Part shown: one piece after another, positions 1-58,181 of the stretch
Position numbering within the stretch: the stretch's first letter is position 1
How the letters are laid out: each line of letters begins with the position of its first letter
NCBI GenBank assembly: GCA_903862645.1
Contig: CAIOZF010000251.1
Coordinates: 1-58,181, forward strand
Direction of reading: 5' to 3'
Origin: an uncultured Gammaproteobacteria bacterium
Lineage (GTDB): Bacteria; Pseudomonadota; Gammaproteobacteria; Pseudomonadales; Pseudohongiellaceae
Length of the DNA: 58,181 nt
Position numbers and translations under genes: made by a program
Notes under the pieces: model-generated
The model's database searches: none
Seen by the model: only the letters and a program-made list of their open reading frames with translations
What the model was told of the DNA's origin: nothing

Positions 1-2585
1 ACGAGCCCCTGCCGGCGGCCCAGTACGCCGCGCGTCGCTATCTCGAATATGCCATGAGCGTGGTTACCGGCCGCGCTCTGCCCGATGTGGCCGACGGCCA
101 GAAGCCGGTGCAGCGTCGCATCCTGTTCGATATGCATCGGATGGGGTTGTCCGGCCAGCCCAAACATGTGAAGAGTGCGCGGGTGGTCGGCGATGTGATC
201 GGTAAGTACCACCCGCATGGTGATACGGCAGTATATGACACCATCGTGCGCATGGCTCAGAGCTTCTCTCTGCGCTATACGCTGGTGGATGGTCAGGGTA
301 ACTTCGGTTCCGTGGATGGCGACATGGCCGCGGCGATGCGCTACACCGAGATCCGCATGGCGAAGATCGCTCACGATCTGATGGCCGACCTCGACAAGGA
401 AACCGTCGATTTTTCCGACAACTATGATGGCACCGAGAAGATCCCGGATGTCTTCCCCACCCAGATTCCCAACCTGCTCGTGAATGGCTCCTCCGGCATC
501 GCTGTCGGAATGGCGACCAATATTCCTCCACACAACCTGCGTGAAGTGATCGATGCCTGTGTGGCGTTGTTGGATAACGACGAAATCACCATTGATGAGC
601 TGATGGAGCACGTCAAGGGTCCGGACTTTCCGACCGCCGCGATCATTAACGGTCGGGCAGGCATCATAGAGGCCTACAAAACGGGTCGTGGTCGAATCTA
701 TCTGCGTGCGCGTGCCGAGGTCATCGAAGACGAAAAGACCGGACGCCAGACCATCATCGTGTCTGAGATACCCTATCAGTTGAACAAGGCCCGATTGATT
801 GAGCGTATCGCCGAACTCGTCAAGGAGAAGAAGCTTGAGGGTATCTCCGAGCTGCGCGACGAATCGGACAAGGATGGTATGCGCATCGTCATTGAGCTCC
901 GTCGTGGCGAGGTCGGCGAAGTCGTTCTGAATAACCTGTACGCCCAGACCCAGATGCAGTCCGTGTTTGGAATCAATATGGTGGCACTCGTCGATGGGCA
1001 GCCCCGACTTTTGAATCTGAAGGAGATCATTCAATCCTTCATTCGTCACCGTCGCGAAGTGGTCACGCGCAGAACCGTATTCCTGCTGCGCAAGGCTCGC
1101 GAGCGTGGACATATCCTTGAAGGTCTCGCAGTGGCATTGGCAGATATCGATGCGGTCATTGCACTGATCAAGGAATCGCCCTCTACCACTGAGGCCAAGG
1201 AAAAGCTTCTGGCTCGGTCCTGGCGCGCAGCGAGCGTGCTGCAATTGCTGGGTGATGCGGGCGCCGATGCCTGTCGTCCGGATGAATTACCCCAGGAATT
1301 CGGGATGCGCGGCCAGGATTACTATCTGTCGCCTGTGCAGGCTCAGGCTATTCTTGAGTTACGTCTGCACCGTCTAACAGGGCTGGAACAGGAGAAGCTG
1401 ATCAACGACTACCAGGAGCTGTTGCGTCAAATCGCAGACTATCTGGATATTCTGGGCAGTGAGACGCGACTTTTTTCTGTGGTGCGTGAAGAGCTTGCGC
1501 TGGTGCGTGAAAACTACGGTGACGATCGCAAAACTGAGATCATCACGTCTCAGCTCGATCTGTCCATGGAAGATTTGATTACCGAGGAAGATCGTGTCGT
1601 GACGATTTCTCGTACCGGTTACGCTAAATCTCAGCCACTGTCTGACTACCAGGCCCAGCGTCGTGGTGGTATGGGCAAGGCCGCAGCGTCCGTCAAGGAC
1701 GAGGATGTAGTGGAACATCTGCTGATCGCCAGCAGCCACGACACGCTGTTGTGCTTCACCAGCTCCGGCAAGGTCTATTGGCTGCGGGTATTCAATATTC
1801 CGCTGGCCAGCCGTACCTCGCGTGGTAAGCCTATCGTCAACATCCTGCCGCTGGAAGAAGGTGAGCACATCACCAGCCTCCTGCCGATCAAGGAGTACAC
1901 CGAAGGTCATTTCATTTTCATGGCGACCCGTCAGGGAACAGTCAAGAAGACCTCGTTGACCAGTTTCTCCCGTCAGCGTAGCGTTGGTTTGCGTGCGATC
2001 GAGTTGGATGAAGGGGATACACTCATCGGGACAGCACAAACCGATGGCCAGCGCGACATCATGTTGTGCAGTACCAGCGGCAAGATGATTCGGTTCCGTG
2101 AGACCGAAGTGCGCGAAATGGGGCGCACTGCCCGTGGTGTGCGCGGTATTCGGCTTGCGGCAGGTCATGAAATGATTGCATTGATTATCCCCGAGGACGG
2201 CAAGCAGGTGCTGACGGTCAGTGAGAACGGCTACGGCAAGCGCACTCATAATGAAGATTTCCCTCTCTATGGTCGTGGCGGCCAGGGGGTAATCGGCATG
2301 CAGACCAGCGAGCGCAATGGTCGCGTGGTTGGTGCCACACAAGTTGCCGATGGTGAGGAGATCATGCTGATTTCCGACAGGGGCACTCTGGTCAGAACTC
2401 GCGTCGACGAGATTTCTGTGCAAGGACGTAATACCCAGGGTGTGCGTCTGATCAAGCTCAAGACTGACGAGAAGCTGGTTGGACTCGAGCGGGTGGAAGA
2501 ACCTGAGGTACCAGAAGAGCAGTTTGCGGGAGATGATGCCAGCGCGGAAATCCTGGACACTGAACAGGAAAACTCTGAAGAATAA
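1..2585 (+). CDS. gyrA: DNA gyrase subunit A, 5' end cut by the window
   Basis: The open frame enters from the window edge (codons in phase with base 3) and gives about 860 residues. It is the breakage-reunion subunit of gyrase, which partners GyrB to supercoil DNA. Visible landmarks are the quinolone-resistance region [10 protein letters not shown] (Thr where E. coli has Ser83, as in P. aeruginosa, and the Asp87 equivalent kept), the catalytic tyrosine in [10 protein letters not shown], the GyrA box QRRGGMG near base 1650, a beta-pinwheel C-terminal domain and an acidic tail. The last point separates it from ParC, which lacks that box. Oddity: the first 60 or so residues ([19 protein letters not shown] and [10 protein letters not shown]) look like a betaproteobacterial-type ParC, and the first 180 bases are about 66% G+C against about 59% in the next 180. 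The identity downstream is certain; the 5' end is doubtful. Confidence 0.96.
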
Positions 2586-2605
2586 ACCGGCGGGAAGCAT
2601 TGTCT

Positions 2606-3478
2606 GTGACTAAGTCTGCAAGTAGAAGTGCCGGGGAGGGCGGTGACGTTGTTGCCTTCCTCGGTCCGCATGGCACCTTCACCCATGCTGCCGTGGACAG
2701 GTATTTTGGGCCTGACGCGGAAAAGCTCAGCGTCCCGGGCATCGATGACGTCTTCGTTGAGGTGGAAGCCGGGAGGGCCCGCTATGGCGTAGTTCCGGTG
2801 GAGAACTCGACAGAAGGGGCCGTCAATAACACCCAGGATTGCCTGACTGATACTTCGCTCAATATCATTGCCGAGGTTATCATTCCCATCGAGCACAATT
2901 TCCTGCTTCGTTACGACGCCGAGCCTGCCAAAGTTTCGCGCATATTGTCTCATCGGCAGTCGCTTGCCCAGTGCCGTCGCTGGCTCAAGACTTATTGGCC
3001 ACAAGTTCCAACCCACGAGGTCAGCAGCAATGCGGAAGCGGCTCGTCAGGCATCTGAAGATCCTTCTGTGGCGGCGATTGCCGGCGAGCGGGCAGCATCA
3101 CTCTACGGTCTTAAAATTGAAACCCGACAAATTCAGGACCAGCGCAATAACAGCACGCGCTTTCTGGTGTTGGCGCAAACGCTGACGCATCCGACAGGTC
3201 GTGATAAGACATCGATCCTGGTGTACACCGAAAACAAACCCGGAGCGTTGTTCCGCGTGCTGGAGCCTTTCGAGAAACAGCAAGTCAGTCTTACGCGGAT
3301 TGAGGCGCGTCCTGCCAGGGACAGCATCTGGGACTATGTGTTTTTCATTGATTTCGAGGGGCATCGCGATGATCCCGCCGTCCAGAAGGTCTTTACGCAA
3401 CTGCAGGGGCGGGCTGTCAAGATAAAAAATCTGGGTTCTTACCCTATGGCACTGAGCCTCAGTGGTGAGTCAGCATGA
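2606..3478 (+). CDS. pheA: Prephenate dehydratase (PDT-ACT, no chorismate mutase domain)
   Basis: This enzyme converts prephenate to phenylpyruvate, the committed step to phenylalanine. About 290 residues: the dehydratase domain has GPHGTFTHAA near the N-terminus, NSTEGAVNNT, and the catalytic NNSTRFLVL motif. A C-terminal ACT domain (KTSILVYTENKPGAL, then RIEARP) should bind phenylalanine for feedback inhibition. In Pseudomonas and E. coli PheA a chorismate mutase domain of roughly 90 residues precedes the dehydratase; here the gene starts only about 20 bases after gyrA, so that domain is absent. I prefer the GTG at 2606 because GGGAAG lies 8 bases upstream; an in-frame TTG at 2600 is too close to that site. 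The stop overlaps the next start (ATGA), suggesting translational coupling to tyrA-cmk. Confidence 0.95.
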   Translation: MTKSASRSAGEGGDVVAFLGPHGTFTHAAVDRYFGPDAEKLSVPGIDDVFVEVEAGRARYGVVPVENSTEGAVNNTQDCLTDTSLNIIAEVIIPIEHNFLLRYDAEPAKVSRILSHRQSLAQCRRWLKTYWPQVPTHEVSSNAEAARQASEDPSVAAIAGERAASLYGLKIETRQIQDQRNNSTRFLVLAQTLTHPTGRDKTSILVYTENKPGALFRVLEPFEKQQVSLTRIEARPARDSIWDYVFFIDFEGHRDDPAVQKVFTQLQGRAVKIKNLGSYPMALSLSGESA

Positions 3479-5079
3479 GCCTGTTGCAAAGTAAGAGCGT
3501 ATTAATAGTAGGGCTAGGACTGATCGGTGGCTCCGTTGCACGTGGTCTGCGGCGACGAGACCTCTGTCGCACGATATACGCCTGTGGTCGTGATGAGCGC
3601 CCGCTTCAAGAGGCCCAAAACGACGGCGTGATAGATGGATGGGCCACCGATATCAGAAAACTGGCGCCGCAGGCGGATATCATCCTGATATGTGTGCCTA
3701 CGCTGACAGTGCGCAATGTATTCGAACAACTTAAAGATGTGGTTTCTGCCTCGACTATTCTCACCGATGCGGCGAGTGTAAAGGGTAGCGTGGTTGATGA
3801 TTTTCGAGCGGTATTCGGAGACGATTGCGGTCAGTTTGTGCCTGCTCATCCTATCGCAGGCTCCGAACAGAGTGGGTACCAGGCCTCAACCGCCGACTTG
3901 TTCAACGCCCGTAAAGTAATTCTGACCCCCTTGGTAAACACTGACCCGCAGGCTCTGCAGGTGGTAACGCAGCTGTGGCAGGACCTGGGTGCGGTAGTGA
4001 GCCAAATGGGCGTAGAAACTCACGATGCGGTGCTGGCGGCCACTAGTCACCTGCCGCATCTATTGGCATATTCGTTGGTGAATACGCTGGCGCATCAACA
4101 GCAGACTGACGATATCTTTCGGTATGCCGCGGGTGGATTTGCAGGTTTTACTCGCATAGCCTCCAGCGATCCGGTGATGTGGAGAGATATCTTCCTCGCC
4201 AACGGACCCGCAACGGTTGCGATACTAGACGCTTATCTGCAGGAGTTGGGGCATATGCGCGAGGCTATCGTATCTGGCAACGGCGAATTGTTGCGAGGCA
4301 GTTTTCAGGCTGCTAAAGAGGCACGTCATAACTTTGTCAGCAGCCATTTTTCCACTGGCAATGGCACGGAGGGGCATACCCCTGACGTTCAGGTTGAGTC
4401 ACTGCAGCAGACAGCGCCGGTGCTTACGATTGATGGACCGGGCGGATCAGGCAAGGGAACCATTAGTGCACGAGTGGCTCAGGTTCTAGGCTGGCATTAT
4501 CTGGATAGTGGAGCCTTGTACAGACTGCTTGGTCTGGCAGCAAGACGTGCTGGGGCCTCCACGGCGGACGCTGTCGCGTTGTTGCCGATCATCGACCGAA
4601 TGAGGATTAGTTTCGGTCCCGAGCAGGGTTCTGCCTGGCTTGATGGGGAAGATGTGTCTTCCGAATTGCGGACAGAAATCAGTGGGCGCGCCGCTTCAGA
4701 GGTCGCCGTTCACCCAGCAGTACGGGCGGCGCTATTAGCTCGACAACACGGTTTTAAACAGATGCCAGGGCTTGTGGCGGATGGGCGGGACATGGGGACT
4801 GTGGTTTTCCCCGATGCGCAGATAAAGATTTATCTGACGGCGTCCATTGAGGAGCGCGCAAATAGGCGGTATAAGCAGTTGATTGCAAAGGGTATTGATG
4901 TTAACCTCACCGACCTTTTTGCAGATATAAAGACGCGTGACGAGCGGGATTCTTCCCGAGTCGCCTCTCCGCTGAGACCTGCGGATGACGCTGTCTGGAT
5001 AGAGACGACTGAAATTGGCATAGAACAAGTGGTAGCACTGGTGCTGGATTTGGTTCGCCAACGCTTGCCGTCTGCATGA
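3475..5079 (+). CDS. Fused prephenate dehydrogenase and cytidylate kinase (TyrA-Cmk)
   Basis: One uninterrupted 534-residue frame carries two complete enzymes. Residues 1 to about 290 are TyrA: the NAD-binding GLGLIGGS at 13-20, PAHPIAGSEQSG with the catalytic-region histidine, and ATSHLPHLLAY. Residues about 316-534 are cytidylate kinase: P-loop GPGGSGKGT at 321-329, YLDSGALYR, the family signature DGRDMGTVVFPDA, and the LID arginines in RDERDSSR. A linker of roughly 25 polar residues joins them. TyrA makes 4-hydroxyphenylpyruvate for tyrosine; Cmk phosphorylates CMP and dCMP. Many gammaproteobacteria have a TyrA-AroA fusion here with a separate cmk behind it; no AroA sequence is seen, as if aroA had been deleted and the flanks joined in frame. 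All key motifs look intact, so both activities are likely. An assembly deletion of aroA is the alternative. Confidence 0.93.
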   Translation: MSLLQSKSVLIVGLGLIGGSVARGLRRRDLCRTIYACGRDERPLQEAQNDGVIDGWATDIRKLAPQADIILICVPTLTVRNVFEQLKDVVSASTILTDAASVKGSVVDDFRAVFGDDCGQFVPAHPIAGSEQSGYQASTADLFNARKVILTPLVNTDPQALQVVTQLWQDLGAVVSQMGVETHDAVLAATSHLPHLLAYSLVNTLAHQQQTDDIFRYAAGGFAGFTRIASSDPVMWRDIFLANGPATVAILDAYLQELGHMREAIVSGNGELLRGSFQAAKEARHNFVSSHFSTGNGTEGHTPDVQVESLQQTAPVLTIDGPGGSGKGTISARVAQVLGWHYLDSGALYRLLGLAARRAGASTADAVALLPIIDRMRISFGPEQGSAWLDGEDVSSELRTEISGRAASEVAVHPAVRAALLARQHGFKQMPGLVADGRDMGTVVFPDAQIKIYLTASIEERANRRYKQLIAKGIDVNLTDLFADIKTRDERDSSRVASPLRPADDAVWIETTEIGIEQVVALVLDLVRQRLPSA

Positions 5080-5105
5080 TCCCGATCAGTAAAAGTTTTT
5101 ATTGC

Positions 5106-5177
5106 TCTGTACTCGAATCGCCAGCATTTGTCGGGTACAGGGCTTTTAGTAATAGCCCCGTATGAGCTGGAATACGG
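5106..5177 (+). promoter_or_regulatory. rpsA leader hairpins, candidate S1 autoregulatory site
   Basis: Between cmk and rpsA lie two hairpins. The first pairs CTCTGTACTCGA (from 5106) with TCGGGTACAGGG using wobble pairs. The second is a perfect six-pair stem CCGTAT/ATACGG (5158-5177) whose eight-base loop GAGCTGGA carries a GGA. In gammaproteobacteria, S1 represses its own mRNA through leader hairpins with GGA-bearing loops, so this fits that role by analogy. No T-run follows, so neither is a terminator. The regulatory role is inferred. Confidence 0.45.
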
Positions 5178-5204
5178 TTAATCTTGAAATTTACAGGAAA
5201 AACG

Positions 5205-6881
5205 ATGAGTGAAAGTTTCGCGGAATTATTTGAACAAAGTTTAAAAGACATTGATATGACCCCTGGTGCCATCGTCACCGGTGTGATTATAGATATCGAT
5301 TCGGACTGGGTGACAGTCCATGCTGGTCTGAAGTCGGAAGGGGTGATCCCACGAATTCAGTTCCTAGATGAGAATGGCAATTTCTCATTGTCAATTGGCG
5401 ATTCAGTGAAAGTTGCGCTGGAATCCGTTGAAGATGGTTTCGGTGAGACCCGGCTGTCCAGAGAGAAAGCCAAGCGCGCCGAATCTTGGATGGATTTGGA
5501 AGCAGCGTTCGAGAAAAATGAAGTGGTCATGGGTGTTATCAATGGCAAAGTCAAAGGCGGCTTTACTGTTGACCTGAACAACATTCGTGCGTTCCTCCCA
5601 GGCTCTTTGGTTGATGTACGCCCAATCCGCGATACAACCCACCTGGAAGGTCAGGAACTTGAATTCAAACTGATCAAGCTGGATCAGAAGCGCAACAACG
5701 TCGTGGTTTCACGTCGCGCTGTACTGGAAGCTGTCAGCACTGAAGAGCGTGATGAACTTCTGGCCGCGCTGCAGGAAGGGATGTCAGTCAAAGGCGTCGT
5801 CAAGAACCTCACCGACTACGGTGCATTCGTGGATCTGGGTGGCGTAGATGGCCTGCTGCATATTACCGACATGTCTTGGAAGCGTATCAAACACCCAAGC
5901 GAAATCGTCAATGTTGGCGACGAGATTCAGGTCAAGATCCTCAAGTACGACCGAGAGCGCAACCGCGTGTCTCTGGGGTTGAAGCAGCTTGGCGAAGATC
6001 CATGGGTCGCTATCAAAGCTCGTTACCCTGAGAAGTCAGTGGTCAAGGCGACTGTTACCAACCTGACCGACTACGGCTGTTTCGCGGAGTTGGAGCAGGG
6101 TGTTGAGGGACTGGTACACGTCTCTGAAATGGACTGGACGAACAAGAACGTTCACCCATCCAAAGTTGTACAGTTGGGTGATGTAGTAGACGTAATGATT
6201 TTGGACATCGACGAGGAAAGACGTCGTATTTCTCTGGGGATCAAGCAGTGCTTCCAGAATCCGTGGGATCGTTTTGCCGAGACGTACAAGAAAGGCGACA
6301 AGATCAGCGGCAGCATCAAGTCGATTACCGATTTTGGAATTTTCATTGGTCTGGAAGGTAACATCGACGGTCTGGTTCACCTGTCCGACATCTCTTGGGA
6401 AGAGCCAGGCGAAGAAGCTGTTCGCGCGTACAAGAAAGGTGATGAGATCGAAACTGTTATTCTGTCCATCGACTCTGAGCGCGAGCGTATCTCTCTGGGC
6501 ATCAAGCAACTGTCTGACGATCCGTTTGTCAGCTACGTTGGCGAGTTCGAGAAGGGTAGCATCGTGAAAGGTGTTGTTTCTGCAGTAGATGCGAAATCTG
6601 CTACCGTAACTCTGACCGAAGGTGTCGAAGGTGTTCTTCGTGCTTCTGAGATCAGCAGAGAAAAAGTGGAAGACGCTAGAACCGTTTTGAAAGAAGGCGA
6701 CGCAGTAGAAGTCAAAGTTATCAGTGTTGATCGCAAGAGCAGAGTGCTTGGCCTCTCTATCAAAGCGATCGAAATCGATGATGAGAAGTCAGCAATCCAA
6801 GAGCATAAGAATCAGGAGCCAACTTCGGCTGCACCGACTACCATCGGTGACCTGATCAAAGCAGAGATGGACAAGAAATAA
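5205..6881 (+). CDS. rpsA: 30S ribosomal protein S1
   Basis: S1 delivers mRNA to the 30S subunit. The 558-residue product matches the usual length (557 in E. coli) and contains six S1 RNA-binding repeats. The later four are easy to see from [50 protein letters not shown] and the final [11 protein letters not shown]. Between them recur RVSLGLKQL-type strand ends. The start [13 protein letters not shown] at 5205 has AGGA about 6 bases upstream; an earlier in-frame TTG at 5184 would add seven unsupported residues. It follows tyrA-cmk by 125 bases holding leader hairpins and precedes ihfB, the standard cmk-rpsA-ihfB order. Confidence 0.98.
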
Positions 6882-6950
6882 TTTCTGCGACTGCTTGTTT
6901 CGGTTTGCAGTGCTGTTTCGAACGCAGTATTTTTTTACAGGTAATAGGCC

Positions 6951-7247
6951 ATGACGAAGTCTGAACTTATTGACAGAATTGCAGGAAAACAGAGCCAGTT
7001 GTCATCGAAAGATGTCGAGCTGTCGGTGAAGGCAATGATTGAATATATGTCTCAGGTGTTATCGGAAGGTGGTCGTATTGAAATCAGAGGGTTCGGTAGC
7101 TTTTCATTACACTACCGAATTCCTCGCGTTGGACGTAACCCCAAGACCGGAACTCCGGTTTCGTTAACTGGGAAGTATGTTCCACATTTCAAGCCTGGTA
7201 AGGAGCTGCGTGATAGAGTCAATCTCAGCCTGGATACTCATCCCTGA
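6951..7247 (+). CDS. ihfB: Integration host factor subunit beta
   Basis: A 98-residue DNA-bending protein of the HU/IHF family. The signature [15 protein letters not shown], the GRNPKTG turn at the tip of the beta-arms, and [14 protein letters not shown] at the C-terminus are typical of IhfB rather than HU. It pairs with the alpha subunit encoded at 22288. It follows rpsA by 69 bases with ACAGGTAATAGGCC as the ribosome-binding region. A rho-independent terminator candidate lies about 45 bases after its stop, so the rpsA-ihfB unit probably ends here. Confidence 0.97.
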
Positions 7248-7249
7248 TT

Positions 7250-7265
7250 CAAGTGTTGACACTTG
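7250..7265. repeat. 16-base inverted repeat between ihfB and lapA
   Basis: CAAGTGT-TG-ACACTTG is a perfect inverted repeat with a 2-base centre, lying directly after the ihfB stop. It has the shape of a dimeric repressor site but no known operator is recognised. It could also be mRNA 3'-end structure just upstream of the terminator. Confidence 0.5.
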
Positions 7266-7292
7266 CAGTTCAAGGATTGGTCAGCAATAGAG

Positions 7293-7324
7293 ACGGCGTA
7301 TCCGAAAGGGTGCAGCCGTTTTTT
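7293..7324 (+). terminator. Rho-independent terminator after ihfB
   Basis: ACGGC (7293-7297) pairs with GCCGT (7315-7319). An inner helix ATCC/GGGT closes a GAAA loop. A run of six T follows. It would end the transcript coming from rpsA-ihfB, leaving lapA-pyrF with its own promoter or with read-through. Confidence 0.65.
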
Positions 7325-7378
7325 GCTTTATCAGGGCGTCTCATGCTGCATGCGGGAACTTAGGGAGTTGCTGCTTTC

Positions 7379-7690
7379 ATGAATAGATTATTGCGATTTT
7401 GTGTATGGATTTTTCTATTTCTGGTCTTCCTGGCCAGTATTGCTTTCTCATTTCTCAACACAGAACCTGTTGCACTGTCCTTTGGGTTCGCTGCCTTCAA
7501 CCCTCAGCCCCTATCGCTATGGATCGTACTGGCTTTTGCGCTCGGCGGACTGCTGGGTCTATTCCTTGGCGCAGGTCTTGTGCGCAATTGGCGATCCCGA
7601 TCTGAATTGCTGTCACTTCGCCGCAAGCTTGCAGCATTAGAGCAAGAGCTACACAGGGAAAAGAGCACTCCTAACAAGGAAATTGCATAG
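7379..7690 (+). CDS. lapA: LapA family inner-membrane protein (DUF1049)
   Basis: A 103-residue protein with two membrane segments (roughly residues 6-25 and 41-65) and a basic, coiled C-terminal tail beginning [21 protein letters not shown]. This is the LapA/YciS architecture. LapA works with LapB to control LpxC turnover and lipopolysaccharide assembly. The motif [11 protein letters not shown] between the helices is typical of the family. Position between ihfB and pyrF is conserved in gammaproteobacteria. The usual neighbour lapB, a TPR-protein gene normally between lapA and pyrF, is missing: only 62 bases separate lapA from pyrF. GGGAG lies about 12 bases before the ATG. Confidence 0.85.
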
Positions 7691-7752
7691 AGCGGGATAC
7701 CGGATATGCCACCATTTATTTTCTATTGAAAAGGAGTCATGGAGGCTCTTGT

Positions 7753-8466
7753 ATGGATCAGAAAAAAATCATTATAGCTCTAGATTTTTCGGATGCCGAG
7801 AGCGCAATAAGACTCGCCAGGCAACTCGACCCCATGCAGTGCCGACTAAAGATCGGGAAGGAGCTATTCACTAGTTGTGGGCCCGCTTTGGTGAAGGATG
7901 TCATAGCCATGGGGTTTGATGTATTTCTTGATCTGAAATTCCATGACATCCCGAATACCGTCGCCAAGGCGGTTGCTGCCGCAGCAGATCTTGGCGTCTG
8001 GATGGTGAACGTGCATGCTTCCGGTGGACGAGACATGCTGCAAGCAGCAAGAGCTGCTGTGAACGCGTCCCTCAACAAGCCGTTATTGATTGCCGTCACT
8101 GTGCTGACAAGTATGTCGCGCTCTGATCTGGCAGAAATAGGGCTGGATGTTGAGCCCATACAGCAAGTGAGTCGCCTGGCACAACTGGCGCATGCTTGCG
8201 GAATGGATGGAGTAGTTTGCTCAGCCGAAGAAACCGTGTTTCTCAGAAATGCTCTCGGAAATGACTTTATTCTGGTAACGCCGGGTATACGGCCACATGG
8301 CGATGAGGCAGTTGATCAGAAGCGGGTGGTGACCCCTGTGGATGCAATCAGTAGAGGTAGCAGCTACCTTGTGATTGGCAGGCCGGTGACTCAGGCGGAT
8401 AACCCTGGCGACAAATTGAATGAGATTTTTACGCAACTTCATGGAAGTTTTCCGGATCTTTGCTAG
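7753..8466 (+). CDS. pyrF: Orotidine 5'-phosphate decarboxylase
   Basis: The last step of UMP synthesis: OMP to UMP plus CO2. 237 residues, the usual size. The catalytic charged network [11 protein letters not shown] is present, along with ALDF near the N-terminus, TVLTSM, VTPGIRP and GRPVTQA at the phosphate-binding end. The ATG at 7753 has GGAGG 7 bases upstream; upstream in-frame codons read MKRSHGGSC and cover that site, so they are not used. It follows lapA closely and probably shares its transcript. Confidence 0.97.
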
Positions 8467-8537
8467 AGTCTTTAATGCAGCAGAGTTGCTGTGATACCCA
8501 AATGAAACCGGATGTTTCACTAAAAAAGGAAATTATC

Positions 8538-8867
8538 ATGAAAAGGATCTTCTGCTTTATCGCAATGATGGTACTCAGCGGTCTGCTTGTCCCTGCAGCC
8601 GCGCTTGCTCAAAATAGTGACCAGTCTGCTGAAATCAGCGATGCGCTGACTAAGGTTGATATCAATTCTGCAGATGCAGCTACTCTCGCTCTTGCGCTCG
8701 ATGGCATAGGAATGGCTAAGGCCCAGGAAATAGTCGCGTATCGTGAACTGAATGGAGACTTCGAATCGATTGATGAACTGGCTGATGTGAAAGGTATTGG
8801 TGACGCGACAATCGCAAAGAACCGGGACAAGATCATCGTGGTGGTGAAGGAACAGGCCGCGCTCTGA
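8538..8867 (+). CDS. ComEA-like helix-hairpin-helix protein with signal peptide
   Basis: 109 residues. An N-terminal signal peptide (MKRIFCFIAMMVLSGLLV, ending about ALAQ at residue 22) directs export. The rest is a helix-hairpin-helix domain: KVDINSADAATLALALDGIG, then IVAYRELNGDF and LADVKGIGDATI. This is the ComEA DNA-binding fold, which in naturally competent bacteria binds incoming DNA in the periplasm. Small stand-alone ComEA proteins of this size are common in gammaproteobacteria and their role outside competence is unclear. The ATG at 8538 has AAAGGA 7 bases upstream. No other competence gene is nearby, so a competence role is not shown here. A strong terminator follows. Confidence 0.85.
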   Translation: MKRIFCFIAMMVLSGLLVPAAALAQNSDQSAEISDALTKVDINSADAATLALALDGIGMAKAQEIVAYRELNGDFESIDELADVKGIGDATIAKNRDKIIVVVKEQAAL

Positions 8868-8939
8868 TCTGAACCGACTTTTTGCCCGTGCATATGCGAG
8901 CTGATCACAAAGCAGCTGTCATACTGGGTTTCGAGGTAG

Positions 8940-8972
8940 AATGGGGTGCATTCCTGCACCCCATTCCTTTTG
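8940..8972 (+). terminator. Strong rho-independent terminator
   Basis: AATGGGGTGCA (8940-8950) and TGCACCCCATT (8955-8965) form a perfect 11-pair stem with loop TTCC, followed by CCTTTTG. It ends the comEA-like transcript. It also covers the ATG at 8941, which argues against that ATG as the start of the next gene. Confidence 0.85.
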
Positions 8973-8997
8973 TATGACAGCAGACTCAGGACCCTCG

Positions 8998-10008
8998 ATG
9001 TTCGAATTCTTTCTTGCCATACCGCTGTTTCTCCTGTCGGTAGTTATTACCGGTGGTGTGCTGCGGATGGCGATACACGCACATTTTTTTGCTGTTCCGA
9101 CAGATAGAAGTTCCCACAAAAGCCCGACACCTGTCGGTGGAGGAGTAGCAATTGTATTTGTCTACATTCTTGGCTTGTGGGCTGTCTGGTCGTTGCACAT
9201 GGTACAGGGGTTGGAATCCCTTGCGTTGGGTGTCGGCGCAGTTGTTGCGATGATTGGGCTGGCAGATGATAAACGTCATGTCGATTTTCGTGTGCGGCTG
9301 CTTGTTCAATTTGCCGCTGTCACTGGTGCACTTGCATTGGCAGGGCCTCTACCGCATATAACGATATTAGGTTTAAACGTTGAAAATGCAGCACTATTAT
9401 TTATCTTCTTTTCGCTGACACTGTTGTGGATGACTAATCTTTACAATTTTATGGATGGAATTGACGGATTCGCAGGGCTTCAGGCCTGTTTTGTGAGTCT
9501 CGCTGCTGCCGGATTTCTGGTGTCGAGCCATGACTATGGTCTTGCCCTCTTATGTATTTTCGTATTTGCTGGGGCTACGGGATTTCTTGTTTGGAATTGG
9601 TCGCCAGCCCGCATTTTCATGGGAGACGTTGGAAGTGGTTTTCTAGGTTTTGTTCTCGGTCTGATTGCCGTGATCAGTATTGCGCATGGCAGTATGAATC
9701 TATGGAGTTGGGCTTTACTGATGGGGTGTTTCATTACCGACGCGACATGGACGCTGCTGAGACGGGTGCTTTCAGGTGAGCGTTGGTACGAAGCGCATTG
9801 CTCCCACGCATATCAGATCGCAGCGAAGAGATTGCGCAATCATGAGCGCGTGACGATTGGTCTGTTGTTGATCAATGCGTTGTGGTTGTTGCCACTGGCA
9901 GTGTTAACAACCAAACACCCTGAATATGGGGTATATTTCACGGCTGTTGGATTATTACCTTTAGTTGGGCTGGCTTTATGGCTTGGTGCAGGCAAGATTT
10001 CCCCCTGA
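8998..10008 (+). CDS. WbpL/WecA-like polyprenyl-phosphate sugar-phosphate transferase
   Basis: A 336-residue polytopic membrane enzyme of the MraY/WecA family, which moves a sugar-1-phosphate from a UDP-sugar to undecaprenyl phosphate and so starts O-antigen or other glycan synthesis. Seen: PTPVGGGVAIVFVY in the N-terminal region, the metal-site motif GLADDKRHVDFRVRLL, NLYNFMDGIDGFAG with the catalytic aspartates, and the cytoplasmic loop NWSPARIFMGDVGSGFLG. The histidine-rich loop HCSHAYQIAAKR resembles the substrate loop of WbpL-type members. The ATG at 8998 has CAGGA 6 bases upstream; ATG 8974 is a possible alternative. A WbpM homologue follows, as in Pseudomonas O-antigen loci, but the exact sugar cannot be told. 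Confidence 0.88.
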   Translation: MFEFFLAIPLFLLSVVITGGVLRMAIHAHFFAVPTDRSSHKSPTPVGGGVAIVFVYILGLWAVWSLHMVQGLESLALGVGAVVAMIGLADDKRHVDFRVRLLVQFAAVTGALALAGPLPHITILGLNVENAALLFIFFSLTLLWMTNLYNFMDGIDGFAGLQACFVSLAAAGFLVSSHDYGLALLCIFVFAGATGFLVWNWSPARIFMGDVGSGFLGFVLGLIAVISIAHGSMNLWSWALLMGCFITDATWTLLRRVLSGERWYEAHCSHAYQIAAKRLRNHERVTIGLLLINALWLLPLAVLTTKHPEYGVYFTAVGLLPLVGLALWLGAGKISP

Positions 10009-10051
10009 AAGAGTTGTAAAGTGTCTGTGCCCCGATAAGGCAGGAAACGCT

Positions 10052-12022
10052 ATGAATTTGTATAACGTGCCGCTGTCTCGCACAGTCAGACAGATGCTCA
10101 TGATGCTCGCCGACTCCGTCATGTTGATGTTGGCGCTGTGGCTATCATTCGCACTACTTGGTGTCGATTTCTTCAGTCGTCCAGACTCTGCTTATGGTTA
10201 CTTTGCTCTGGCGAATGTGGCGAGTGTTTTGGTTTTCTTCAGGATCGGGCTGTACCGGGCCATTCTCCTGTACATGGGATTGCAATCGGGATTTATTGTT
10301 CTGCAGGGCGTCACCGTTTCAACGATACTCCTTGCAGCAACGGCATACTTCTTTGTCTCAGCAGAAAGTTATGACAGTTCGGTATTTCCAATTTATTGGA
10401 TGATATCGCTACTGTTTATTGGCGGTAGTCGTTTTGTGGCAAAAGTGGCACTCCAGAATCTTATACAGAATTTCCGTCCTAAAGAACCTGTCATTATTTA
10501 CGGAGCGGGAAGTTCTGGCATGCAACTCGTGGCCGCACTGCAGAATGGCGATCAGTTTTTGCCGGTAGCATTTGTGGACGATAGTCGGGGTTTGATAGGA
10601 AGCACAGTTCATGGGATTCGGGTATACAGTCCTGGAGCGCTTTTCGAGTTGATAGAAAACTTTTCTGTTCGGCAAATCCTTCTGGCCATCCCTTCTGCAA
10701 CACATGCAGAGCGCAAGGAAATACTGAATCGGCTTGAACATTTGCCCGTGCACGTCAAAACGGTACCGGATCTGTTTGACATGGTGTCCGGCAAAGTTGG
10801 TGTGCACGAGGTCAGGGATATCGATATTGAGGATCTTCTGGGGCGTGATATCGTGCCGCCGAATCCGAAACTGATGGGTGCATGTATCAGTGGTTGCTCG
10901 GTTCTGGTGACTGGGGCAGCTGGCTCCATTGGCTCTGAACTTTGCCGACAGATACTTCATTTGCAGCCCGCGCGATTAATTCTCATCGACAGTTCGGAGT
11001 ATGGACTCTACACAATTGAGAACGAGTTGATTGAAGAGCTTCCGTCACTAGAAAGCTCTGAAAAAATTGAGCTCGTTGCGTTGCTGGGCAATGTCTGCAA
11101 CCAGCAACTTATGGAGCATGTGATGAGACGGTTTGCGGTTGAAACGGTATATCACGTCGCCGCGTACAAGCAGGTTCCAATGGTAGAAAGCAATATCATT
11201 GAAGGCGTCCAAAACAATATATTTGGGACATTGGTGTCAGCTCAGTCTGCTGAAAAAACTGGCGTTAGAAATTTTGTTCTGATCTCGACTGACAAGGCCG
11301 TTCGACCAACTAATTTTATGGGTGCTACCAAACGTTTCGCCGAGCAGCTATTGCAAGCGATGGCGTACAACAAGAGCAAGACTCGTTTCAGTATGGTTCG
11401 TTTTGGTAATGTACTGGGTTCTTCCGGCTCTGTCGTGCCATTATTTCGGCGTCAGATTAGTATGGGCGGGCCGGTGACTGTCACTCATCCAGAGGTCACG
11501 CGTTATTTCATGACCGTGCAGGAGGCCGCGCAACTCGTCATTCAGGCGGGGTCGATGGCGACAGGGGGCGACGTGTTTGTGCTCGATATGCATGAGCCAA
11601 TTCGTATAGTCGACCTAGCCAAAAAAATGGTGCATTTGATGGGCTATGAGGTAAAAGACGAGAACTCCTACAGGGGCGACGTAGCAATCGAGTACACGGG
11701 TCTGCGGCCAGGGGAAAAATTATTCGAAGAATTGTTGATCGGGAAATCGGTCACGGGTACAGAGCATCCGAAGATTATGCGTGCCGAAGAGGACGCATTA
11801 TCGCTGGCGGAGTTGGATGTTCTGACTCATAGGTTGCAGGCTGCGTGTAAACGTATGGACTTGCATCAAATCAGGGAAATCCTGATGCAGGCTGTCGACG
11901 GTTTCGAGCCCAGGGAAGTGGCCAGTGATCCTTTGTGGGAAGAGGTGCTTCTGCAATCGGCACGTGATGAATCAGATTCCGAAACGAAGAAACCGGAAAG
12001 TAAGGTGACAAAACTGTATTGA
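10052..12022 (+). CDS. WbpM/FlaA1-family membrane-bound nucleotide-sugar 4,6-dehydratase
   Basis: A 656-residue protein with four N-terminal membrane segments (about residues 15-130), a linker Rossmann domain (YGAGSSGMQLV), and an extended short-chain dehydrogenase domain. The NAD-binding TGAAGSIG is at 287-294. The active site reads STDKAVRPTNFMGATKR, with Met423 and Lys427 in the SMK arrangement of WbpM in place of the usual Tyr-Lys pair. WbpM-type enzymes turn UDP-GlcNAc into a 4-keto-6-deoxy sugar used for FucNAc or QuiNAc in surface glycans. AGGAAA precedes the ATG at 10052. Its partner is the transferase just upstream, 43 bases away. The rest of an O-antigen cluster is not here, so this pair looks like a stand-alone initiation module. 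Confidence 0.9.
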   Translation: MNLYNVPLSRTVRQMLMMLADSVMLMLALWLSFALLGVDFFSRPDSAYGYFALANVASVLVFFRIGLYRAILLYMGLQSGFIVLQGVTVSTILLAATAYFFVSAESYDSSVFPIYWMISLLFIGGSRFVAKVALQNLIQNFRPKEPVIIYGAGSSGMQLVAALQNGDQFLPVAFVDDSRGLIGSTVHGIRVYSPGALFELIENFSVRQILLAIPSATHAERKEILNRLEHLPVHVKTVPDLFDMVSGKVGVHEVRDIDIEDLLGRDIVPPNPKLMGACISGCSVLVTGAAGSIGSELCRQILHLQPARLILIDSSEYGLYTIENELIEELPSLESSEKIELVALLGNVCNQQLMEHVMRRFAVETVYHVAAYKQVPMVESNIIEGVQNNIFGTLVSAQSAEKTGVRNFVLISTDKAVRPTNFMGATKRFAEQLLQAMAYNKSKTRFSMVRFGNVLGSSGSVVPLFRRQISMGGPVTVTHPEVTRYFMTVQEAAQLVIQAGSMATGGDVFVLDMHEPIRIVDLAKKMVHLMGYEVKDENSYRGDVAIEYTGLRPGEKLFEELLIGKSVTGTEHPKIMRAEEDALSLAELDVLTHRLQAACKRMDLHQIREILMQAVDGFEPREVASDPLWEEVLLQSARDESDSETKKPESKVTKLY

Positions 12023-12055
12023 TGAAAAGCAGCTTCTGGACCGGCTGACACGAGG

Positions 12056-12107
12056 AGCTCCCTCAATATAAATCCCACGCTCGTGATGGAGTACGATTGA
12101 GGGAAGC
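12056..12107. other. Hairpin between convergent genes
   Basis: TCCCTCAAT (12059-12067) pairs perfectly with ATTGAGGGA (12096-12104) across a 28-base loop, and flanking AGC/GCT adds three pairs with one bulge. It lies between the WbpM-like gene (+) and the cyclophilin gene (-) and could stabilise both 3' ends. There is no T-run, so it is not called a terminator. Confidence 0.4.
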
Positions 12108-12120
12108 TATCCCGCGACTC

Positions 12121-12684
12121 TTATTCTCTCTTCATGCTGATGATAGTGATCGGCTCAAGCGGAACGTCTTGCTGCCCGTTGACGGAGCCGGTAGGGACTC
12201 CGGCGATCTGATCTACAATTTCCATTCCTTCAATAACCGCTCCGAAAACCGTATACCCAAATCCACGGGGCGTTTCATCTGTGTGGTTCAGATAACTGTT
12301 GTCAACCAGGTTGATAAAGAACTGGCTGCTGGCGCTGTCAACGATCTGAGTCCTTGCCATTGCAAGCGTGCCGCGGTTGTTCTGAAGTTCAGCGCTCGCT
12401 TCATTCTTAATCTGTTCATACGGAGGCTGTTGCATCATTTCGGCATTGAAACCGCCGCTCTGAATCATGAAGCCTGGAATTACCCTGTGGAAAATCAATC
12501 CGTTGTAGAAATTGTTATCAGTATAGCGCAAGAAATTTGCCACCGTAATTGGTGCCTTGTCTGCCCATAACTGGATTTTAACGATGCCTTTGTTGGTTTC
12601 CATGACAACAACGGGATTGGTGTCTTCAGCAGCGGTAGCGGCTGCACTTAAACAAAGGAGTAGACTAAAAAGTAAAGATCGCAT
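12121..12684 (-). CDS. ppiA: Periplasmic cyclophilin-type peptidyl-prolyl isomerase
   Basis: 187 residues. A signal peptide (MRSLLFSLLLCLSAAATAAE, cleavage after about residue 19) precedes a compact bacterial cyclophilin domain: NFLRYTDNNFYNGLIFHRVI with the catalytic-region Phe-His-Arg, PGFMIQSGGF, LAMARTQIVDSASSQFFINL, and FGYTVFGAVIEGMEIVD. It speeds cis-trans isomerisation of proline bonds in exported proteins. The domain matches PpiA of E. coli in length and motifs, though a cytoplasmic PpiB-like paralogue is excluded only by the leader. It is a single gene, convergent with the WbpM-like gene. Confidence 0.92.
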   Translation of the reverse strand: MRSLLFSLLLCLSAAATAAEDTNPVVVMETNKGIVKIQLWADKAPITVANFLRYTDNNFYNGLIFHRVIPGFMIQSGGFNAEMMQQPPYEQIKNEASAELQNNRGTLAMARTQIVDSASSQFFINLVDNSYLNHTDETPRGFGYTVFGAVIEGMEIVDQIAGVPTGSVNGQQDVPLEPITIISMKRE

Positions 12685-12914
12685 GCGGAGTAAGCTCCTG
12701 TGAGTTTTCGGTTGAATTTCGACTGCCGAGACTATACCGCATTGTGATTAGCGCGATAAGCCCTGCAATAGCTGGAATATTATGGTTAAGCAGATTATAT
12801 GTGCCGCAGCCTTAATGCTGGCTGAGCGAGATTGGAGTTATTTGGTGTTTTCGTCTTTCAGAGGGGGAATTTGCGCTGGAGGTGATGGAGTTTAAGCTAT
12901 CAGCCACTTAAATA

Positions 12915-12989
12915 TGGCTGCCCAACCTGGGCTCGAACCAGGAACCAATTGATTAACAGTCAACTACTCTACCATTGAGCTATTGGGCA
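12915..12989 (-). tRNA. tRNA-Asn (GTT)
   Basis: The minus strand folds into a full cloverleaf of 75 bases including an encoded CCA. The acceptor arm TGCCCAA pairs with TTGGGCA, the discriminator is G, the anticodon stem TTGAC/ATCAA frames GTT, and the T arm is CCTGG-TTCGAGC-CCAGG. It is preceded by a good promoter at 13033-13061. Confidence 0.96.
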
Positions 12990-13032
12990 GTGGTTTATCT
13001 CCATACGTTCGGTATGTCGACAAAGCGTGCGT

Positions 13033-13061
13033 ATACTAATCAGTATCACCTAAGTGGTCAA
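13033..13061 (-). promoter_or_regulatory. Sigma-70 promoter for tRNA-Asn
   Basis: Read on the minus strand: -35 TTGACC (13061-13056), 17-base spacer, -10 TAGTAT (13038-13033), then a G+C-rich stretch typical of stable-RNA promoters. The tRNA begins about 37 bases past the predicted start. Confidence 0.7.
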
Positions 13062-13066
13062 CTCTT

Positions 13067-13097
13067 ATCTCCGCATGAAGACTTGCGGGGAGATTTT
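13067..13097 (+). terminator. Weak terminator-like hairpin upstream of uvrB
   Basis: ATCTCC-GCA (13067-13075) pairs with TGC-GG-GGAGAT (13084-13094) with a 2-base bulge, followed by TTTTG. It may insulate uvrB from upstream transcription. The stem is imperfect and the T-run short. Confidence 0.35.
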
Positions 13098-13150
13098 GTT
13101 GATATACTTCTGAGCATCCTAATTTGGTGACGATTCCTTAAGGATCAGTT

Positions 13151-15175
13151 ATGCAAAGTCGCTTTAAAATACACTCTCGGTTTAAGCCCGCAGGTGATCA
13201 ACCACAGGCTATTGAGAAGCTGGTGGAGGGGCTCGAAAGTGGCTTGGCGGCTCAAACACTTCTTGGGGTTACCGGGTCCGGAAAAACATTCACGATTGCC
13301 AATGTCATCGAACGTACACAGCGGCCAGCCCTGATCATGGCCCCCAACAAAACATTGGCGGCACAGCTTTATGGCGAGTTCTCTGAATTTTTTCCGGACA
13401 ATGCAGTTGAGTATTTTGTTTCTTACTATGATTACTATCAGCCTGAAGCGTATGTGCCTTCTTCTGATCTCTATATCGAGAAAGATTCCTCGGTGAATGA
13501 ACATATTGAGCAGATGCGACTCTCAGCGACGAAGGCTTTACTCGAGAGACCGGACGTCATTGTGGTTGCTACAGTTTCGGCAATTTATGGTCTCGGAGAT
13601 CCGAAGTCGTATCTGCAAATGGTGTTGCATTTAGATAAAGGGGATAAAGTCGATCAAAGAAGTATTCTGCGTCGACTTGCAGAGCTGCAATATGCCCGTA
13701 ACGATATGGAATTGCATAGAGCAACATATCGCGTACGTGGAGACGTTATCGATGTATTTCCCGCAGAGTCCGATAAATACGCAATTCGCATTGAGCTCTT
13801 CGATGACGAGATTGAAAGTCTGTCATATTTTGATCCGCTTACAGGGGCTGTCATCAAGAAGGTGCCTCGCCTTACAGTTTTCCCGAAGTCACATTATGTC
13901 ACGCCGCGACAGACCATGGTTGATGCTATGGACTGGATCAAAGTAGAGCTCAATGAAAGATTGGTGCAATTGGAAAGCAATCACCAGTTGGTTGAGGCTC
14001 AGCGATTAGGGCAGCGCACAAAATTTGATCTTGAGATGATTGCTGAGTTGGGGTACTGCACAGGGATTGAAAACTACTCTCGCTATTTGTCAGGGCGTCT
14101 GCCCGGACAGCCGCCACCCACCTTGTATGATTATTTGCCTCCCAACGCGATCGTGGTGGCTGATGAGTCGCATGTGTCGATCCCTCAACTGGGTGCAATG
14201 TATAAGGGAGATCGCTCTCGCAAAGAGACTTTGGTTCAGTATGGATTTAGGTTGCCATCTGCGCTGGATAACAGGCCACTACGATTTGAAGAATGGGAGC
14301 AGATGACTCCGCAAATCATATACGTATCTGCGACGCCAGGGCCTTACGAGGAGGCGCACGCGGGACAACTGGTACGTCAACTGGTGAGGCCTACCGGCCT
14401 AGTGGATCCTGTTTTAGAGGTGAGGCCTGCAATCTCCCAAGTCGATGATCTTTTGTCGGAAATTCGGCAGGTGTCGGCTCGTGAGGAGCGCGTTCTTGTT
14501 ACTGTATTAACCAAGCGTATGGCAGAAGATTTGACTGACTATCTTGCAGAGCACAATGTACGTGTTCGATATCTGCACTCCGATATAGAGACTGTTGAAC
14601 GTTCGGAAATTATTCGTGATTTGAGGCTAGGGAATTTCGATGTGCTGATTGGAATAAATCTTCTGAGAGAAGGGCTGGATATTCCCGAAGTTTCTCTCGT
14701 TGCTATCCTTGACGCTGACAAGGAAGGATTTTTGCGTTCGGAGCGCTCATTAATTCAGACAATTGGGCGTGCCGCTCGTAATTTGCATGGGCGCGCTATT
14801 CTATACGCTGATCGCATGACCGGTTCGATGGAACGCGCTATTGCGGAGTCGGAGAATCGACGCAAAGTGCAATTGGAGTTCAATCGTCAGAACTCCATCA
14901 CCCCGACTGGGATTAGCAAGAGGGTAAACGATGTCATGGAAGGGGCCTACGCAGGGATTGGTGAAACAAGGCATTCCCGCAGAAGCAGGGCTGTCGCTGA
15001 TAAAAAAGCAAGCTATGAGCTGCCCTTAAAGCCGATGGATGCCAAGGCGTTGTCCCGGGAAATATCGCGATTGGAAGCTCGCATGTATGAACTGGCGAAG
15101 AACTTGGAATTTGAAGAGGCTGCTAGGTCAAGAGATCAAATAGCATTACTGAAGGTACAATTGCTACAGTGTTGA
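13151..15175 (+). CDS. uvrB: Excinuclease ABC subunit B
   Basis: The damage-verifying helicase of nucleotide excision repair, working between UvrA and UvrC. 674 residues, essentially the E. coli length. It shows the Walker A motif [10 protein letters not shown], the beta-hairpin region [21 protein letters not shown], a DEXH box DESHVS, the helicase motif [10 protein letters not shown], motif VI region TIGRAARN, and the C-terminal UVR motif [22 protein letters not shown] that contacts UvrC. No convincing LexA box was found in the 160 bases upstream. It is flanked by tRNA genes and looks monocistronic. Confidence 0.98.
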
Positions 15176-15245
15176 AAGAGTCTGGCGATTTGCTTGAGGG
15201 GCGCTAGTCTGTGTGTGTATTTTTTATGGCAACAGTGTGATTGTA

Positions 15246-15274
15246 TTGTAGTTTCCAATTTGCCCCCCTATAAT
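15246..15274 (+). promoter_or_regulatory. Sigma-70 promoter for tRNA-Val
   Basis: A perfect -10 TATAAT (15269-15274) stands 17 bases after TTGTAG (15246-15251). CGCCG follows as a G+C-rich discriminator. The predicted start is about 20 bases before the tRNA. Confidence 0.7.
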
Positions 15275-15300
15275 CGCCGTTCTTTTGCGAGGGTGGATTC

Positions 15301-15377
<77 letters not shown>

Positions 15378-15455
15378 GAATTCTCTCTTGCGTCAACCGG
15401 ACAAGCAGTAAATGTGCCGTTGTGCGGTTCGCATTGATTGAACTTGAATTCAAAC

Positions 15456-15489
15456 GAGTCGGAAAATCATAAATTCTGACTCTTTTTTT
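15456..15489 (+). terminator. Terminator or attenuator just before thrS
   Basis: GAGTCGGAA (15456-15464) pairs with TTCTGACTC (15474-15482), with one wobble pair and a 9-base loop, followed by seven T. It sits only 17 bases before the thrS start codon. It may simply end the tRNA-Val transcript, or act as a leader attenuator for thrS. No leader peptide rich in threonine codons is obvious. Confidence 0.7.
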
Positions 15490-15506
15490 ATTTTGCTAGG
15501 AATGCC

Positions 15507-17432
15507 ATGCCCGCAGTTAGATTGCCAGATGGAAGCTCGCGCAACTTTGATTTGCCGTTGAACGTTGCTGATGTTGCTGCCTCGATAGGGGCGGGCTTGG
15601 CACGTGCAGCGTTGGCTGGTCGTGTGGATGGGGTATTGGTCGATACGTCCTTTGTGATTGAAAAGGATTGTGAATTGGCGATCATTACTGATCGCGATGC
15701 GGATGGTCTTGAGGTCATAAGACATTCTTGCGCCCATTTGATGGCTCAGGCAGTACAGAGACTGTTCCCGGAGGCCCAGGTTACGATTGGCCCAGTTATA
15801 GAGGATGGATTCTTCTATGACTTTGCCTATGCGCGTCCATTTACGCCGGAAGATCTCCAGAAAATTGAAGAAAAAATGCGCGAGGTCGTGCTGGAAAACC
15901 TGCCTGTTCATCGCACTGTGATGAGTAGAGCTGATGCAATTGCCATGTTCGAAGGGATGGGCGAAAAGTACAAAGTTGAGATTATTGGCAGCATCCATGG
16001 CGACGAAGATCTCTCTTTTTATCGCCAAGGCGAATTCATCGACCTCTGTCGTGGCCCCCACGTCCCCGATACTGGCAAATTTAAAGCGTTCAAGCTGACT
16101 TCCGTTGCCGGAGCCTATTGGCGTGGTGACGCCAAGAACGAAATGCTGCAGCGTGTTTATGGTACCGCCTGGGGTGATAAAAAAGCCTTGGATCAATACC
16201 TTCAGCGATTGGAAGAGGCTGAGAAACGCGACCATCGCAAGATTGGCAAAAAACTGGAGCTCTTCCATTTCCAGGAGGAAGCTCCAGGGATGGTGTTCTG
16301 GCATCCCAAAGGCTGGGCAATTTATCAGGCTATTCAGGCCTATATGCAGAGTTTGCAGCGTTCAAACGGCTATCTGGAAATTCGCACCCCGCAATTGGTT
16401 GACTACAGTCTGTGGGAGCGATCTGGTCATGCTGACAAGTTTGCCGACCAGATGTTCAGTGTTGAGTCTGAAAACCGTCTTTATGCGATTAAGCCCATGA
16501 ACTGCCCATGTCACGTTCAAGTGTTCAATCAAGGTTTGAAGAGCTATCGTGATCTGCCCATGCGCCTCGCTGAATTCGGTTCATGTCACCGCTACGAGCC
16601 CTCTGGTAGTATGCATGGGCTAATGAGAGTGCGTAGTTTTACTCAGGATGACGGACACATCTTCTGTGCTGAGTCCAGTATTCAGAGTGAAGTTGCTGCG
16701 TTCATGAAATTATTGTTTGCTGTATACAAGGATTTTGGTTTCGACGAAGTAATCCTGCGCCTATCTACTCGCCCTGAAAAGCGTGTAGGAAGCGATGAGT
16801 TATGGGATAAGTCGGAACTTGCCCTGAAGCAAGCACTGCAAAATCATGGATTGCCTTGGGAGTTGCTGCCAGGTGAGGGTGCGTTCTATGGCCCCAAGAT
16901 TGAGTTTTCCTTGAAAGATTGTATGGGGCGAGTTCAGCAGTGTGGTACCATTCAGGTCGATTTTTCAATGCCCGAGCGTTTGGGGGCGCAGTTTGTTGCG
17001 GAAGACGGTACTAGGCAAACGCCGGTAATGCTGCATCGTGCCATACTTGGTTCCTTCGAGCGTTTTATCGGTGTGCTGATTGAACATTATGCCGGTGCTT
17101 TGCCTGTGTGGTTGGCCTCTGAGCAAGTAGTGGTGCTTAATATTACGGACAAGCAGGCTGAATTTTGCCGCGCTATTAGAAAAACCTTGTCAGATGAAGG
17201 GTATAGAGTGGCAGCCGACTTGAGAAACGAGAAGGTCGGTTTTAAGATCCGCGAGCACACTATACAAAAGACACCTTTTCTGCTCGTAGTAGGAGACAGG
17301 GAGGTGGAGACTGGGACAGTTTCCGTGCGTACAAGGGCAGGAGAAGATCTGGGGATAATGACCGTTGAGGAATTCTCTCGTCATTTATCAGCTGAGGTTG
17401 CCAAATACGGGCGCACTCAGGTGAATGGTTAA
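15507..17432 (+). CDS. thrS: Threonyl-tRNA synthetase
   Basis: Charges tRNA-Thr. 641 residues, one fewer than E. coli. Domains in order: TGS domain (residues 1-60), the editing domain with [16 protein letters not shown] and the second His-region [10 protein letters not shown], the class II catalytic core with zinc ligand Cys in [10 protein letters not shown], motif 2 [11 protein letters not shown], motif 3 [11 protein letters not shown], and the anticodon-binding domain at the C-terminus. TAGGA stands about 5 bases before the ATG at 15507. It heads the conserved thrS-infC-rpmI-rplT-pheS-pheT-ihfA operon. Confidence 0.98.
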
Positions 17433-17508
17433 AATATTGTCTGTTTTCGAGTGCTGATTAGAATCTAATCATTTATCAACTAAATCTGGAGAGAATTTAC
17501 TAGCGCCT

Positions 17509-18039
17509 ATGAGGAGTAGTTCAAAGAAGCCCGTTATTAACGAGCATATAGATGCCAGCGAGGTTCGCCTGGTTTTGGCCAATGGGGATCAAGCCGGCAT
17601 CGTGTCTATAGACGAAGCGCGAGTTGCTGCCACCGAGGCAAAACTGGATTTGGTGATGATTGCACCGGAGGCTGAGCCTCCTGTCTGCAAGATTATGGAT
17701 TATGGCAAGCATGTTTTCGACTTGAAGAAGCAAAAAGTTGCCAACAAGAAGAAGCAGCACAAACAAACAGTAAAAGAGATCAAGTTTAGACCAGGGACGG
17801 AGGAAGGGGATTATCAGGTAAAACTACGCAACCTGATACGTTTCCTTAACGATGGGGACAAGGCCAAGGTGTCGTTGAGATTCCGTGGTCGTGAGCTTGC
17901 CCATCAGCATCTTGGGCTGGAGCTTGTTCAACGGATCGGTAGAGATCTTGTTGAATATGGCACAGTGGAGCAGGAACCCAAGATGGAGGGTCGCCAGATC
18001 GTTATGGTTCTGGCGCCTGCAAAAAAGAACAAACCGTAA
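17509..18039 (+). CDS. infC: Translation initiation factor IF-3
   Basis: IF-3 keeps 30S subunits free and checks the start codon. 176 residues, with N-domain [20 protein letters not shown], the linker helix rich in Lys, and the C-domain [19 protein letters not shown] and [15 protein letters not shown]. coli infC uses the rare start AUU for autocontrol; here the frame begins at an ATG, and no ATT, ATA or ATC lies in frame just upstream. The best Shine-Dalgarno, GGAGAGA at 17488-17494, ends 14 bases before the ATG, which is too far to be efficient, so the exact start is uncertain. Confidence 0.95.
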
Positions 18040-18048
18040 AAAATCAGT

Positions 18049-18121
18049 CCATTGCTGTCACTGGATAACTGCCAGACAGACTAGCGTCTTTCTGAGGTTG
18101 ACAGATAGCAGTGGATTTTTT
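18049..18121 (+). promoter_or_regulatory. infC-rpmI leader structure, candidate L20 control site or attenuator
   Basis: CCATTGCT (18049-18056) can pair with AGCAGTGG (18107-18114), and the adjacent GTCA (18057-18060) with TGAC (18099-18102). Six T follow at 18116-18121. The long loop contains a smaller possible hairpin. In E. coli, L20 represses rpmI-rplT through a long-range fold in this same interval. Here the T-run suggests premature termination may also be used. The fold is read by eye. Confidence 0.45.
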
Positions 18122-18201
18122 GTACCTGCGGTTTCATTAAGCCAACCCTTAGCTGTTTCTCGGTATCGGAATTCGAGAGACGACAAATGCGGAGTATGAA
18201 A

Positions 18202-18399
18202 ATGAGTAAGATTAAGACCCATCGTGGTGCAGCCAAGCGATTCAAGCAGACTGCCGGCGGCTGGAAGCGCAAAAGCGCAAATAAGAGCCACATCCTCACC
18301 AAAATGACCACCAAGCGTAAGCGTCAACTGCGAGGCACGTCACTGGTACATCCATCTGACAAGCCGTTGATTGACCGTATGCTTGGGAAGCGTTTCTAA
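18202..18399 (+). CDS. rpmI: 50S ribosomal protein L35
   Basis: 65 residues, exactly the E. coli length. It begins [17 protein letters not shown] and contains [15 protein letters not shown], the family signature. The start at 18202 is preceded by GGAG at 18190-18193. An upstream in-frame ATG at 18187 would overlap that site and add MRSMK, which the family lacks. It is a late-assembling 50S protein co-transcribed with rplT. Confidence 0.97.
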
Positions 18400-18425
18400 A
18401 CACTAATTTTTGAGAGGATTATAAA

Positions 18426-18785
18426 ATGGCTCGAGTTAAGCGCGGCGTCACAGCGCGACGTCGTCACAAGAAGGTAATGAAGCTCGCGAAAGGCTACTAT
18501 GGTGCGCGCAGTCGTGTGTATCGTGTTGCGAAGCAGGCTGTCATCAAAGCTGGTCAGTATGCGTATCGTGACCGCAAAACCAAGAAGCGCGTGTTCCGTG
18601 CTCTTTGGATCACGAGAATCAATGCGCAATCCCGAGCTAACGGTGTGAGTTACAGTCAGTTGATCGCCGGTCTCAAGAAAGCCAATATTCAGGTCGACAG
18701 GCGCGTGATGGCCGATCTGGCGGTCCATGACAAGGCAGCGTTTGCAGCGCTGGTCAATCAGGCTAAGGCAAGTTTGGCTGCGTAA
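18426..18785 (+). CDS. rplT: 50S ribosomal protein L20
   Basis: 119 residues with the typical highly basic N-terminal tail ([19 protein letters not shown]) and the globular part containing [14 protein letters not shown] and [19 protein letters not shown]20 binds 23S rRNA early in 50S assembly and in many gammaproteobacteria represses the rpmI-rplT mRNA. It lies 26 bases after rpmI with GAGAGGATT as ribosome-binding site. Confidence 0.98.
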
Positions 18786-18813
18786 GCCTTACCTTTCTCA
18801 CGATTGAGTATAA

Positions 18814-19833
<1,020 letters not shown>

Positions 19834-19897
19834 TCGACCGGTGCTGTGTGTCCCTGCGACTTTCTGCGTTACAAGTCAATCAACAGAGTGATAAAAA

Positions 19898-22285
19898 ATG
19901 ATTTTCAGCGAGCAGTGGATTCGCGAGTGGGTGAATCCCTCACTTACGACACAACAGTTGATGGATCAGTTGACCATGGCCGGTTTGGAGGTCGACGGTT
20001 ACGCGGCGGTAGCTGGGAAATTTCGTGGGGTGGTTGTTGGTGAGGTTATATCGGTCAAACCGCACCCCGATGCCGAGAAGCTTAGAGTTTGTGAGGTCAG
20101 CGATGGTACTGCATCCGTACAAGTCGTTTGTGGGGCAGTCAATGTAAGAGCCGGATTAAAAGTACCCTTTGCTCAGCTTGGGGCTGAGTTGCAATCGAAT
20201 ACCGATGGCTCCGTCCTCAAAATCAAGCAGGCAAGGATTCGTGGTGTTGAATCGAATGGAATGCTGTGTTCGTCACAGGAGCTGGGGTTGGCCGAAAGTG
20301 CCGATGGTCTATTTGAGTTACCTTCAGACGCCCCTCCGGGAGAAAGTATTCGTGAATATCTACACCTTGAAGATGTCAGTATTGAGTTGGATCTGACCCC
20401 TAATCGTGGTGACTGCCTTGGTATTGCAGGTCTGGCGCGAGAAATCGGTGCGCTCAACAACCTTGCTCGAGAAGTACCTGAAATTCCTGTGATCCCTGCT
20501 TCAATCAGCGACACCTTTGACGTCCACAATGCGGCGCCAGATCAGTGTCCCCGCTACTTGGGGCGTGTCGTAAAAGGAGTCGATGCAACAGCCGATACCC
20601 CATTGTGGATGAAGGAAACTTTGCGCCGTTGCGGCTTGCGAAGTATAGATCCTGTAGTGGATGTAACAAATTATGTGTTACTGGAGCTTGGGCAGCCTAT
20701 GCATGCCTTTGACCTTGCGGCGCTAAAAGGTGGGGTTTCAGTTCGGTTGGCACTGCCGGGAGAAAAGCTGACCCTGTTAGACGGAAAAGAGATTAGTTTG
20801 AGTGGCGATGTTCTAGTTATAGCGGATGATAATGGGCCGTTGGCAATGGCAGGAGTTATGGGCGGCGCGCATTCAGGTGTTGGCTCATCCACCAGGGATG
20901 TCTTCTTGGAGTGTGCCTATTTTTCTCCAATAGCTGTTGCCGGTCGTGCTCGTCGCTATGGTTTACATACCGATGCCTCCCATCGCTACGAGCGTGGAGT
21001 CGATTACAATATCCAAGCGCTGGCTATGGAGCGTGCGACCGGATTGCTGCTTGAGATTGTCGGCGGGAAAGCTGGGCCGATCACTGAGAATGTCGGAAAT
21101 TTACCGGAAGTGCCAGTCATCGATTTGAAGATTAACAAGGTTCATCGAATGATAGGACTGGATATTCCCGCTTCTAAAATTCAAGAGATCCTCCTCAGAC
21201 TTGAACTGGAAGTGGTTGAGTCTTCAGAAAAGTCGATTCGAGTGCGAGTACCTTCTTTCCGATTTGATATCAGCCTGGATGTAGATCTAATTGAAGAGAT
21301 AGCCCGTGTCTATGGATACAACGAGCTACCGAGGACACGGCCTTTAACGCGAATGGGACTTGGTGCTCGAACTGAGCTGAAATCAGAAGTATCTGTATTC
21401 AAGGACAGACTGGTTTCTTTAGGCTATCAAGAAGTTGTGACCTATAGTTTCGTAGACCCTGATCTTATGCGTAGAGTGAAATCAGATCCCCCTGCAATTG
21501 CATTACAAAATCCTATAGCCAGTGATATGTCTGTTATGCGCACAAGCCTGTGGCCCGGGCTACTGAGTGTCCTGAAGCACAATGTCAATCGACAGCATGA
21601 GCGTGTGCGAATATTTGAAACAGGACAAGTATTTATCAAGCAGGGGGACCAAATGAAATATCCCTCGCACCTTGGTGGGCTCATTTATGGAGCTCTTAGT
21701 CCTGAGCTATGGTGTCAGTCAAAGAAACAGTTGGATTTTTTTGATGTTAAAGGTGACATAGAAACTTTGCTGGATATTTCGAAAAATCCATCTGCATTCC
21801 GTTTCGTGCCGTCACAGCAGCAAGCGTTACAAAGAGGCCAGTGCGCAGATTTGGAGTTGGACGGGAATCCAGTTGGGATAATTGGCGCGCTCGATCCTGC
21901 CCTGCAGCGAGAACTTAACATTAATAACCGGGTCTATCTATTTGAAATTGATTTAGAAAGCCTCCAGAAGGCTAAAATTTCAAAGATAAAGGAGCTTTCC
22001 AGATTTCCTGAGGTTAATCGTGATCTCGCGATAGTCATCGATGAATCGGTCTCTGCAGAGATAATTTTAGGCAATGTCAGGGAGAATGCGGGAGATAGCC
22101 TGGTCGATCTAAGAATATTCGATGTATATCAAGGTGATGCAATCGGGAAATCGAAAAAAAGCATTGCTTTGCGCTTGACCTTGCAGCATGCTTCGCGCAC
22201 TCTAAGCGAAGACGACATAAATGAGACAATTAATAGGTGCGTCAAAGGGCTAGATGCTAAATTTAATGCAAAGTTAAGGAATTAA
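19898..22285 (+). CDS. pheT: Phenylalanyl-tRNA synthetase beta subunit
   Basis: 795 residues, equal to E. coli PheT. In order: the EMAP/OB tRNA-binding domain near the N-terminus ([20 protein letters not shown]), the B3/B4 editing module ([19 protein letters not shown] and [20 protein letters not shown]), the B5 domain, a pseudo-catalytic domain, and the C-terminal ferredoxin-like anticodon-binding domain ([14 protein letters not shown]). It edits mischarged Tyr-tRNA-Phe. Only 2 bases separate its stop from ihfA, pointing to coupled expression. Confidence 0.98.
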
Positions 22286-22287
22286 CT

Positions 22288-22596
22288 ATGGCAGATGGTG
22301 CGCTTACCAAGGCCGAAATGGCTGAGAGGCTCTTTGAAGAGCTGGGATTGAACAAAAGAGAGGCCAAAGAACTGGTTGAACAGTTTTTTGAAGAGGTGCG
22401 TTTGTCGCTGGAGTCCAACGAACAGGTCAAGATATCCGGGTTTGGGAATTTCGATTTGCGCGACAAAAAGCAGAGGCCTGGTCGTAATCCTAAAACTGGA
22501 GAAGAAATTCCAATCAAGGCGCGCCGCGTTGTTACCTTCAGGCCGGGCCAGAAGCTGAAAGCAAGAGTGGAAAGCTATGCTGGAACCAAGCAATAA
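22288..22596 (+). CDS. ihfA: Integration host factor subunit alpha
   Basis: 102 residues of the HU/IHF fold. [20 protein letters not shown] at the N-terminus, [20 protein letters not shown], and the tip [12 protein letters not shown] are diagnostic of the alpha subunit. The partner beta subunit is at 6951. It is last but one in the pheST operon, and its 3' end overlaps the next gene by 20 bases. Confidence 0.97.
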
Positions 22597-22927
22597 CGAC
22601 GAGTTACCCCCGATTCCTCCCAAGCGTTACTTCACGATTGGTGAGGTGGGTGAACTTTGTACGGTTAAGCCACATGTTCTGCGGTATTGGGAACAAGAGT
22701 TTCCTCAGCTTAAGCCAGTTAAGCGCACAGGAAATCGTCGTTATTACCAGAGGCAAGACGTCATCCTTATTCGGCAGATTAAATCATTACTCTACGAACA
22801 AGGATTCACGATCGGTGGTGCTCGACAGCGAATGAGTGGTGCTGAGGATCATCAAAAGGGTGCCTTGGATGTTAAGGGCATAAAGGAAATAACTAAAGAT
22901 TTGGAAGAAGTAATAGCACAATTATGA
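22577..22927 (+). CDS. MerR-family transcriptional regulator
   Basis: 116 residues. A winged-helix MerR DNA-binding head ([20 protein letters not shown], then [19 protein letters not shown]) is followed by a short dimerisation helix. There is no long C-terminal effector domain and no cysteine pair, so the ligand is unknown. A MerR gene of this kind directly after ihfA is a common arrangement in gammaproteobacteria. It overlaps ihfA by 20 bases in another frame. Target genes cannot be named. Confidence 0.9.
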
Positions 22928-23085
22928 AAATGGGGTAGAATTGCCGCCGCTTCGAGGTCGGTGGGATGATCCCCCCCAGATAAATGCACTGGAGACCTTG
23001 GCTTAACTTATTAGATATAATGAAAAATTAAGAATTTATTCCGATCTATTTCAGAATCTTTCTTCCACTGATATCAAAAAAAATT

Positions 23086-23162
23086 CGGGGCATAGCGCAG
23101 CCTGGTAGCGCACCAGTCTGGGGGACTGGGGGTCGTAGGTTCAAATCCTGCTGTCCCGACCA
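23086..23162 (+). tRNA. tRNA-Pro (GGG)
   Basis: A 77-base cloverleaf with encoded CCA. Acceptor CGGGGCA pairs with TGTCCCG, the anticodon stem CCAGT/ACTGG closes the loop CTGGGGG (anticodon GGG), and the T arm carries TTCAAAT. A TATAAT box at 23016-23021 is a possible promoter -10, though its -35 partner is poor. Confidence 0.97.
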
Positions 23163-23166
23163 AAAC

Positions 23167-23195
23167 AAAAAGGGCGCCTTAGAGGCGCCCTTTTT
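23167..23195. terminator. Strong bidirectional rho-independent terminator
   Basis: AAAAAGGGCGCCT (23167-23179) and AGGCGCCCTTTTT (23183-23195) form a perfect stem with a 3-base loop TAG. The T-run on one strand and A-run on the other let it serve both tRNA-Pro (+) and the NHL-protein gene (-). Confidence 0.92.
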
Positions 23196-23213
23196 ACATC
23201 CAAACAATCGCAC

Positions 23214-24287
23214 TTATTGTCTTACGTAACGCTTAATTCCCCCTACCGGACCAACTTCTGCTCCGTAGATCACGCCATTGCGGTCAGCTACTACACCCTC
23301 CGCTGTGCAAGTGCCTGTGCAGTCCGGCTTCGGATCGGGAATAAATGCTGTCACTTCGCCAGTAGCTGCATTTCCAATTCGAATGCCCCGGAGCCATGCA
23401 ATATGATCAGGGTTGACAGAGCCCGATTCAGAGTCTGCAGCATATAGGATGTCATTTTTATCAATAAACAGCCCGCTGTTACGGCTAAATTGGTACCAAG
23501 TGTCAAGACGGTTGCCGTCCTGATCGAAAATTACGACACGGTTGTTGCCTCGGTCAGCGACAAAGAGTCTTCCTTTGGAGTCCATTGCCAAAGAATGTGG
23601 CTGCTGGAATTGGTCAGGTCCTGTCCCAAGCGAACCCCACTCTTTAATGAATTCTCCGCTGCTGTTGAATTTCAAGACTCGGGCTGTTGAGCCAGGGGCA
23701 TTTGAATGGCCTTCACCAATGAATATATCACCATTTGGTGCTACCAAAACATCATTAGGCTGAAACAGATAACCAGGGGCGCGTGTGCCACCAGGCTCAC
23801 CAATTCTCATCAGTAATTCGCCTGCAGGACTGAATTTGAGTACCTGGTGTCCTTTCAGCTCAGCTGGTGCGGTTCCATCGGTGGCTCGGTTATCGCGGCC
23901 GTCGGTTACCCACACGTTGCCTTCGGGATCAACATGAATGCCGTGTGGCCACATTATCATGCCCTTACCGAAACTCGTTACCATGTTGCCGTCGGCATCA
24001 AACTTCATGATAGGATCCAGAACACCTTCAGCACAGGGACCTATATTGCCACCGCATCGCTCTGCCACCCAGATACTGACGCCATCGCGGTCAACTTCGA
24101 CAGCGCTGCTTGATCCCCAGGCTCTTCCGGCTGGCATTTTGGCCCAGCCTTCTATGGTCTGGTAGGGGTTTGGCAGATCGTTAACTGGCGCCATATCCTG
24201 CTGTGCGACGCTGAGCACAGGGAAGATTGCGATAGCTGCAGTTAAGGAGATAAATGCAGATTTAAAACTCTTATTATAGTTTGACAT
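23214..24287 (-). CDS. Exported NHL-repeat beta-propeller protein, PAL-like
   Basis: 357 residues. A signal peptide (hydrophobic residues about 11-28, ending VAQQ) is followed by NHL repeats that should form a six-bladed propeller. Repeat-like segments include MWPHGIHVDPEGNVWVTDG, FQPNDVLVAPNGDIFIGEG, QQPHSLAMDSKGRLFVADR and NRVVIFDQDGNRLDTW. The layout, with KGHQVLKFSPAGELL, resembles the peptidyl-alpha-hydroxyglycine amidating lyase (PAL) domain. Bacterial proteins of this type are often annotated so, but their reaction is unproven. Possible metal-binding histidines (PHGIH, PHSL) are present. It is a lone gene with no partner that hints at a substrate. Function is therefore left open. Confidence 0.82.
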   Translation of the reverse strand: MSNYNKSFKSAFISLTAAIAIFPVLSVAQQDMAPVNDLPNPYQTIEGWAKMPAGRAWGSSSAVEVDRDGVSIWVAERCGGNIGPCAEGVLDPIMKFDADGNMVTSFGKGMIMWPHGIHVDPEGNVWVTDGRDNRATDGTAPAELKGHQVLKFSPAGELLMRIGEPGGTRAPGYLFQPNDVLVAPNGDIFIGEGHSNAPGSTARVLKFNSSGEFIKEWGSLGTGPDQFQQPHSLAMDSKGRLFVADRGNNRVVIFDQDGNRLDTWYQFSRNSGLFIDKNDILYAADSESGSVNPDHIAWLRGIRIGNAATGEVTAFIPDPKPDCTGTCTAEGVVADRNGVIYGAEVGPVGGIKRYVRQ

Positions 24288-24478
24288 AGGCGAAGAACGC
24301 TCCCTTTATAGCTAAATGGACCGACAGAATAATGCACCTCATTAGCTAATTCAATGAGTATCCAGTCTGCTAATCCAGGGTACGGCCAAGCACAAATTTT
24401 ATTTATATTACAATACGCTAATGTCTGGTCTTCACATCGGCGCTGGGCATTGCGGTCCCGTTAGGGAATCGTTGTGTT

Positions 24479-24826
24479 ATGAAGGGTCCCGAAGATATAA
24501 GGACGAGCGTCGCCAAGCTCGCTGAACAGAGAAACTGGGAGAAATTTCATTGTTCGAAGAATCTGATGATTGCTCTGAGTGTTGAGGTTGCCGAGTTAAT
24601 GGAAACATTTCAGTGGTTGACAGAGGAGCAATCAGCAAATCTGTCCGCAGAGAAAACGCAGACGATCATGCACGAAATCGCTGACGTGCAAGTCTATCTG
24701 GTCAGACTTGCCGACAGAGTGGGAATCAATATATTGGAAGCAGTTTATTAGGAAATGAAACTGAACGCACAAAAATATCCTTCAGATGAAGCGCTTGGTA
24801 GCGTCGGCAAGTATAGTAATTCTTGA
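24479..24826 (+). pseudogene. MazG-like nucleotide pyrophosphohydrolase interrupted by an amber codon
   Basis: The frame from ATG 24479 reads a typical small MazG-like (RS21-C6/dCTPase type) enzyme: RNWEKFHCSKNLMIALSVEV with the metal-site EVAELMETFQWLTEEQS, and HEIADVQVYLVRLADRVGI. It stops at TAG 24749-24751, after 90 residues. Continuing in the same frame gives EMKLNAQKYPSDEALGSVGK and a TGA at 24824-24826, which is the expected C-terminal tail of the family (a KYP motif then a basic end) and restores the usual length of about 115. So a single in-frame stop breaks the gene. A CAG-to-TAG change would explain it. Catalytic residues lie before the stop, so a shortened product might still work. 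A sequencing error or amber suppression is possible. Confidence 0.8.
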
Positions 24827-24869
24827 GCCAAAATCGCTTTTTTATTACAAATTACAGGGTGCTCAACAG

Positions 24870-25238
24870 ATGAATCTTGTTGTCTATGGAACACTCAAGC
24901 GGGGGCTATCCAACCATGGGTTTCTCTTAGGAGCCCGTTGTGTCGGAAAGGATATCTTGCATAACATCGTGCTGTACGATTTGGGGGATTTTCCTGGTGC
25001 ACAGTTCGAACCTTCCCTAGGCATTCATGTTGAGGTGTACGACGTGACTGATTCGGAATTGGCGGTCGTAGACAGACTTGAAGAGTGCAATGAAGAAATG
25101 CCGGACCACGGACTCTTCAGGAGGGAGCAGTGCAATACCAGTTTCGGGCCCGCATGGATCTATCTCTACAACGGACCCCTCGGGGGATTGCCTCAAATTA
25201 CGACAGGTAGCTGGCGCCCTGCTGTCTGCATCTCCTGA
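24870..25238 (+). CDS. Gamma-glutamylcyclotransferase-like (AIG2/GGCT fold) protein
   Basis: 122 residues. The family start MNLVVYGTLKRGLSNHGFL supplies the substrate-binding YGTLK loop. VDRLEECNEE holds the glutamate likely to act as catalyst, and PAWIYLYNGPL gives the last strand. Members release 5-oxoproline from gamma-glutamyl compounds or handle gamma-glutamylamines; the substrate here is unknown. The ATG at 24870 fits the family start, with AGGG 10 bases upstream. An earlier start at 24786 would overlap the broken MazG-like tail and adds no family sequence. It lies 43 bases after that pseudogene and may have formed an operon with it. Confidence 0.82.
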   Translation: MNLVVYGTLKRGLSNHGFLLGARCVGKDILHNIVLYDLGDFPGAQFEPSLGIHVEVYDVTDSELAVVDRLEECNEEMPDHGLFRREQCNTSFGPAWIYLYNGPLGGLPQITTGSWRPAVCIS

Positions 25239-25292
25239 TGGAGAGGCGTCGTTGCTTCGCTGAAAATTAGCTCACACGTTGAGGATAGTTGA

Positions 25293-26315
25293 TTGGATTC
25301 AAGGCACTGGATTGACTTGCGAAGCGATACTGTCACTCGACCGACCCCGGGAATGCGACGCGCTATTTCCGAGGCGGAGGTCGGCGATGATGTTTATGGT
25401 GAGGATCCTACCGTAAAGCGGCTGGAGGCGACGCTTGCCGAAAGACTTGGCATGGACTCTGGACTATTCCTGCCTACGGGCACGCAATCAAATCTCGTGG
25501 CTCTTCTAACTCACTGCGGTCGGGGTGACGAATACATCGTCGGCCAGCAAGCCCACACATATAAGTATGAGGGCGGTGGGGCTGCGGTACTAGGTGGAAT
25601 CCAGCCACAGCCACTGGATTTTAATGAGTTTGGTGGGCTCAATCTGGATAAGGTTGAGGCGTACATCAAGCCGTTGAACGATCACTTCGCTCGCACGCGC
25701 CTGCTCTGTCTCGAGAACACAATGCAGGGGAAGGTTTTGCCGATCCCATATTTGCAGGATGCACACTGTTTGGCTACGAAGTATGGCCTAGGGTTACATC
25801 TTGATGGTGCACGAATCTTTAACGCTGCAGTTGCTCTCGGTCTGGATGCTTCAAATATTACTCGATATTTCACTTCTGTCTCAGTATGCCTTTCTAAAGG
25901 TTTGGGAGCTCCAGCAGGTTCGGTGTTGCTCGGCAGTGTTGAGTTCGTCAAAGAAGCCAGGCGATGGCGAAAGGTCACCGGTGGCGGAATGCGTCAGACT
26001 GGGATATTGGCTGCAGCTGGACTATATGCCTTGGATAACCATATAGGCAGATTGGCGCATGACCACGCAAATGCAAGAATGCTGGCGGAAGGTTTAAGTG
26101 CTGTGGGGTATGAGGTTGAGCCCGTGCAGACAAATATGGTGTTTGTGAGTCTCGGCAACACTGATCCTGAGTCCCTGGCCCAAGATTTGAAGCGCTATAG
26201 AGTACAGATCACTCCGGGGCGCCGTCTTCGGCTGGTGACGCATCTCGATATTTCGCAGTCAGATATAGGGGTGGTAATTGCCGGCTTTGCTGAATGCAGG
26301 TCTTGTCCAGTCTGA
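25293..26315 (+). CDS. ltaE: Low-specificity L-threonine aldolase
   Basis: A PLP enzyme that splits threonine and allo-threonine into glycine and acetaldehyde. 340 residues, near the E. coli length (333). Motifs: IDLRSDTVTRPTPGMR at the N-terminus, VGDDVYGEDPTV, LFLPTGTQSNLVALLTHC, the PLP lysine in CLSKGLGAPAGS, and RWRKVTGGGMRQTGILAAAG. The start is TTG at 25293 with GAGGA 7 bases upstream. No other glycine or serine gene is adjacent. Confidence 0.95.
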   Translation: MDSRHWIDLRSDTVTRPTPGMRRAISEAEVGDDVYGEDPTVKRLEATLAERLGMDSGLFLPTGTQSNLVALLTHCGRGDEYIVGQQAHTYKYEGGGAAVLGGIQPQPLDFNEFGGLNLDKVEAYIKPLNDHFARTRLLCLENTMQGKVLPIPYLQDAHCLATKYGLGLHLDGARIFNAAVALGLDASNITRYFTSVSVCLSKGLGAPAGSVLLGSVEFVKEARRWRKVTGGGMRQTGILAAAGLYALDNHIGRLAHDHANARMLAEGLSAVGYEVEPVQTNMVFVSLGNTDPESLAQDLKRYRVQITPGRRLRLVTHLDISQSDIGVVIAGFAECRSCPV

Positions 26316-26435
26316 GCCGTACCACTTGTTTCTTTGACAAAATGTATGCTTTATGACGCCGAGGTAAGCGGAGATGCTGGATTTCCTCATCCAAGGTGCT
26401 TTGGCAGTTAGACTTCAATCAAGGTGTTGCGCGGA

Positions 26436-27665
26436 ATGCAAACTCTGAAGGCAGAAAAAGTTTTTAAAGCCGGTGAAGTAATTATGACCCAGGGAGATGC
26501 AGGGTTATGCGCGTATTTTATTCAAGAGGGAAGGGTTGGGATTGTTGTCGAAAAATCTAATGGCAAGCTATTGCACATGGGGACCCGTGGCCCTGGAAGC
26601 ATCATTGGCGAGATGGCGATTGTAGATAACCAGCCACGTAGCGCTACTATCAAGTCGCTTGAAAACTGCACTCTGCTGGAAATTACGAAAGATGACTTTG
26701 CACGAAGTGTGCGTGCTGCTGACCCAATCGTCAGGCTGATCGCACAAATTATTCTCATGCGCTACAGGGATATATTGAGGCGTTCCCAAACGTTATTGGC
26801 CGACAGCGCAGATAGCCCCTCACCTGAGGAGTTAGAACGTGAATATGCGGAACAGATTAACGTTGTTGAGGCCATTAAGATGGCCAATGAATTCAAGGTC
26901 GCCATCGCCACTCAACAATTGGTATTGAATTATCAACCAATCCTCTCGATCGCTACCGGACGGATTTTAGGATTCGAAGCCTTGATGCGCTGGCAGCATC
27001 CGGAACGCGGCCTGATACCGCCCGATATGTTCATTCCAATGGCAGAAGATAGCGGGCTGATTGTGGGGGCAAGCCGGTGGGCCATCCGGGAAGTCTGTCA
27101 GATGATTAATCGATTGGATCAGGCTCGCCCGGATATGCAGGATTTATATGTCAGCATCAACCTTTCAGCGACTGATTTTGATGACGAAAATTTCCTGGAT
27201 AATCTGTATGACACTCTGGAAGAGAGCTCCATACCGGCCCACAGAATTCATATCGAAATCACCGAACGGCTTCTGCTAAAACAGCCCAAGAATGTGAAAG
27301 AGACTCTCGATAATTGTCGCGCAAGAGGGATCGGTGTGATTATTGACGATTTTGGCACAGGCTATTCTTCCCTGAGTTATCTGCATCAGTATCCGATTGA
27401 TACATTGAAGATTGATCAAAGCTTCATCCATAAAATGAGCGAAGACCCTATTGTGTTCGGACTAGTAAAGTCGATCCTCTCTCTTAGCCAGAATATGAAC
27501 ATCAAAATGATTGCAGAAGGCGTTGAGGACATTGAGGAGGCCAGGTTATTAAGTGAGTTGGAATGTGATATGGCGCAAGGCTACTTTTACTCACGTCCCG
27601 TCCCGGAATTGCAGGTGCTGGAATTGCTGCTCAGGCACAATGGACCGCTCTCGCCAGCACCTTGA
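26436..27665 (+). CDS. cNMP-binding domain/EAL cyclic-di-GMP phosphodiesterase
   Basis: 409 residues with two domains. Residues about 5-115 form a cyclic-nucleotide-binding fold (GDAGLCAYFIQEGRVGIV, then SIIGEMAIVDNQPRSATI, the phosphate-binding cassette with Arg68). Residues about 150-400 are an EAL domain with all the key positions: E181-A182-L183, N242, E274, DDFGTGYSS at 304-312, K326, and E361 in AEGVED. It should therefore hydrolyse c-di-GMP, perhaps gated by cAMP or another nucleotide. No HTH is present, so it is not a CRP-type regulator. The start may be this ATG (AAGG 11 bases before) or the in-frame GTG at 26424. No membrane segment is seen. Confidence 0.9.
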   Translation: MQTLKAEKVFKAGEVIMTQGDAGLCAYFIQEGRVGIVVEKSNGKLLHMGTRGPGSIIGEMAIVDNQPRSATIKSLENCTLLEITKDDFARSVRAADPIVRLIAQIILMRYRDILRRSQTLLADSADSPSPEELEREYAEQINVVEAIKMANEFKVAIATQQLVLNYQPILSIATGRILGFEALMRWQHPERGLIPPDMFIPMAEDSGLIVGASRWAIREVCQMINRLDQARPDMQDLYVSINLSATDFDDENFLDNLYDTLEESSIPAHRIHIEITERLLLKQPKNVKETLDNCRARGIGVIIDDFGTGYSSLSYLHQYPIDTLKIDQSFIHKMSEDPIVFGLVKSILSLSQNMNIKMIAEGVEDIEEARLLSELECDMAQGYFYSRPVPELQVLELLLRHNGPLSPAP

Positions 27666-27707
27666 ACATCCTTGACTTAAGTTCGGTCGATTGTCAACCC
27701 GCCGGAA

Positions 27708-27735
27708 TTGACCTTTTTTCAAAAACGTGTAGTCT
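27708..27735 (+). promoter_or_regulatory. Possible promoter of the molybdenum hydroxylase operon
   Basis: TTGACC (27708-27713), 16-base spacer, TAGTCT (27730-27735). The -35 is good and the -10 weak. It lies about 90 bases before the first gene. A short hairpin GTGCA/TGCAC-like element follows in the leader. Confidence 0.3.
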
Positions 27736-27825
27736 TCGATCGACATAGCAGTAATAAGAAGATCGTGCACGGCTTTCCCCTGTGCATCTCCCTACAACAA
27801 CTAAAAACATCGGAGTATCCAGTCA

Positions 27826-28413
27826 GTGAATCCACGACTAACACGAAGGCACTTCATTAAAGGAGTGATTTACTCCAGTGCTGCTGCCATGTCCGGTGCA
27901 GGTCTTTACCTCGCCAACGCCCAATCCAGACCAGCCGCCGCAGTTGAGCGCCTGATCTCGATTAACGTCAATGGACGTACCCGCAGAGTCGATGTGCTGC
28001 CGCAAGAAACGCTGGCACACACCCTGCGTTACAAGCTGGAGCTGACTGGTACTAAACTCGGCTGCAATCGCGGTGAGTGTGGTGCGTGTACGGTTCTGAT
28101 TGATGATGTTACTAACTACGCATGTTCAACCCTGACACATAGCGTCAAGCTGCGAGTTGTAACAACCGTTGAGGGGCTTCAATCCCCGGACGGACAGTTG
28201 CATCCCGTTCAGCAAGCATTCCTCGACGAACTCGGTCCCCAGTGTGGTTTCTGTACGCCCGGACAGGTCGTCGCGACTGTCGCTTTGCTTAAAACCAACC
28301 CCAAACCAACTCGTGAGCAGGCGCGCCAGGCACTTTCCGGTAACCTGTGCCGCTGTGGCGCATACGATCACTACTTGAATGGCGTCATGCGCGCCTCGGG
28401 GCAGCTGTCATGA
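27826..28413 (+). CDS. [2Fe-2S] subunit of a Tat-exported molybdenum hydroxylase (PaoA-like)
   Basis: 195 residues. The N-terminus TRRHFIKG followed by a hydrophobic stretch to about residue 32 is a twin-arginine signal, so the folded, cofactor-loaded complex is sent to the periplasm. The plant-type ferredoxin cluster ligands are C80, C85, C88 and C100; the second cluster ligands are C140, C143, C175 and C177. This is the small electron-transfer subunit of xanthine dehydrogenase/aldehyde oxidase family enzymes, closest in layout to PaoA of E. coli. The start is GTG at 27826. Its stop overlaps the ATG of the large subunit (ATGA). Confidence 0.93.
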   Translation: MNPRLTRRHFIKGVIYSSAAAMSGAGLYLANAQSRPAAAVERLISINVNGRTRRVDVLPQETLAHTLRYKLELTGTKLGCNRGECGACTVLIDDVTNYACSTLTHSVKLRVVTTVEGLQSPDGQLHPVQQAFLDELGPQCGFCTPGQVVATVALLKTNPKPTREQARQALSGNLCRCGAYDHYLNGVMRASGQLS

Positions 28414-30818
28414 CATTTATGTATATTGGAAAAGACTTCACCCCTCCTGATGCGATGGGAAAAATTACCGGGCAGGCTCGGTACGCCGAGGACTTCCGAA
28501 AGGCAGGTATGGTATTTGCCAGACTTCTTACCAGCCCGGTACCCAGCGGTATAGTTCGAAATATCGATGCTACAGAAGCTCTCAGAATGGATGGAGTGGT
28601 TGGCATTCTAACCGCCGACGATCTGCCTGCTGCGCCGCGGCCCGGGGTGCCTGCGCTGAGCAATGAGTTGACCTATGTGGGTCAACCAATTCTTGCTCTT
28701 GTTGCAATTTCCGAACAGATAGCCGAGAACGCGCTAGAAAGAATCAAGCTCGATATCGAGCGTCGTCCATTTGTTGTGGATCCTTTGGCGAGCCTGACTG
28801 CTGGTGGTCCGGATGCGTATCCCGAAGGTAACGTGATGTCCCGAACGGCTGATGGCATGGCACTGAAGTCGCTGAAGTGGTCACCTGACGCTGTTGAAGC
28901 ATTCCGGAATGGCAGCGATCCTGGAGATGTTGAATACACCACAGAGTGGTCTTATGGTGATCTCGATGCCGCCTTTGCCGAGTGTAGCGTGATTGTTGAG
29001 GAGCCTTTCGTCACGGCGGGTTATCCCCACCACTCTCTTGAACCTCGTACTTGCATGTCCTACTGGGAAAATGGCCGTTGCTATTTCCACGGTTCATTGC
29101 AGAGCCAAAGTGCTGCTAATGCTCCGTTAGCCCGTATGCTGGGGATCGAATTGGAGGATCTTTGTTTCATCAATGAAACTACCGGTGGCGGCTTTGGTTC
29201 ACGAATTGGACCATACCCCTTTATGGCGATTAGCGGATATCTGTCAAGAAATCTCAATCGTCCGGTACAGGTGCGCATTACTCGTGAAGAGGAATTCTTT
29301 ATCGGATCGGCACGTTCCGGTATGCAAGGGTGGATAAAAGCCGGTCTCAAGCCCGATGGCAGGGTGGCTGCGGTCGATGTGATCATCGTCAACGATGGCG
29401 GATCAAGCGGATCCGGCAGCGGAGCTTCTTCTGCGGGCGCCATCTCAGTAGTGTATCAGCCAACAGCAATGCGGTTCCGGGGCGTCTCTGTGTTCACCAA
29501 CACGACACCTCGTGGTGCGCAGCGCGGTCCCGGCCAGAACGAGATGCACGCAGTACTTGCTCCAATCATGGATAAAGCTGCCAATCAACTCGGAATGGAC
29601 AGACTTGCGTTCAGGCGTCTGAACGCTCCGGATAACAACGCCAAGGTAGAGGCGAACCAGGGCCCTGTGACTAGTGCTTACATGCGTGAAGCAATCGACA
29701 TGGGTTCGGAGCTTTTTGACTGGCCCACAAGAGTTAATCAACCCCGTCGCAATGGTAGCAAAGTAATCGGTGTTGGGGTCGGTATGGCTTACCACGGTGC
29801 GGGTAATAACGGTTTCGATGGCATAGTTAGAATTGGTCCGGATGGGAAGATATACCTGCATACCGGCGTCGGTAACCTAGGTACATACTCGTATGCAGCG
29901 ACAGTACGCGCTGCTGCCGAAGTGCTGCAGTGCCGATGGGATAATTGCGAGATAGTTCGAGGTAACAGTGATTTTGGACTTCCTCACAGTTCCGGTCAGG
30001 GCGGCAGCAACACAATCTTTACTCATACCCGCTCAAATTGGGTAGCTGCTCAGGATGCGGTGACGAAACTCAAGGAAATTGCTGCTGCTGAGCTCGGTGG
30101 GACCATTGAGGATTACAGTATTGGTGAAGAGCGAGTCTTCAAGACGGCGACGCCGACTGAGGGTCTCACTTATGCAGAAGCAGCTCAACGGGCAATCACC
30201 ATGGGTGGTCGTTACAGTGGCGCTGAGTATCCTGACGATATCAATGAGCTAACGGCTCTCGCAGTGCAGAGAATCGCTGGCAGCGGATTGATTGGTGTCG
30301 CCAAGGATAACCTCGAGAAGAATGGTACGGCGCCAGGATTGGCTATCGGTTTTGCTGAGATTGAGTTGGATCTCGATACTGGAAAGTACGACATCCGTGA
30401 TTATTTAGGTGTGGCGGAATGCGGTACGGTCGTACATCCTAAAGGACTATCACACGGTATGAATGGTGGAGGTGTTTGGGGGATGGGAATGGCGGGTTTC
30501 GAACGCCATGTCTATGATCCACAGAATGGTCTCCCTGCAAACGTGGGGCTCTATCAGAGCAAACCGCCAACGTTCCTGGACGTTCCTGTCTCCATGAGGC
30601 ATTCAGCTGTCAATATTGCAGATCCACAAACTCCGATCGGCGCCAGAGGTATCGGTGAACCTGCTATGGGCTGTGCTGCAGCTGCAGTGATGAGCGCGAT
30701 TGCTGACGCATTGGGCGGGCATTTGTTCAATCGAACTCCAGTAACGCCGGATATGATTATCGATCACGTGGCGCAAAACACCTACAACAACAAGTCACTG
30801 AAAATAAATACATTCTGA
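28410..30818 (+). CDS. Molybdopterin-binding large subunit of the hydroxylase
   Basis: 802 residues of the xanthine dehydrogenase/aldehyde oxidase catalytic family. Seen: the alpha/beta hammerhead region GKDFTPPDAMGKITGQARYA, the Moco-binding ETTGGGFGSRIGPY, RGAQRGPGQNEMH, SGQGGSNTIFTHTRS, and GARGIGEPAMG with the catalytic glutamate (Glu750). Such enzymes oxidise aldehydes or N-heterocycles using water as oxygen source. The substrate cannot be inferred from sequence. It has no leader of its own and should travel with the Tat-tagged small subunit. Gene order here is small-large-FAD, unlike the small-FAD-large of paoABC. Confidence 0.93.
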   Translation: MTFMYIGKDFTPPDAMGKITGQARYAEDFRKAGMVFARLLTSPVPSGIVRNIDATEALRMDGVVGILTADDLPAAPRPGVPALSNELTYVGQPILALVAISEQIAENALERIKLDIERRPFVVDPLASLTAGGPDAYPEGNVMSRTADGMALKSLKWSPDAVEAFRNGSDPGDVEYTTEWSYGDLDAAFAECSVIVEEPFVTAGYPHHSLEPRTCMSYWENGRCYFHGSLQSQSAANAPLARMLGIELEDLCFINETTGGGFGSRIGPYPFMAISGYLSRNLNRPVQVRITREEEFFIGSARSGMQGWIKAGLKPDGRVAAVDVIIVNDGGSSGSGSGASSAGAISVVYQPTAMRFRGVSVFTNTTPRGAQRGPGQNEMHAVLAPIMDKAANQLGMDRLAFRRLNAPDNNAKVEANQGPVTSAYMREAIDMGSELFDWPTRVNQPRRNGSKVIGVGVGMAYHGAGNNGFDGIVRIGPDGKIYLHTGVGNLGTYSYAATVRAAAEVLQCRWDNCEIVRGNSDFGLPHSSGQGGSNTIFTHTRSNWVAAQDAVTKLKEIAAAELGGTIEDYSIGEERVFKTATPTEGLTYAEAAQRAITMGGRYSGAEYPDDINELTALAVQRIAGSGLIGVAKDNLEKNGTAPGLAIGFAEIELDLDTGKYDIRDYLGVAECGTVVHPKGLSHGMNGGGVWGMGMAGFERHVYDPQNGLPANVGLYQSKPPTFLDVPVSMRHSAVNIADPQTPIGARGIGEPAMGCAAAAVMSAIADALGGHLFNRTPVTPDMIIDHVAQNTYNNKSLKINTF

Positions 30819-30825
30819 GGTTATT

Positions 30826-31815
30826 ATGCCATCACATGACGTCATGCCAGATATCGAACTCTACCAGCCAGTTCAGGTAGAGGATGCTCTAGCGCTCGCG
30901 ACCAGGTTGGCCGAAAGAGGCTGGCTTCTGGGAGGGGGACAGGATACTTATGGCTGGTTGAAAGACCGGGCGAAAGTTCCCGAAGCCATGATCGACCTCA
31001 ATGGTATCGAATCTTTGCGCGGGATTCGCGAAACTGCCGATGGGATCGAGATCGGCGCACTGACCACGCTGACAGAGCTTGTTAACAATCCGCTGATCAA
31101 GGAGCGTTACTCGTTACTTGCATCGGCAGCTGAGAAGGTCGCCAGTCCGCAGATCCGCAATGTCGGCACTATAGCCGGTAATGTGGCACAGGATGTACGC
31201 TGCTGGTACTACCGGAGAGGCTTGTCGTGCTATCGAGCAGGGGGTAATCTTTGTTACGCAGATACGCCAGAGGGCATGAACAGAGAGCATGCTATTTTCG
31301 GTGCTAGCCGCTGTGTCGCGGTTACTCCCTCAGATACCGCTCCGGCGCTGGTTGCCCTTGAGGCGTCCATGGTGATCAGGAGTGAAAGCGGCGAGAGAGT
31401 AGTAGCCGCCGAAGACTTCTTCATCGGCCCGAATGTTGATATCCGAAATACCACTGTTTTGCGTCCTGGTGAGATTCTGACGTCTGTGCGTCTGCCGGCA
31501 ACTTGGGCCAATGCAACCTTCTATTTTGAGAAAGTAGCAGATCGTAATGCTTGGGACTTTGCCCTGGTCAGCATAGCTGCTGTAATGAGGGAGTCAGGTG
31601 GTGTTATTCAGGATGCCAGATTTGTAGCGGGCGCCGTACAATGCACCCCACGACGTTTGCTGGATGTGGAAAGTGCTGTACGCGGTCAACCTCGCACTGA
31701 GGCGACTGCCCAGACACTGGGGACACTTGCCAGCCAAGGAGCCCAACCGTTGAATCACAATGGTTTCAAGTTGCATCTTGTAGACAGCCTTGCCAAACGA
31801 GCCCTGATTGGCTGA
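30826..31815 (+). CDS. FAD-binding subunit with four conserved cysteines (PaoB-like)
   Basis: 329 residues of the CoxM/XdhB-type FAD subunit: WLLGGGQDTYGWLK and QIRNVGTIAGNVAQD bind FAD. Between them and the C-terminal domain lies an insert with C126, C135 and C143 (RCWYYRRGLSCYRAGGNLC) and C163. E. coli PaoB binds an extra [4Fe-4S] cluster with four cysteines in the same place, so this subunit very likely does too. That separates the operon from plain xanthine dehydrogenases. The spacing to the large subunit gene is 7 bases. A large hairpin follows its stop. Confidence 0.92.
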   Translation: MPSHDVMPDIELYQPVQVEDALALATRLAERGWLLGGGQDTYGWLKDRAKVPEAMIDLNGIESLRGIRETADGIEIGALTTLTELVNNPLIKERYSLLASAAEKVASPQIRNVGTIAGNVAQDVRCWYYRRGLSCYRAGGNLCYADTPEGMNREHAIFGASRCVAVTPSDTAPALVALEASMVIRSESGERVVAAEDFFIGPNVDIRNTTVLRPGEILTSVRLPATWANATFYFEKVADRNAWDFALVSIAAVMRESGGVIQDARFVAGAVQCTPRRLLDVESAVRGQPRTEATAQTLGTLASQGAQPLNHNGFKLHLVDSLAKRALIG

Positions 31816-31876
31816 CGATCAACGACTTCCCCTGCTGCGTGTCATGACGACTCTCAGTAGGGGAAGTGTCAATCAG
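31804..31876 (+). other. Long hairpin at the end of the hydroxylase genes
   Basis: ACTTCCCCT (31825-31833) pairs perfectly with AGGGGAAGT (31859-31867). Outside it CTGATTG (31804-31810) pairs with CAATCAG (31870-31876). There is no T-run after it, so it is more likely an mRNA-stabilising or processing element between the enzyme genes and the membrane genes than a terminator. Confidence 0.45.
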
Positions 31877-32035
31877 GCCATCTTGGGTCTTTCGCAACAC
31901 CTCTGTAGTTCATCTCCCACCAGATATTACTTTGCCTGTGCATGCGGGGCAGGATGATGTTCGGTCTTGAGAGTTAGTCTTTCTGGGTACTTCCTTTATT
32001 GCTATCGAAACTACCGCAGACGGAGCCAGGTCGAA

Positions 32036-32551
32036 ATGTTCAGAGATATTGCCGAATGGCTTGCGAACAGCCCGGCCAGAGAGTTCTCAGCAGGCCTCTT
32101 GTCGTCAATTCCAGGTTTGCCTCCGATTCTTCAGACGGTACATCTTCTCAGTATCGTCGCCATAATGGCTTCCATTGTGCTCATAGATCTGCGTATCCTC
32201 GGTCTTGCTGTACCCAGTCAGCAGCTTGATGAAATGATTGTCCGCCTACGAGCATGGACAGTGTGGGGAGTCATTGGCGCCATAATTTCAGGTATATTGT
32301 TTGTTCTCGCCAGACCCAACCGATACCTGCTGAACCCCGTCTTTCAGATTAAGTTTATCCTGCTAATCGGTGTGTTGATTCTTACCGTGTGTTTTTATCG
32401 ATGGTCGGCGAAAAACCCCTTTAGCCATGAGCCGGGGAACAACATCGGAATTGCCAAGGGGGTTGCGGTCGTGTCGTTGCTGATGTGGATTGTTGTGGTT
32501 ATGGCCGGGCGCTGGATCGCTTATTCAGAATACCTGTTCTGGCCGGGATAA
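32036..32551 (+). CDS. Small four-helix membrane protein, DUF6644-like (copy 1)
   Basis: 171 residues with four hydrophobic segments (about residues 30-55, 65-90, 105-125 and 140-160). Conserved features shared with the next gene are a helix-1 histidine followed by VLIDLRILGLA, the NPVFQIK motif at the start of helix 3, and GRWIAY at the end. I take it to be the DUF6644 family, whose function is unknown. AGG lies 5 bases before the ATG at 32036. Placement behind a periplasmic molybdenum hydroxylase suggests a membrane partner, possibly for electron transfer, but no second histidine ligand is conserved between the copies. Confidence 0.75.
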   Translation: MFRDIAEWLANSPAREFSAGLLSSIPGLPPILQTVHLLSIVAIMASIVLIDLRILGLAVPSQQLDEMIVRLRAWTVWGVIGAIISGILFVLARPNRYLLNPVFQIKFILLIGVLILTVCFYRWSAKNPFSHEPGNNIGIAKGVAVVSLLMWIVVVMAGRWIAYSEYLFWPG

Positions 32552-32564
32552 GGAGTAACTGCGC

Positions 32565-33050
32565 GTGCTGAATGAGTTCTTTCTGTGGCTTGAGTACCTG
32601 CCACTTGCGCAGCATATCGGAGCGACCTGGTGGTTCCCTTTAATGGAGTCGCTGCATGTCGTCAGTATGACCTTGATGCTTGGTACGATACTTATGGTGG
32701 ATCTACGGATACTGGGTTTTGCGGCAAATCGTTATGCGATCAGTACCATGAGCAGCGAACTGGTTCCGTGGTCGGCTGTTTCGCTAACTATTGCCAGTGT
32801 AACCGGGGTAGCGATGTTTATCACCAGAGCCAGCACTCATGCCGTGAATCCAGCTTTGCAGATCAAGATGTTGTTGATGGTATTGGCAGCTATCAATATT
32901 GTCACTGTTCATTGTTACGTGTTTCGCGGCGTTGTGAATTGGGATGCGGGAAAAGTCGCTCCATTTTCGGCGCGCTTCAGTGCAGGCTGCTCGCTTGGAC
33001 TCTGGGTCGGTGTCTTTCTGGCGGGGCGTTGGATTGGGCACATAGTTTAG
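32565..33050 (+). CDS. Small four-helix membrane protein, DUF6644-like (copy 2)
   Basis: 161 residues and a clear paralogue of the preceding gene: MESLHVVSMTLMLGTILMVD with LRILGFA, then NPALQIKMLLMVLA, and a C-terminal GRWIGHIV. It begins with GTG at 32565, 13 bases after copy 1, with AAGGAG about 9 bases upstream. It carries more histidines than copy 1 (in RASTHAVNP and VTVHCYVF). The two may form a heterodimer. Function is unknown. Confidence 0.75.
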   Translation: MLNEFFLWLEYLPLAQHIGATWWFPLMESLHVVSMTLMLGTILMVDLRILGFAANRYAISTMSSELVPWSAVSLTIASVTGVAMFITRASTHAVNPALQIKMLLMVLAAINIVTVHCYVFRGVVNWDAGKVAPFSARFSAGCSLGLWVGVFLAGRWIGHIV

Positions 33051-33089
33051 CCTGCGCTTCAGCAGCAATCCTGACATTGAATAAGGGTT

Positions 33090-34688
33090 ATGACTAGCAT
33101 GAATATTTTTGAGAATCGCTTTGTTGATCTGCTCCCGGCAGATATTTCGACTGGAAATAAAAACCGACAGGTTCATAATGCGTTGCATTCCGCAGTATTG
33201 CCTTCCCCTGTATCGGCTCCCATTACTTTGATTTGGTCCCCTGATCTTGCTGATGGGTGTGGATTCAATGCGTCATTTTGCAGTAGTCCGGAATTCGCCG
33301 AAGTATTTTCTGGCAATAAGCAAATACCCGGAATGCGGCCCTATGCAAGTCGATATGGAGGGCATCAGTTTGGGCATTGGGCAGGGCAGCTGGGTGATGG
33401 GCGAGTGATTAATCTTGGAGAAATCAGATGTCAAGATGGCGGCTTGCTCGCTCTGCAGCTTAAGGGAGCGGGTCCCACACCCTATTCACGTGGGGCGGAT
33501 GGCAGGGCAGTGCTGCGCTCATCGATTCGAGAGTTTTTGTGCAGTGAAGCCATGCATCATCTTGGTGTTCCCACAACACGAGCATTAAGCCTTGTGCTAA
33601 GCGGAGATGCTGTTGTCCGCGACATGTTTTACGACGGCAATCCGGAGAAAGAACCAGGGGCTATTGTCTGCAGGGTCGCACCTTCATTCTTGAGATTTGG
33701 TCACTTCCAGCTTTGTGCAGCCAGGGGCGAAGCAGACTTGCTGCGTCAGTTACTGGATTTTACGATTTCAAATTATTTTCCTCATCTCATGGCTGAACGG
33801 TTCGCGGATTGCTCTCGTGAAGAAATATATAGCCGCTGGTTTGATGAGGTTTGTCGTCTGACCGCTGATATGGTTGTGCAGTGGTTCAGGGTCGGGTTTG
33901 TCCATGGGGTCATGAACACAGACAACATGTCCGTATTGGGGTTGACCATAGACTATGGGCCATACGGATGGGTTGACAACTTTGATCCAGACTGGACGCC
34001 CAACACGACGGACGCCGAGTCGCGCAGATATGGCTATGGACGCCAGGCTGACATTGCCCAATGGAATCTCTGGCAACTGGCTAATGCCATTCTCGTCGTG
34101 ACAAAGGATGCGGCAGCTCTTGAGAAGAGCTTAAAGGATTGTTCTGATTACTATGGGACGCAGCGAAGAGAGATGCTATCCGCGAAGCTGGGGCTGCGAA
34201 ATTTTGAGGCGGAGGCGGGGGATGAAATACTACTGGATGACCTGAATGAGTTGCTGCAGGCGCAAGAAATAGACATGACGTTGTTCTATCGTGTTCTCGC
34301 TGATTTCAATCTCGCGGGCTCTGGACCTCAGTTGCCGCAACTGATTGAGCCCGCACTTTACCACCCCGAGAGAGTCGACACTGAGACAGTCGCCAGGCTC
34401 AACCACTGGGGCGAGCGCTACTCAGAGCGCTTACGTGTAGACCGCGTTCAAAATGAAGCGCGGAAGGCGCAGATGAATGCTGTCAACCCGCTCTACGTTT
34501 TACGCAATTATCTGGCTCAGGAAAGTATCGACAAAGCCTATGAAGGAGACTATGGATTGTTGCACGAGTTGTATGAGGTTCTGCGACGTCCCTATACGGA
34601 ACAGCCAGGTTTTTCCCGCTATGCCGCCAAGCGACCCGAATGGGCCCGCAACAAGCCTGGATCATCGAGTCTTTCCTGTAGTTCCTGA
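33090..34688 (+). CDS. selO: SelO/YdiU protein AMPylase
   Basis: 532 residues (E. coli YdiU 478; the extra length is in the N-terminus and a mid-protein insert). SelO is a pseudokinase that transfers AMP to proteins and has been tied to redox stress. Seen: SRYGGHQFGHWAGQLGDGR, LKGAGPTPYSRGADGRAVLR, SIREFLCSEAMHHLG, and GFVHGVMNTDNMSVLG with the metal-site Asn-Asp pair. The C-terminus ends SCSS; in animals the corresponding cysteine is selenocysteine. A start at ATG 33099 is also possible. It follows the DUF6644 pair by 39 bases. Confidence 0.95.
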   Translation: MTSMNIFENRFVDLLPADISTGNKNRQVHNALHSAVLPSPVSAPITLIWSPDLADGCGFNASFCSSPEFAEVFSGNKQIPGMRPYASRYGGHQFGHWAGQLGDGRVINLGEIRCQDGGLLALQLKGAGPTPYSRGADGRAVLRSSIREFLCSEAMHHLGVPTTRALSLVLSGDAVVRDMFYDGNPEKEPGAIVCRVAPSFLRFGHFQLCAARGEADLLRQLLDFTISNYFPHLMAERFADCSREEIYSRWFDEVCRLTADMVVQWFRVGFVHGVMNTDNMSVLGLTIDYGPYGWVDNFDPDWTPNTTDAESRRYGYGRQADIAQWNLWQLANAILVVTKDAAALEKSLKDCSDYYGTQRREMLSAKLGLRNFEAEAGDEILLDDLNELLQAQEIDMTLFYRVLADFNLAGSGPQLPQLIEPALYHPERVDTETVARLNHWGERYSERLRVDRVQNEARKAQMNAVNPLYVLRNYLAQESIDKAYEGDYGLLHELYEVLRRPYTEQPGFSRYAAKRPEWARNKPGSSSLSCSS

Positions 34689-34736
34689 CTTTATAGGTGG
34701 AGCGGATTTAAGACGTTGCAAATTATATGCAACGTA

Positions 34737-35681
34737 TCAGGCGAGGTCCGGGAGTGTCAGCAGTTTCAGTGTCGCCTTGCCCTGCTTGTCTCCTTGCGAC
34801 TCACCTGCTTCGTTCCGTAATTCTAAGGATGCTTTTTGCTCGACTAGATCACAGGGTAAAATGGCAAGCAATTCATAATCGCCATTTTCCGTACGCGCAA
34901 CGCTGACTATTTCGCCTACTGTCTCATTTTTGTGCATGATCATGGAGTCAAGTGATGCTCTGACTCCGGTCACGCCAATCCGATAAAGTCGCTTCTTTGC
35001 AGCGGCACGATAGTGCATGCGTGCAACGATCTCCTGTCCGGTGTAGCAGCCTTTTTTGAAGTCAATAGAGCCATTGATGTCGTAGTTCAGGAGTTGCGGA
35101 GTGTATGTGTCTTGAATGGCAGGTGTGATATGGACTATGCCTTGACGCACGTCGGCCAGTTCCCATTCCTCCAGGTCATCGGTGACTCCGAAGTCTTCCA
35201 GTTTCGCCAAAGTCTCTTCCTGATCGACAGAAATGAGGATCTCATAGCGGGGGGTTGCATCAGCCAGCCTGTAGACCATGCCACCTTCGATTGGCATGAC
35301 CTCTCCCTGGCCGCCGGGGGCTACTCCGAATAACTCAATAACCGCACTTTTTACCTCTTGCCCATATACACCCAAACGCTGGTATTGACTGGTTTCAACA
35401 CTGATAGTTGCCTTGGAAAAGACAATGTATTTGTCGAGAATTCGCTTCAGTGCGTAGCCCATGCCGCGAGCACATAGCAGATAGAGCACGTCGTTCATTA
35501 CAAATACGCGCATGTCGCTGATGATGCGTCCGTTGATGTCGCAATAGGCGGCAGTGACGCTTTGTATTGATGTGACTGAGTCGATGTTGCAGGTCAGCTG
35601 ACCCTGGAGAAACGTGGCGGCATCTGTACCTTTCACGGCGATCAGATCAAAATTGTTCAGGTCAGTCAGCATGCTTGCCAT
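34737..35681 (-). CDS. ygfZ: Folate-binding protein YgfZ (iron-sulfur cluster repair)
   Basis: About 314 residues of the aminomethyltransferase-related YgfZ family, which helps maintain or repair iron-sulfur enzymes with tetrahydrofolate. The signature KKGCYTGQEIVARMHYRA is present with its invariant cysteine, along with the N-terminal KGTDAATFLQGQLTCNI. I chose the ATG at 35681; an in-frame ATG at 35720 would add 13 residues and reach into the sdhE promoter region. The gene is divergent from sdhE, the same ygfZ/sdhE-ygfX pairing as in E. coli. Confidence 0.94.
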   Translation of the reverse strand: MASMLTDLNNFDLIAVKGTDAATFLQGQLTCNIDSVTSIQSVTAAYCDINGRIISDMRVFVMNDVLYLLCARGMGYALKRILDKYIVFSKATISVETSQYQRLGVYGQEVKSAVIELFGVAPGGQGEVMPIEGGMVYRLADATPRYEILISVDQEETLAKLEDFGVTDDLEEWELADVRQGIVHITPAIQDTYTPQLLNYDINGSIDFKKGCYTGQEIVARMHYRAAAKKRLYRIGVTGVRASLDSMIMHKNETVGEIVSVARTENGDYELLAILPCDLVEQKASLELRNEAGESQGDKQGKATLKLLTLPDLA

Positions 35682-35753
35682 GGATCTAGCTCGTATAAAA
35701 TCAGCGAATTGGGATATCATGAAGTACCGATTGAGCTTACTTCAGGTTGTTAC

Positions 35754-36005
35754 ATGTTAACAGAAATTGAGTACAAGAAACTTGCATGGCATAGCAGAAG
35801 AGGGATGCTTGAGCTTGATTTGTTGCTTCTTCCCTTTGTCGAAAGACACTTGTCAGGATTGAACGGAGCAGATCAATTACTTTATCAGCGATTGCTGTCC
35901 GAGGAGGATCAGGATTTGTTTGCCTGGCTTCTAATGCGTGAACCAGCACCGGATGCCGAGCTGCAGCGAATGGTCGGGCTGATCAGGCAGGGGATCGCTG
36001 GTTAG
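35754..36005 (+). CDS. sdhE: Succinate dehydrogenase flavinylation factor SdhE
   Basis: 83 residues. The motif HSRRGMLELDLLLLPF contains the RGxxExD element needed to attach FAD covalently to SdhA; DQDLFAWLLMREP follows. The start MLTEIEYKKL at 35754 fits the family; upstream in-frame codons from 35709 are not part of it. It forms a pair with ygfX, 52 bases downstream. Confidence 0.93.
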   Translation: MLTEIEYKKLAWHSRRGMLELDLLLLPFVERHLSGLNGADQLLYQRLLSEEDQDLFAWLLMREPAPDAELQRMVGLIRQGIAG

Positions 36006-36057
36006 TACTGTCAAGGCTTTAGTCATTCGCTGAGCCGGCTTTCAGGGAGGAAAGCAG

Positions 36058-36534
36058 ATGTTTCTCAAGGTTGAATTGGCGCCTTCGCGCCTCCTGCAGT
36101 TGCTGCTGCTGGCTGCTCATTTGCTGGCAATATCCAGTGTGTTGGTTACGGATCTTCCGATATTGGCGCGAGCAGGGCTGACTATTGGGGTCTTGTACAG
36201 CTTTCTGCATTGCTGGACGAGGGCGCCAGAGGCTGACGCTCTGCTGTTCGTAGATGGCAACATTCGACTCTATAAAGGTTGCCACAAGTTTGACGTTGCA
36301 TTGGAATTGGAGTGCTACTGCTCCTCTTGGCTGCAAATCCTTTATTTTCAGAAGATTGAGCAACCACCGTGTGCCACGTCTTTTGATGGGATGGACATCG
36401 CCCACGCCCAACGAAGATCCGAGCGTTTTTGCGTGATTCTACTTCCCGATAGCTGTTCTGCGGCATCGCGCCGCCAACTTGCTGTTTTGTTACGCTGGGG
36501 GCGTTTCAATGACGCATCAATTACATTTCACTGA
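36058..36534 (+). CDS. ygfX: YgfX-like membrane protein
   Basis: 158 residues with two hydrophobic segments (about 14-50) and a soluble C-terminal part ending in [13 protein letters not shown]. This is the YgfX/CptA architecture; in E. coli it is encoded with SdhE and has been described as an inner-membrane protein that affects cell division and shape. Sequence conservation in this family is low, so the call rests on position next to sdhE, length and topology. GGGAGGAAAG gives an excellent ribosome-binding site. The 3' end overlaps nadB on the other strand by 7 bases. Confidence 0.8.
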
Positions 36535-38225
36535 TGAAATTCGGGGTCCATGGCGTTTAGTGATAGTTGTATATAGTTTGCGGGGATTAGAATTGTGTCC
36601 TCTGCATGAACTGCAAGTTCTGGATAGTCGAGAGTGTAATGTAGCCCTCGGCTTTCCTTGCGGCGAATCGCACTTTCCACAATAAGGCTTGCTGCCAGTA
36701 CCAGATTGCGTAGCTCCAGCAGGTCTTTGCTGACAATGTAGTGTTTGTAATATTCGGTCGTTTCCTGCTCGAGCAGTTGAATTCTGCGACGCGCTCGCTG
36801 CAGACGTTCGTCTTTGCGCACAATTCCCACATAGGCCCACATGAACCGACGCAGTTCATCCCAGTTATGTGCGACTATGATTTCCTCTTTGGAGCGGGTG
36901 ACCAGGCTCTCGTCCCAGGGTGGGATCTCTTCGTATATGGAGGTGTCAGCAATCTTACTGCGAATATCAGCACTGGCACTGAAAGCGAGTACAAAGCACT
37001 CGAGCAGGGAATTGCTTGCCATGCGATTGGCTCCGTGTAGTCCCGTAAAGCTGGTTTCGCCGATTGCGTAGAGGTTGGGCAGATCGGTGTGCCCCTGCTG
37101 GTCGACCATCACTCCACCACAGGTATAGTGCGCCGCAGGGACGACGGGAATACGCTCTTTGGTGATGTCGATGCCGTACTTGAGGCAACGCGAATAAATG
37201 GTTGGGAAATGCTCTTTGATAAATTCTGCGGGCTTGTGACTGATGTTCAGGTACACGCAATCACAGCCCAAACGCTTCATTTCGTGATCAATCGCTCGAG
37301 CCACGATATCGCGAGGCGCCAACTCTCCGCGTGGATCGAATTTTTGCATGAAGCGGCTGCCATCAGCCAATTCCAGAGTTGCACCTTCACCCCGCAGAGC
37401 CTCGGTTATCAGAAATGATTTGGCGTGAGGATGGTACAGGCAGGTGGGGTGGAATTGATTAAATTCCATGTTGGCAACGCGACAACCCGCACGCCAGGCC
37501 ATTGCGATCCCGTCGCCTGTTGCGCCATCCGGGTTGGTTGTGAACAGGTATGCCTTGCTTGCGCCGCCAGTAGCCAGAATAACAAATTTTGCTCTGAATA
37601 CATCAACGGCTCCCGTTTGAGGATTGAAGATATATGCCCCGATACACTGCTCTCCCTCCAGACCAAGTTTGGTCCTGGTGATCAGATCGATGGCCATCCT
37701 GTTTTCGTACAGCGTGATGCTGGGGTGATGTGCCGCTCGATTGGCGAGAGTTTCAAAAACCGCGCGACCAGTAGCATCCGTGGCATGAATGATTCTTCGA
37801 TGGCTATGTCCCCCTTCCTGAGTCAGGTGTAATGGGGCTAGATTGTCAGGCTGCAGTGGTTCGCGTGCGGGGCCATTTTTGGCTTCTTCGTGCGCTATCG
37901 TGGTGAAGGGGACACCCTGTTCGACTAGCCAGCGAACGCATTCTCCGCTGTTCTCAACAATATGGCTGACCATGTCGATATGGCAGAGACCTGACCCGGC
38001 ATCCAGGGTGTCGGCAATGTGAGACTCTATGCTGTCCTCATCATCAAGCACTGCGGCGATGCCGCCTTGAGCATAGTAGGTTGCCCCTTGGCTGAGTTGT
38101 CCCTTGCTGATGACAGCTACTTTGGCGAAGGCTGCAGACTTTAATGCCAGCGTCAATCCAGCCGCTCCGCTGCCGATGATCAGAATGTCATAGTCGTAAA
38201 AAGATGTGCTATTGTTGGCGTTCAT
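36528..38225 (-). CDS. nadB: L-aspartate oxidase
   Basis: The first enzyme of de novo NAD synthesis, making iminoaspartate for quinolinate synthase. 565 residues. The FAD-binding [17 protein letters not shown] is near the N-terminus; the active-site regions [43 protein letters not shown] and [10 protein letters not shown] are all present, and [16 protein letters not shown] is typical of the family. The start MNANNST at 38225 is favoured; an in-frame ATG at 38285 would add 20 unlikely residues. It is divergent from rpoE, as in E. coli and Pseudomonas. Confidence 0.96.
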
Positions 38226-38412
38226 GATGGCTGTAATTCTTTCTTGATGATAGTGACGAGAGAGCGGGCTGCACCTAACAGACATTGGTCGGAAGGACTT
38301 ATCTTACAGCGTGACAGGCAGTGAGTGCCACCGCGAATGAATGCGTTGTCCTTCTGATGGCGCCTATACGAAGGAATGGCGAGAGCCTTTGATTATCTCC
38401 GTGGTCTATCTC

Positions 38413-38460
38413 TTGACGAAGCATGTAACCGTTTTTGTAAATCGCCAGTCTTCGGTCTGG
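38413..38460 (+). promoter_or_regulatory. Candidate rpoE promoter with a 5' hairpin
   Basis: TTGACG (38413-38418), 17-base spacer, TGTAAA (38436-38441). CCAGTC-TTCG-GTCTGG (38445-38460) is a UUCG-capped hairpin with one T-T mismatch just before the ribosome-binding site. A sigma-E type GAACTT box was not found nearby. Confidence 0.35.
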
Positions 38461-38471
38461 AGTGGTGGTAG

Positions 38472-39041
38472 ATGAAGAATGACACCGACCAGCAACTCGT
38501 GGATCGCGTCCTCAACGGTGAAAAGATTGCCTTCAATTTATTAGTGCTGCGCTATCAGCACAAGGTTGCTGCTTTGATTGCCCGCTTTGTGAAGGATCCT
38601 CATGAGGTCGAAGATGTATCGCAGGAGGCTTTTATCAAGGCCTACCGAGCCTTGGATCTGTTTCGTGGTGAGAGTGCCTTTTATACCTGGCTCTATAGAA
38701 TTGCAGTCAATACCGCCAAGAATTATCTTGTCTCGAAAGGACGGCGCCCCCCGACGACAGACGTTGATATGGACGATGCGGAGCTTGCAGCAGAGACCTC
38801 GGCACTTCGTGACATCGATACTCCGGATGCGAATCTTGAGAAAGAGCATTTGCATAGAGTCATTAACCAGGCCATCGAGGATCTCCCTGAGGATCTTCGG
38901 ACAGCCTTTACTCTGCGGGAATTTTCCGGTCTGAGCTACGAAGACATAACAGAGATCATGGATTGTCCGGTCGGCACTGTCCGGTCACGCATTTTCAGGG
39001 CCAGAGAGGCGATCGACAAAAAAATCAAAGAATTGTTGTAA
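38472..39041 (+). CDS. rpoE: RNA polymerase sigma-E factor (RpoE/AlgU)
   Basis: 189 residues of the ECF sigma family. Region 2 is DPHEVEDVSQEAFIKAYRAL with the core-binding and -10-recognising helices (YTWLYRIAVNTAKNYL), and region 4 is FTLREFSGLSYEDITEIMDC followed by GTVRSRIFRAREAID. It directs the envelope-stress regulon and in Pseudomonas controls alginate. It is held inactive by the anti-sigma factor encoded next. nadB lies divergently upstream. Confidence 0.97.
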   Translation: MKNDTDQQLVDRVLNGEKIAFNLLVLRYQHKVAALIARFVKDPHEVEDVSQEAFIKAYRALDLFRGESAFYTWLYRIAVNTAKNYLVSKGRRPPTTDVDMDDAELAAETSALRDIDTPDANLEKEHLHRVINQAIEDLPEDLRTAFTLREFSGLSYEDITEIMDCPVGTVRSRIFRAREAIDKKIKELL

Positions 39042-39155
39042 CACGCAGTGAACGAAGCAAAAGGTCTGTGGTCAAAGGGTGAGAGAAGAAAGTCCGATCA
39101 GAGATGTTCTCCCATTTTTCTACTGTGAGTTAAGTGCAGTTAATAGAGGTCGTGC

Positions 39156-39776
39156 ATGAGCTTGGATAATAGTCAAAGCAAAAGCTTCGAAGAATCTTTG
39201 TCGGCATTGATGGACAATGAGACAGACGATCTGGAGTTGCGCCGGTTACTAAGGGAATTGCCAGATAATGCGTCGCTAACGGACACATGGAAACGCTTTC
39301 ATGAGGCGAGGTCAGTACTCCATATTGAGGAGATGCACTCCTTGTCTTCTTCAGCCTGCAACCGGATTTTTGAGGCGATAGCTGCAGAGCCGGCTTATGC
39401 CGGGAAACAGCCCCCCGTTGCCGTTGATGCCGGAGTAGCGGTTAAGTCAGCATGGTGGGAGTCTGCAGGTCGTATGGCAATTGCTGCGTCTGTGGCTCTG
39501 GCTGCCTTTGTTGGCCTGCAGTCGATTTTGATGGATCCAGCGACAGAGCCGTCGCTGGCTGACCAAGAGCTCAATGCAGTATCCGAAGAGCATACTTCGA
39601 ACGGGATAGTGGCTCTAGAAGGTGCCGGCCGCTTCGACGCTCAGGCACAGCAGCGTCTTGATGACTACATCCGCAGCGTGTCTATACAATATCGTGACGA
39701 GGCGGCAGGTGTTCCGCAATTCAATATCCTGCAGGATTCTCAGTTAATTCGGCAGGTCAACCAAATAGAGAACTAA
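39156..39776 (+). CDS. rseA: Anti-sigma-E factor RseA/MucA
   Basis: 206 residues. The N-terminal domain (ESLSALMDNETDDLELRRLL, then DTWKRFHEARSVL) binds sigma-E. One membrane segment (GRMAIAASVALAAFVGLQSI, about residues 105-125) crosses the inner membrane, and the rest is periplasmic. DegS- and RseP-type cleavage would release sigma-E. Length and layout match MucA of Pseudomonas. It follows rpoE by 114 bases. The usual next gene, rseB (mucB), which shields RseA from cleavage, is not here. Confidence 0.93.
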   Translation: MSLDNSQSKSFEESLSALMDNETDDLELRRLLRELPDNASLTDTWKRFHEARSVLHIEEMHSLSSSACNRIFEAIAAEPAYAGKQPPVAVDAGVAVKSAWWESAGRMAIAASVALAAFVGLQSILMDPATEPSLADQELNAVSEEHTSNGIVALEGAGRFDAQAQQRLDDYIRSVSIQYRDEAAGVPQFNILQDSQLIRQVNQIEN

Positions 39777-39788
39777 TACTCCTGCCCT

Positions 39789-39812
39789 AGGGGGGGCTCA
39801 CGCCCCCTTCAA
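39789..39812 (+). terminator. G+C-rich hairpin after rseA
   Basis: GGGGGC (39792-39797) pairs with GCCCCC (39802-39807) around loop TCAC, with wobble pairs extending it. Only two T follow directly, so termination may be partial, allowing some read-through to degP. Confidence 0.45.
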
Positions 39813-39985
39813 TTCCCTTGCTCTACACTTCTGCCCCCTACAACTTCCAAGTTTTGAAAATTCACTCACCCTCAGTCTCATACAAAGCTTGCTCGATGCG
39901 ATTGTGCGCTGTACTTTAGTGCAGCGCACGGCGAGCTGTGCCGGATGTTTGTCACATTGTTATTTTCGGATCGATAGGCGGGGAA

Positions 39986-41401
39986 ATGAATAATCTGCAG
40001 AGTAGTTCGAACCTCAAGGGAGTGTCAGCCTTCCTTCTGTCGTTGGTCGCCTGTTTTTCAGCGGTTGGTGCTAACGCTGCGTCCTTGCCTGACTTTGCAG
40101 ACCTGGTGGAGAAAAACGCTCCCACGATCGTCAATATTGCGACAATGCAGCGACCAGAACCTGCATCTGGAGATCGCGATAAAGATATAGAAGAACTCCT
40201 GCGCCGATTGAGTCCGGATGGCGATCTGCCTCCTGAGTTGGAGGAAGCGCCGGCGCGGCCACGTGGTGGTGTCGGGTCTGGGTTTATCATCTCGGAGGAT
40301 GGTTATCTGATTACCAATCATCACGTCGTTGCTGACGCAGATGAAATCACCGTGACGCTGAACGATCGACGGGTTTTTCAAGCGCAGGTCATTGGTACCG
40401 ATGAGCTCTCGGATATGGCGCTTCTCAAGATTGAAGCCAACGATTTGCCGGCAGTCACATTTGGTAATTCGGAGCAAGTGCGCGTCGGAGAATGGGTGCT
40501 TGCCATCGGTTCTCCATTTGGTCTGGAGTTCTCTGCTACAGCCGGTATTGTCAGCGCCAAGGGACGAACAGTACCCGGCAATCAAACCAGTTACGTGTCG
40601 TTTATACAGACTGATGTAGCTATCAATCAGGGCAATTCCGGGGGCCCGTTGTTTAATCTCGACGGGCAAGTGATTGGCATCAATTCACAGATTTTGAGCA
40701 GCTCCGGTGGATCCAACGGGGTGTCCTTTGCCATTCCGAGCAATGTTGCGCTCAACGTGGTTGAGCAATTGCGCGAGATAGGCACGGTCAATCGCGGGCT
40801 TTTGGGAGTCCTGATCAAGGATGTAGATTACGCGCTTGCCGAAGCATTCCAGATGCCGCGTCCGCGCGGGGCATTTGTCGATGAGGTGCAGCCTGGCAGT
40901 CCGGCTGAAGATGCTGGCGTGCAAAATAACGACATCATAATCGCGTTCAATGACAGTGAGATCGAAGCTTCGTCGATGCTGCCGTTTTACGTCGGCCAGG
41001 TGCGCCCCGGCACTACTGCCCAACTGACTATCATGAGGAATGGTGACATCATCGCCTTGCCTGTCGTTGTTGGAAGTCTGCCTGGAGCTGGTGCTGCAGC
41101 ATTACGTGAACCCGAGGAAGAGCCGCGTGCCAATACACTCGGAATCTCAGTCGGTGAGTTAGGGCAGGAGGCGCAACAGGTCGCCGGAATCTCAGGTGTT
41201 CGTGTGGAAGAGCTAGTCGAAGGGCCAGCGTCCAGTGCCGGACTGATGGTGGGCGACGTGATCGTGGAGCTCGACAGACAGGAAGTGCCCAGCATGAGTG
41301 AGTTTGCCCGAGTGGCTGACGCCTTGCCAGCTGCAGGCTTTATCCCGATCCGCATCGTTCGGGAAGGGCGTGGGACGACCTTGGTGCTCGAGCTGGAGTA
41401 G
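39986..41401 (+). CDS. mucD: Periplasmic serine protease of the DegP/MucD family
   Basis: 471 residues. A signal peptide (ending about GANAAS at residue 32) is followed by a trypsin-like domain with H113 (ITNHHVV), D143 (LSDMALL) and S218 (QGNSGGPLF), then two PDZ domains. It degrades or holds misfolded periplasmic proteins. Being third after rpoE and rseA it takes the place of mucD in the Pseudomonas algU-mucA-mucB-mucC-mucD operon. GGGG precedes the ATG at 39986. A possible G+C hairpin between it and rseA suggests it also has its own promoter. Confidence 0.94.
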   Translation: MNNLQSSSNLKGVSAFLLSLVACFSAVGANAASLPDFADLVEKNAPTIVNIATMQRPEPASGDRDKDIEELLRRLSPDGDLPPELEEAPARPRGGVGSGFIISEDGYLITNHHVVADADEITVTLNDRRVFQAQVIGTDELSDMALLKIEANDLPAVTFGNSEQVRVGEWVLAIGSPFGLEFSATAGIVSAKGRTVPGNQTSYVSFIQTDVAINQGNSGGPLFNLDGQVIGINSQILSSSGGSNGVSFAIPSNVALNVVEQLREIGTVNRGLLGVLIKDVDYALAEAFQMPRPRGAFVDEVQPGSPAEDAGVQNNDIIIAFNDSEIEASSMLPFYVGQVRPGTTAQLTIMRNGDIIALPVVVGSLPGAGAAALREPEEEPRANTLGISVGELGQEAQQVAGISGVRVEELVEGPASSAGLMVGDVIVELDRQEVPSMSEFARVADALPAAGFIPIRIVREGRGTTLVLELE

Positions 41402-41454
41402 TCCTGCCTCGGCCCAAACGGCGTCTGCCATGTGAATGAGCAAGATTTTGCAGA

Positions 41455-41484
41455 GGATTGCGTAACACTGAGATTGCGCAATCC
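41455..41484. other. Hairpin between mucD and lepA
   Basis: GGATTGCG (41455-41462) and CGCAATCC (41477-41484) form a perfect 8-pair stem with a 14-base loop. No T-run follows. It may protect the mucD mRNA end. The rest of the 274-base gap to lepA shows nothing I can name. Confidence 0.35.
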
Positions 41485-41675
41485 CGACACCTCGTCCCTC
41501 CGGCGTCCAAATTACCACTGACAGTCCTGACCTAATACTGTAGACTTGCCGCCTGATTTTCAGCTCAAGCCTGGTAGTCTTGTGCCTTGCGAGGCGATTT
41601 TGCAGTCTCCTCTCGGTACAGTCGATTCCGGAAGAATCAGCCCCCATCAATTCGTCCAAGTTGTGATCCTATCAA

Positions 41676-43478
41676 GTGAGTGATTTAAGCAGTATTCGCA
41701 ATTTCTCGATAATTGCACACATTGACCACGGCAAATCCACCCTCGCGGATCGCTTCATTCAAACTTGTGGCGGCCTTGAGGAGCGCGAGATGAATGAGCA
41801 GGTGCTCGACTCTCTGGATATAGAACGCGAGCGCGGCATTACCATTAAGGCGCAGAGCGTCACTCTCTACTACACCAGCATTAAAGACGGGCGCAAATAT
41901 CAACTGAATTTCATTGATACGCCTGGTCACGTGGACTTCACATACGAGGTATCACGGTCGTTAGCTGCCTGTGAGGGGGCCTTGCTGGTAGTAGATGCCG
42001 GGCAGGGCGTTGAAGCACAATCGGTGGCGACGTGTTACACGGCAATCGAGCAAGGGCTGGAGGTGATCCCGGTGCTCAACAAGATGGACCTCCCGCAGGC
42101 TGAGCCGGAAAAAGTCCGCCAGGAAATTGAAGAGATTATTGGGATTGATGCCTCAGCTGCGGTGTGTGCCAGCGCCAAAACAGGCATGGGCGTTGTCGAA
42201 GTTTTGGAAGAGCTGATCCGTCTGGTACCCCCTCCAGTTGGAGATGTTGACGCTCCATTGCAGGCGCTGATCATCGACTCCTGGTTTGACAATTACCTGG
42301 GAGTTGTATCTTTGGTGCGTGTAAAACACGGCACTCTCAAGAAAGGCGACAAGATTATTTCCAAGTCGATCGGGAAGGCCCATCTGGTAGACGGTGTGGG
42401 AGTCTTTACCCCCAAACGTCTGGAGACAGATGTCCTTCGAGCGGGCGAAGTAGGGTTCGTGGTGGCCGGCATAAAGGAGATCAAGGGCGCCCCTGTTGGC
42501 GATACGCTCACTCATGCATCAACACCCAATGTTAATGCTTTGGAGGGATTCAAGAAGATACAGCCGCAGGTTTATGCGGGATTGTTCCCCGTCTCCTCGG
42601 ACGATTTCGAAAACTTTCGTGATGCGCTCGAAAAGCTTACTTTGAACGATGCTTCGCTGTATTACGAACCCGAGAGTTCAGACGCATTGGGTTTCGGATT
42701 CCGTTGTGGATTTCTGGGTATGCTGCACATGGAGATCGTGCAGGAACGACTGGAGCGAGAATACGACCTGTCCCTGATTACTACCGCTCCAACGGTGGTC
42801 TACGAGGTGGTGTTGACCAACGGCAAGACCGTTCGTGTGGACAGCCCTTCTGCATTGCCGGCGGTCACGTCTATCGACGAAATGCGTGAACCGATTGTAC
42901 TTGCCAGCATCCTGGTTCCGCATGAATACCTCGGCAACATCATCAACTTGTGCATTAGCAGACGCGGCGTGCAACGTGAGATGCAGTTCATAGGGCGACA
43001 GGTGTCTCTGCGCTATGAGTTGCCGATGAACGAAGTGGTACTCGATTTCTTCGACAAACTGAAATCTGCCAGCCGTGGCTATGCCTCTCTCGATTACCAC
43101 TTCATTCGTTTCGAACCGGCAAACCTGGTAAGGCTGGATGTGCTGATCAACGGCGACCGCGTCGATGCGCTGGCTTTGATCGTTCACCGTGATCAGGCGC
43201 ACCACAAGGGCCGTCTGTTGGTGGAAAAAATGAAGGAGCTGATTCCGCGACAAATGTATGATGTGGCCATACAGGCTGCCATTGGCGGACAAATCATCGC
43301 GAGACAAACAGTGAAGGCGCTGCGCAAAAATGTGACCGCCAAGTGCTACGGTGGTGACGTGAGCCGCAAGAAAAAGCTTTTGGAAAAGCAAAAGGCAGGC
43401 AAAAAACGCATGAAGCAAGTGGGCAATGTCGAAGTCCCCCAAGAGGCATTCCTCGCCGTACTCAAGGTTGACAGTTGA
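41676..43478 (+). CDS. lepA: Elongation factor 4 (LepA)
   Basis: A ribosome-bound GTPase of 600 residues (E. coli 599). G1 to G4 motifs are [39 protein letters not shown] and [10 protein letters not shown]. The EF4-specific C-terminal domain ends with [20 protein letters not shown]. The start is GTG at 41676 with no clear Shine-Dalgarno before it, so initiation may be weak. Its stop overlaps the lepB start (TGATG). Confidence 0.97.
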
Positions 43479-44314
43479 TGGATATTGATTTTTCGCTGGT
43501 GTTACTGATTCTGGTGCTGATCACAGGGGTTGTTGCACTCTATGATCGACTCGTACTGGCTGAAACCCGCCAGGCCTCTGCCGATCGTCTGCGCAAAGCA
43601 CAGACTGTCGAAAGTGATGCTCTCAAACAGGCAATTGCGACAGCCGAGCAGGAGCCTGTTTTAGTTGAATACGCCAAATCATTTTTTCCTGTCCTGCTGA
43701 TCGTGCTGGTGCTGCGTTCTTTTCTGCTAGAGCCATTTCAGATTCCATCCGGCTCGATGATTCCGACACTGGAAGTTGGCGACTTCATTCTGGTCAATAA
43801 ATATACTTATGGCCTGCGTCTGCCCGTGGTGGGAACCAAGTTTGTTGAGGTGAATGAGCCCAAACGCGGTGAGGTAATGGTTTTTATTCCGCCACATGAC
43901 AAGCGCTATTTCATCAAGCGCATCGTAGGGCTGCCAGGCGATACAATTCGCTACGAAAATAAAGTACTGAGTGTCAATGGTGAGCTCGTGGTTTCGGAAG
44001 TCATCGACAGCGTTCAGATTGAAATGCCCAATGGTATGGAACAATCTGGTGTGCTCATGAGTGAAACACTTGGTGAGGTTCAACATGAGACGCAAATTGT
44101 CAGTACCCCTGCCAGAGATAGCGGCAGAAATGTCTGGGTAGTGCCTGAGGGGCATTACTTCATGATGGGTGACAATCGCGATAATAGTGCAGACAGTCGC
44201 GTCTGGGGGACAGTTCCGGAAGCGAATATTGTCGGAAAGGCATTTGCTGTATGGATGCACAAAGAACAAGGTTGGAGCCTGCCCACCTTCAGTCGTAATG
44301 GTCTGATTCGTTGA
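43478..44314 (+). CDS. lepB: Signal peptidase I
   Basis: Cleaves signal peptides from exported proteins at the outer face of the inner membrane. 278 residues. Two N-terminal membrane segments (about 5-22 and 70-84), then the catalytic Ser93 in IPSGSMIPTL and Lys147 in YFIKRIVGLPGD, and the family motif GDNRDNSADSRVWG. An in-frame TTG at 43475 precedes the ATG used here. It follows lepA in the conserved order, and its product is needed for the many exported proteins in this window. Confidence 0.97.
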   Translation: MDIDFSLVLLILVLITGVVALYDRLVLAETRQASADRLRKAQTVESDALKQAIATAEQEPVLVEYAKSFFPVLLIVLVLRSFLLEPFQIPSGSMIPTLEVGDFILVNKYTYGLRLPVVGTKFVEVNEPKRGEVMVFIPPHDKRYFIKRIVGLPGDTIRYENKVLSVNGELVVSEVIDSVQIEMPNGMEQSGVLMSETLGEVQHETQIVSTPARDSGRNVWVVPEGHYFMMGDNRDNSADSRVWGTVPEANIVGKAFAVWMHKEQGWSLPTFSRNGLIR

Positions 44315-44421
44315 AACGCGGACTGCTTCGCGGTAACCGGCTTCCACAATACTATAATGCCCTCTCGGCAAGACGCGGATCGACGCAGTCGATCAAGTAT
44401 CCATAGAGAACAGGTGGTGTT

Positions 44422-44835
44422 ATGAACGGTAATAGCCATGGTGGAAGATTGATCGGTATGAGGAACATTCCTCTTACATTGCCGGGCAGTCAGCGCGGTT
44501 TTTCCAAGTTCGGTCTGCTGATGACTCTTATTGTTCTTGTCTGCGCTCTGACCTTCACACTGAAAGTTCTGCCTGTTTATATCGATCATAACTTCGTCAA
44601 GGGTATGGCCGAAGACATGGTGGAGAGCGGGCGAGCATCGAGTCTGACTCAGGCCGAAGTGCGCGAACAAGTAGGGCGCGGACTGGCAATCAATAACGTC
44701 CGTCAGTTTGACATCAACAGTGTCACCACCTCCATCAGTGGCGGAAATTCGGTGATATCCATCAAGTACGAGCGACGTATTCCGTTGTTCTCCAATGTGG
44801 ACATCGTGGTCTCTTTCGATGACCGCGTAGAATAA
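44422..44835 (+). CDS. DUF4845 family membrane-anchored protein
   Basis: 137 residues with one hydrophobic segment (FGLLMTLIVLVCALTFTLKV, about residues 31-50) and a small periplasmic-facing domain (LPVYIDHNFVKGMAEDM). The SQRGFSKFGLL start of the helix recalls a pilin-like segment. Genes of this family stand between lepB and rnc in Pseudomonas and relatives; function is unknown. Its stop is immediately followed by the rnc ATG with no gap. Confidence 0.85.
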   Translation: MNGNSHGGRLIGMRNIPLTLPGSQRGFSKFGLLMTLIVLVCALTFTLKVLPVYIDHNFVKGMAEDMVESGRASSLTQAEVREQVGRGLAINNVRQFDINSVTTSISGGNSVISIKYERRIPLFSNVDIVVSFDDRVE

Positions 44836-45507
44836 ATGACCAGTGTTCGTCAGCTCGAGAAGAGTATTTCGTACCGGTTTGTCAATCAGTCAATTGCCGA
44901 GCTGGCACTGACACATCGCAGTGCTGCTCGCCTGAACAATGAGCGACTGGAATTTCTTGGAGATGCCATTCTGGGATTTCTCATCGCCGATGAATTGTCG
45001 AACCGTTTCCCAGAAGCCCCTGAAGGTTTATTAAGTCGGCAGAGGGCATTACTGGTCAATCAGCAGACGCTAGCGACATTGGCGTCTCAGCTGCAACTCG
45101 GGGACTTGCTGGTATTGGGGCCAGGCGAACTCAAGAGCGGTGGTAGAAAACGTGAGTCTATCCTTGCAGATGCCATGGAGGCGGTTATTGGTGCAGTTTA
45201 TCAGGATGGCGGATTAGAGGTTTGCAGGGCCGTTGTTTTGAGTTTTTACAGTAGCTTGCTCGGCAGCGGTTCCGCAGAGATAGTGCACAAGGACTCAAAG
45301 ACACGGCTGCAGGAACTGCTGCAATCCAAATCTCTTCCATTGCCCGTCTATCAAGTTGTATCAATAGGCGGCGAGGAGCATGAGCAGGTATTTCTGGTAT
45401 CCTGCCAGATCAGTCTGTTGCAGGAATCTACGTTTGGTCAAGGTGCTAATCGACGATTGGCAGAACAGCAGGCAGCCACAAGAGCGATTGAAGCCCTTGG
45501 TGTATAA
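44836..45507 (+). CDS. rnc: Ribonuclease III
   Basis: Cuts double-stranded RNA in rRNA and mRNA processing. 223 residues (E. coli 226). The catalytic signature NERLEFLGDAILGFLIADE is present, with the second metal-site region ILADAMEAVIGAVYQDGG. The C-terminal double-stranded RNA-binding domain runs from KTRLQELLQSK to AEQQAATRAIEAL. It abuts the DUF4845 gene and leads into era. Confidence 0.97.
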   Translation: MTSVRQLEKSISYRFVNQSIAELALTHRSAARLNNERLEFLGDAILGFLIADELSNRFPEAPEGLLSRQRALLVNQQTLATLASQLQLGDLLVLGPGELKSGGRKRESILADAMEAVIGAVYQDGGLEVCRAVVLSFYSSLLGSGSAEIVHKDSKTRLQELLQSKSLPLPVYQVVSIGGEEHEQVFLVSCQISLLQESTFGQGANRRLAEQQAATRAIEALGV

Positions 45508-45576
45508 GTAGCTCTTTTTTTTGGAATAGGAAAGCGAAAACGCCTCCTGTGAAATGTACACTTCGTGAAGATTAAT

Positions 45577-46491
45577 ATGACAAATGTAAACAGTCTCGAG
45601 TCGGAACAGCATTGCGGATTTATCGCCATCGTCGGTCGACCGAACGTCGGTAAGTCGACGCTGCTTAATCATTTGCTTGAGCAGAAAATCAGTATCACTT
45701 CGCGGAAGCCACAGACGACTCGTCACCGTATAGTGGGTATCAAGACTGTTGGGCAGAACCAGTTTATCTATGTGGATACGCCAGGTATTCACAAGAGTCA
45801 GAAGAAGGCCATCAATCGCGTGATGAACAGCACAGCAACCAACGCACTCGCAGATGTCGATGTTGTGTTGTTCGTGACAGAGCGACTGACCTTCAATGAA
45901 GAGGATGAAATGGTTCTGGAGGCATTGAGCAAGATCAAAGTGCCAGTACTGCTTTTGATCAATAAGTGTGACCAGTTGGAATCTCGAGAGAGGTTACTGC
46001 CGCACATTGAGCGTCTGGCGCGGCGTCGTGAATTCGCCGACATCATTCCATTGTCAGTCCTCGGAGGACATAACCTCGATACCGTGGCAGCGTGTGTCTT
46101 GAAGTATCTGCCGAAGGGGCCTTTCCTGTTTCCAGAGGATCAGGTGACTGATCGCAGCTCGCGCTTTCTGGCTGCCGAAATCATTCGCGAAAAAATCACG
46201 CGCCAACTCGGTGATGAATTGCCATATGAAGTCACCGTTGAGATCGAGAAATACACGATTCAAGGCGGTATTGTACACATTCACGGGCTGATTCTCGTGG
46301 ACAAGGAGAGTCAAAAACAAATCATCATTGGTAGAAATGGTGACCGTCTCAAATTAATTGGCAGTGCAGCACGCCTGGATATGGAGAAGGCATTCGAGTC
46401 TAAAGTCATGCTGAATCTTTGGGTGAAAGTGAAGAGTGGTTGGGCTGATGATGAACGGGCATTGCAGAGTCTTGGTTATCATCAGGACTAA
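45577..46491 (+). CDS. era: GTPase Era
   Basis: A GTPase that binds the 3' end of 16S rRNA during 30S maturation. 304 residues from this ATG; an in-frame GTG at 45565 would add four. G1 [12 protein letters not shown], switch region [16 protein letters not shown]3 DTPGIH, G4 NKCD, and the KH domain [19 protein letters not shown] are all visible. Order rnc-era-recO is standard. Confidence 0.97.
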
Positions 46492-46529
46492 ATTCCACAG
46501 CGAATTAAGTCGACACCGAGGTCGTGATC

Positions 46530-47258
46530 ATGGCTGTCCGGATTGACCTGCAACCTGCCTATGTCCTGCATACCCAACCCTATCAAAACACCAGTCTGCT
46601 GGTAGATCTCTTCTGCCTGGATCACGGTCGTTTGCGTGCTGTCGCCAAGGGGGCGCGTCGCCCCACATCCCGGATAAGATCCCTGCTGCAACCCTTTCAA
46701 CCTCTGCTTGTGACCATCGTCGGCCGTTCCGAACTGAAAACCCTCAGCGGTGTTGAGGGAAGCATCAGTCCATTTAACCTATATGGCCCCAGACTGTTCA
46801 GCGGTCTTTACTTGAACGAGTTACTCATCAGGTTGATGCTGCCTAACGAAGGCCAATCTGAGCTCTACAATTCGTATCAGAATGCAGTCATTGCCCTGCA
46901 GGGTGAAAGAGATCTCAACATAATTCTCCGTCAATTCGAACTGAGTCTTTTGGATGAGCTCGGATACGGCATCAATCTGGAGACTGAGAGTCACTCCGGC
47001 ATACCGATTGATCTCAACGCCTTCTATCTCTTTCATCCGGCGGTTGGATTCGAGCGGGTTGCTGATGTTGCAGGGCTACGCTCACAACATGCGGCAATAT
47101 TCACGGGGCGAGAGATCATAGCCTTACGAGATTTCGAGCTCGCTGAAAAGTCGTTTAGCAATGCTGCCCGGCGTCTGACTCGCATTGCTTTACAGTCACA
47201 TCTTGGCGAGGTGCCACTGATGAGTCGTGAGTTGTTCCTGCGTAAACCATCGCAATGA
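46530..47258 (+). CDS. recO: DNA repair protein RecO
   Basis: Helps RecR load RecA onto SSB-coated DNA. 242 residues. An N-terminal OB fold (AYVLHTQPYQNTSLLVDLF, then HGRLRAVAKGARRPTSR) precedes a helical domain. GAGG 8 bases upstream supports the ATG at 46530 over the in-frame GTG at 46524. In many gammaproteobacteria pdxJ and acpS follow; here the next gene is cysM. Confidence 0.95.
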   Translation: MAVRIDLQPAYVLHTQPYQNTSLLVDLFCLDHGRLRAVAKGARRPTSRIRSLLQPFQPLLVTIVGRSELKTLSGVEGSISPFNLYGPRLFSGLYLNELLIRLMLPNEGQSELYNSYQNAVIALQGERDLNIILRQFELSLLDELGYGINLETESHSGIPIDLNAFYLFHPAVGFERVADVAGLRSQHAAIFTGREIIALRDFELAEKSFSNAARRLTRIALQSHLGEVPLMSRELFLRKPSQ

Positions 47259-47356
47259 AGATGTTGCCGTGATCGCAGTTGCTTTCTTGTGTCACCCGGA
47301 TTGCTTTCAGGCATCGGCAATACAGGGTAAAATCCCTTAAAATCCAGTATTGGTAG

Positions 47357-48256
47357 ATGCCTATGCCCACAAATTATCCGTTGATCGAATCTCAGATCGG
47401 TAATACACCCCTTGTCAGGCTCGCGCGCCTTCCCGGAGTTACCAGCAATACGATTCTGGTGAAACTGGAGGGAAATAATCCTGCTGGCTCTGTGAAAGAT
47501 CGTCCAGCCTACAACATGATAGTGCAGGCCGAAGCTCGCGGGGATATCAAACCTGGTGATACCTTGATCGAAGCCACGAGCGGTAATACCGGTATTGCGC
47601 TGGCGATGGTCTGTGCTGTAAAGGGTTACAAATTGATTTTGATCATGCCGGATAATATGTCGGCTGAGCGTCGTGCATCCATGTCAGCCTATGGTGCCCA
47701 ACTGATACTGGTAACCGAGGCTCAGAGCATGGAAGGCGCACGTGATCTTGCCACCAGCATGAGTCGGGAAGGGAAAGGCAAGGTATTAGATCAGTTTGCC
47801 AACCCTGATAACCCAAGTGCGCACTACCTTCATACTGGACCGGAAATCTGGCGGGATACCAGCGGGCAGATCACTCACTTCGTCAGTTCGATGGGGACAA
47901 CCGGCACCATCATGGGAGTCTCACGTTACCTCAAGGAGCAGAATCCTGCGGTGACCATTGTGGGTCTGCAGCCGAAGGAGGGGTCGCGAATTCCCGGTAT
48001 TCGGCGCTGGCCCATTGAGTACCTTCCTACCATATTCGATTCCTCCCGTGTGGACCTCATAATAGATGTCGATCAGAGTGATGCCGAACTCACGATGAAG
48101 GCACTGGCTCGCGAAGAGGGTATCTTCTGTGGAGTGTCTTCCGGCGGCAACGTATTTGCTGCGTTGGAACTCAGCAAGGTTCTGCAGAACGCTGTTATCG
48201 TTGCCATTGTTTGTGACCGCGGTGACCGTTATCTTTCCACAGGTGTATTCGCCTGA
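47357..48256 (+). CDS. cysM: Cysteine synthase B
   Basis: PLP enzyme making cysteine (or S-sulfocysteine) from O-acetylserine. 299 residues. The PLP lysine is in NPAGSVKDRPAYNM, the substrate loop is EATSGNTGIALAM, the phosphate loop SSMGTTGTIMGVS, and CGVSSGGNVFAAL lies near the end. The RRWP...EYLP stretch and overall length fit CysM rather than CysK. It precedes rlmD-relA-mazG, as in Pseudomonas. Confidence 0.96.
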   Translation: MPMPTNYPLIESQIGNTPLVRLARLPGVTSNTILVKLEGNNPAGSVKDRPAYNMIVQAEARGDIKPGDTLIEATSGNTGIALAMVCAVKGYKLILIMPDNMSAERRASMSAYGAQLILVTEAQSMEGARDLATSMSREGKGKVLDQFANPDNPSAHYLHTGPEIWRDTSGQITHFVSSMGTTGTIMGVSRYLKEQNPAVTIVGLQPKEGSRIPGIRRWPIEYLPTIFDSSRVDLIIDVDQSDAELTMKALAREEGIFCGVSSGGNVFAALELSKVLQNAVIVAIVCDRGDRYLSTGVFA

Positions 48257-48363
48257 CGCAATTATCGTTTCTCTTTTTTACAGGCTGATCAAGAGGTCGC
48301 GAGCGACTGACCTTCCGACTTCGGCGATGTATTTCATCAATCCCTATCAGAAAAGATTCAGTT

Positions 48364-49761
48364 ATGAAAAAAACCAGACGTCAACGCCAAAAACTTCCCA
48401 GTGATGCTGTGGAAATCAGTATTCAGCGACTCAGTCATGAGGGGCGTGGCGTCGCCTATATTGAGGGCAAGGTCGTTTTTGTGGACGGTGCCCTGCCGGG
48501 AGAAACCGTGATGGCGGTGTATACCAGCAGGCGCAGCCAGTTTGATGAGCTCAAGATTCAGGAAGTGTTGGTGCCTTCGCCTGATCGCGTGGTGCCTCCC
48601 TGCCCGCACGCTGGAATATGTGGCGGCTGCTCCATGCAACACATCAGTCCACTGGCTCAAGTAGCTCTCAAAGAGCAGGTGCTGCACGAGCAGATGAAAC
48701 ATATTGGTGGCCTGACAGAATATGCTCATCTGCCTGCCATGCTCAGCCAGACTCAGGGCTACCGACGCAAAGCCAGATTGGCTGCTCGCTATGTCAGCAA
48801 GAAAGAAGAAATGCTGGTCGGATTTCGTGAGAAAAACAGTTCATTTATTGCGCAGATGAACAGTTGTGCGGTGTTGGTTGAAGACGTTTCTGCGTTGATA
48901 GCGCCACTGAAGCTTCTGCTTGGAGGCTTTGAAGGCAAGCTCATTATTCCGCAAATCGAAGTAGCCGTCGGCGAGTTATCGACCGTCAGCGGACGGACGC
49001 AGGATGACGGGAAGGGGACTAACGAACGTTATCAGGTGGCCTTCATCGTGAGGCATCTGGAAGCGCTTTCCGAGGCTGATAGTGCAGCTTTGTTGAATTT
49101 TGCACAGACTCATCAAGTCGATCTGTATCTGCAGCCCAAGGGGCCGGATTCCGTGCACAAGGTCTGGCCAGCAGACGGCTTAGAAAGGTTGTATTACACG
49201 CTTCCCGAGTTCGGCTTGCGAATGGCATTCCATCCAAGCGATTTCACGCAGGTCAACGGTGCCATCAATCGGCTAATGATCGCGCAGGCATTGCAGCTTC
49301 TGGATTTGCAGCCGAACGATGTGGTGCTTGATCTGTTCTGTGGTCTCGGAAACTTCACACTGCCCGTGGCGACGCGTTGTGCGCGGGTTGTCGGTGTCGA
49401 AGGCAGTGACGAGATGGTACGCAGAGGTGCGGAGAACGCAGCTGCGAATGGCATTGCCAATGCTGCCTTTTTTTCGGCTAACCTTTGTGTCGATTTTGAT
49501 GAGTCCAGTTGGGCTCAGCCCTGTTACAGCAAGATACTGCTGGATCCTCCGCGTTCGGGCGCAGTTGAAATAATCCCGCGTCTTGCCGCACTTCGCGCTG
49601 AAAAGATAGTCTATATTTCCTGCAATCCTGCAACCCTGGCCCGGGATGCCGCAGAGCTTGTTAGGCATGGCTACGTTCTGAAGCAGGCGGGAGTCATGGA
49701 TATGTTTCCTCACACTTCTCACGTAGAGTCGATGGCTGAATTTGTACTGGCTAAACGCTGA
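48364..49761 (+). CDS. rlmD: 23S rRNA (uracil1939-C5)-methyltransferase RlmD
   Basis: 465 residues. An N-terminal TRAM domain is followed by iron-sulfur cysteines in PPCPHAGICGGCSMQH and the later NSCAVL. The SAM-dependent domain has VVLDLFCGLGNFTLPVA, LLDPPRSGA, and the catalytic cysteine in YISCNPATLARD. It methylates U1939 of 23S rRNA. The start at ATG 48364 gives the expected Arg/Lys-rich beginning. It stands between cysM and relA. Confidence 0.96.
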   Translation: MKKTRRQRQKLPSDAVEISIQRLSHEGRGVAYIEGKVVFVDGALPGETVMAVYTSRRSQFDELKIQEVLVPSPDRVVPPCPHAGICGGCSMQHISPLAQVALKEQVLHEQMKHIGGLTEYAHLPAMLSQTQGYRRKARLAARYVSKKEEMLVGFREKNSSFIAQMNSCAVLVEDVSALIAPLKLLLGGFEGKLIIPQIEVAVGELSTVSGRTQDDGKGTNERYQVAFIVRHLEALSEADSAALLNFAQTHQVDLYLQPKGPDSVHKVWPADGLERLYYTLPEFGLRMAFHPSDFTQVNGAINRLMIAQALQLLDLQPNDVVLDLFCGLGNFTLPVATRCARVVGVEGSDEMVRRGAENAAANGIANAAFFSANLCVDFDESSWAQPCYSKILLDPPRSGAVEIIPRLAALRAEKIVYISCNPATLARDAAELVRHGYVLKQAGVMDMFPHTSHVESMAEFVLAKR

Positions 49762-49809
49762 GCCTGGCGTAAACATTCGTTGCTTGTTGTCTGTCGAGTG
49801 AGTTGATCA

Positions 49810-52065
49810 ATGGTTCAGGTAAGAGAGAAGCACGCGTTCAATGCAGATGGCAGCATCTGTTTTGATAAATGGCTGGAAAGTTTGCAAGCCCATCGTAGCT
49901 TGGACCGACATGAACAGATCCGTCGTGCCTGTGATTTAAGTTGGCAGGCCGAGCAGACCGCTATCGCTGCCCACAATTCCTGGAGTGCTGGCAGCAGTAG
50001 TTACCTCACTGGCCTCGAAATGGCTGAGATCCTGGCAGAGTTGCATCTCGATAGCGAAACGCTGATTGCCGCAATTCTTTATCGCGCTGTTCGTGAATCG
50101 CGTATCAGTCTGGACGTCCTGCGCATTGAATTCGGTGACAGCATAGCGAAGTTGGTCGAAGGCGTGCTGCGCATGGCGGCTATCAACGAGACCGACACGA
50201 CGCGCAAGCGCGTTCTAGGGCAGAGCGACGATCAGGTAGAGAATGTCCGCAAGATGCTGCTGGCACTGATCGATGATGTACGTGTGGCGCTCATCAAACT
50301 CTCGGAAAGAACCTGCGCACTCCGTGCAGTGAAGGGCGCGCCAGAAGAGAAGCGCAGGCGCGTGGCACGCGAGGTGTTTGAGATCTATGTGCCATTGGCT
50401 CATCGTCTGGGCATAGGGCAATTGAAATGGGAGCTGGAAGATCTCTCGTTCCGCTATCTGCAGCCAGAGAACTACAAGCGTATCGCTGCATTGCTGGATG
50501 AGCGAAGAGTCGATAGAGAGCGTTTTGTCAGTGAGGTGACGGAAGAGTTGCGCAGGCAACTCGCGCGGGCAAATATCGATGCAGAAGTTACCGGGCGAGC
50601 CAAAAATATCTACAGCATTTGGCGCAAAATGCAGGCGAAGAACCTGGACTTCTCGCAGATCTATGACATTCGCGCGGTGCGGATTCTGGTGCCGGAGATT
50701 CGTGACTGTTATGCCACGCTCGGGATTGTACATAACCTCTGGCGAGTGATACCCAATGAATTTGATGACTACATAGCGACTCCTAAGGAGAATGGCTATC
50801 AGTCATTGCATACCGCTGTGATTGGTCCAGATCGCAAGGTTTTCGAGATACAGATTCGCACCTTCGCCATGGACGAAGATGCCGAACTCGGAGTCTGCGC
50901 CCACTGGCGTTACAAGGAAGGGATCACAGATCCAGGCTACAAGGACACCTTTACGGAGAAGATTGCCTGGCTGCGCCAGTTGCTGGCCTGGCACGATGAG
51001 ATGGGTATGGTCGGGGGGCTCGCCGAGCAGTTGCGAAGCGAGTCCACTACTCCGTACAGGGTATATGTCTTCACCCCCGAGGGCCATGTAGTGGATATGA
51101 TGAAAGGCGCTACTCCTTTGGATTTTGCTTACTATGTCCATACTGAGGTTGGCAACAAGTGCTGTGGTGCCAAAGTAAACGGCAAGACTGTGCCGCTGAA
51201 CTATCCCTTGCAGACTGGTGATCGTGTCGAGGTGCTGGCAGATAACAACAGCGCGCCCAGCCGGGACTGGCTGAAACCCGGGCTTGGATACGCAAATACG
51301 CCGCGTGCGCAGGCCAAGTTGATTCAATGGTTCAAGACTCAAGGTCGCGAACAGAATGTGGCGTATGGTCAGGCATTACTGGCAGAGGAATTTTCCAGGC
51401 TGGCAGTCGTCAATCCGAATTTTCGCGAGCTGGCTCGCAAGCTCGGCTGCAAAAATGAAGAGGCACTCTATGCTGCCGTTGGCGTTAGCGCGATAACTGT
51501 CGAGGAGGTGATCAATGCTGCTCAGGAATTGTCACAGCTCCTTTGCCTTGTTGATGATCCAATTTCGTTAGGAGAGCTCCGCTCTGAGGCGGGCATTGTG
51601 TATGGCGCAGGGCGCCTACCGACCCGATTGGCTGCCTGTTGCAGCCCGCAGTCTGGCGATGCCATCGTCGGTTGCGTTATTGATGCGAACCAGGTGCTGG
51701 TGCATCGCCTTGATTGCCCTGAGGTCAGAATTCATCAGCAGACGCGGCATGAGAACCTGATTGATGTACGTTGGGGTGACGGCCCCAGGACGAGCGTGCT
51801 CGTCGATATCTATATTTTGGCCTACGATAGAGGAGGCCTGTTGCGCGAAATCACTACTATTCTCGCGAATGAGAAAATTGAGGTGATGGAAGTCAATACC
51901 CGCTCAGACCGTCCCTCGGGCACCGCGAGGATGCAGCTTCAGGTGGAGATCAGTTCTCCGAGGATTCTGTCCAGAGTGCTGGAAAAAATCAGCCATTTAA
52001 ACAATGTCATTGAAGCGCGCAGGGTTGAAGCAGGAACGACCGACGGTGTCGAGCGTCCCACTTGA
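49810..52065 (+). CDS. relA: GTP pyrophosphokinase RelA
   Basis: Makes (p)ppGpp on stalled ribosomes. 751 residues. The N-terminal HD-like domain has lost its catalytic His-Asp pair (ILYRAVRESRIS where hydrolases have HDxxED), as in RelA rather than SpoT. The synthetase domain keeps RAKNIYSIWRKMQAK, EFDDYIATPKENGYQSLHT and IQIRTFAMDEDAELG. A TGS domain (VYVFTPEGHVVDMMKG), a conserved-cysteine region (LAACCSPQSGD) and a C-terminal ACT domain follow. It lies directly before mazG. Confidence 0.96.
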   Translation: MVQVREKHAFNADGSICFDKWLESLQAHRSLDRHEQIRRACDLSWQAEQTAIAAHNSWSAGSSSYLTGLEMAEILAELHLDSETLIAAILYRAVRESRISLDVLRIEFGDSIAKLVEGVLRMAAINETDTTRKRVLGQSDDQVENVRKMLLALIDDVRVALIKLSERTCALRAVKGAPEEKRRRVAREVFEIYVPLAHRLGIGQLKWELEDLSFRYLQPENYKRIAALLDERRVDRERFVSEVTEELRRQLARANIDAEVTGRAKNIYSIWRKMQAKNLDFSQIYDIRAVRILVPEIRDCYATLGIVHNLWRVIPNEFDDYIATPKENGYQSLHTAVIGPDRKVFEIQIRTFAMDEDAELGVCAHWRYKEGITDPGYKDTFTEKIAWLRQLLAWHDEMGMVGGLAEQLRSESTTPYRVYVFTPEGHVVDMMKGATPLDFAYYVHTEVGNKCCGAKVNGKTVPLNYPLQTGDRVEVLADNNSAPSRDWLKPGLGYANTPRAQAKLIQWFKTQGREQNVAYGQALLAEEFSRLAVVNPNFRELARKLGCKNEEALYAAVGVSAITVEEVINAAQELSQLLCLVDDPISLGELRSEAGIVYGAGRLPTRLAACCSPQSGDAIVGCVIDANQVLVHRLDCPEVRIHQQTRHENLIDVRWGDGPRTSVLVDIYILAYDRGGLLREITTILANEKIEVMEVNTRSDRPSGTARMQLQVEISSPRILSRVLEKISHLNNVIEARRVEAGTTDGVERPT

Positions 52066-52093
52066 ATCAAGCCCTACACAAGGACTATTCATT

Positions 52094-52936
52094 ATGAGTG
52101 AAAAATTCACGATCGATCAGCTACTAGCTGTCATGGCCAGCCTTCGTCATCCGCAACTTGGATGTCAGTGGGATAAAAAACAAACCTTAAAGAAATTGAC
52201 CAATTACACCCTTGAAGAAGTCTACGAGGTGATTGATGCGGTGGAGCGCCAAGATGGTGCCCAGTTGCAGGATGAGTTGGGAGATCTGCTTTTTCAGATC
52301 GTGTTTTACGCACAAATCTCCAAAGAAGAAGGGCTCTTCAACTTTGCTGATGTCGTGCAATCCATTACCCAAAAGCTTCTGCGTCGTCATCCTCATGTGT
52401 TTCCCGATGGCACGTTGGAGAGTTTTGGCAGCAGCATGAATTCCGGGATCAGTGCCGAGCAGGTGGAGATCAACTGGGAGCAGATCAAGAATCAGGAGCG
52501 TGCCAGCAAAGCAGATGGCACCGCACCGGTTAGTCTGTTGGACGATGTGCCTGCTGCTTTGCCGGCGCTGGATCGAGCAGGAAAGTTGCAGAAGCGTGCA
52601 GGCTCCGCTGGTTTTGATTGGCAAGAATATGGCCCTGTTCTGGAGAAACTTCGCGAAGAGATTGACGAATTGGAGTGTGAAGTCGCTGTCAGCGACCATG
52701 ACAAAATTGTGGACGAGCTAGGGGACGTGCTGTTCAGTTGTGTCAATCTGGCCCGGCATCTGAATGTCGTGCCGGAAGCAGCCTTGCGAGCCAGTAATCG
52801 GAAGTTCGAGAGACGGTTTCGGGATTTGGAACAGCGTGCGATGCATGAAGCCGAAGGGTTGTCATCGTTAACGCCAGAAAGAATGAATGAGCTTTGGGAA
52901 ATAATTAAATCGGTGGAGGGAGCTGCCGTCAAATAG
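52094..52936 (+). CDS. mazG: Nucleoside triphosphate pyrophosphohydrolase MazG
   Basis: Hydrolyses NTPs to NMPs and, in E. coli, limits ppGpp-linked effects. 280 residues with two tandem MazG domains: CQWDKKQTLKKLTNYTLEE with EVYEVIDAV and ELGDLLFQIVFYAQ, then the second with LREEIDELECEV and DELGDVLFSCVNLARHL, which carries the active-site acids. The start at 52094 matches the family; longer frames overlap relA. The relA-mazG order is conserved. Confidence 0.96.
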   Translation: MSEKFTIDQLLAVMASLRHPQLGCQWDKKQTLKKLTNYTLEEVYEVIDAVERQDGAQLQDELGDLLFQIVFYAQISKEEGLFNFADVVQSITQKLLRRHPHVFPDGTLESFGSSMNSGISAEQVEINWEQIKNQERASKADGTAPVSLLDDVPAALPALDRAGKLQKRAGSAGFDWQEYGPVLEKLREEIDELECEVAVSDHDKIVDELGDVLFSCVNLARHLNVVPEAALRASNRKFERRFRDLEQRAMHEAEGLSSLTPERMNELWEIIKSVEGAAVK

Positions 52937-53061
52937 GCGACTGCTGTTGTTATAGTGATTGGCTGCCTGAAGCTTGACCCTTGTTCTTGTTTTGACGTCG
53001 TTGTTTAGTGTAAGGTCGTCGCCTTCATATGCCTCTCACGTGATGAGTTGGAGTCATAGAT

Positions 53062-53162
53062 GCAACCGTTGCGAGGGGGGGGCGTCCCAGAGATTGGGAT
53101 TGCGGTTGCGGTCGAATTCTGAAAATTACTAAATCCAGAAAATATTAGTCAAATCTAGAAAT
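53062..53162. other. Structured gap before adk: hairpin plus two direct repeats
   Basis: GCAACCG (53062-53068) pairs with CGGTTGC (53103-53109), with TCCC/GGGA inside and an eight-or-more G run between. Just after it, AAATCCAGAAA (53131) and AAATCTAGAAA (53151) repeat at a 20-base interval, about two helical turns. They may bind a regulator upstream of adk. No clear promoter boxes were found in the 268-base gap. Confidence 0.35.
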
Positions 53163-53195
53163 CGTTTCGACTATCAGGTGTCGGAACAGACTTAG

Positions 53196-53858
<663 letters not shown>

Positions 53859-54226
53859 AATTTGCCGGCTATGCGTGCGTAGTTGTGCGCATCGCCAGAT
53901 TCCTCTTCCTGGCGCTATCTTCCTGTCGAAATATTTCACATGCGATCTGAAGGTTGATGGCGCGTTCTATCACTCCCGAAAAAGTCTACGCATTCACCTC
54001 CTCTTAATATCTCTGATGTGATCTATTTTTTGTCTCTAAATGCCGTCTTTGAATCGAGAAGCGGTTTTTTTCAAAAAAAAATGAATATAAGTTGATTTTA
54101 CAAGGAATTTTCTAGGCATTGCTGTATGGCAGATATTTTTTATGCTAAGGTGAGGATCAAACGTGGGTGCGCCCGTGTTGAAGAAATTAAGAGGGTTTTG
54201 TTCCACATTCCAGGAGAGATAACAGT
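53859..54226. other. 368-base gap between adk and the AlgP-like gene
   Basis: CGCCAG (53893-53898) and CTGGCG (53909-53914) form a small hairpin after adk, without a T-run. The second half is A+T-rich. TTGCTG (54119-54124), a 16-base spacer and TATGCT (54141-54146) are a plausible promoter for the AlgP-like gene, and AGGAG at 54212-54216 is its ribosome-binding site. No coding frame in the gap looks real. Confidence 0.4.
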
Positions 54227-55360
54227 ATGGCTAAAGTTAAAGCGACAAAGAAGGCGCCTGCTAAAACGGCAATAAAAAAAACCGGTGATGCTGCTCTTGC
54301 AAAAGTAGAGGCATCTTTAGCAAAACTGCAAAAAGAATCAGCCGCGCAGACTAAGGCACTTGCTACAGCTCAAGGCAAAGCGAACGCCGCTAAAGCCAAA
54401 GCTGCAAAAAACGTTTCCGCTGCTAACAAGAAAGCCGCTGAAAAAGCTAAGTCAGCTGCGGATAAAATCGCTTCCACAGTCCGCGAACTGAACGCTAGAC
54501 TCAAGTCCGCACAATCCAGTGTTAAGTCCGCTCAAGAAGCTTCCGGCGCAAAAGCTGCGGCTGAAGCAAGAAAGAAAGCGTCTGATGCAAGAAAAACCGA
54601 ACTGGCTGCGAAAGCTGAAGCTGACATGGCGAAAGCCGTGAAGGCATTTGCCGATCAGTGGAAGAAAAAACGCGCCAAATCTGACTCCGCCCAGGAAGCT
54701 GCACGGACCAAGAAGGAAGATCTCAAGCGCAAGATAGCCGCGAAGAAGGCTGCAGTAAAAGCAAAAGCTGCTGCACAGAAAGCTGCCATCAAGGCGAAGG
54801 CTGCCAACAAGAAGCGTATTGCAAAAGAGCGTCTGCTTTCCAAACGAACCTTGGCTAAAGCGAAAGCTGCCGCCAATAATTTGGCGGCCAAAGAGAAGAT
54901 GCTTGCTCGCAAAGCGTTGTTGAAAGCCAAGTCCGCTGCAAAGAAGGCTCCCTCTAAAGCGAAAGCTGCCTCCACGAAAATTGCCAGCACTGTGAAGAAA
55001 ACCGTTGCCACTGCAGTGAGCAAAATCAAGGCTGCAGTAAAGCCAAAAGCTTCAAAAAAAGCTGCAGTGAAAACTAAGGCTCCTGCCAAAGCTAAAGCGC
55101 CCGTTAAATCTGCCAAGCTCAAAGCCCCAGCAAAAGCAAAGGCGCCAGCGTCGAAAGCAGCTGCAAAAGTTGCAGTGAAGCCGGCAGCAAGAAAAGCTGC
55201 CCCAAAAGCTGCAGTGAAGCCGGCAGCAAAAAAAGCTGCTCCAAAAGTTGCAGTGAAGCCAGCAACAAAAAAACCCGCTCCGAAAGCCGCAGCGAAGCCT
55301 GCTGCAAAACCGGCTGCTCCTGCCGCTGCTACAGCCACATCTGCTCCAGCGCAGGGATAA
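54227..55360 (+). CDS. Lysine/alanine-rich histone H1-like protein (AlgP-like)
   Basis: 377 residues made almost wholly of Lys, Ala, Pro and small residues. Residues 1 to about 160 form long Ala/Lys helices with heptad-like spacing (AKVEASLAKLQKESAAQTK), likely a coiled coil. The C-terminal half is a flexible basic tail of KPAAKKAAP units. Pseudomonas AlgP has the same two-part layout and binds DNA, so a nucleoid-associated role is likely. The last part contains four tandem 39-base repeats (55166-55321). Composition alone makes homologue calls unsafe, so I give no gene symbol. Confidence 0.75.
   Translation: MAKVKATKKAPAKTAIKKTGDAALAKVEASLAKLQKESAAQTKALATAQGKANAAKAKAAKNVSAANKKAAEKAKSAADKIASTVRELNARLKSAQSSVKSAQEASGAKAAAEARKKASDARKTELAAKAEADMAKAVKAFADQWKKKRAKSDSAQEAARTKKEDLKRKIAAKKAAVKAKAAAQKAAIKAKAANKKRIAKERLLSKRTLAKAKAAANNLAAKEKMLARKALLKAKSAAKKAPSKAKAASTKIASTVKKTVATAVSKIKAAVKPKASKKAAVKTKAPAKAKAPVKSAKLKAPAKAKAPASKAAAKVAVKPAARKAAPKAAVKPAAKKAAPKVAVKPATKKPAPKAAAKPAAKPAAPAAATATSAPAQG
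55166..55321 (+). repeat. Four 39-base tandem repeats in the AlgP-like gene
   Basis: Four in-frame copies, at 55166, 55205, 55244 and 55283, each encode a 13-residue unit of the form KxAVKPAxKKAAP. Copies 1-3 are close in sequence; the fourth is more diverged. Copy number may vary between strains by slippage or recombination. Confidence 0.85.
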
Positions 55361-55427
55361 GCCTATGCCGGATGTCGAGTCCGATATTCGGCAAAGGTTT
55401 GCGTAATTCGGTTTGTAGTAGCCACAT

Positions 55428-55466
55428 AAAAATCCTCCAGAGACTTAACTCTTCGGGGGATTTTTT
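55428..55466 (+). terminator. Rho-independent terminator after the AlgP-like gene
   Basis: AAAAATCCTCC (55428-55438) pairs with GGGGGATTTTT (from 55455), with an inner AGAG/CTCT helix and a run of six T at 55461-55466. It separates the AlgP-like gene from tsaB. Confidence 0.85.
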
Positions 55467-55489
55467 ATTTCTTTCGGTATAATCCAGTC

Positions 55490-56176
55490 ATGTCCAAAAT
55501 TCTCGCAATCGATACCTCAAATGCTCTTTGCTCAGCTGCTCTCAGTATTGATTCCCGGATAACGCTGAGAGTCAGCGATCAGGAACGACAGCATGCCCGA
55601 CGTTTACTTCCCATGATTGCTGAGCTCCTTGCGGAACAAAACCAGCAGCTCACTGCATTGGACGTGATCGCCATTGTCAGCGGGCCTGGGTCATTTACCG
55701 GATTGCGAATCGGCGCCGGCGTCGCGCAAGGATTAGCGTTTGGATCGGGTGTCCCGGTGGTAGGTGTGTCGGCATTGGAAATAATCGCGATGAAGGCTCA
55801 TCGACTTTATGGCAAAAGCAATTTGCTGGTATGCATGCGCGCCCGCGATGACGAGGTCTACAGTGGTGCCTACTGTATTCGAGATCGGCGAGCGATCTTG
55901 CAGGGGCGAGAAATAGTTGGTGCACCACTGGATCAACATTTCTCAGGCATTGACAATAATATCGCATGGTTCGGTGTCGGCGACGGTTGGTGCTATGTCG
56001 ATGAATTAGGTGCAGGTGGCAGATTCTCGTTCAATGGTTGCAATGAGGCTACTATCGTTACCGATGCCGCGATGTTGAGCGAGCTGGCCGATCTGAAATG
56101 GCAGCAAGAGGGAGGCAGTGCACCTGAATTTGCATTACCTGTTTATCTAAAAGAACAGATGGACTACCTGGAGTAG
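55490..56176 (+). CDS. tsaB: tRNA threonylcarbamoyladenosine protein TsaB
   Basis: 228 residues. TsaB is the scaffold partner of TsaD in making t6A37 on ANN-decoding tRNAs. KILAIDTSNALCSAAL at the N-terminus, ERQHARRLLPMI, and IVSGPGSFTGLRIGAG are hallmarks of the ASKHA fold. It is followed, after one base, by uppP. Promoter elements may lie in the short gap after the terminator. Confidence 0.95.
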   Translation: MSKILAIDTSNALCSAALSIDSRITLRVSDQERQHARRLLPMIAELLAEQNQQLTALDVIAIVSGPGSFTGLRIGAGVAQGLAFGSGVPVVGVSALEIIAMKAHRLYGKSNLLVCMRARDDEVYSGAYCIRDRRAILQGREIVGAPLDQHFSGIDNNIAWFGVGDGWCYVDELGAGGRFSFNGCNEATIVTDAAMLSELADLKWQQEGGSAPEFALPVYLKEQMDYLE

Positions 56177-56177
56177 C

Positions 56178-56993
56178 ATGGAACTCGATATTTTCAAGAT
56201 CACCTTTTTGGCAATCCTACAGGGCGTTACCGAATTTCTTCCAGTGTCCAGCTCCGCGCACTTGATTCTTCCCAAAGAGCTGTTTGGATGGCCCGATCAG
56301 GGGCTGGTGTTTGATGTGGCTGTGCATGTCGGCAGTCTGATCGCTGTGGTTTCTTATCTGCGTCGTGATATTGCTGCTCTGTTTAGGGGGTGGATTCGTT
56401 CTTGTGCAGGCAGAGGCACCGATAGCAACGGGCGGTTGGCGTGGTTTATTGTTCTGGCGACTATTCCTGCAGGTATTGGTGGGTTGTTGCTGAATGATGT
56501 TGTGGAGCAATATTCGCGATCTATGCTCCTGATTGGTTTTACCTCGATCTTTTTTGGCGTATTCCTCTACTATGCCGACAGGTATCAAGGCGTTCGCCAG
56601 CCGATGGAGAAGATGTCACTCAAGTCCGCAGTGATCATCGGCCTTGCACAGCTGGTGGCGTTGATTCCTGGCACCTCGCGCTCGGGGATTACTCTGACTG
56701 CGGGATTGTTCTGTGGGCTTGATCGGAAAGCGGCAGCGAAGTTCTCCTTTCTGCTGGCGATCCCTATCATCGTTGCCAGCGGACTTTTCAAAGGGTTGGA
56801 AATGATTCAGTCGGGCACGTCCGGGCAGTGGACTATATTGTTCTACGCCATCGCGGTCTCCGCAATCGTGTCCTTTACTTGTATCCATTATTTCATCAGT
56901 TTGATTTCAAGAATCGGACTGGTGCCTTTTGTTATCTATCGCATTGTGCTGGGACTGGGATTGTTCGCAATCTACTTTTCCAGGACGGCCTAA
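56178..56993 (+). CDS. uppP: Undecaprenyl-diphosphatase UppP (BacA)
   Basis: Recycles undecaprenyl diphosphate to the monophosphate carrier used for peptidoglycan and O-antigen. 271 residues, all membrane. GVTEFLPVSSSAHLIL near the N-terminus and PGTSRSGITLTAG in the middle are the two catalytic motifs. It starts one base after tsaB, so the two are co-translated. It supplies the lipid carrier used by the WbpL-like enzyme at 8998. Confidence 0.97.
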   Translation: MELDIFKITFLAILQGVTEFLPVSSSAHLILPKELFGWPDQGLVFDVAVHVGSLIAVVSYLRRDIAALFRGWIRSCAGRGTDSNGRLAWFIVLATIPAGIGGLLLNDVVEQYSRSMLLIGFTSIFFGVFLYYADRYQGVRQPMEKMSLKSAVIIGLAQLVALIPGTSRSGITLTAGLFCGLDRKAAAKFSFLLAIPIIVASGLFKGLEMIQSGTSGQWTILFYAIAVSAIVSFTCIHYFISLISRIGLVPFVIYRIVLGLGLFAIYFSRTA

Positions 56994-57026
56994 GATGCGC
57001 GAAACGACTGGTGAGGCAGCAGGGCA

Positions 57027-57824
57027 GTGAGTTCCTCCAGTGTTTATGTGGTTGCTCCTGTTGGTGCCGACCAGGCTCCGGAGACCACGCTTGAGCTTGC
57101 CGCACGCCTCTCGCTGCCATGGGGTCCGATTACCCACTCTGACAGTGGCTCTCACTTTTTGCTGTTTTATCAAGATGGCTGCCTCTCCCTGCAGCAAGGC
57201 GAAGATCGAGCCGCAAGCCCGCTATGTGTCGACTTCGAGGACGGGACGCTGACCTACCGTCAACGTCATGCAACGCAGCCTGAAGCGATTTTGAAGGCCA
57301 TTGGCGCACGGCATAGTGAAAGGTTACGAGTGGTTGATGCGACCGCAGGATGGGGTTTGGATGCGTTTGTCATTGCTGCCGCAGGGCATCGGGTCGATCT
57401 GTTCGAGCGCTCGACAATTCTCCATGCGTTATTACAGGACGGACTTCGTCGTGGTGCTGCCAGCCAGGATGCCCGGGTTGTGGAGACAGCGAGAAGAATG
57501 ACGCTGCATCTCGGAGATAGTGGTTTATTGGCGTCGTCCAATCTGGACGCGTTGCCTGACGTGATCTATCTTGACCCGATGTTTCCCGAGCGTCGCAAGA
57601 GTGCCAAGGTCAAGAAAAACATGTTCCTGTTGCAGCGCCTGTTGCAGGACGATGTTCCCTCGGCTTCACTGTTGCGTGACACCCTGCCATTGGCCCGGCG
57701 GCGCGTCGTAGTAAAGCGATCCTTGCATGCCGGATTCCTGGAGGAACTCAAGCCTTCGTTTCAGCTAAGTGGTAAATCCAGTCGTTTTGATATCTATCTG
57801 ACACAAAATACATCGCTTGTGTGA
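57027..57824 (+). CDS. rsmJ: 16S rRNA (guanine1516-N2)-methyltransferase RsmJ
   Basis: 265 residues of the YhiQ/RsmJ family. The SAM site VVDATAGWGLDAFVIAAAG and the catalytic YLDPMFPERRKSAKVKKNM are both clear. It methylates G1516 of 16S rRNA. The start is probably GTG 57027, just after a GCAGGGCA purine stretch. It is convergent with dapE across an 18-base gap. Confidence 0.93.
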   Translation: MSSSSVYVVAPVGADQAPETTLELAARLSLPWGPITHSDSGSHFLLFYQDGCLSLQQGEDRAASPLCVDFEDGTLTYRQRHATQPEAILKAIGARHSERLRVVDATAGWGLDAFVIAAAGHRVDLFERSTILHALLQDGLRRGAASQDARVVETARRMTLHLGDSGLLASSNLDALPDVIYLDPMFPERRKSAKVKKNMFLLQRLLQDDVPSASLLRDTLPLARRRVVVKRSLHAGFLEELKPSFQLSGKSSRFDIYLTQNTSLV

Positions 57825-57842
57825 TGCGGTTTTCCCTCTTTT

Positions 57843-58181
57843 TCAGTTCAACAGTTTGTTCAGGATCTGTTCGTAGATCTGTGAAAGCTCGTCGAGATCG
57901 GCGATCCTCACCTGTTCATTGACCTTATGGATGGTCGCGTTGCATGGTCCCAGTTCGATGAGTTGAGCCCCGGTGGGTGCAATGAAGCGTCCATCTGAGG
58001 TTCCACCCGAGGTCGAGGTCGCGGTCTGCACGCCGTTGACGAGGCGGATGCTGTCTGCGGCGACGTCGATCAGCGCTCCCTTCTCCGTCAGGAAAGGACT
58101 CCCGGACAATTGCCAGTGCAGCGTATAGCGCAGGCCATGGCCGTCCAGAATGGCATGCGTGCGCTTCTCAATGATTTGCTG
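57843..58181 (-). CDS. dapE: Succinyl-diaminopimelate desuccinylase, 5' part outside the window
   Basis: The C-terminal 112 or so residues of DapE, which hydrolyses N-succinyl-LL-DAP for lysine and cell-wall synthesis. [30 protein letters not shown] and [15 protein letters not shown] match the end of the family, including the metal-binding histidine in NATIHK. The frame is open to the window edge with no proper start, so the gene continues upstream (to the right). The end is intact. Confidence 0.95.

Follow-up and report, generated by a model that had tools for sequence, protein, structure and literature searches.

A TyrA-Cmk fusion protein in one genus of the Pseudohongiellaceae and its probable origin by replacement and deletion of AroA

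The window, that is the whole stretch of 58,181 nucleotides analyzed here (contig CAIOZF010000251.1 of assembly GCA_903862645.1, from an uncultured gammaproteobacterium of the family Pseudohongiellaceae), encodes a prephenate dehydrogenase (TyrA) and a cytidylate kinase (Cmk) in one uninterrupted reading frame. The product is probably a bifunctional TyrA-Cmk protein in which each domain carries out its ordinary reaction, and which would have arisen by replacement and deletion of AroA. This reading draws on the domain architecture, its conservation within the genus, selection on both halves, the single copy of Cmk, the presence of a different AroA elsewhere in the genome, and an eroded AroA in a sister genus.

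The fused frame and its gene row

The frame runs from ATG to TGA on the + strand (3475-5079) and codes for 534 residues. The original prediction that it unites TyrA, with GLGLIGGS at residues 13-20, and Cmk, with the P-loop GPGGSGKGT at residues 321-329, is confirmed by the open frame and by Pfam. Both enzymes are matched over nearly the full length of their profiles and above each curated cut-off: PDH_N at residues 21-175 (model positions 1-152 of 154; 116.8 bits, cut-off 26.5), PDH_C at residues 181-277 (model positions 3-100 of 102; 92.2 bits, cut-off 22) and Cytidylate_kin (PF02224) at residues 318-528 (model positions 2-210 of 211; 232.9 bits). The NCBIfam equivalog model for Cmk, TIGR00017, is also passed, with 231.1 bits against a cut-off of 135.55. 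Residues 4-269 of the TyrA part align with the prephenate dehydrogenase 3ggg (E 1.7e-60), and the kinase part aligns from residue 313 with the cytidylate kinase 1cke (E 5.8e-66). No Pfam domain besides PDH_N, PDH_C and Cytidylate_kin was detected in the protein. The features of the region are:

54..2585, + strand: gyrA, 5' end apparently lost at the contig start; 66-95% identity to its positional counterpart in relatives
2600..3478, + strand: pheA, prephenate dehydratase (PDT) and ACT (Pfam)
3475..4350, + strand: TyrA (prephenate dehydrogenase) part of the fusion, residues 1-292 (Pfam; alignment with 3ggg)
4351..4416, + strand: variable linker, residues 293-314, 22 residues (alignment of 13 fusions; dN/dS)
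4417..5079, + strand: Cmk (cytidylate kinase) part and stop codon (Pfam; TIGR00017; alignment with 1cke)
5184..6881, + strand: rpsA (ribosomal protein S1), 64-97% identical to the neighbor in relatives
6951..7247, + strand: ihfB/himD-like gene, conserved flank (open reading frame; gene row comparison)

The names gyrA, rpsA and ihfB/himD are presumed from sequence and from synteny; rpsA is the usual gene downstream of cmk. The gene order in the window is gyrA-pheA-tyrA/cmk-rpsA-ihfB, and the stop codon of pheA, in which Pfam finds no chorismate mutase domain, overlaps the start codon of tyrA as ATGA (3475-3478). The genus of the window is designated g1 and its sister genera g2-g8. In g2, g3, g5, g6, g7 and g8 (gene rows from 1-2 genomes each, with more genomes in the AroA comparison) aroA sits between tyrA and cmk, so that TyrA and Cmk are joined at the usual position of aroA, as had been proposed. 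Within the window's first 12 kb, no AroA match was obtained at an E-value of 1e-5.

The motifs GLGLIGGS, HPIAGSE, SHLPH, GGSGKGT, DGRDMGTVVF and RDERD are retained in all 13 fusions aligned, which bears out the earlier impression that both active sites look intact; among these, the dinucleotide loop GxGxxGG and SHLPH belong to TyrA. The halves are separated by a poorly conserved linker of 9-22 residues, bounded by conserved HF/YF and PVLTIDG/PVLAIDG. Purifying selection acts on both halves and more weakly on the linker: dN/dS was 0.06-0.14 for the TyrA part (5 of 7 pairs calculable), 0.03-0.18 for the Cmk part (6 of 7) and 0.11-0.64 for the linker (6 of 7), silent sites being saturated in the remaining pairs. 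PF02224 matches once in each of 13 genus genomes (of 14), every time in the fused copy, with frames of 529-588 residues, and the whole fusion used as query gave one match only in its own genome. The fusion would be kept because both enzymes are needed and no other copy of either was detected.

The standard reactions are established for the TyrA and Cmk families. The protein is predicted to have prephenate dehydrogenase as its N-terminal and CMP/dCMP kinase as its C-terminal domain, with a short flexible linker tethering the two; both activities probably persist, and the domains most likely act independently, in their standard reactions. One polypeptide implies a TyrA:Cmk stoichiometry of 1:1, and in the fusion Cmk comes to be translated from the start codon of tyrA, itself overlapping pheA. 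A coupling, be it functional or regulatory, of tyrosine synthesis to CMP phosphorylation, as originally suggested, finds nothing in its favor beyond the single polypeptide and the equal stoichiometry.

It is very improbable that TyrA and Cmk are also, or only, present as separate proteins, formed by internal initiation or by proteolysis of the linker. The linker is polar and short, that of G007 has an ATG at -10 with AAGG 7 bases upstream, and several others have GTG at -4 or -6; an in-frame ATG lies in the linker in 2 of the 13 fusions. Against this, no start codon with a ribosome-binding site common to the 13 linkers was found, and in G008 and G002 there is no ATG, GTG or TTG within 20 codons upstream of the kinase motif DGPGG. 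Separate production of Cmk from an internal start was rejected because none is conserved among the 13 fusions. One obligate bifunctional polypeptide appears to be the simplest reading.

Distribution of the fusion and of AroA types

The fusion was sought in 57 genomes: that of the window, 13 others from its genus, 22 from the family and 21 from the order. The full-length, unbroken TyrA-Cmk frame is present at the same locus in 13 of the 14 genus genomes, with 63-79% identity to the window protein across the 12 other carriers, and is therefore the common architecture of the genus. None of the 43 family and order genomes outside the genus has such a frame; G040 and G048, which are among them, have tyrA and cmk in the same frame, separated by one stop. 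In the remaining genus genome (G009), the 14th, positions 2000-7247 of the window found no DNA match, in a search run without a positive control, and there was no Cytidylate_kin (PF02224) match. Because neither was found, an assembly gap is the likely reason for the absence of the locus. Among the matches listed for 390 order and 369 class genomes (overlapping samples, matches in order of E-value with full-length ones first), no further unbroken TyrA-Cmk frame was recognized. Some of the stop-free matches listed extend beyond the TyrA part, e.g. to query residue 483 in G378; the frames of these have the size of TyrA-AroA, and in G378 AroA was confirmed in the same frame.

As the genome is a draft in 254 contigs, an artefact of assembly or a frameshift might be suspected, but 13 genomes from different species show the same stop-free junction at the same locus, and their linkers diverge. 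Since these genomes share one unbroken frame, the probability of an artefact is regarded as negligible.

AroA is not missing from the genome. As the original prediction had proposed, aroA was sought elsewhere, and two genes of the EPSP-synthase family were found:

contig 227 (not that of the fusion): stand-alone AroA, 429 residues, adjoining a DUF349 gene and an acyltransferase gene
contig 235: MurA-like gene of the EPSP-synthase family (weak AroA match)

The contig 235 gene is presumed to be MurA-like. The stand-alone AroA fits 3nvs (3.6e-191) and 1g6s (4e-187) best and the 3tr1 type far worse (5.9e-40); it is called E. coli-type here on the basis of the organisms that we take to be the sources of these structures. 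This AroA shares 27-33% identity with the native AroA that sister genera carry at the tyrA-cmk locus, and a mere translocation of native aroA is ruled out, the other AroA being of a different type. Because AroA elsewhere in the genome is this different, E. coli-type enzyme, the native domain would have been replaced before it was lost. The deletion of aroA with in-frame joining that was originally envisaged thus holds, while its prior replacement by an E. coli-type AroA was not foreseen.

The stand-alone AroA was matched in 14 of 14 genus genomes, as a 52-residue fragment in G006 and as a copy cut at a contig end in G011, and the DUF349 gene adjoins it at 10 of the 12 genus loci examined. In g4, an E. 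coli-type AroA, 72-79% identical to that of the window genome, occurs elsewhere in 11 of 11 genomes searched. Neither of the g1 neighbor genes lies within 1.5 kb of AroA at these g4 loci (0 of 11); the DUF349 gene is likewise absent from the g7 contig, a flank of 1.5 kb being seen in most cases. The second AroA of g7 lies on a 6.9 kb contig, and the contamination of its genome is 7%.

In seven genomes outside the family, tyrA and cmk share a frame that is interrupted by one stop between the two genes; G040, G192, G234, G235, G048 and G074 are from the order sample and G762 is from the class sample. They were picked irrespective of AroA type. An E. coli-type AroA (59-72% identity) is present in six of the seven (G040, G048, G192, G234, G235 and G762), and G074 has a different AroA (33%) that is not E. 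coli-type. The seven are not phylogenetically independent, because three belong to family f6. For comparison with the six of seven, an E. coli-type AroA was counted by hand in 79 of 390 genomes of the order sample (best E at most 1e-140). Three EPSP-synthase-family matches are present in 38 of these 79, one of which (G183) is a split gene; in the remaining 37 the third match is taken as native AroA, which was seen in G042, G082 and G143 and is assumed for most others. Since about half (37 of 79, by hand count) seem to retain native AroA, acquisition does not force loss.

Six further genomes were chosen by an E. coli-type AroA together with a TyrA frame that was not of TyrA-AroA size or not full, and were excluded as evidence for an association with AroA type. 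In G108, G187, G273 and G344 tyrA adjoins cmk with no AroA between, and in G150 and G330 no cmk is present in the stretch read. Across the samples, acquisition of E. coli-type AroA is common, many genomes hold both AroA types, and the native one has been lost repeatedly; fusion of TyrA to Cmk through AroA loss appears, in the sampled genomes, only in the genus of the window.

Sister genus g4 and the origin of the fusion

In g4 the TyrA frame extends about 305-345 residues past TyrA residue 286 in 6 of 6 genomes read. The tails are stop-free in all six, and 11-76 bases separate the tail stop from the aligned cmk start at the four loci measured. With native AroA as query, tblastn gave no match to the tails at an E-value of 1e-5 (1e-4 for two loci). 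A native AroA profile matched the six tails with E-values of 1.3e-16 to 0.0026, and a profile of the tails matched the native AroA of g7 with an E-value of 1.1e-29; these values are flattering, because they were computed for sets of 6 and 8 sequences. The hhalign comparison of the tail with native AroA spanned 268 columns (probability 98.4, E 1e-14); approximately the central part of the protein is absent. PGDKS is missing from all six tails, whose conservation falls far below that of TyrA (pN 0.46-0.58 vs 0.18-0.32; 15 pairs, silent sites near saturation). The g4 tail is accordingly an eroded in-frame remnant of native AroA. In the g1 linker of 9-22 residues no AroA remnant is recognizable by eye.

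In a five-gene tree of 18 genomes (concatenated GyrA, RpsA, PheA, TyrA and Cmk; support as SH-aLRT/bootstrap), g1 groups with g4 and g7 (100/100), and g7 is the sister of g4 (98.6/98). The g4 and g7 grouping has 84/82 (bootstrap/SH-aLRT) in a tree of GyrA only with 23 rows. As g7 has an intact native AroA and is the sister of g4, the loss in g1 and the erosion in g4 would be separate events, and g4 represents a parallel case, not a direct intermediate. In the AroA tree the g1 and g4 enzymes form one clade (100/97), in which g4 is split, seven g4 rows falling with g1 (92/86), unlike in the tree of the gene row. The second AroA of g7 falls outside this clade and is placed elsewhere, weakly (92/70); a single acquisition of AroA including g7 is unsupported by this tree. 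A single acquisition at one place for g1 and g4 is made doubtful by the division of g4 within that tree and by the neighbor genes, which g4 does not share with g1.

From these comparisons the order of AroA gain, loss and joining may be deduced as follows. The ancestral row would have been gyrA-pheA-tyrA(-)aroA-cmk-rpsA, with aroA perhaps fused to tyrA. An E. coli-type AroA would then have been gained elsewhere in the chromosome, the native AroA thereby becoming dispensable and later being deleted, and the in-frame joining of tyrA to cmk by this deletion would date from the genus ancestor. The gain may have occurred in the ancestor of g1 and g4, followed by deletion in g1 and erosion in g4; the place of g7, the split of g4 and its unshared neighbor genes make this course tentative in detail.

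That the fusion is retained for a function of its own, be it a fixed 1:1 ratio of TyrA to Cmk or cross-modulation by tyrosine, NAD, CTP or CMP, is considered improbable. It would agree with the persistence of the fusion in 13 genomes down to 63% identity to the window protein, and with the dead-looking AroA tail that g4 keeps open to within the short distance from cmk given above. However, the linker is variable in length and sequence and weakly constrained, the protein has gained no extra domain in Pfam, and the seven genomes of other families in which tyrA adjoins cmk keep a stop between them; moreover, a single-copy fusion persists without any added benefit being needed. A related thought, unlikely but somewhat easier to entertain, is that selection acts on unbroken translation from tyrA into cmk as such, the output of CMP kinase being tied to translation of the tyrosine pathway. 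It was raised because g4 keeps a dead AroA open to the cmk start and g1 has fused the two enzymes; the seven genomes with a stop indicate that other lineages manage without an open path from tyrA to cmk.

Origin by replacement and deletion of AroA, with two domains of ordinary function, therefore remains the preferred reading. It offers a comparative case in which a multi-enzyme protein swaps partners, a stand-alone gene taking over while the old domain erodes or is excised, and in which neighbors from unrelated pathways end up as one protein. Gene fusions are often taken as evidence of functional coupling (the 'Rosetta stone' inference); since history and gene order would suffice to account for the TyrA-Cmk pair, it counsels caution in such use. 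With its eroded AroA tail, g4 may provide a natural experiment to test if a dead domain is retained for the sake of folding, regulation or coupling of translation.

Comparison with known fusion proteins

The TyrA-AroA (TyrA-AroF) fusion of upper-gamma Proteobacteria, NF011381, is alike in its N-terminal TyrA and in its locus, and the TyrA-AroA arrangement is found in sister genera g5, g6 and g7 as open frames of 740-793 aa. Its C-terminal partner is AroA, whereas that of the window protein is Cmk; the window protein scored 364.7 bits against a cut-off of 902, covering only model positions 4-286 of 733. The AroA-Cmk fusion NF008816 is alike in having a C-terminal Cmk in a fusion from the same gene row, but has AroA at the N-terminus where TyrA stands here; the score was 282.6 bits against a cut-off of 943, covering only model positions 440-659 of 662. 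Fusions of Cmk with an unrelated enzyme are also known from pantoate-beta-alanine ligase/Cmk (NF010004) and Cmk/Der GTPase (NF007071). The partner differs in each, and both scores were under the cut-off (209.5 vs 524 bits and 141.4 vs 953 bits, respectively). A search of the open-access literature listed no study of a TyrA-Cmk fusion.

With respect to the fate of AroA, the window genome resembles P. syringae in carrying, at a different site, an AroA that is not of the native type; P. syringae is treated by Song et al. 2005. A part of that paper describes a TyrA whose AroF domain is truncated by a deletion of about 200 residues, the remnant staying on TyrA, together with a foreign stand-alone aroF (PMC1173090). 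In both cases decay of the TyrA-fused AroA is accompanied by a foreign AroA that stands alone, but the remnant described in that part resembles the g4 tail and not the g1 fusion, and the section 'Fusion with aroF' describes no joining to Cmk (PMC1173090). Because P. syringae, as described there, combines a foreign aroF with a truncated AroF on TyrA, replacement followed by loss is a mechanism of a kind already known (PMC1173090), while the pairing of TyrA with Cmk looks new.

Surroundings of the fusion and chorismate mutase

The window PheA (2600-3478), encoded upstream of the TyrA-Cmk fusion, lacks the N-terminal chorismate mutase domain. An open frame of 204 residues with a CM_2 domain is present on contig 182 of the same genome. 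In the gap between the fusion and rpsA, a weak terminator-like hairpin is located at 5158-5177, and the hairpin count in that region is barely higher than in shuffled sequence (4 vs a shuffled mean of 2.2).

AroA in other members of the family

In the sister genus g4, TyrA bears an eroded AroA domain (loci L084, L085, L086, L087, L158 and L159), which looks catalytically dead and has kept its reading frame in all genomes examined (n=6). In the sister genus g7, genome G019 carries a second AroA, of the E. coli type, on a 6.9 kb contig (contig 281, locus L161); the contamination of this genome is 7%, and the second AroA may be either real or a contaminant. In G428, a family member with a genome 73% complete, a frame of 664 residues (locus L116, 1483-3477) appears to encode AroA with Cmk behind it. 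Its AroA is 52% identical to that of the window's genome, a respect in which the AroA of its congeners differs, and may represent contamination. At locus L090 of genome G031 (4040-6471), the gyrA matches are spread over three frames, a pattern suggestive of frameshifts or of errors in the assembly.

A shared tyrA and cmk frame in another family

Genome G762 belongs to a family other than that of the window. At its locus L162 (1012-3096) tyrA and cmk share one frame with a single TAG between them, the first ATG of the kinase being eight codons past this stop, and an E. coli-type AroA (63%) is located elsewhere, away from the tyrA-cmk locus.
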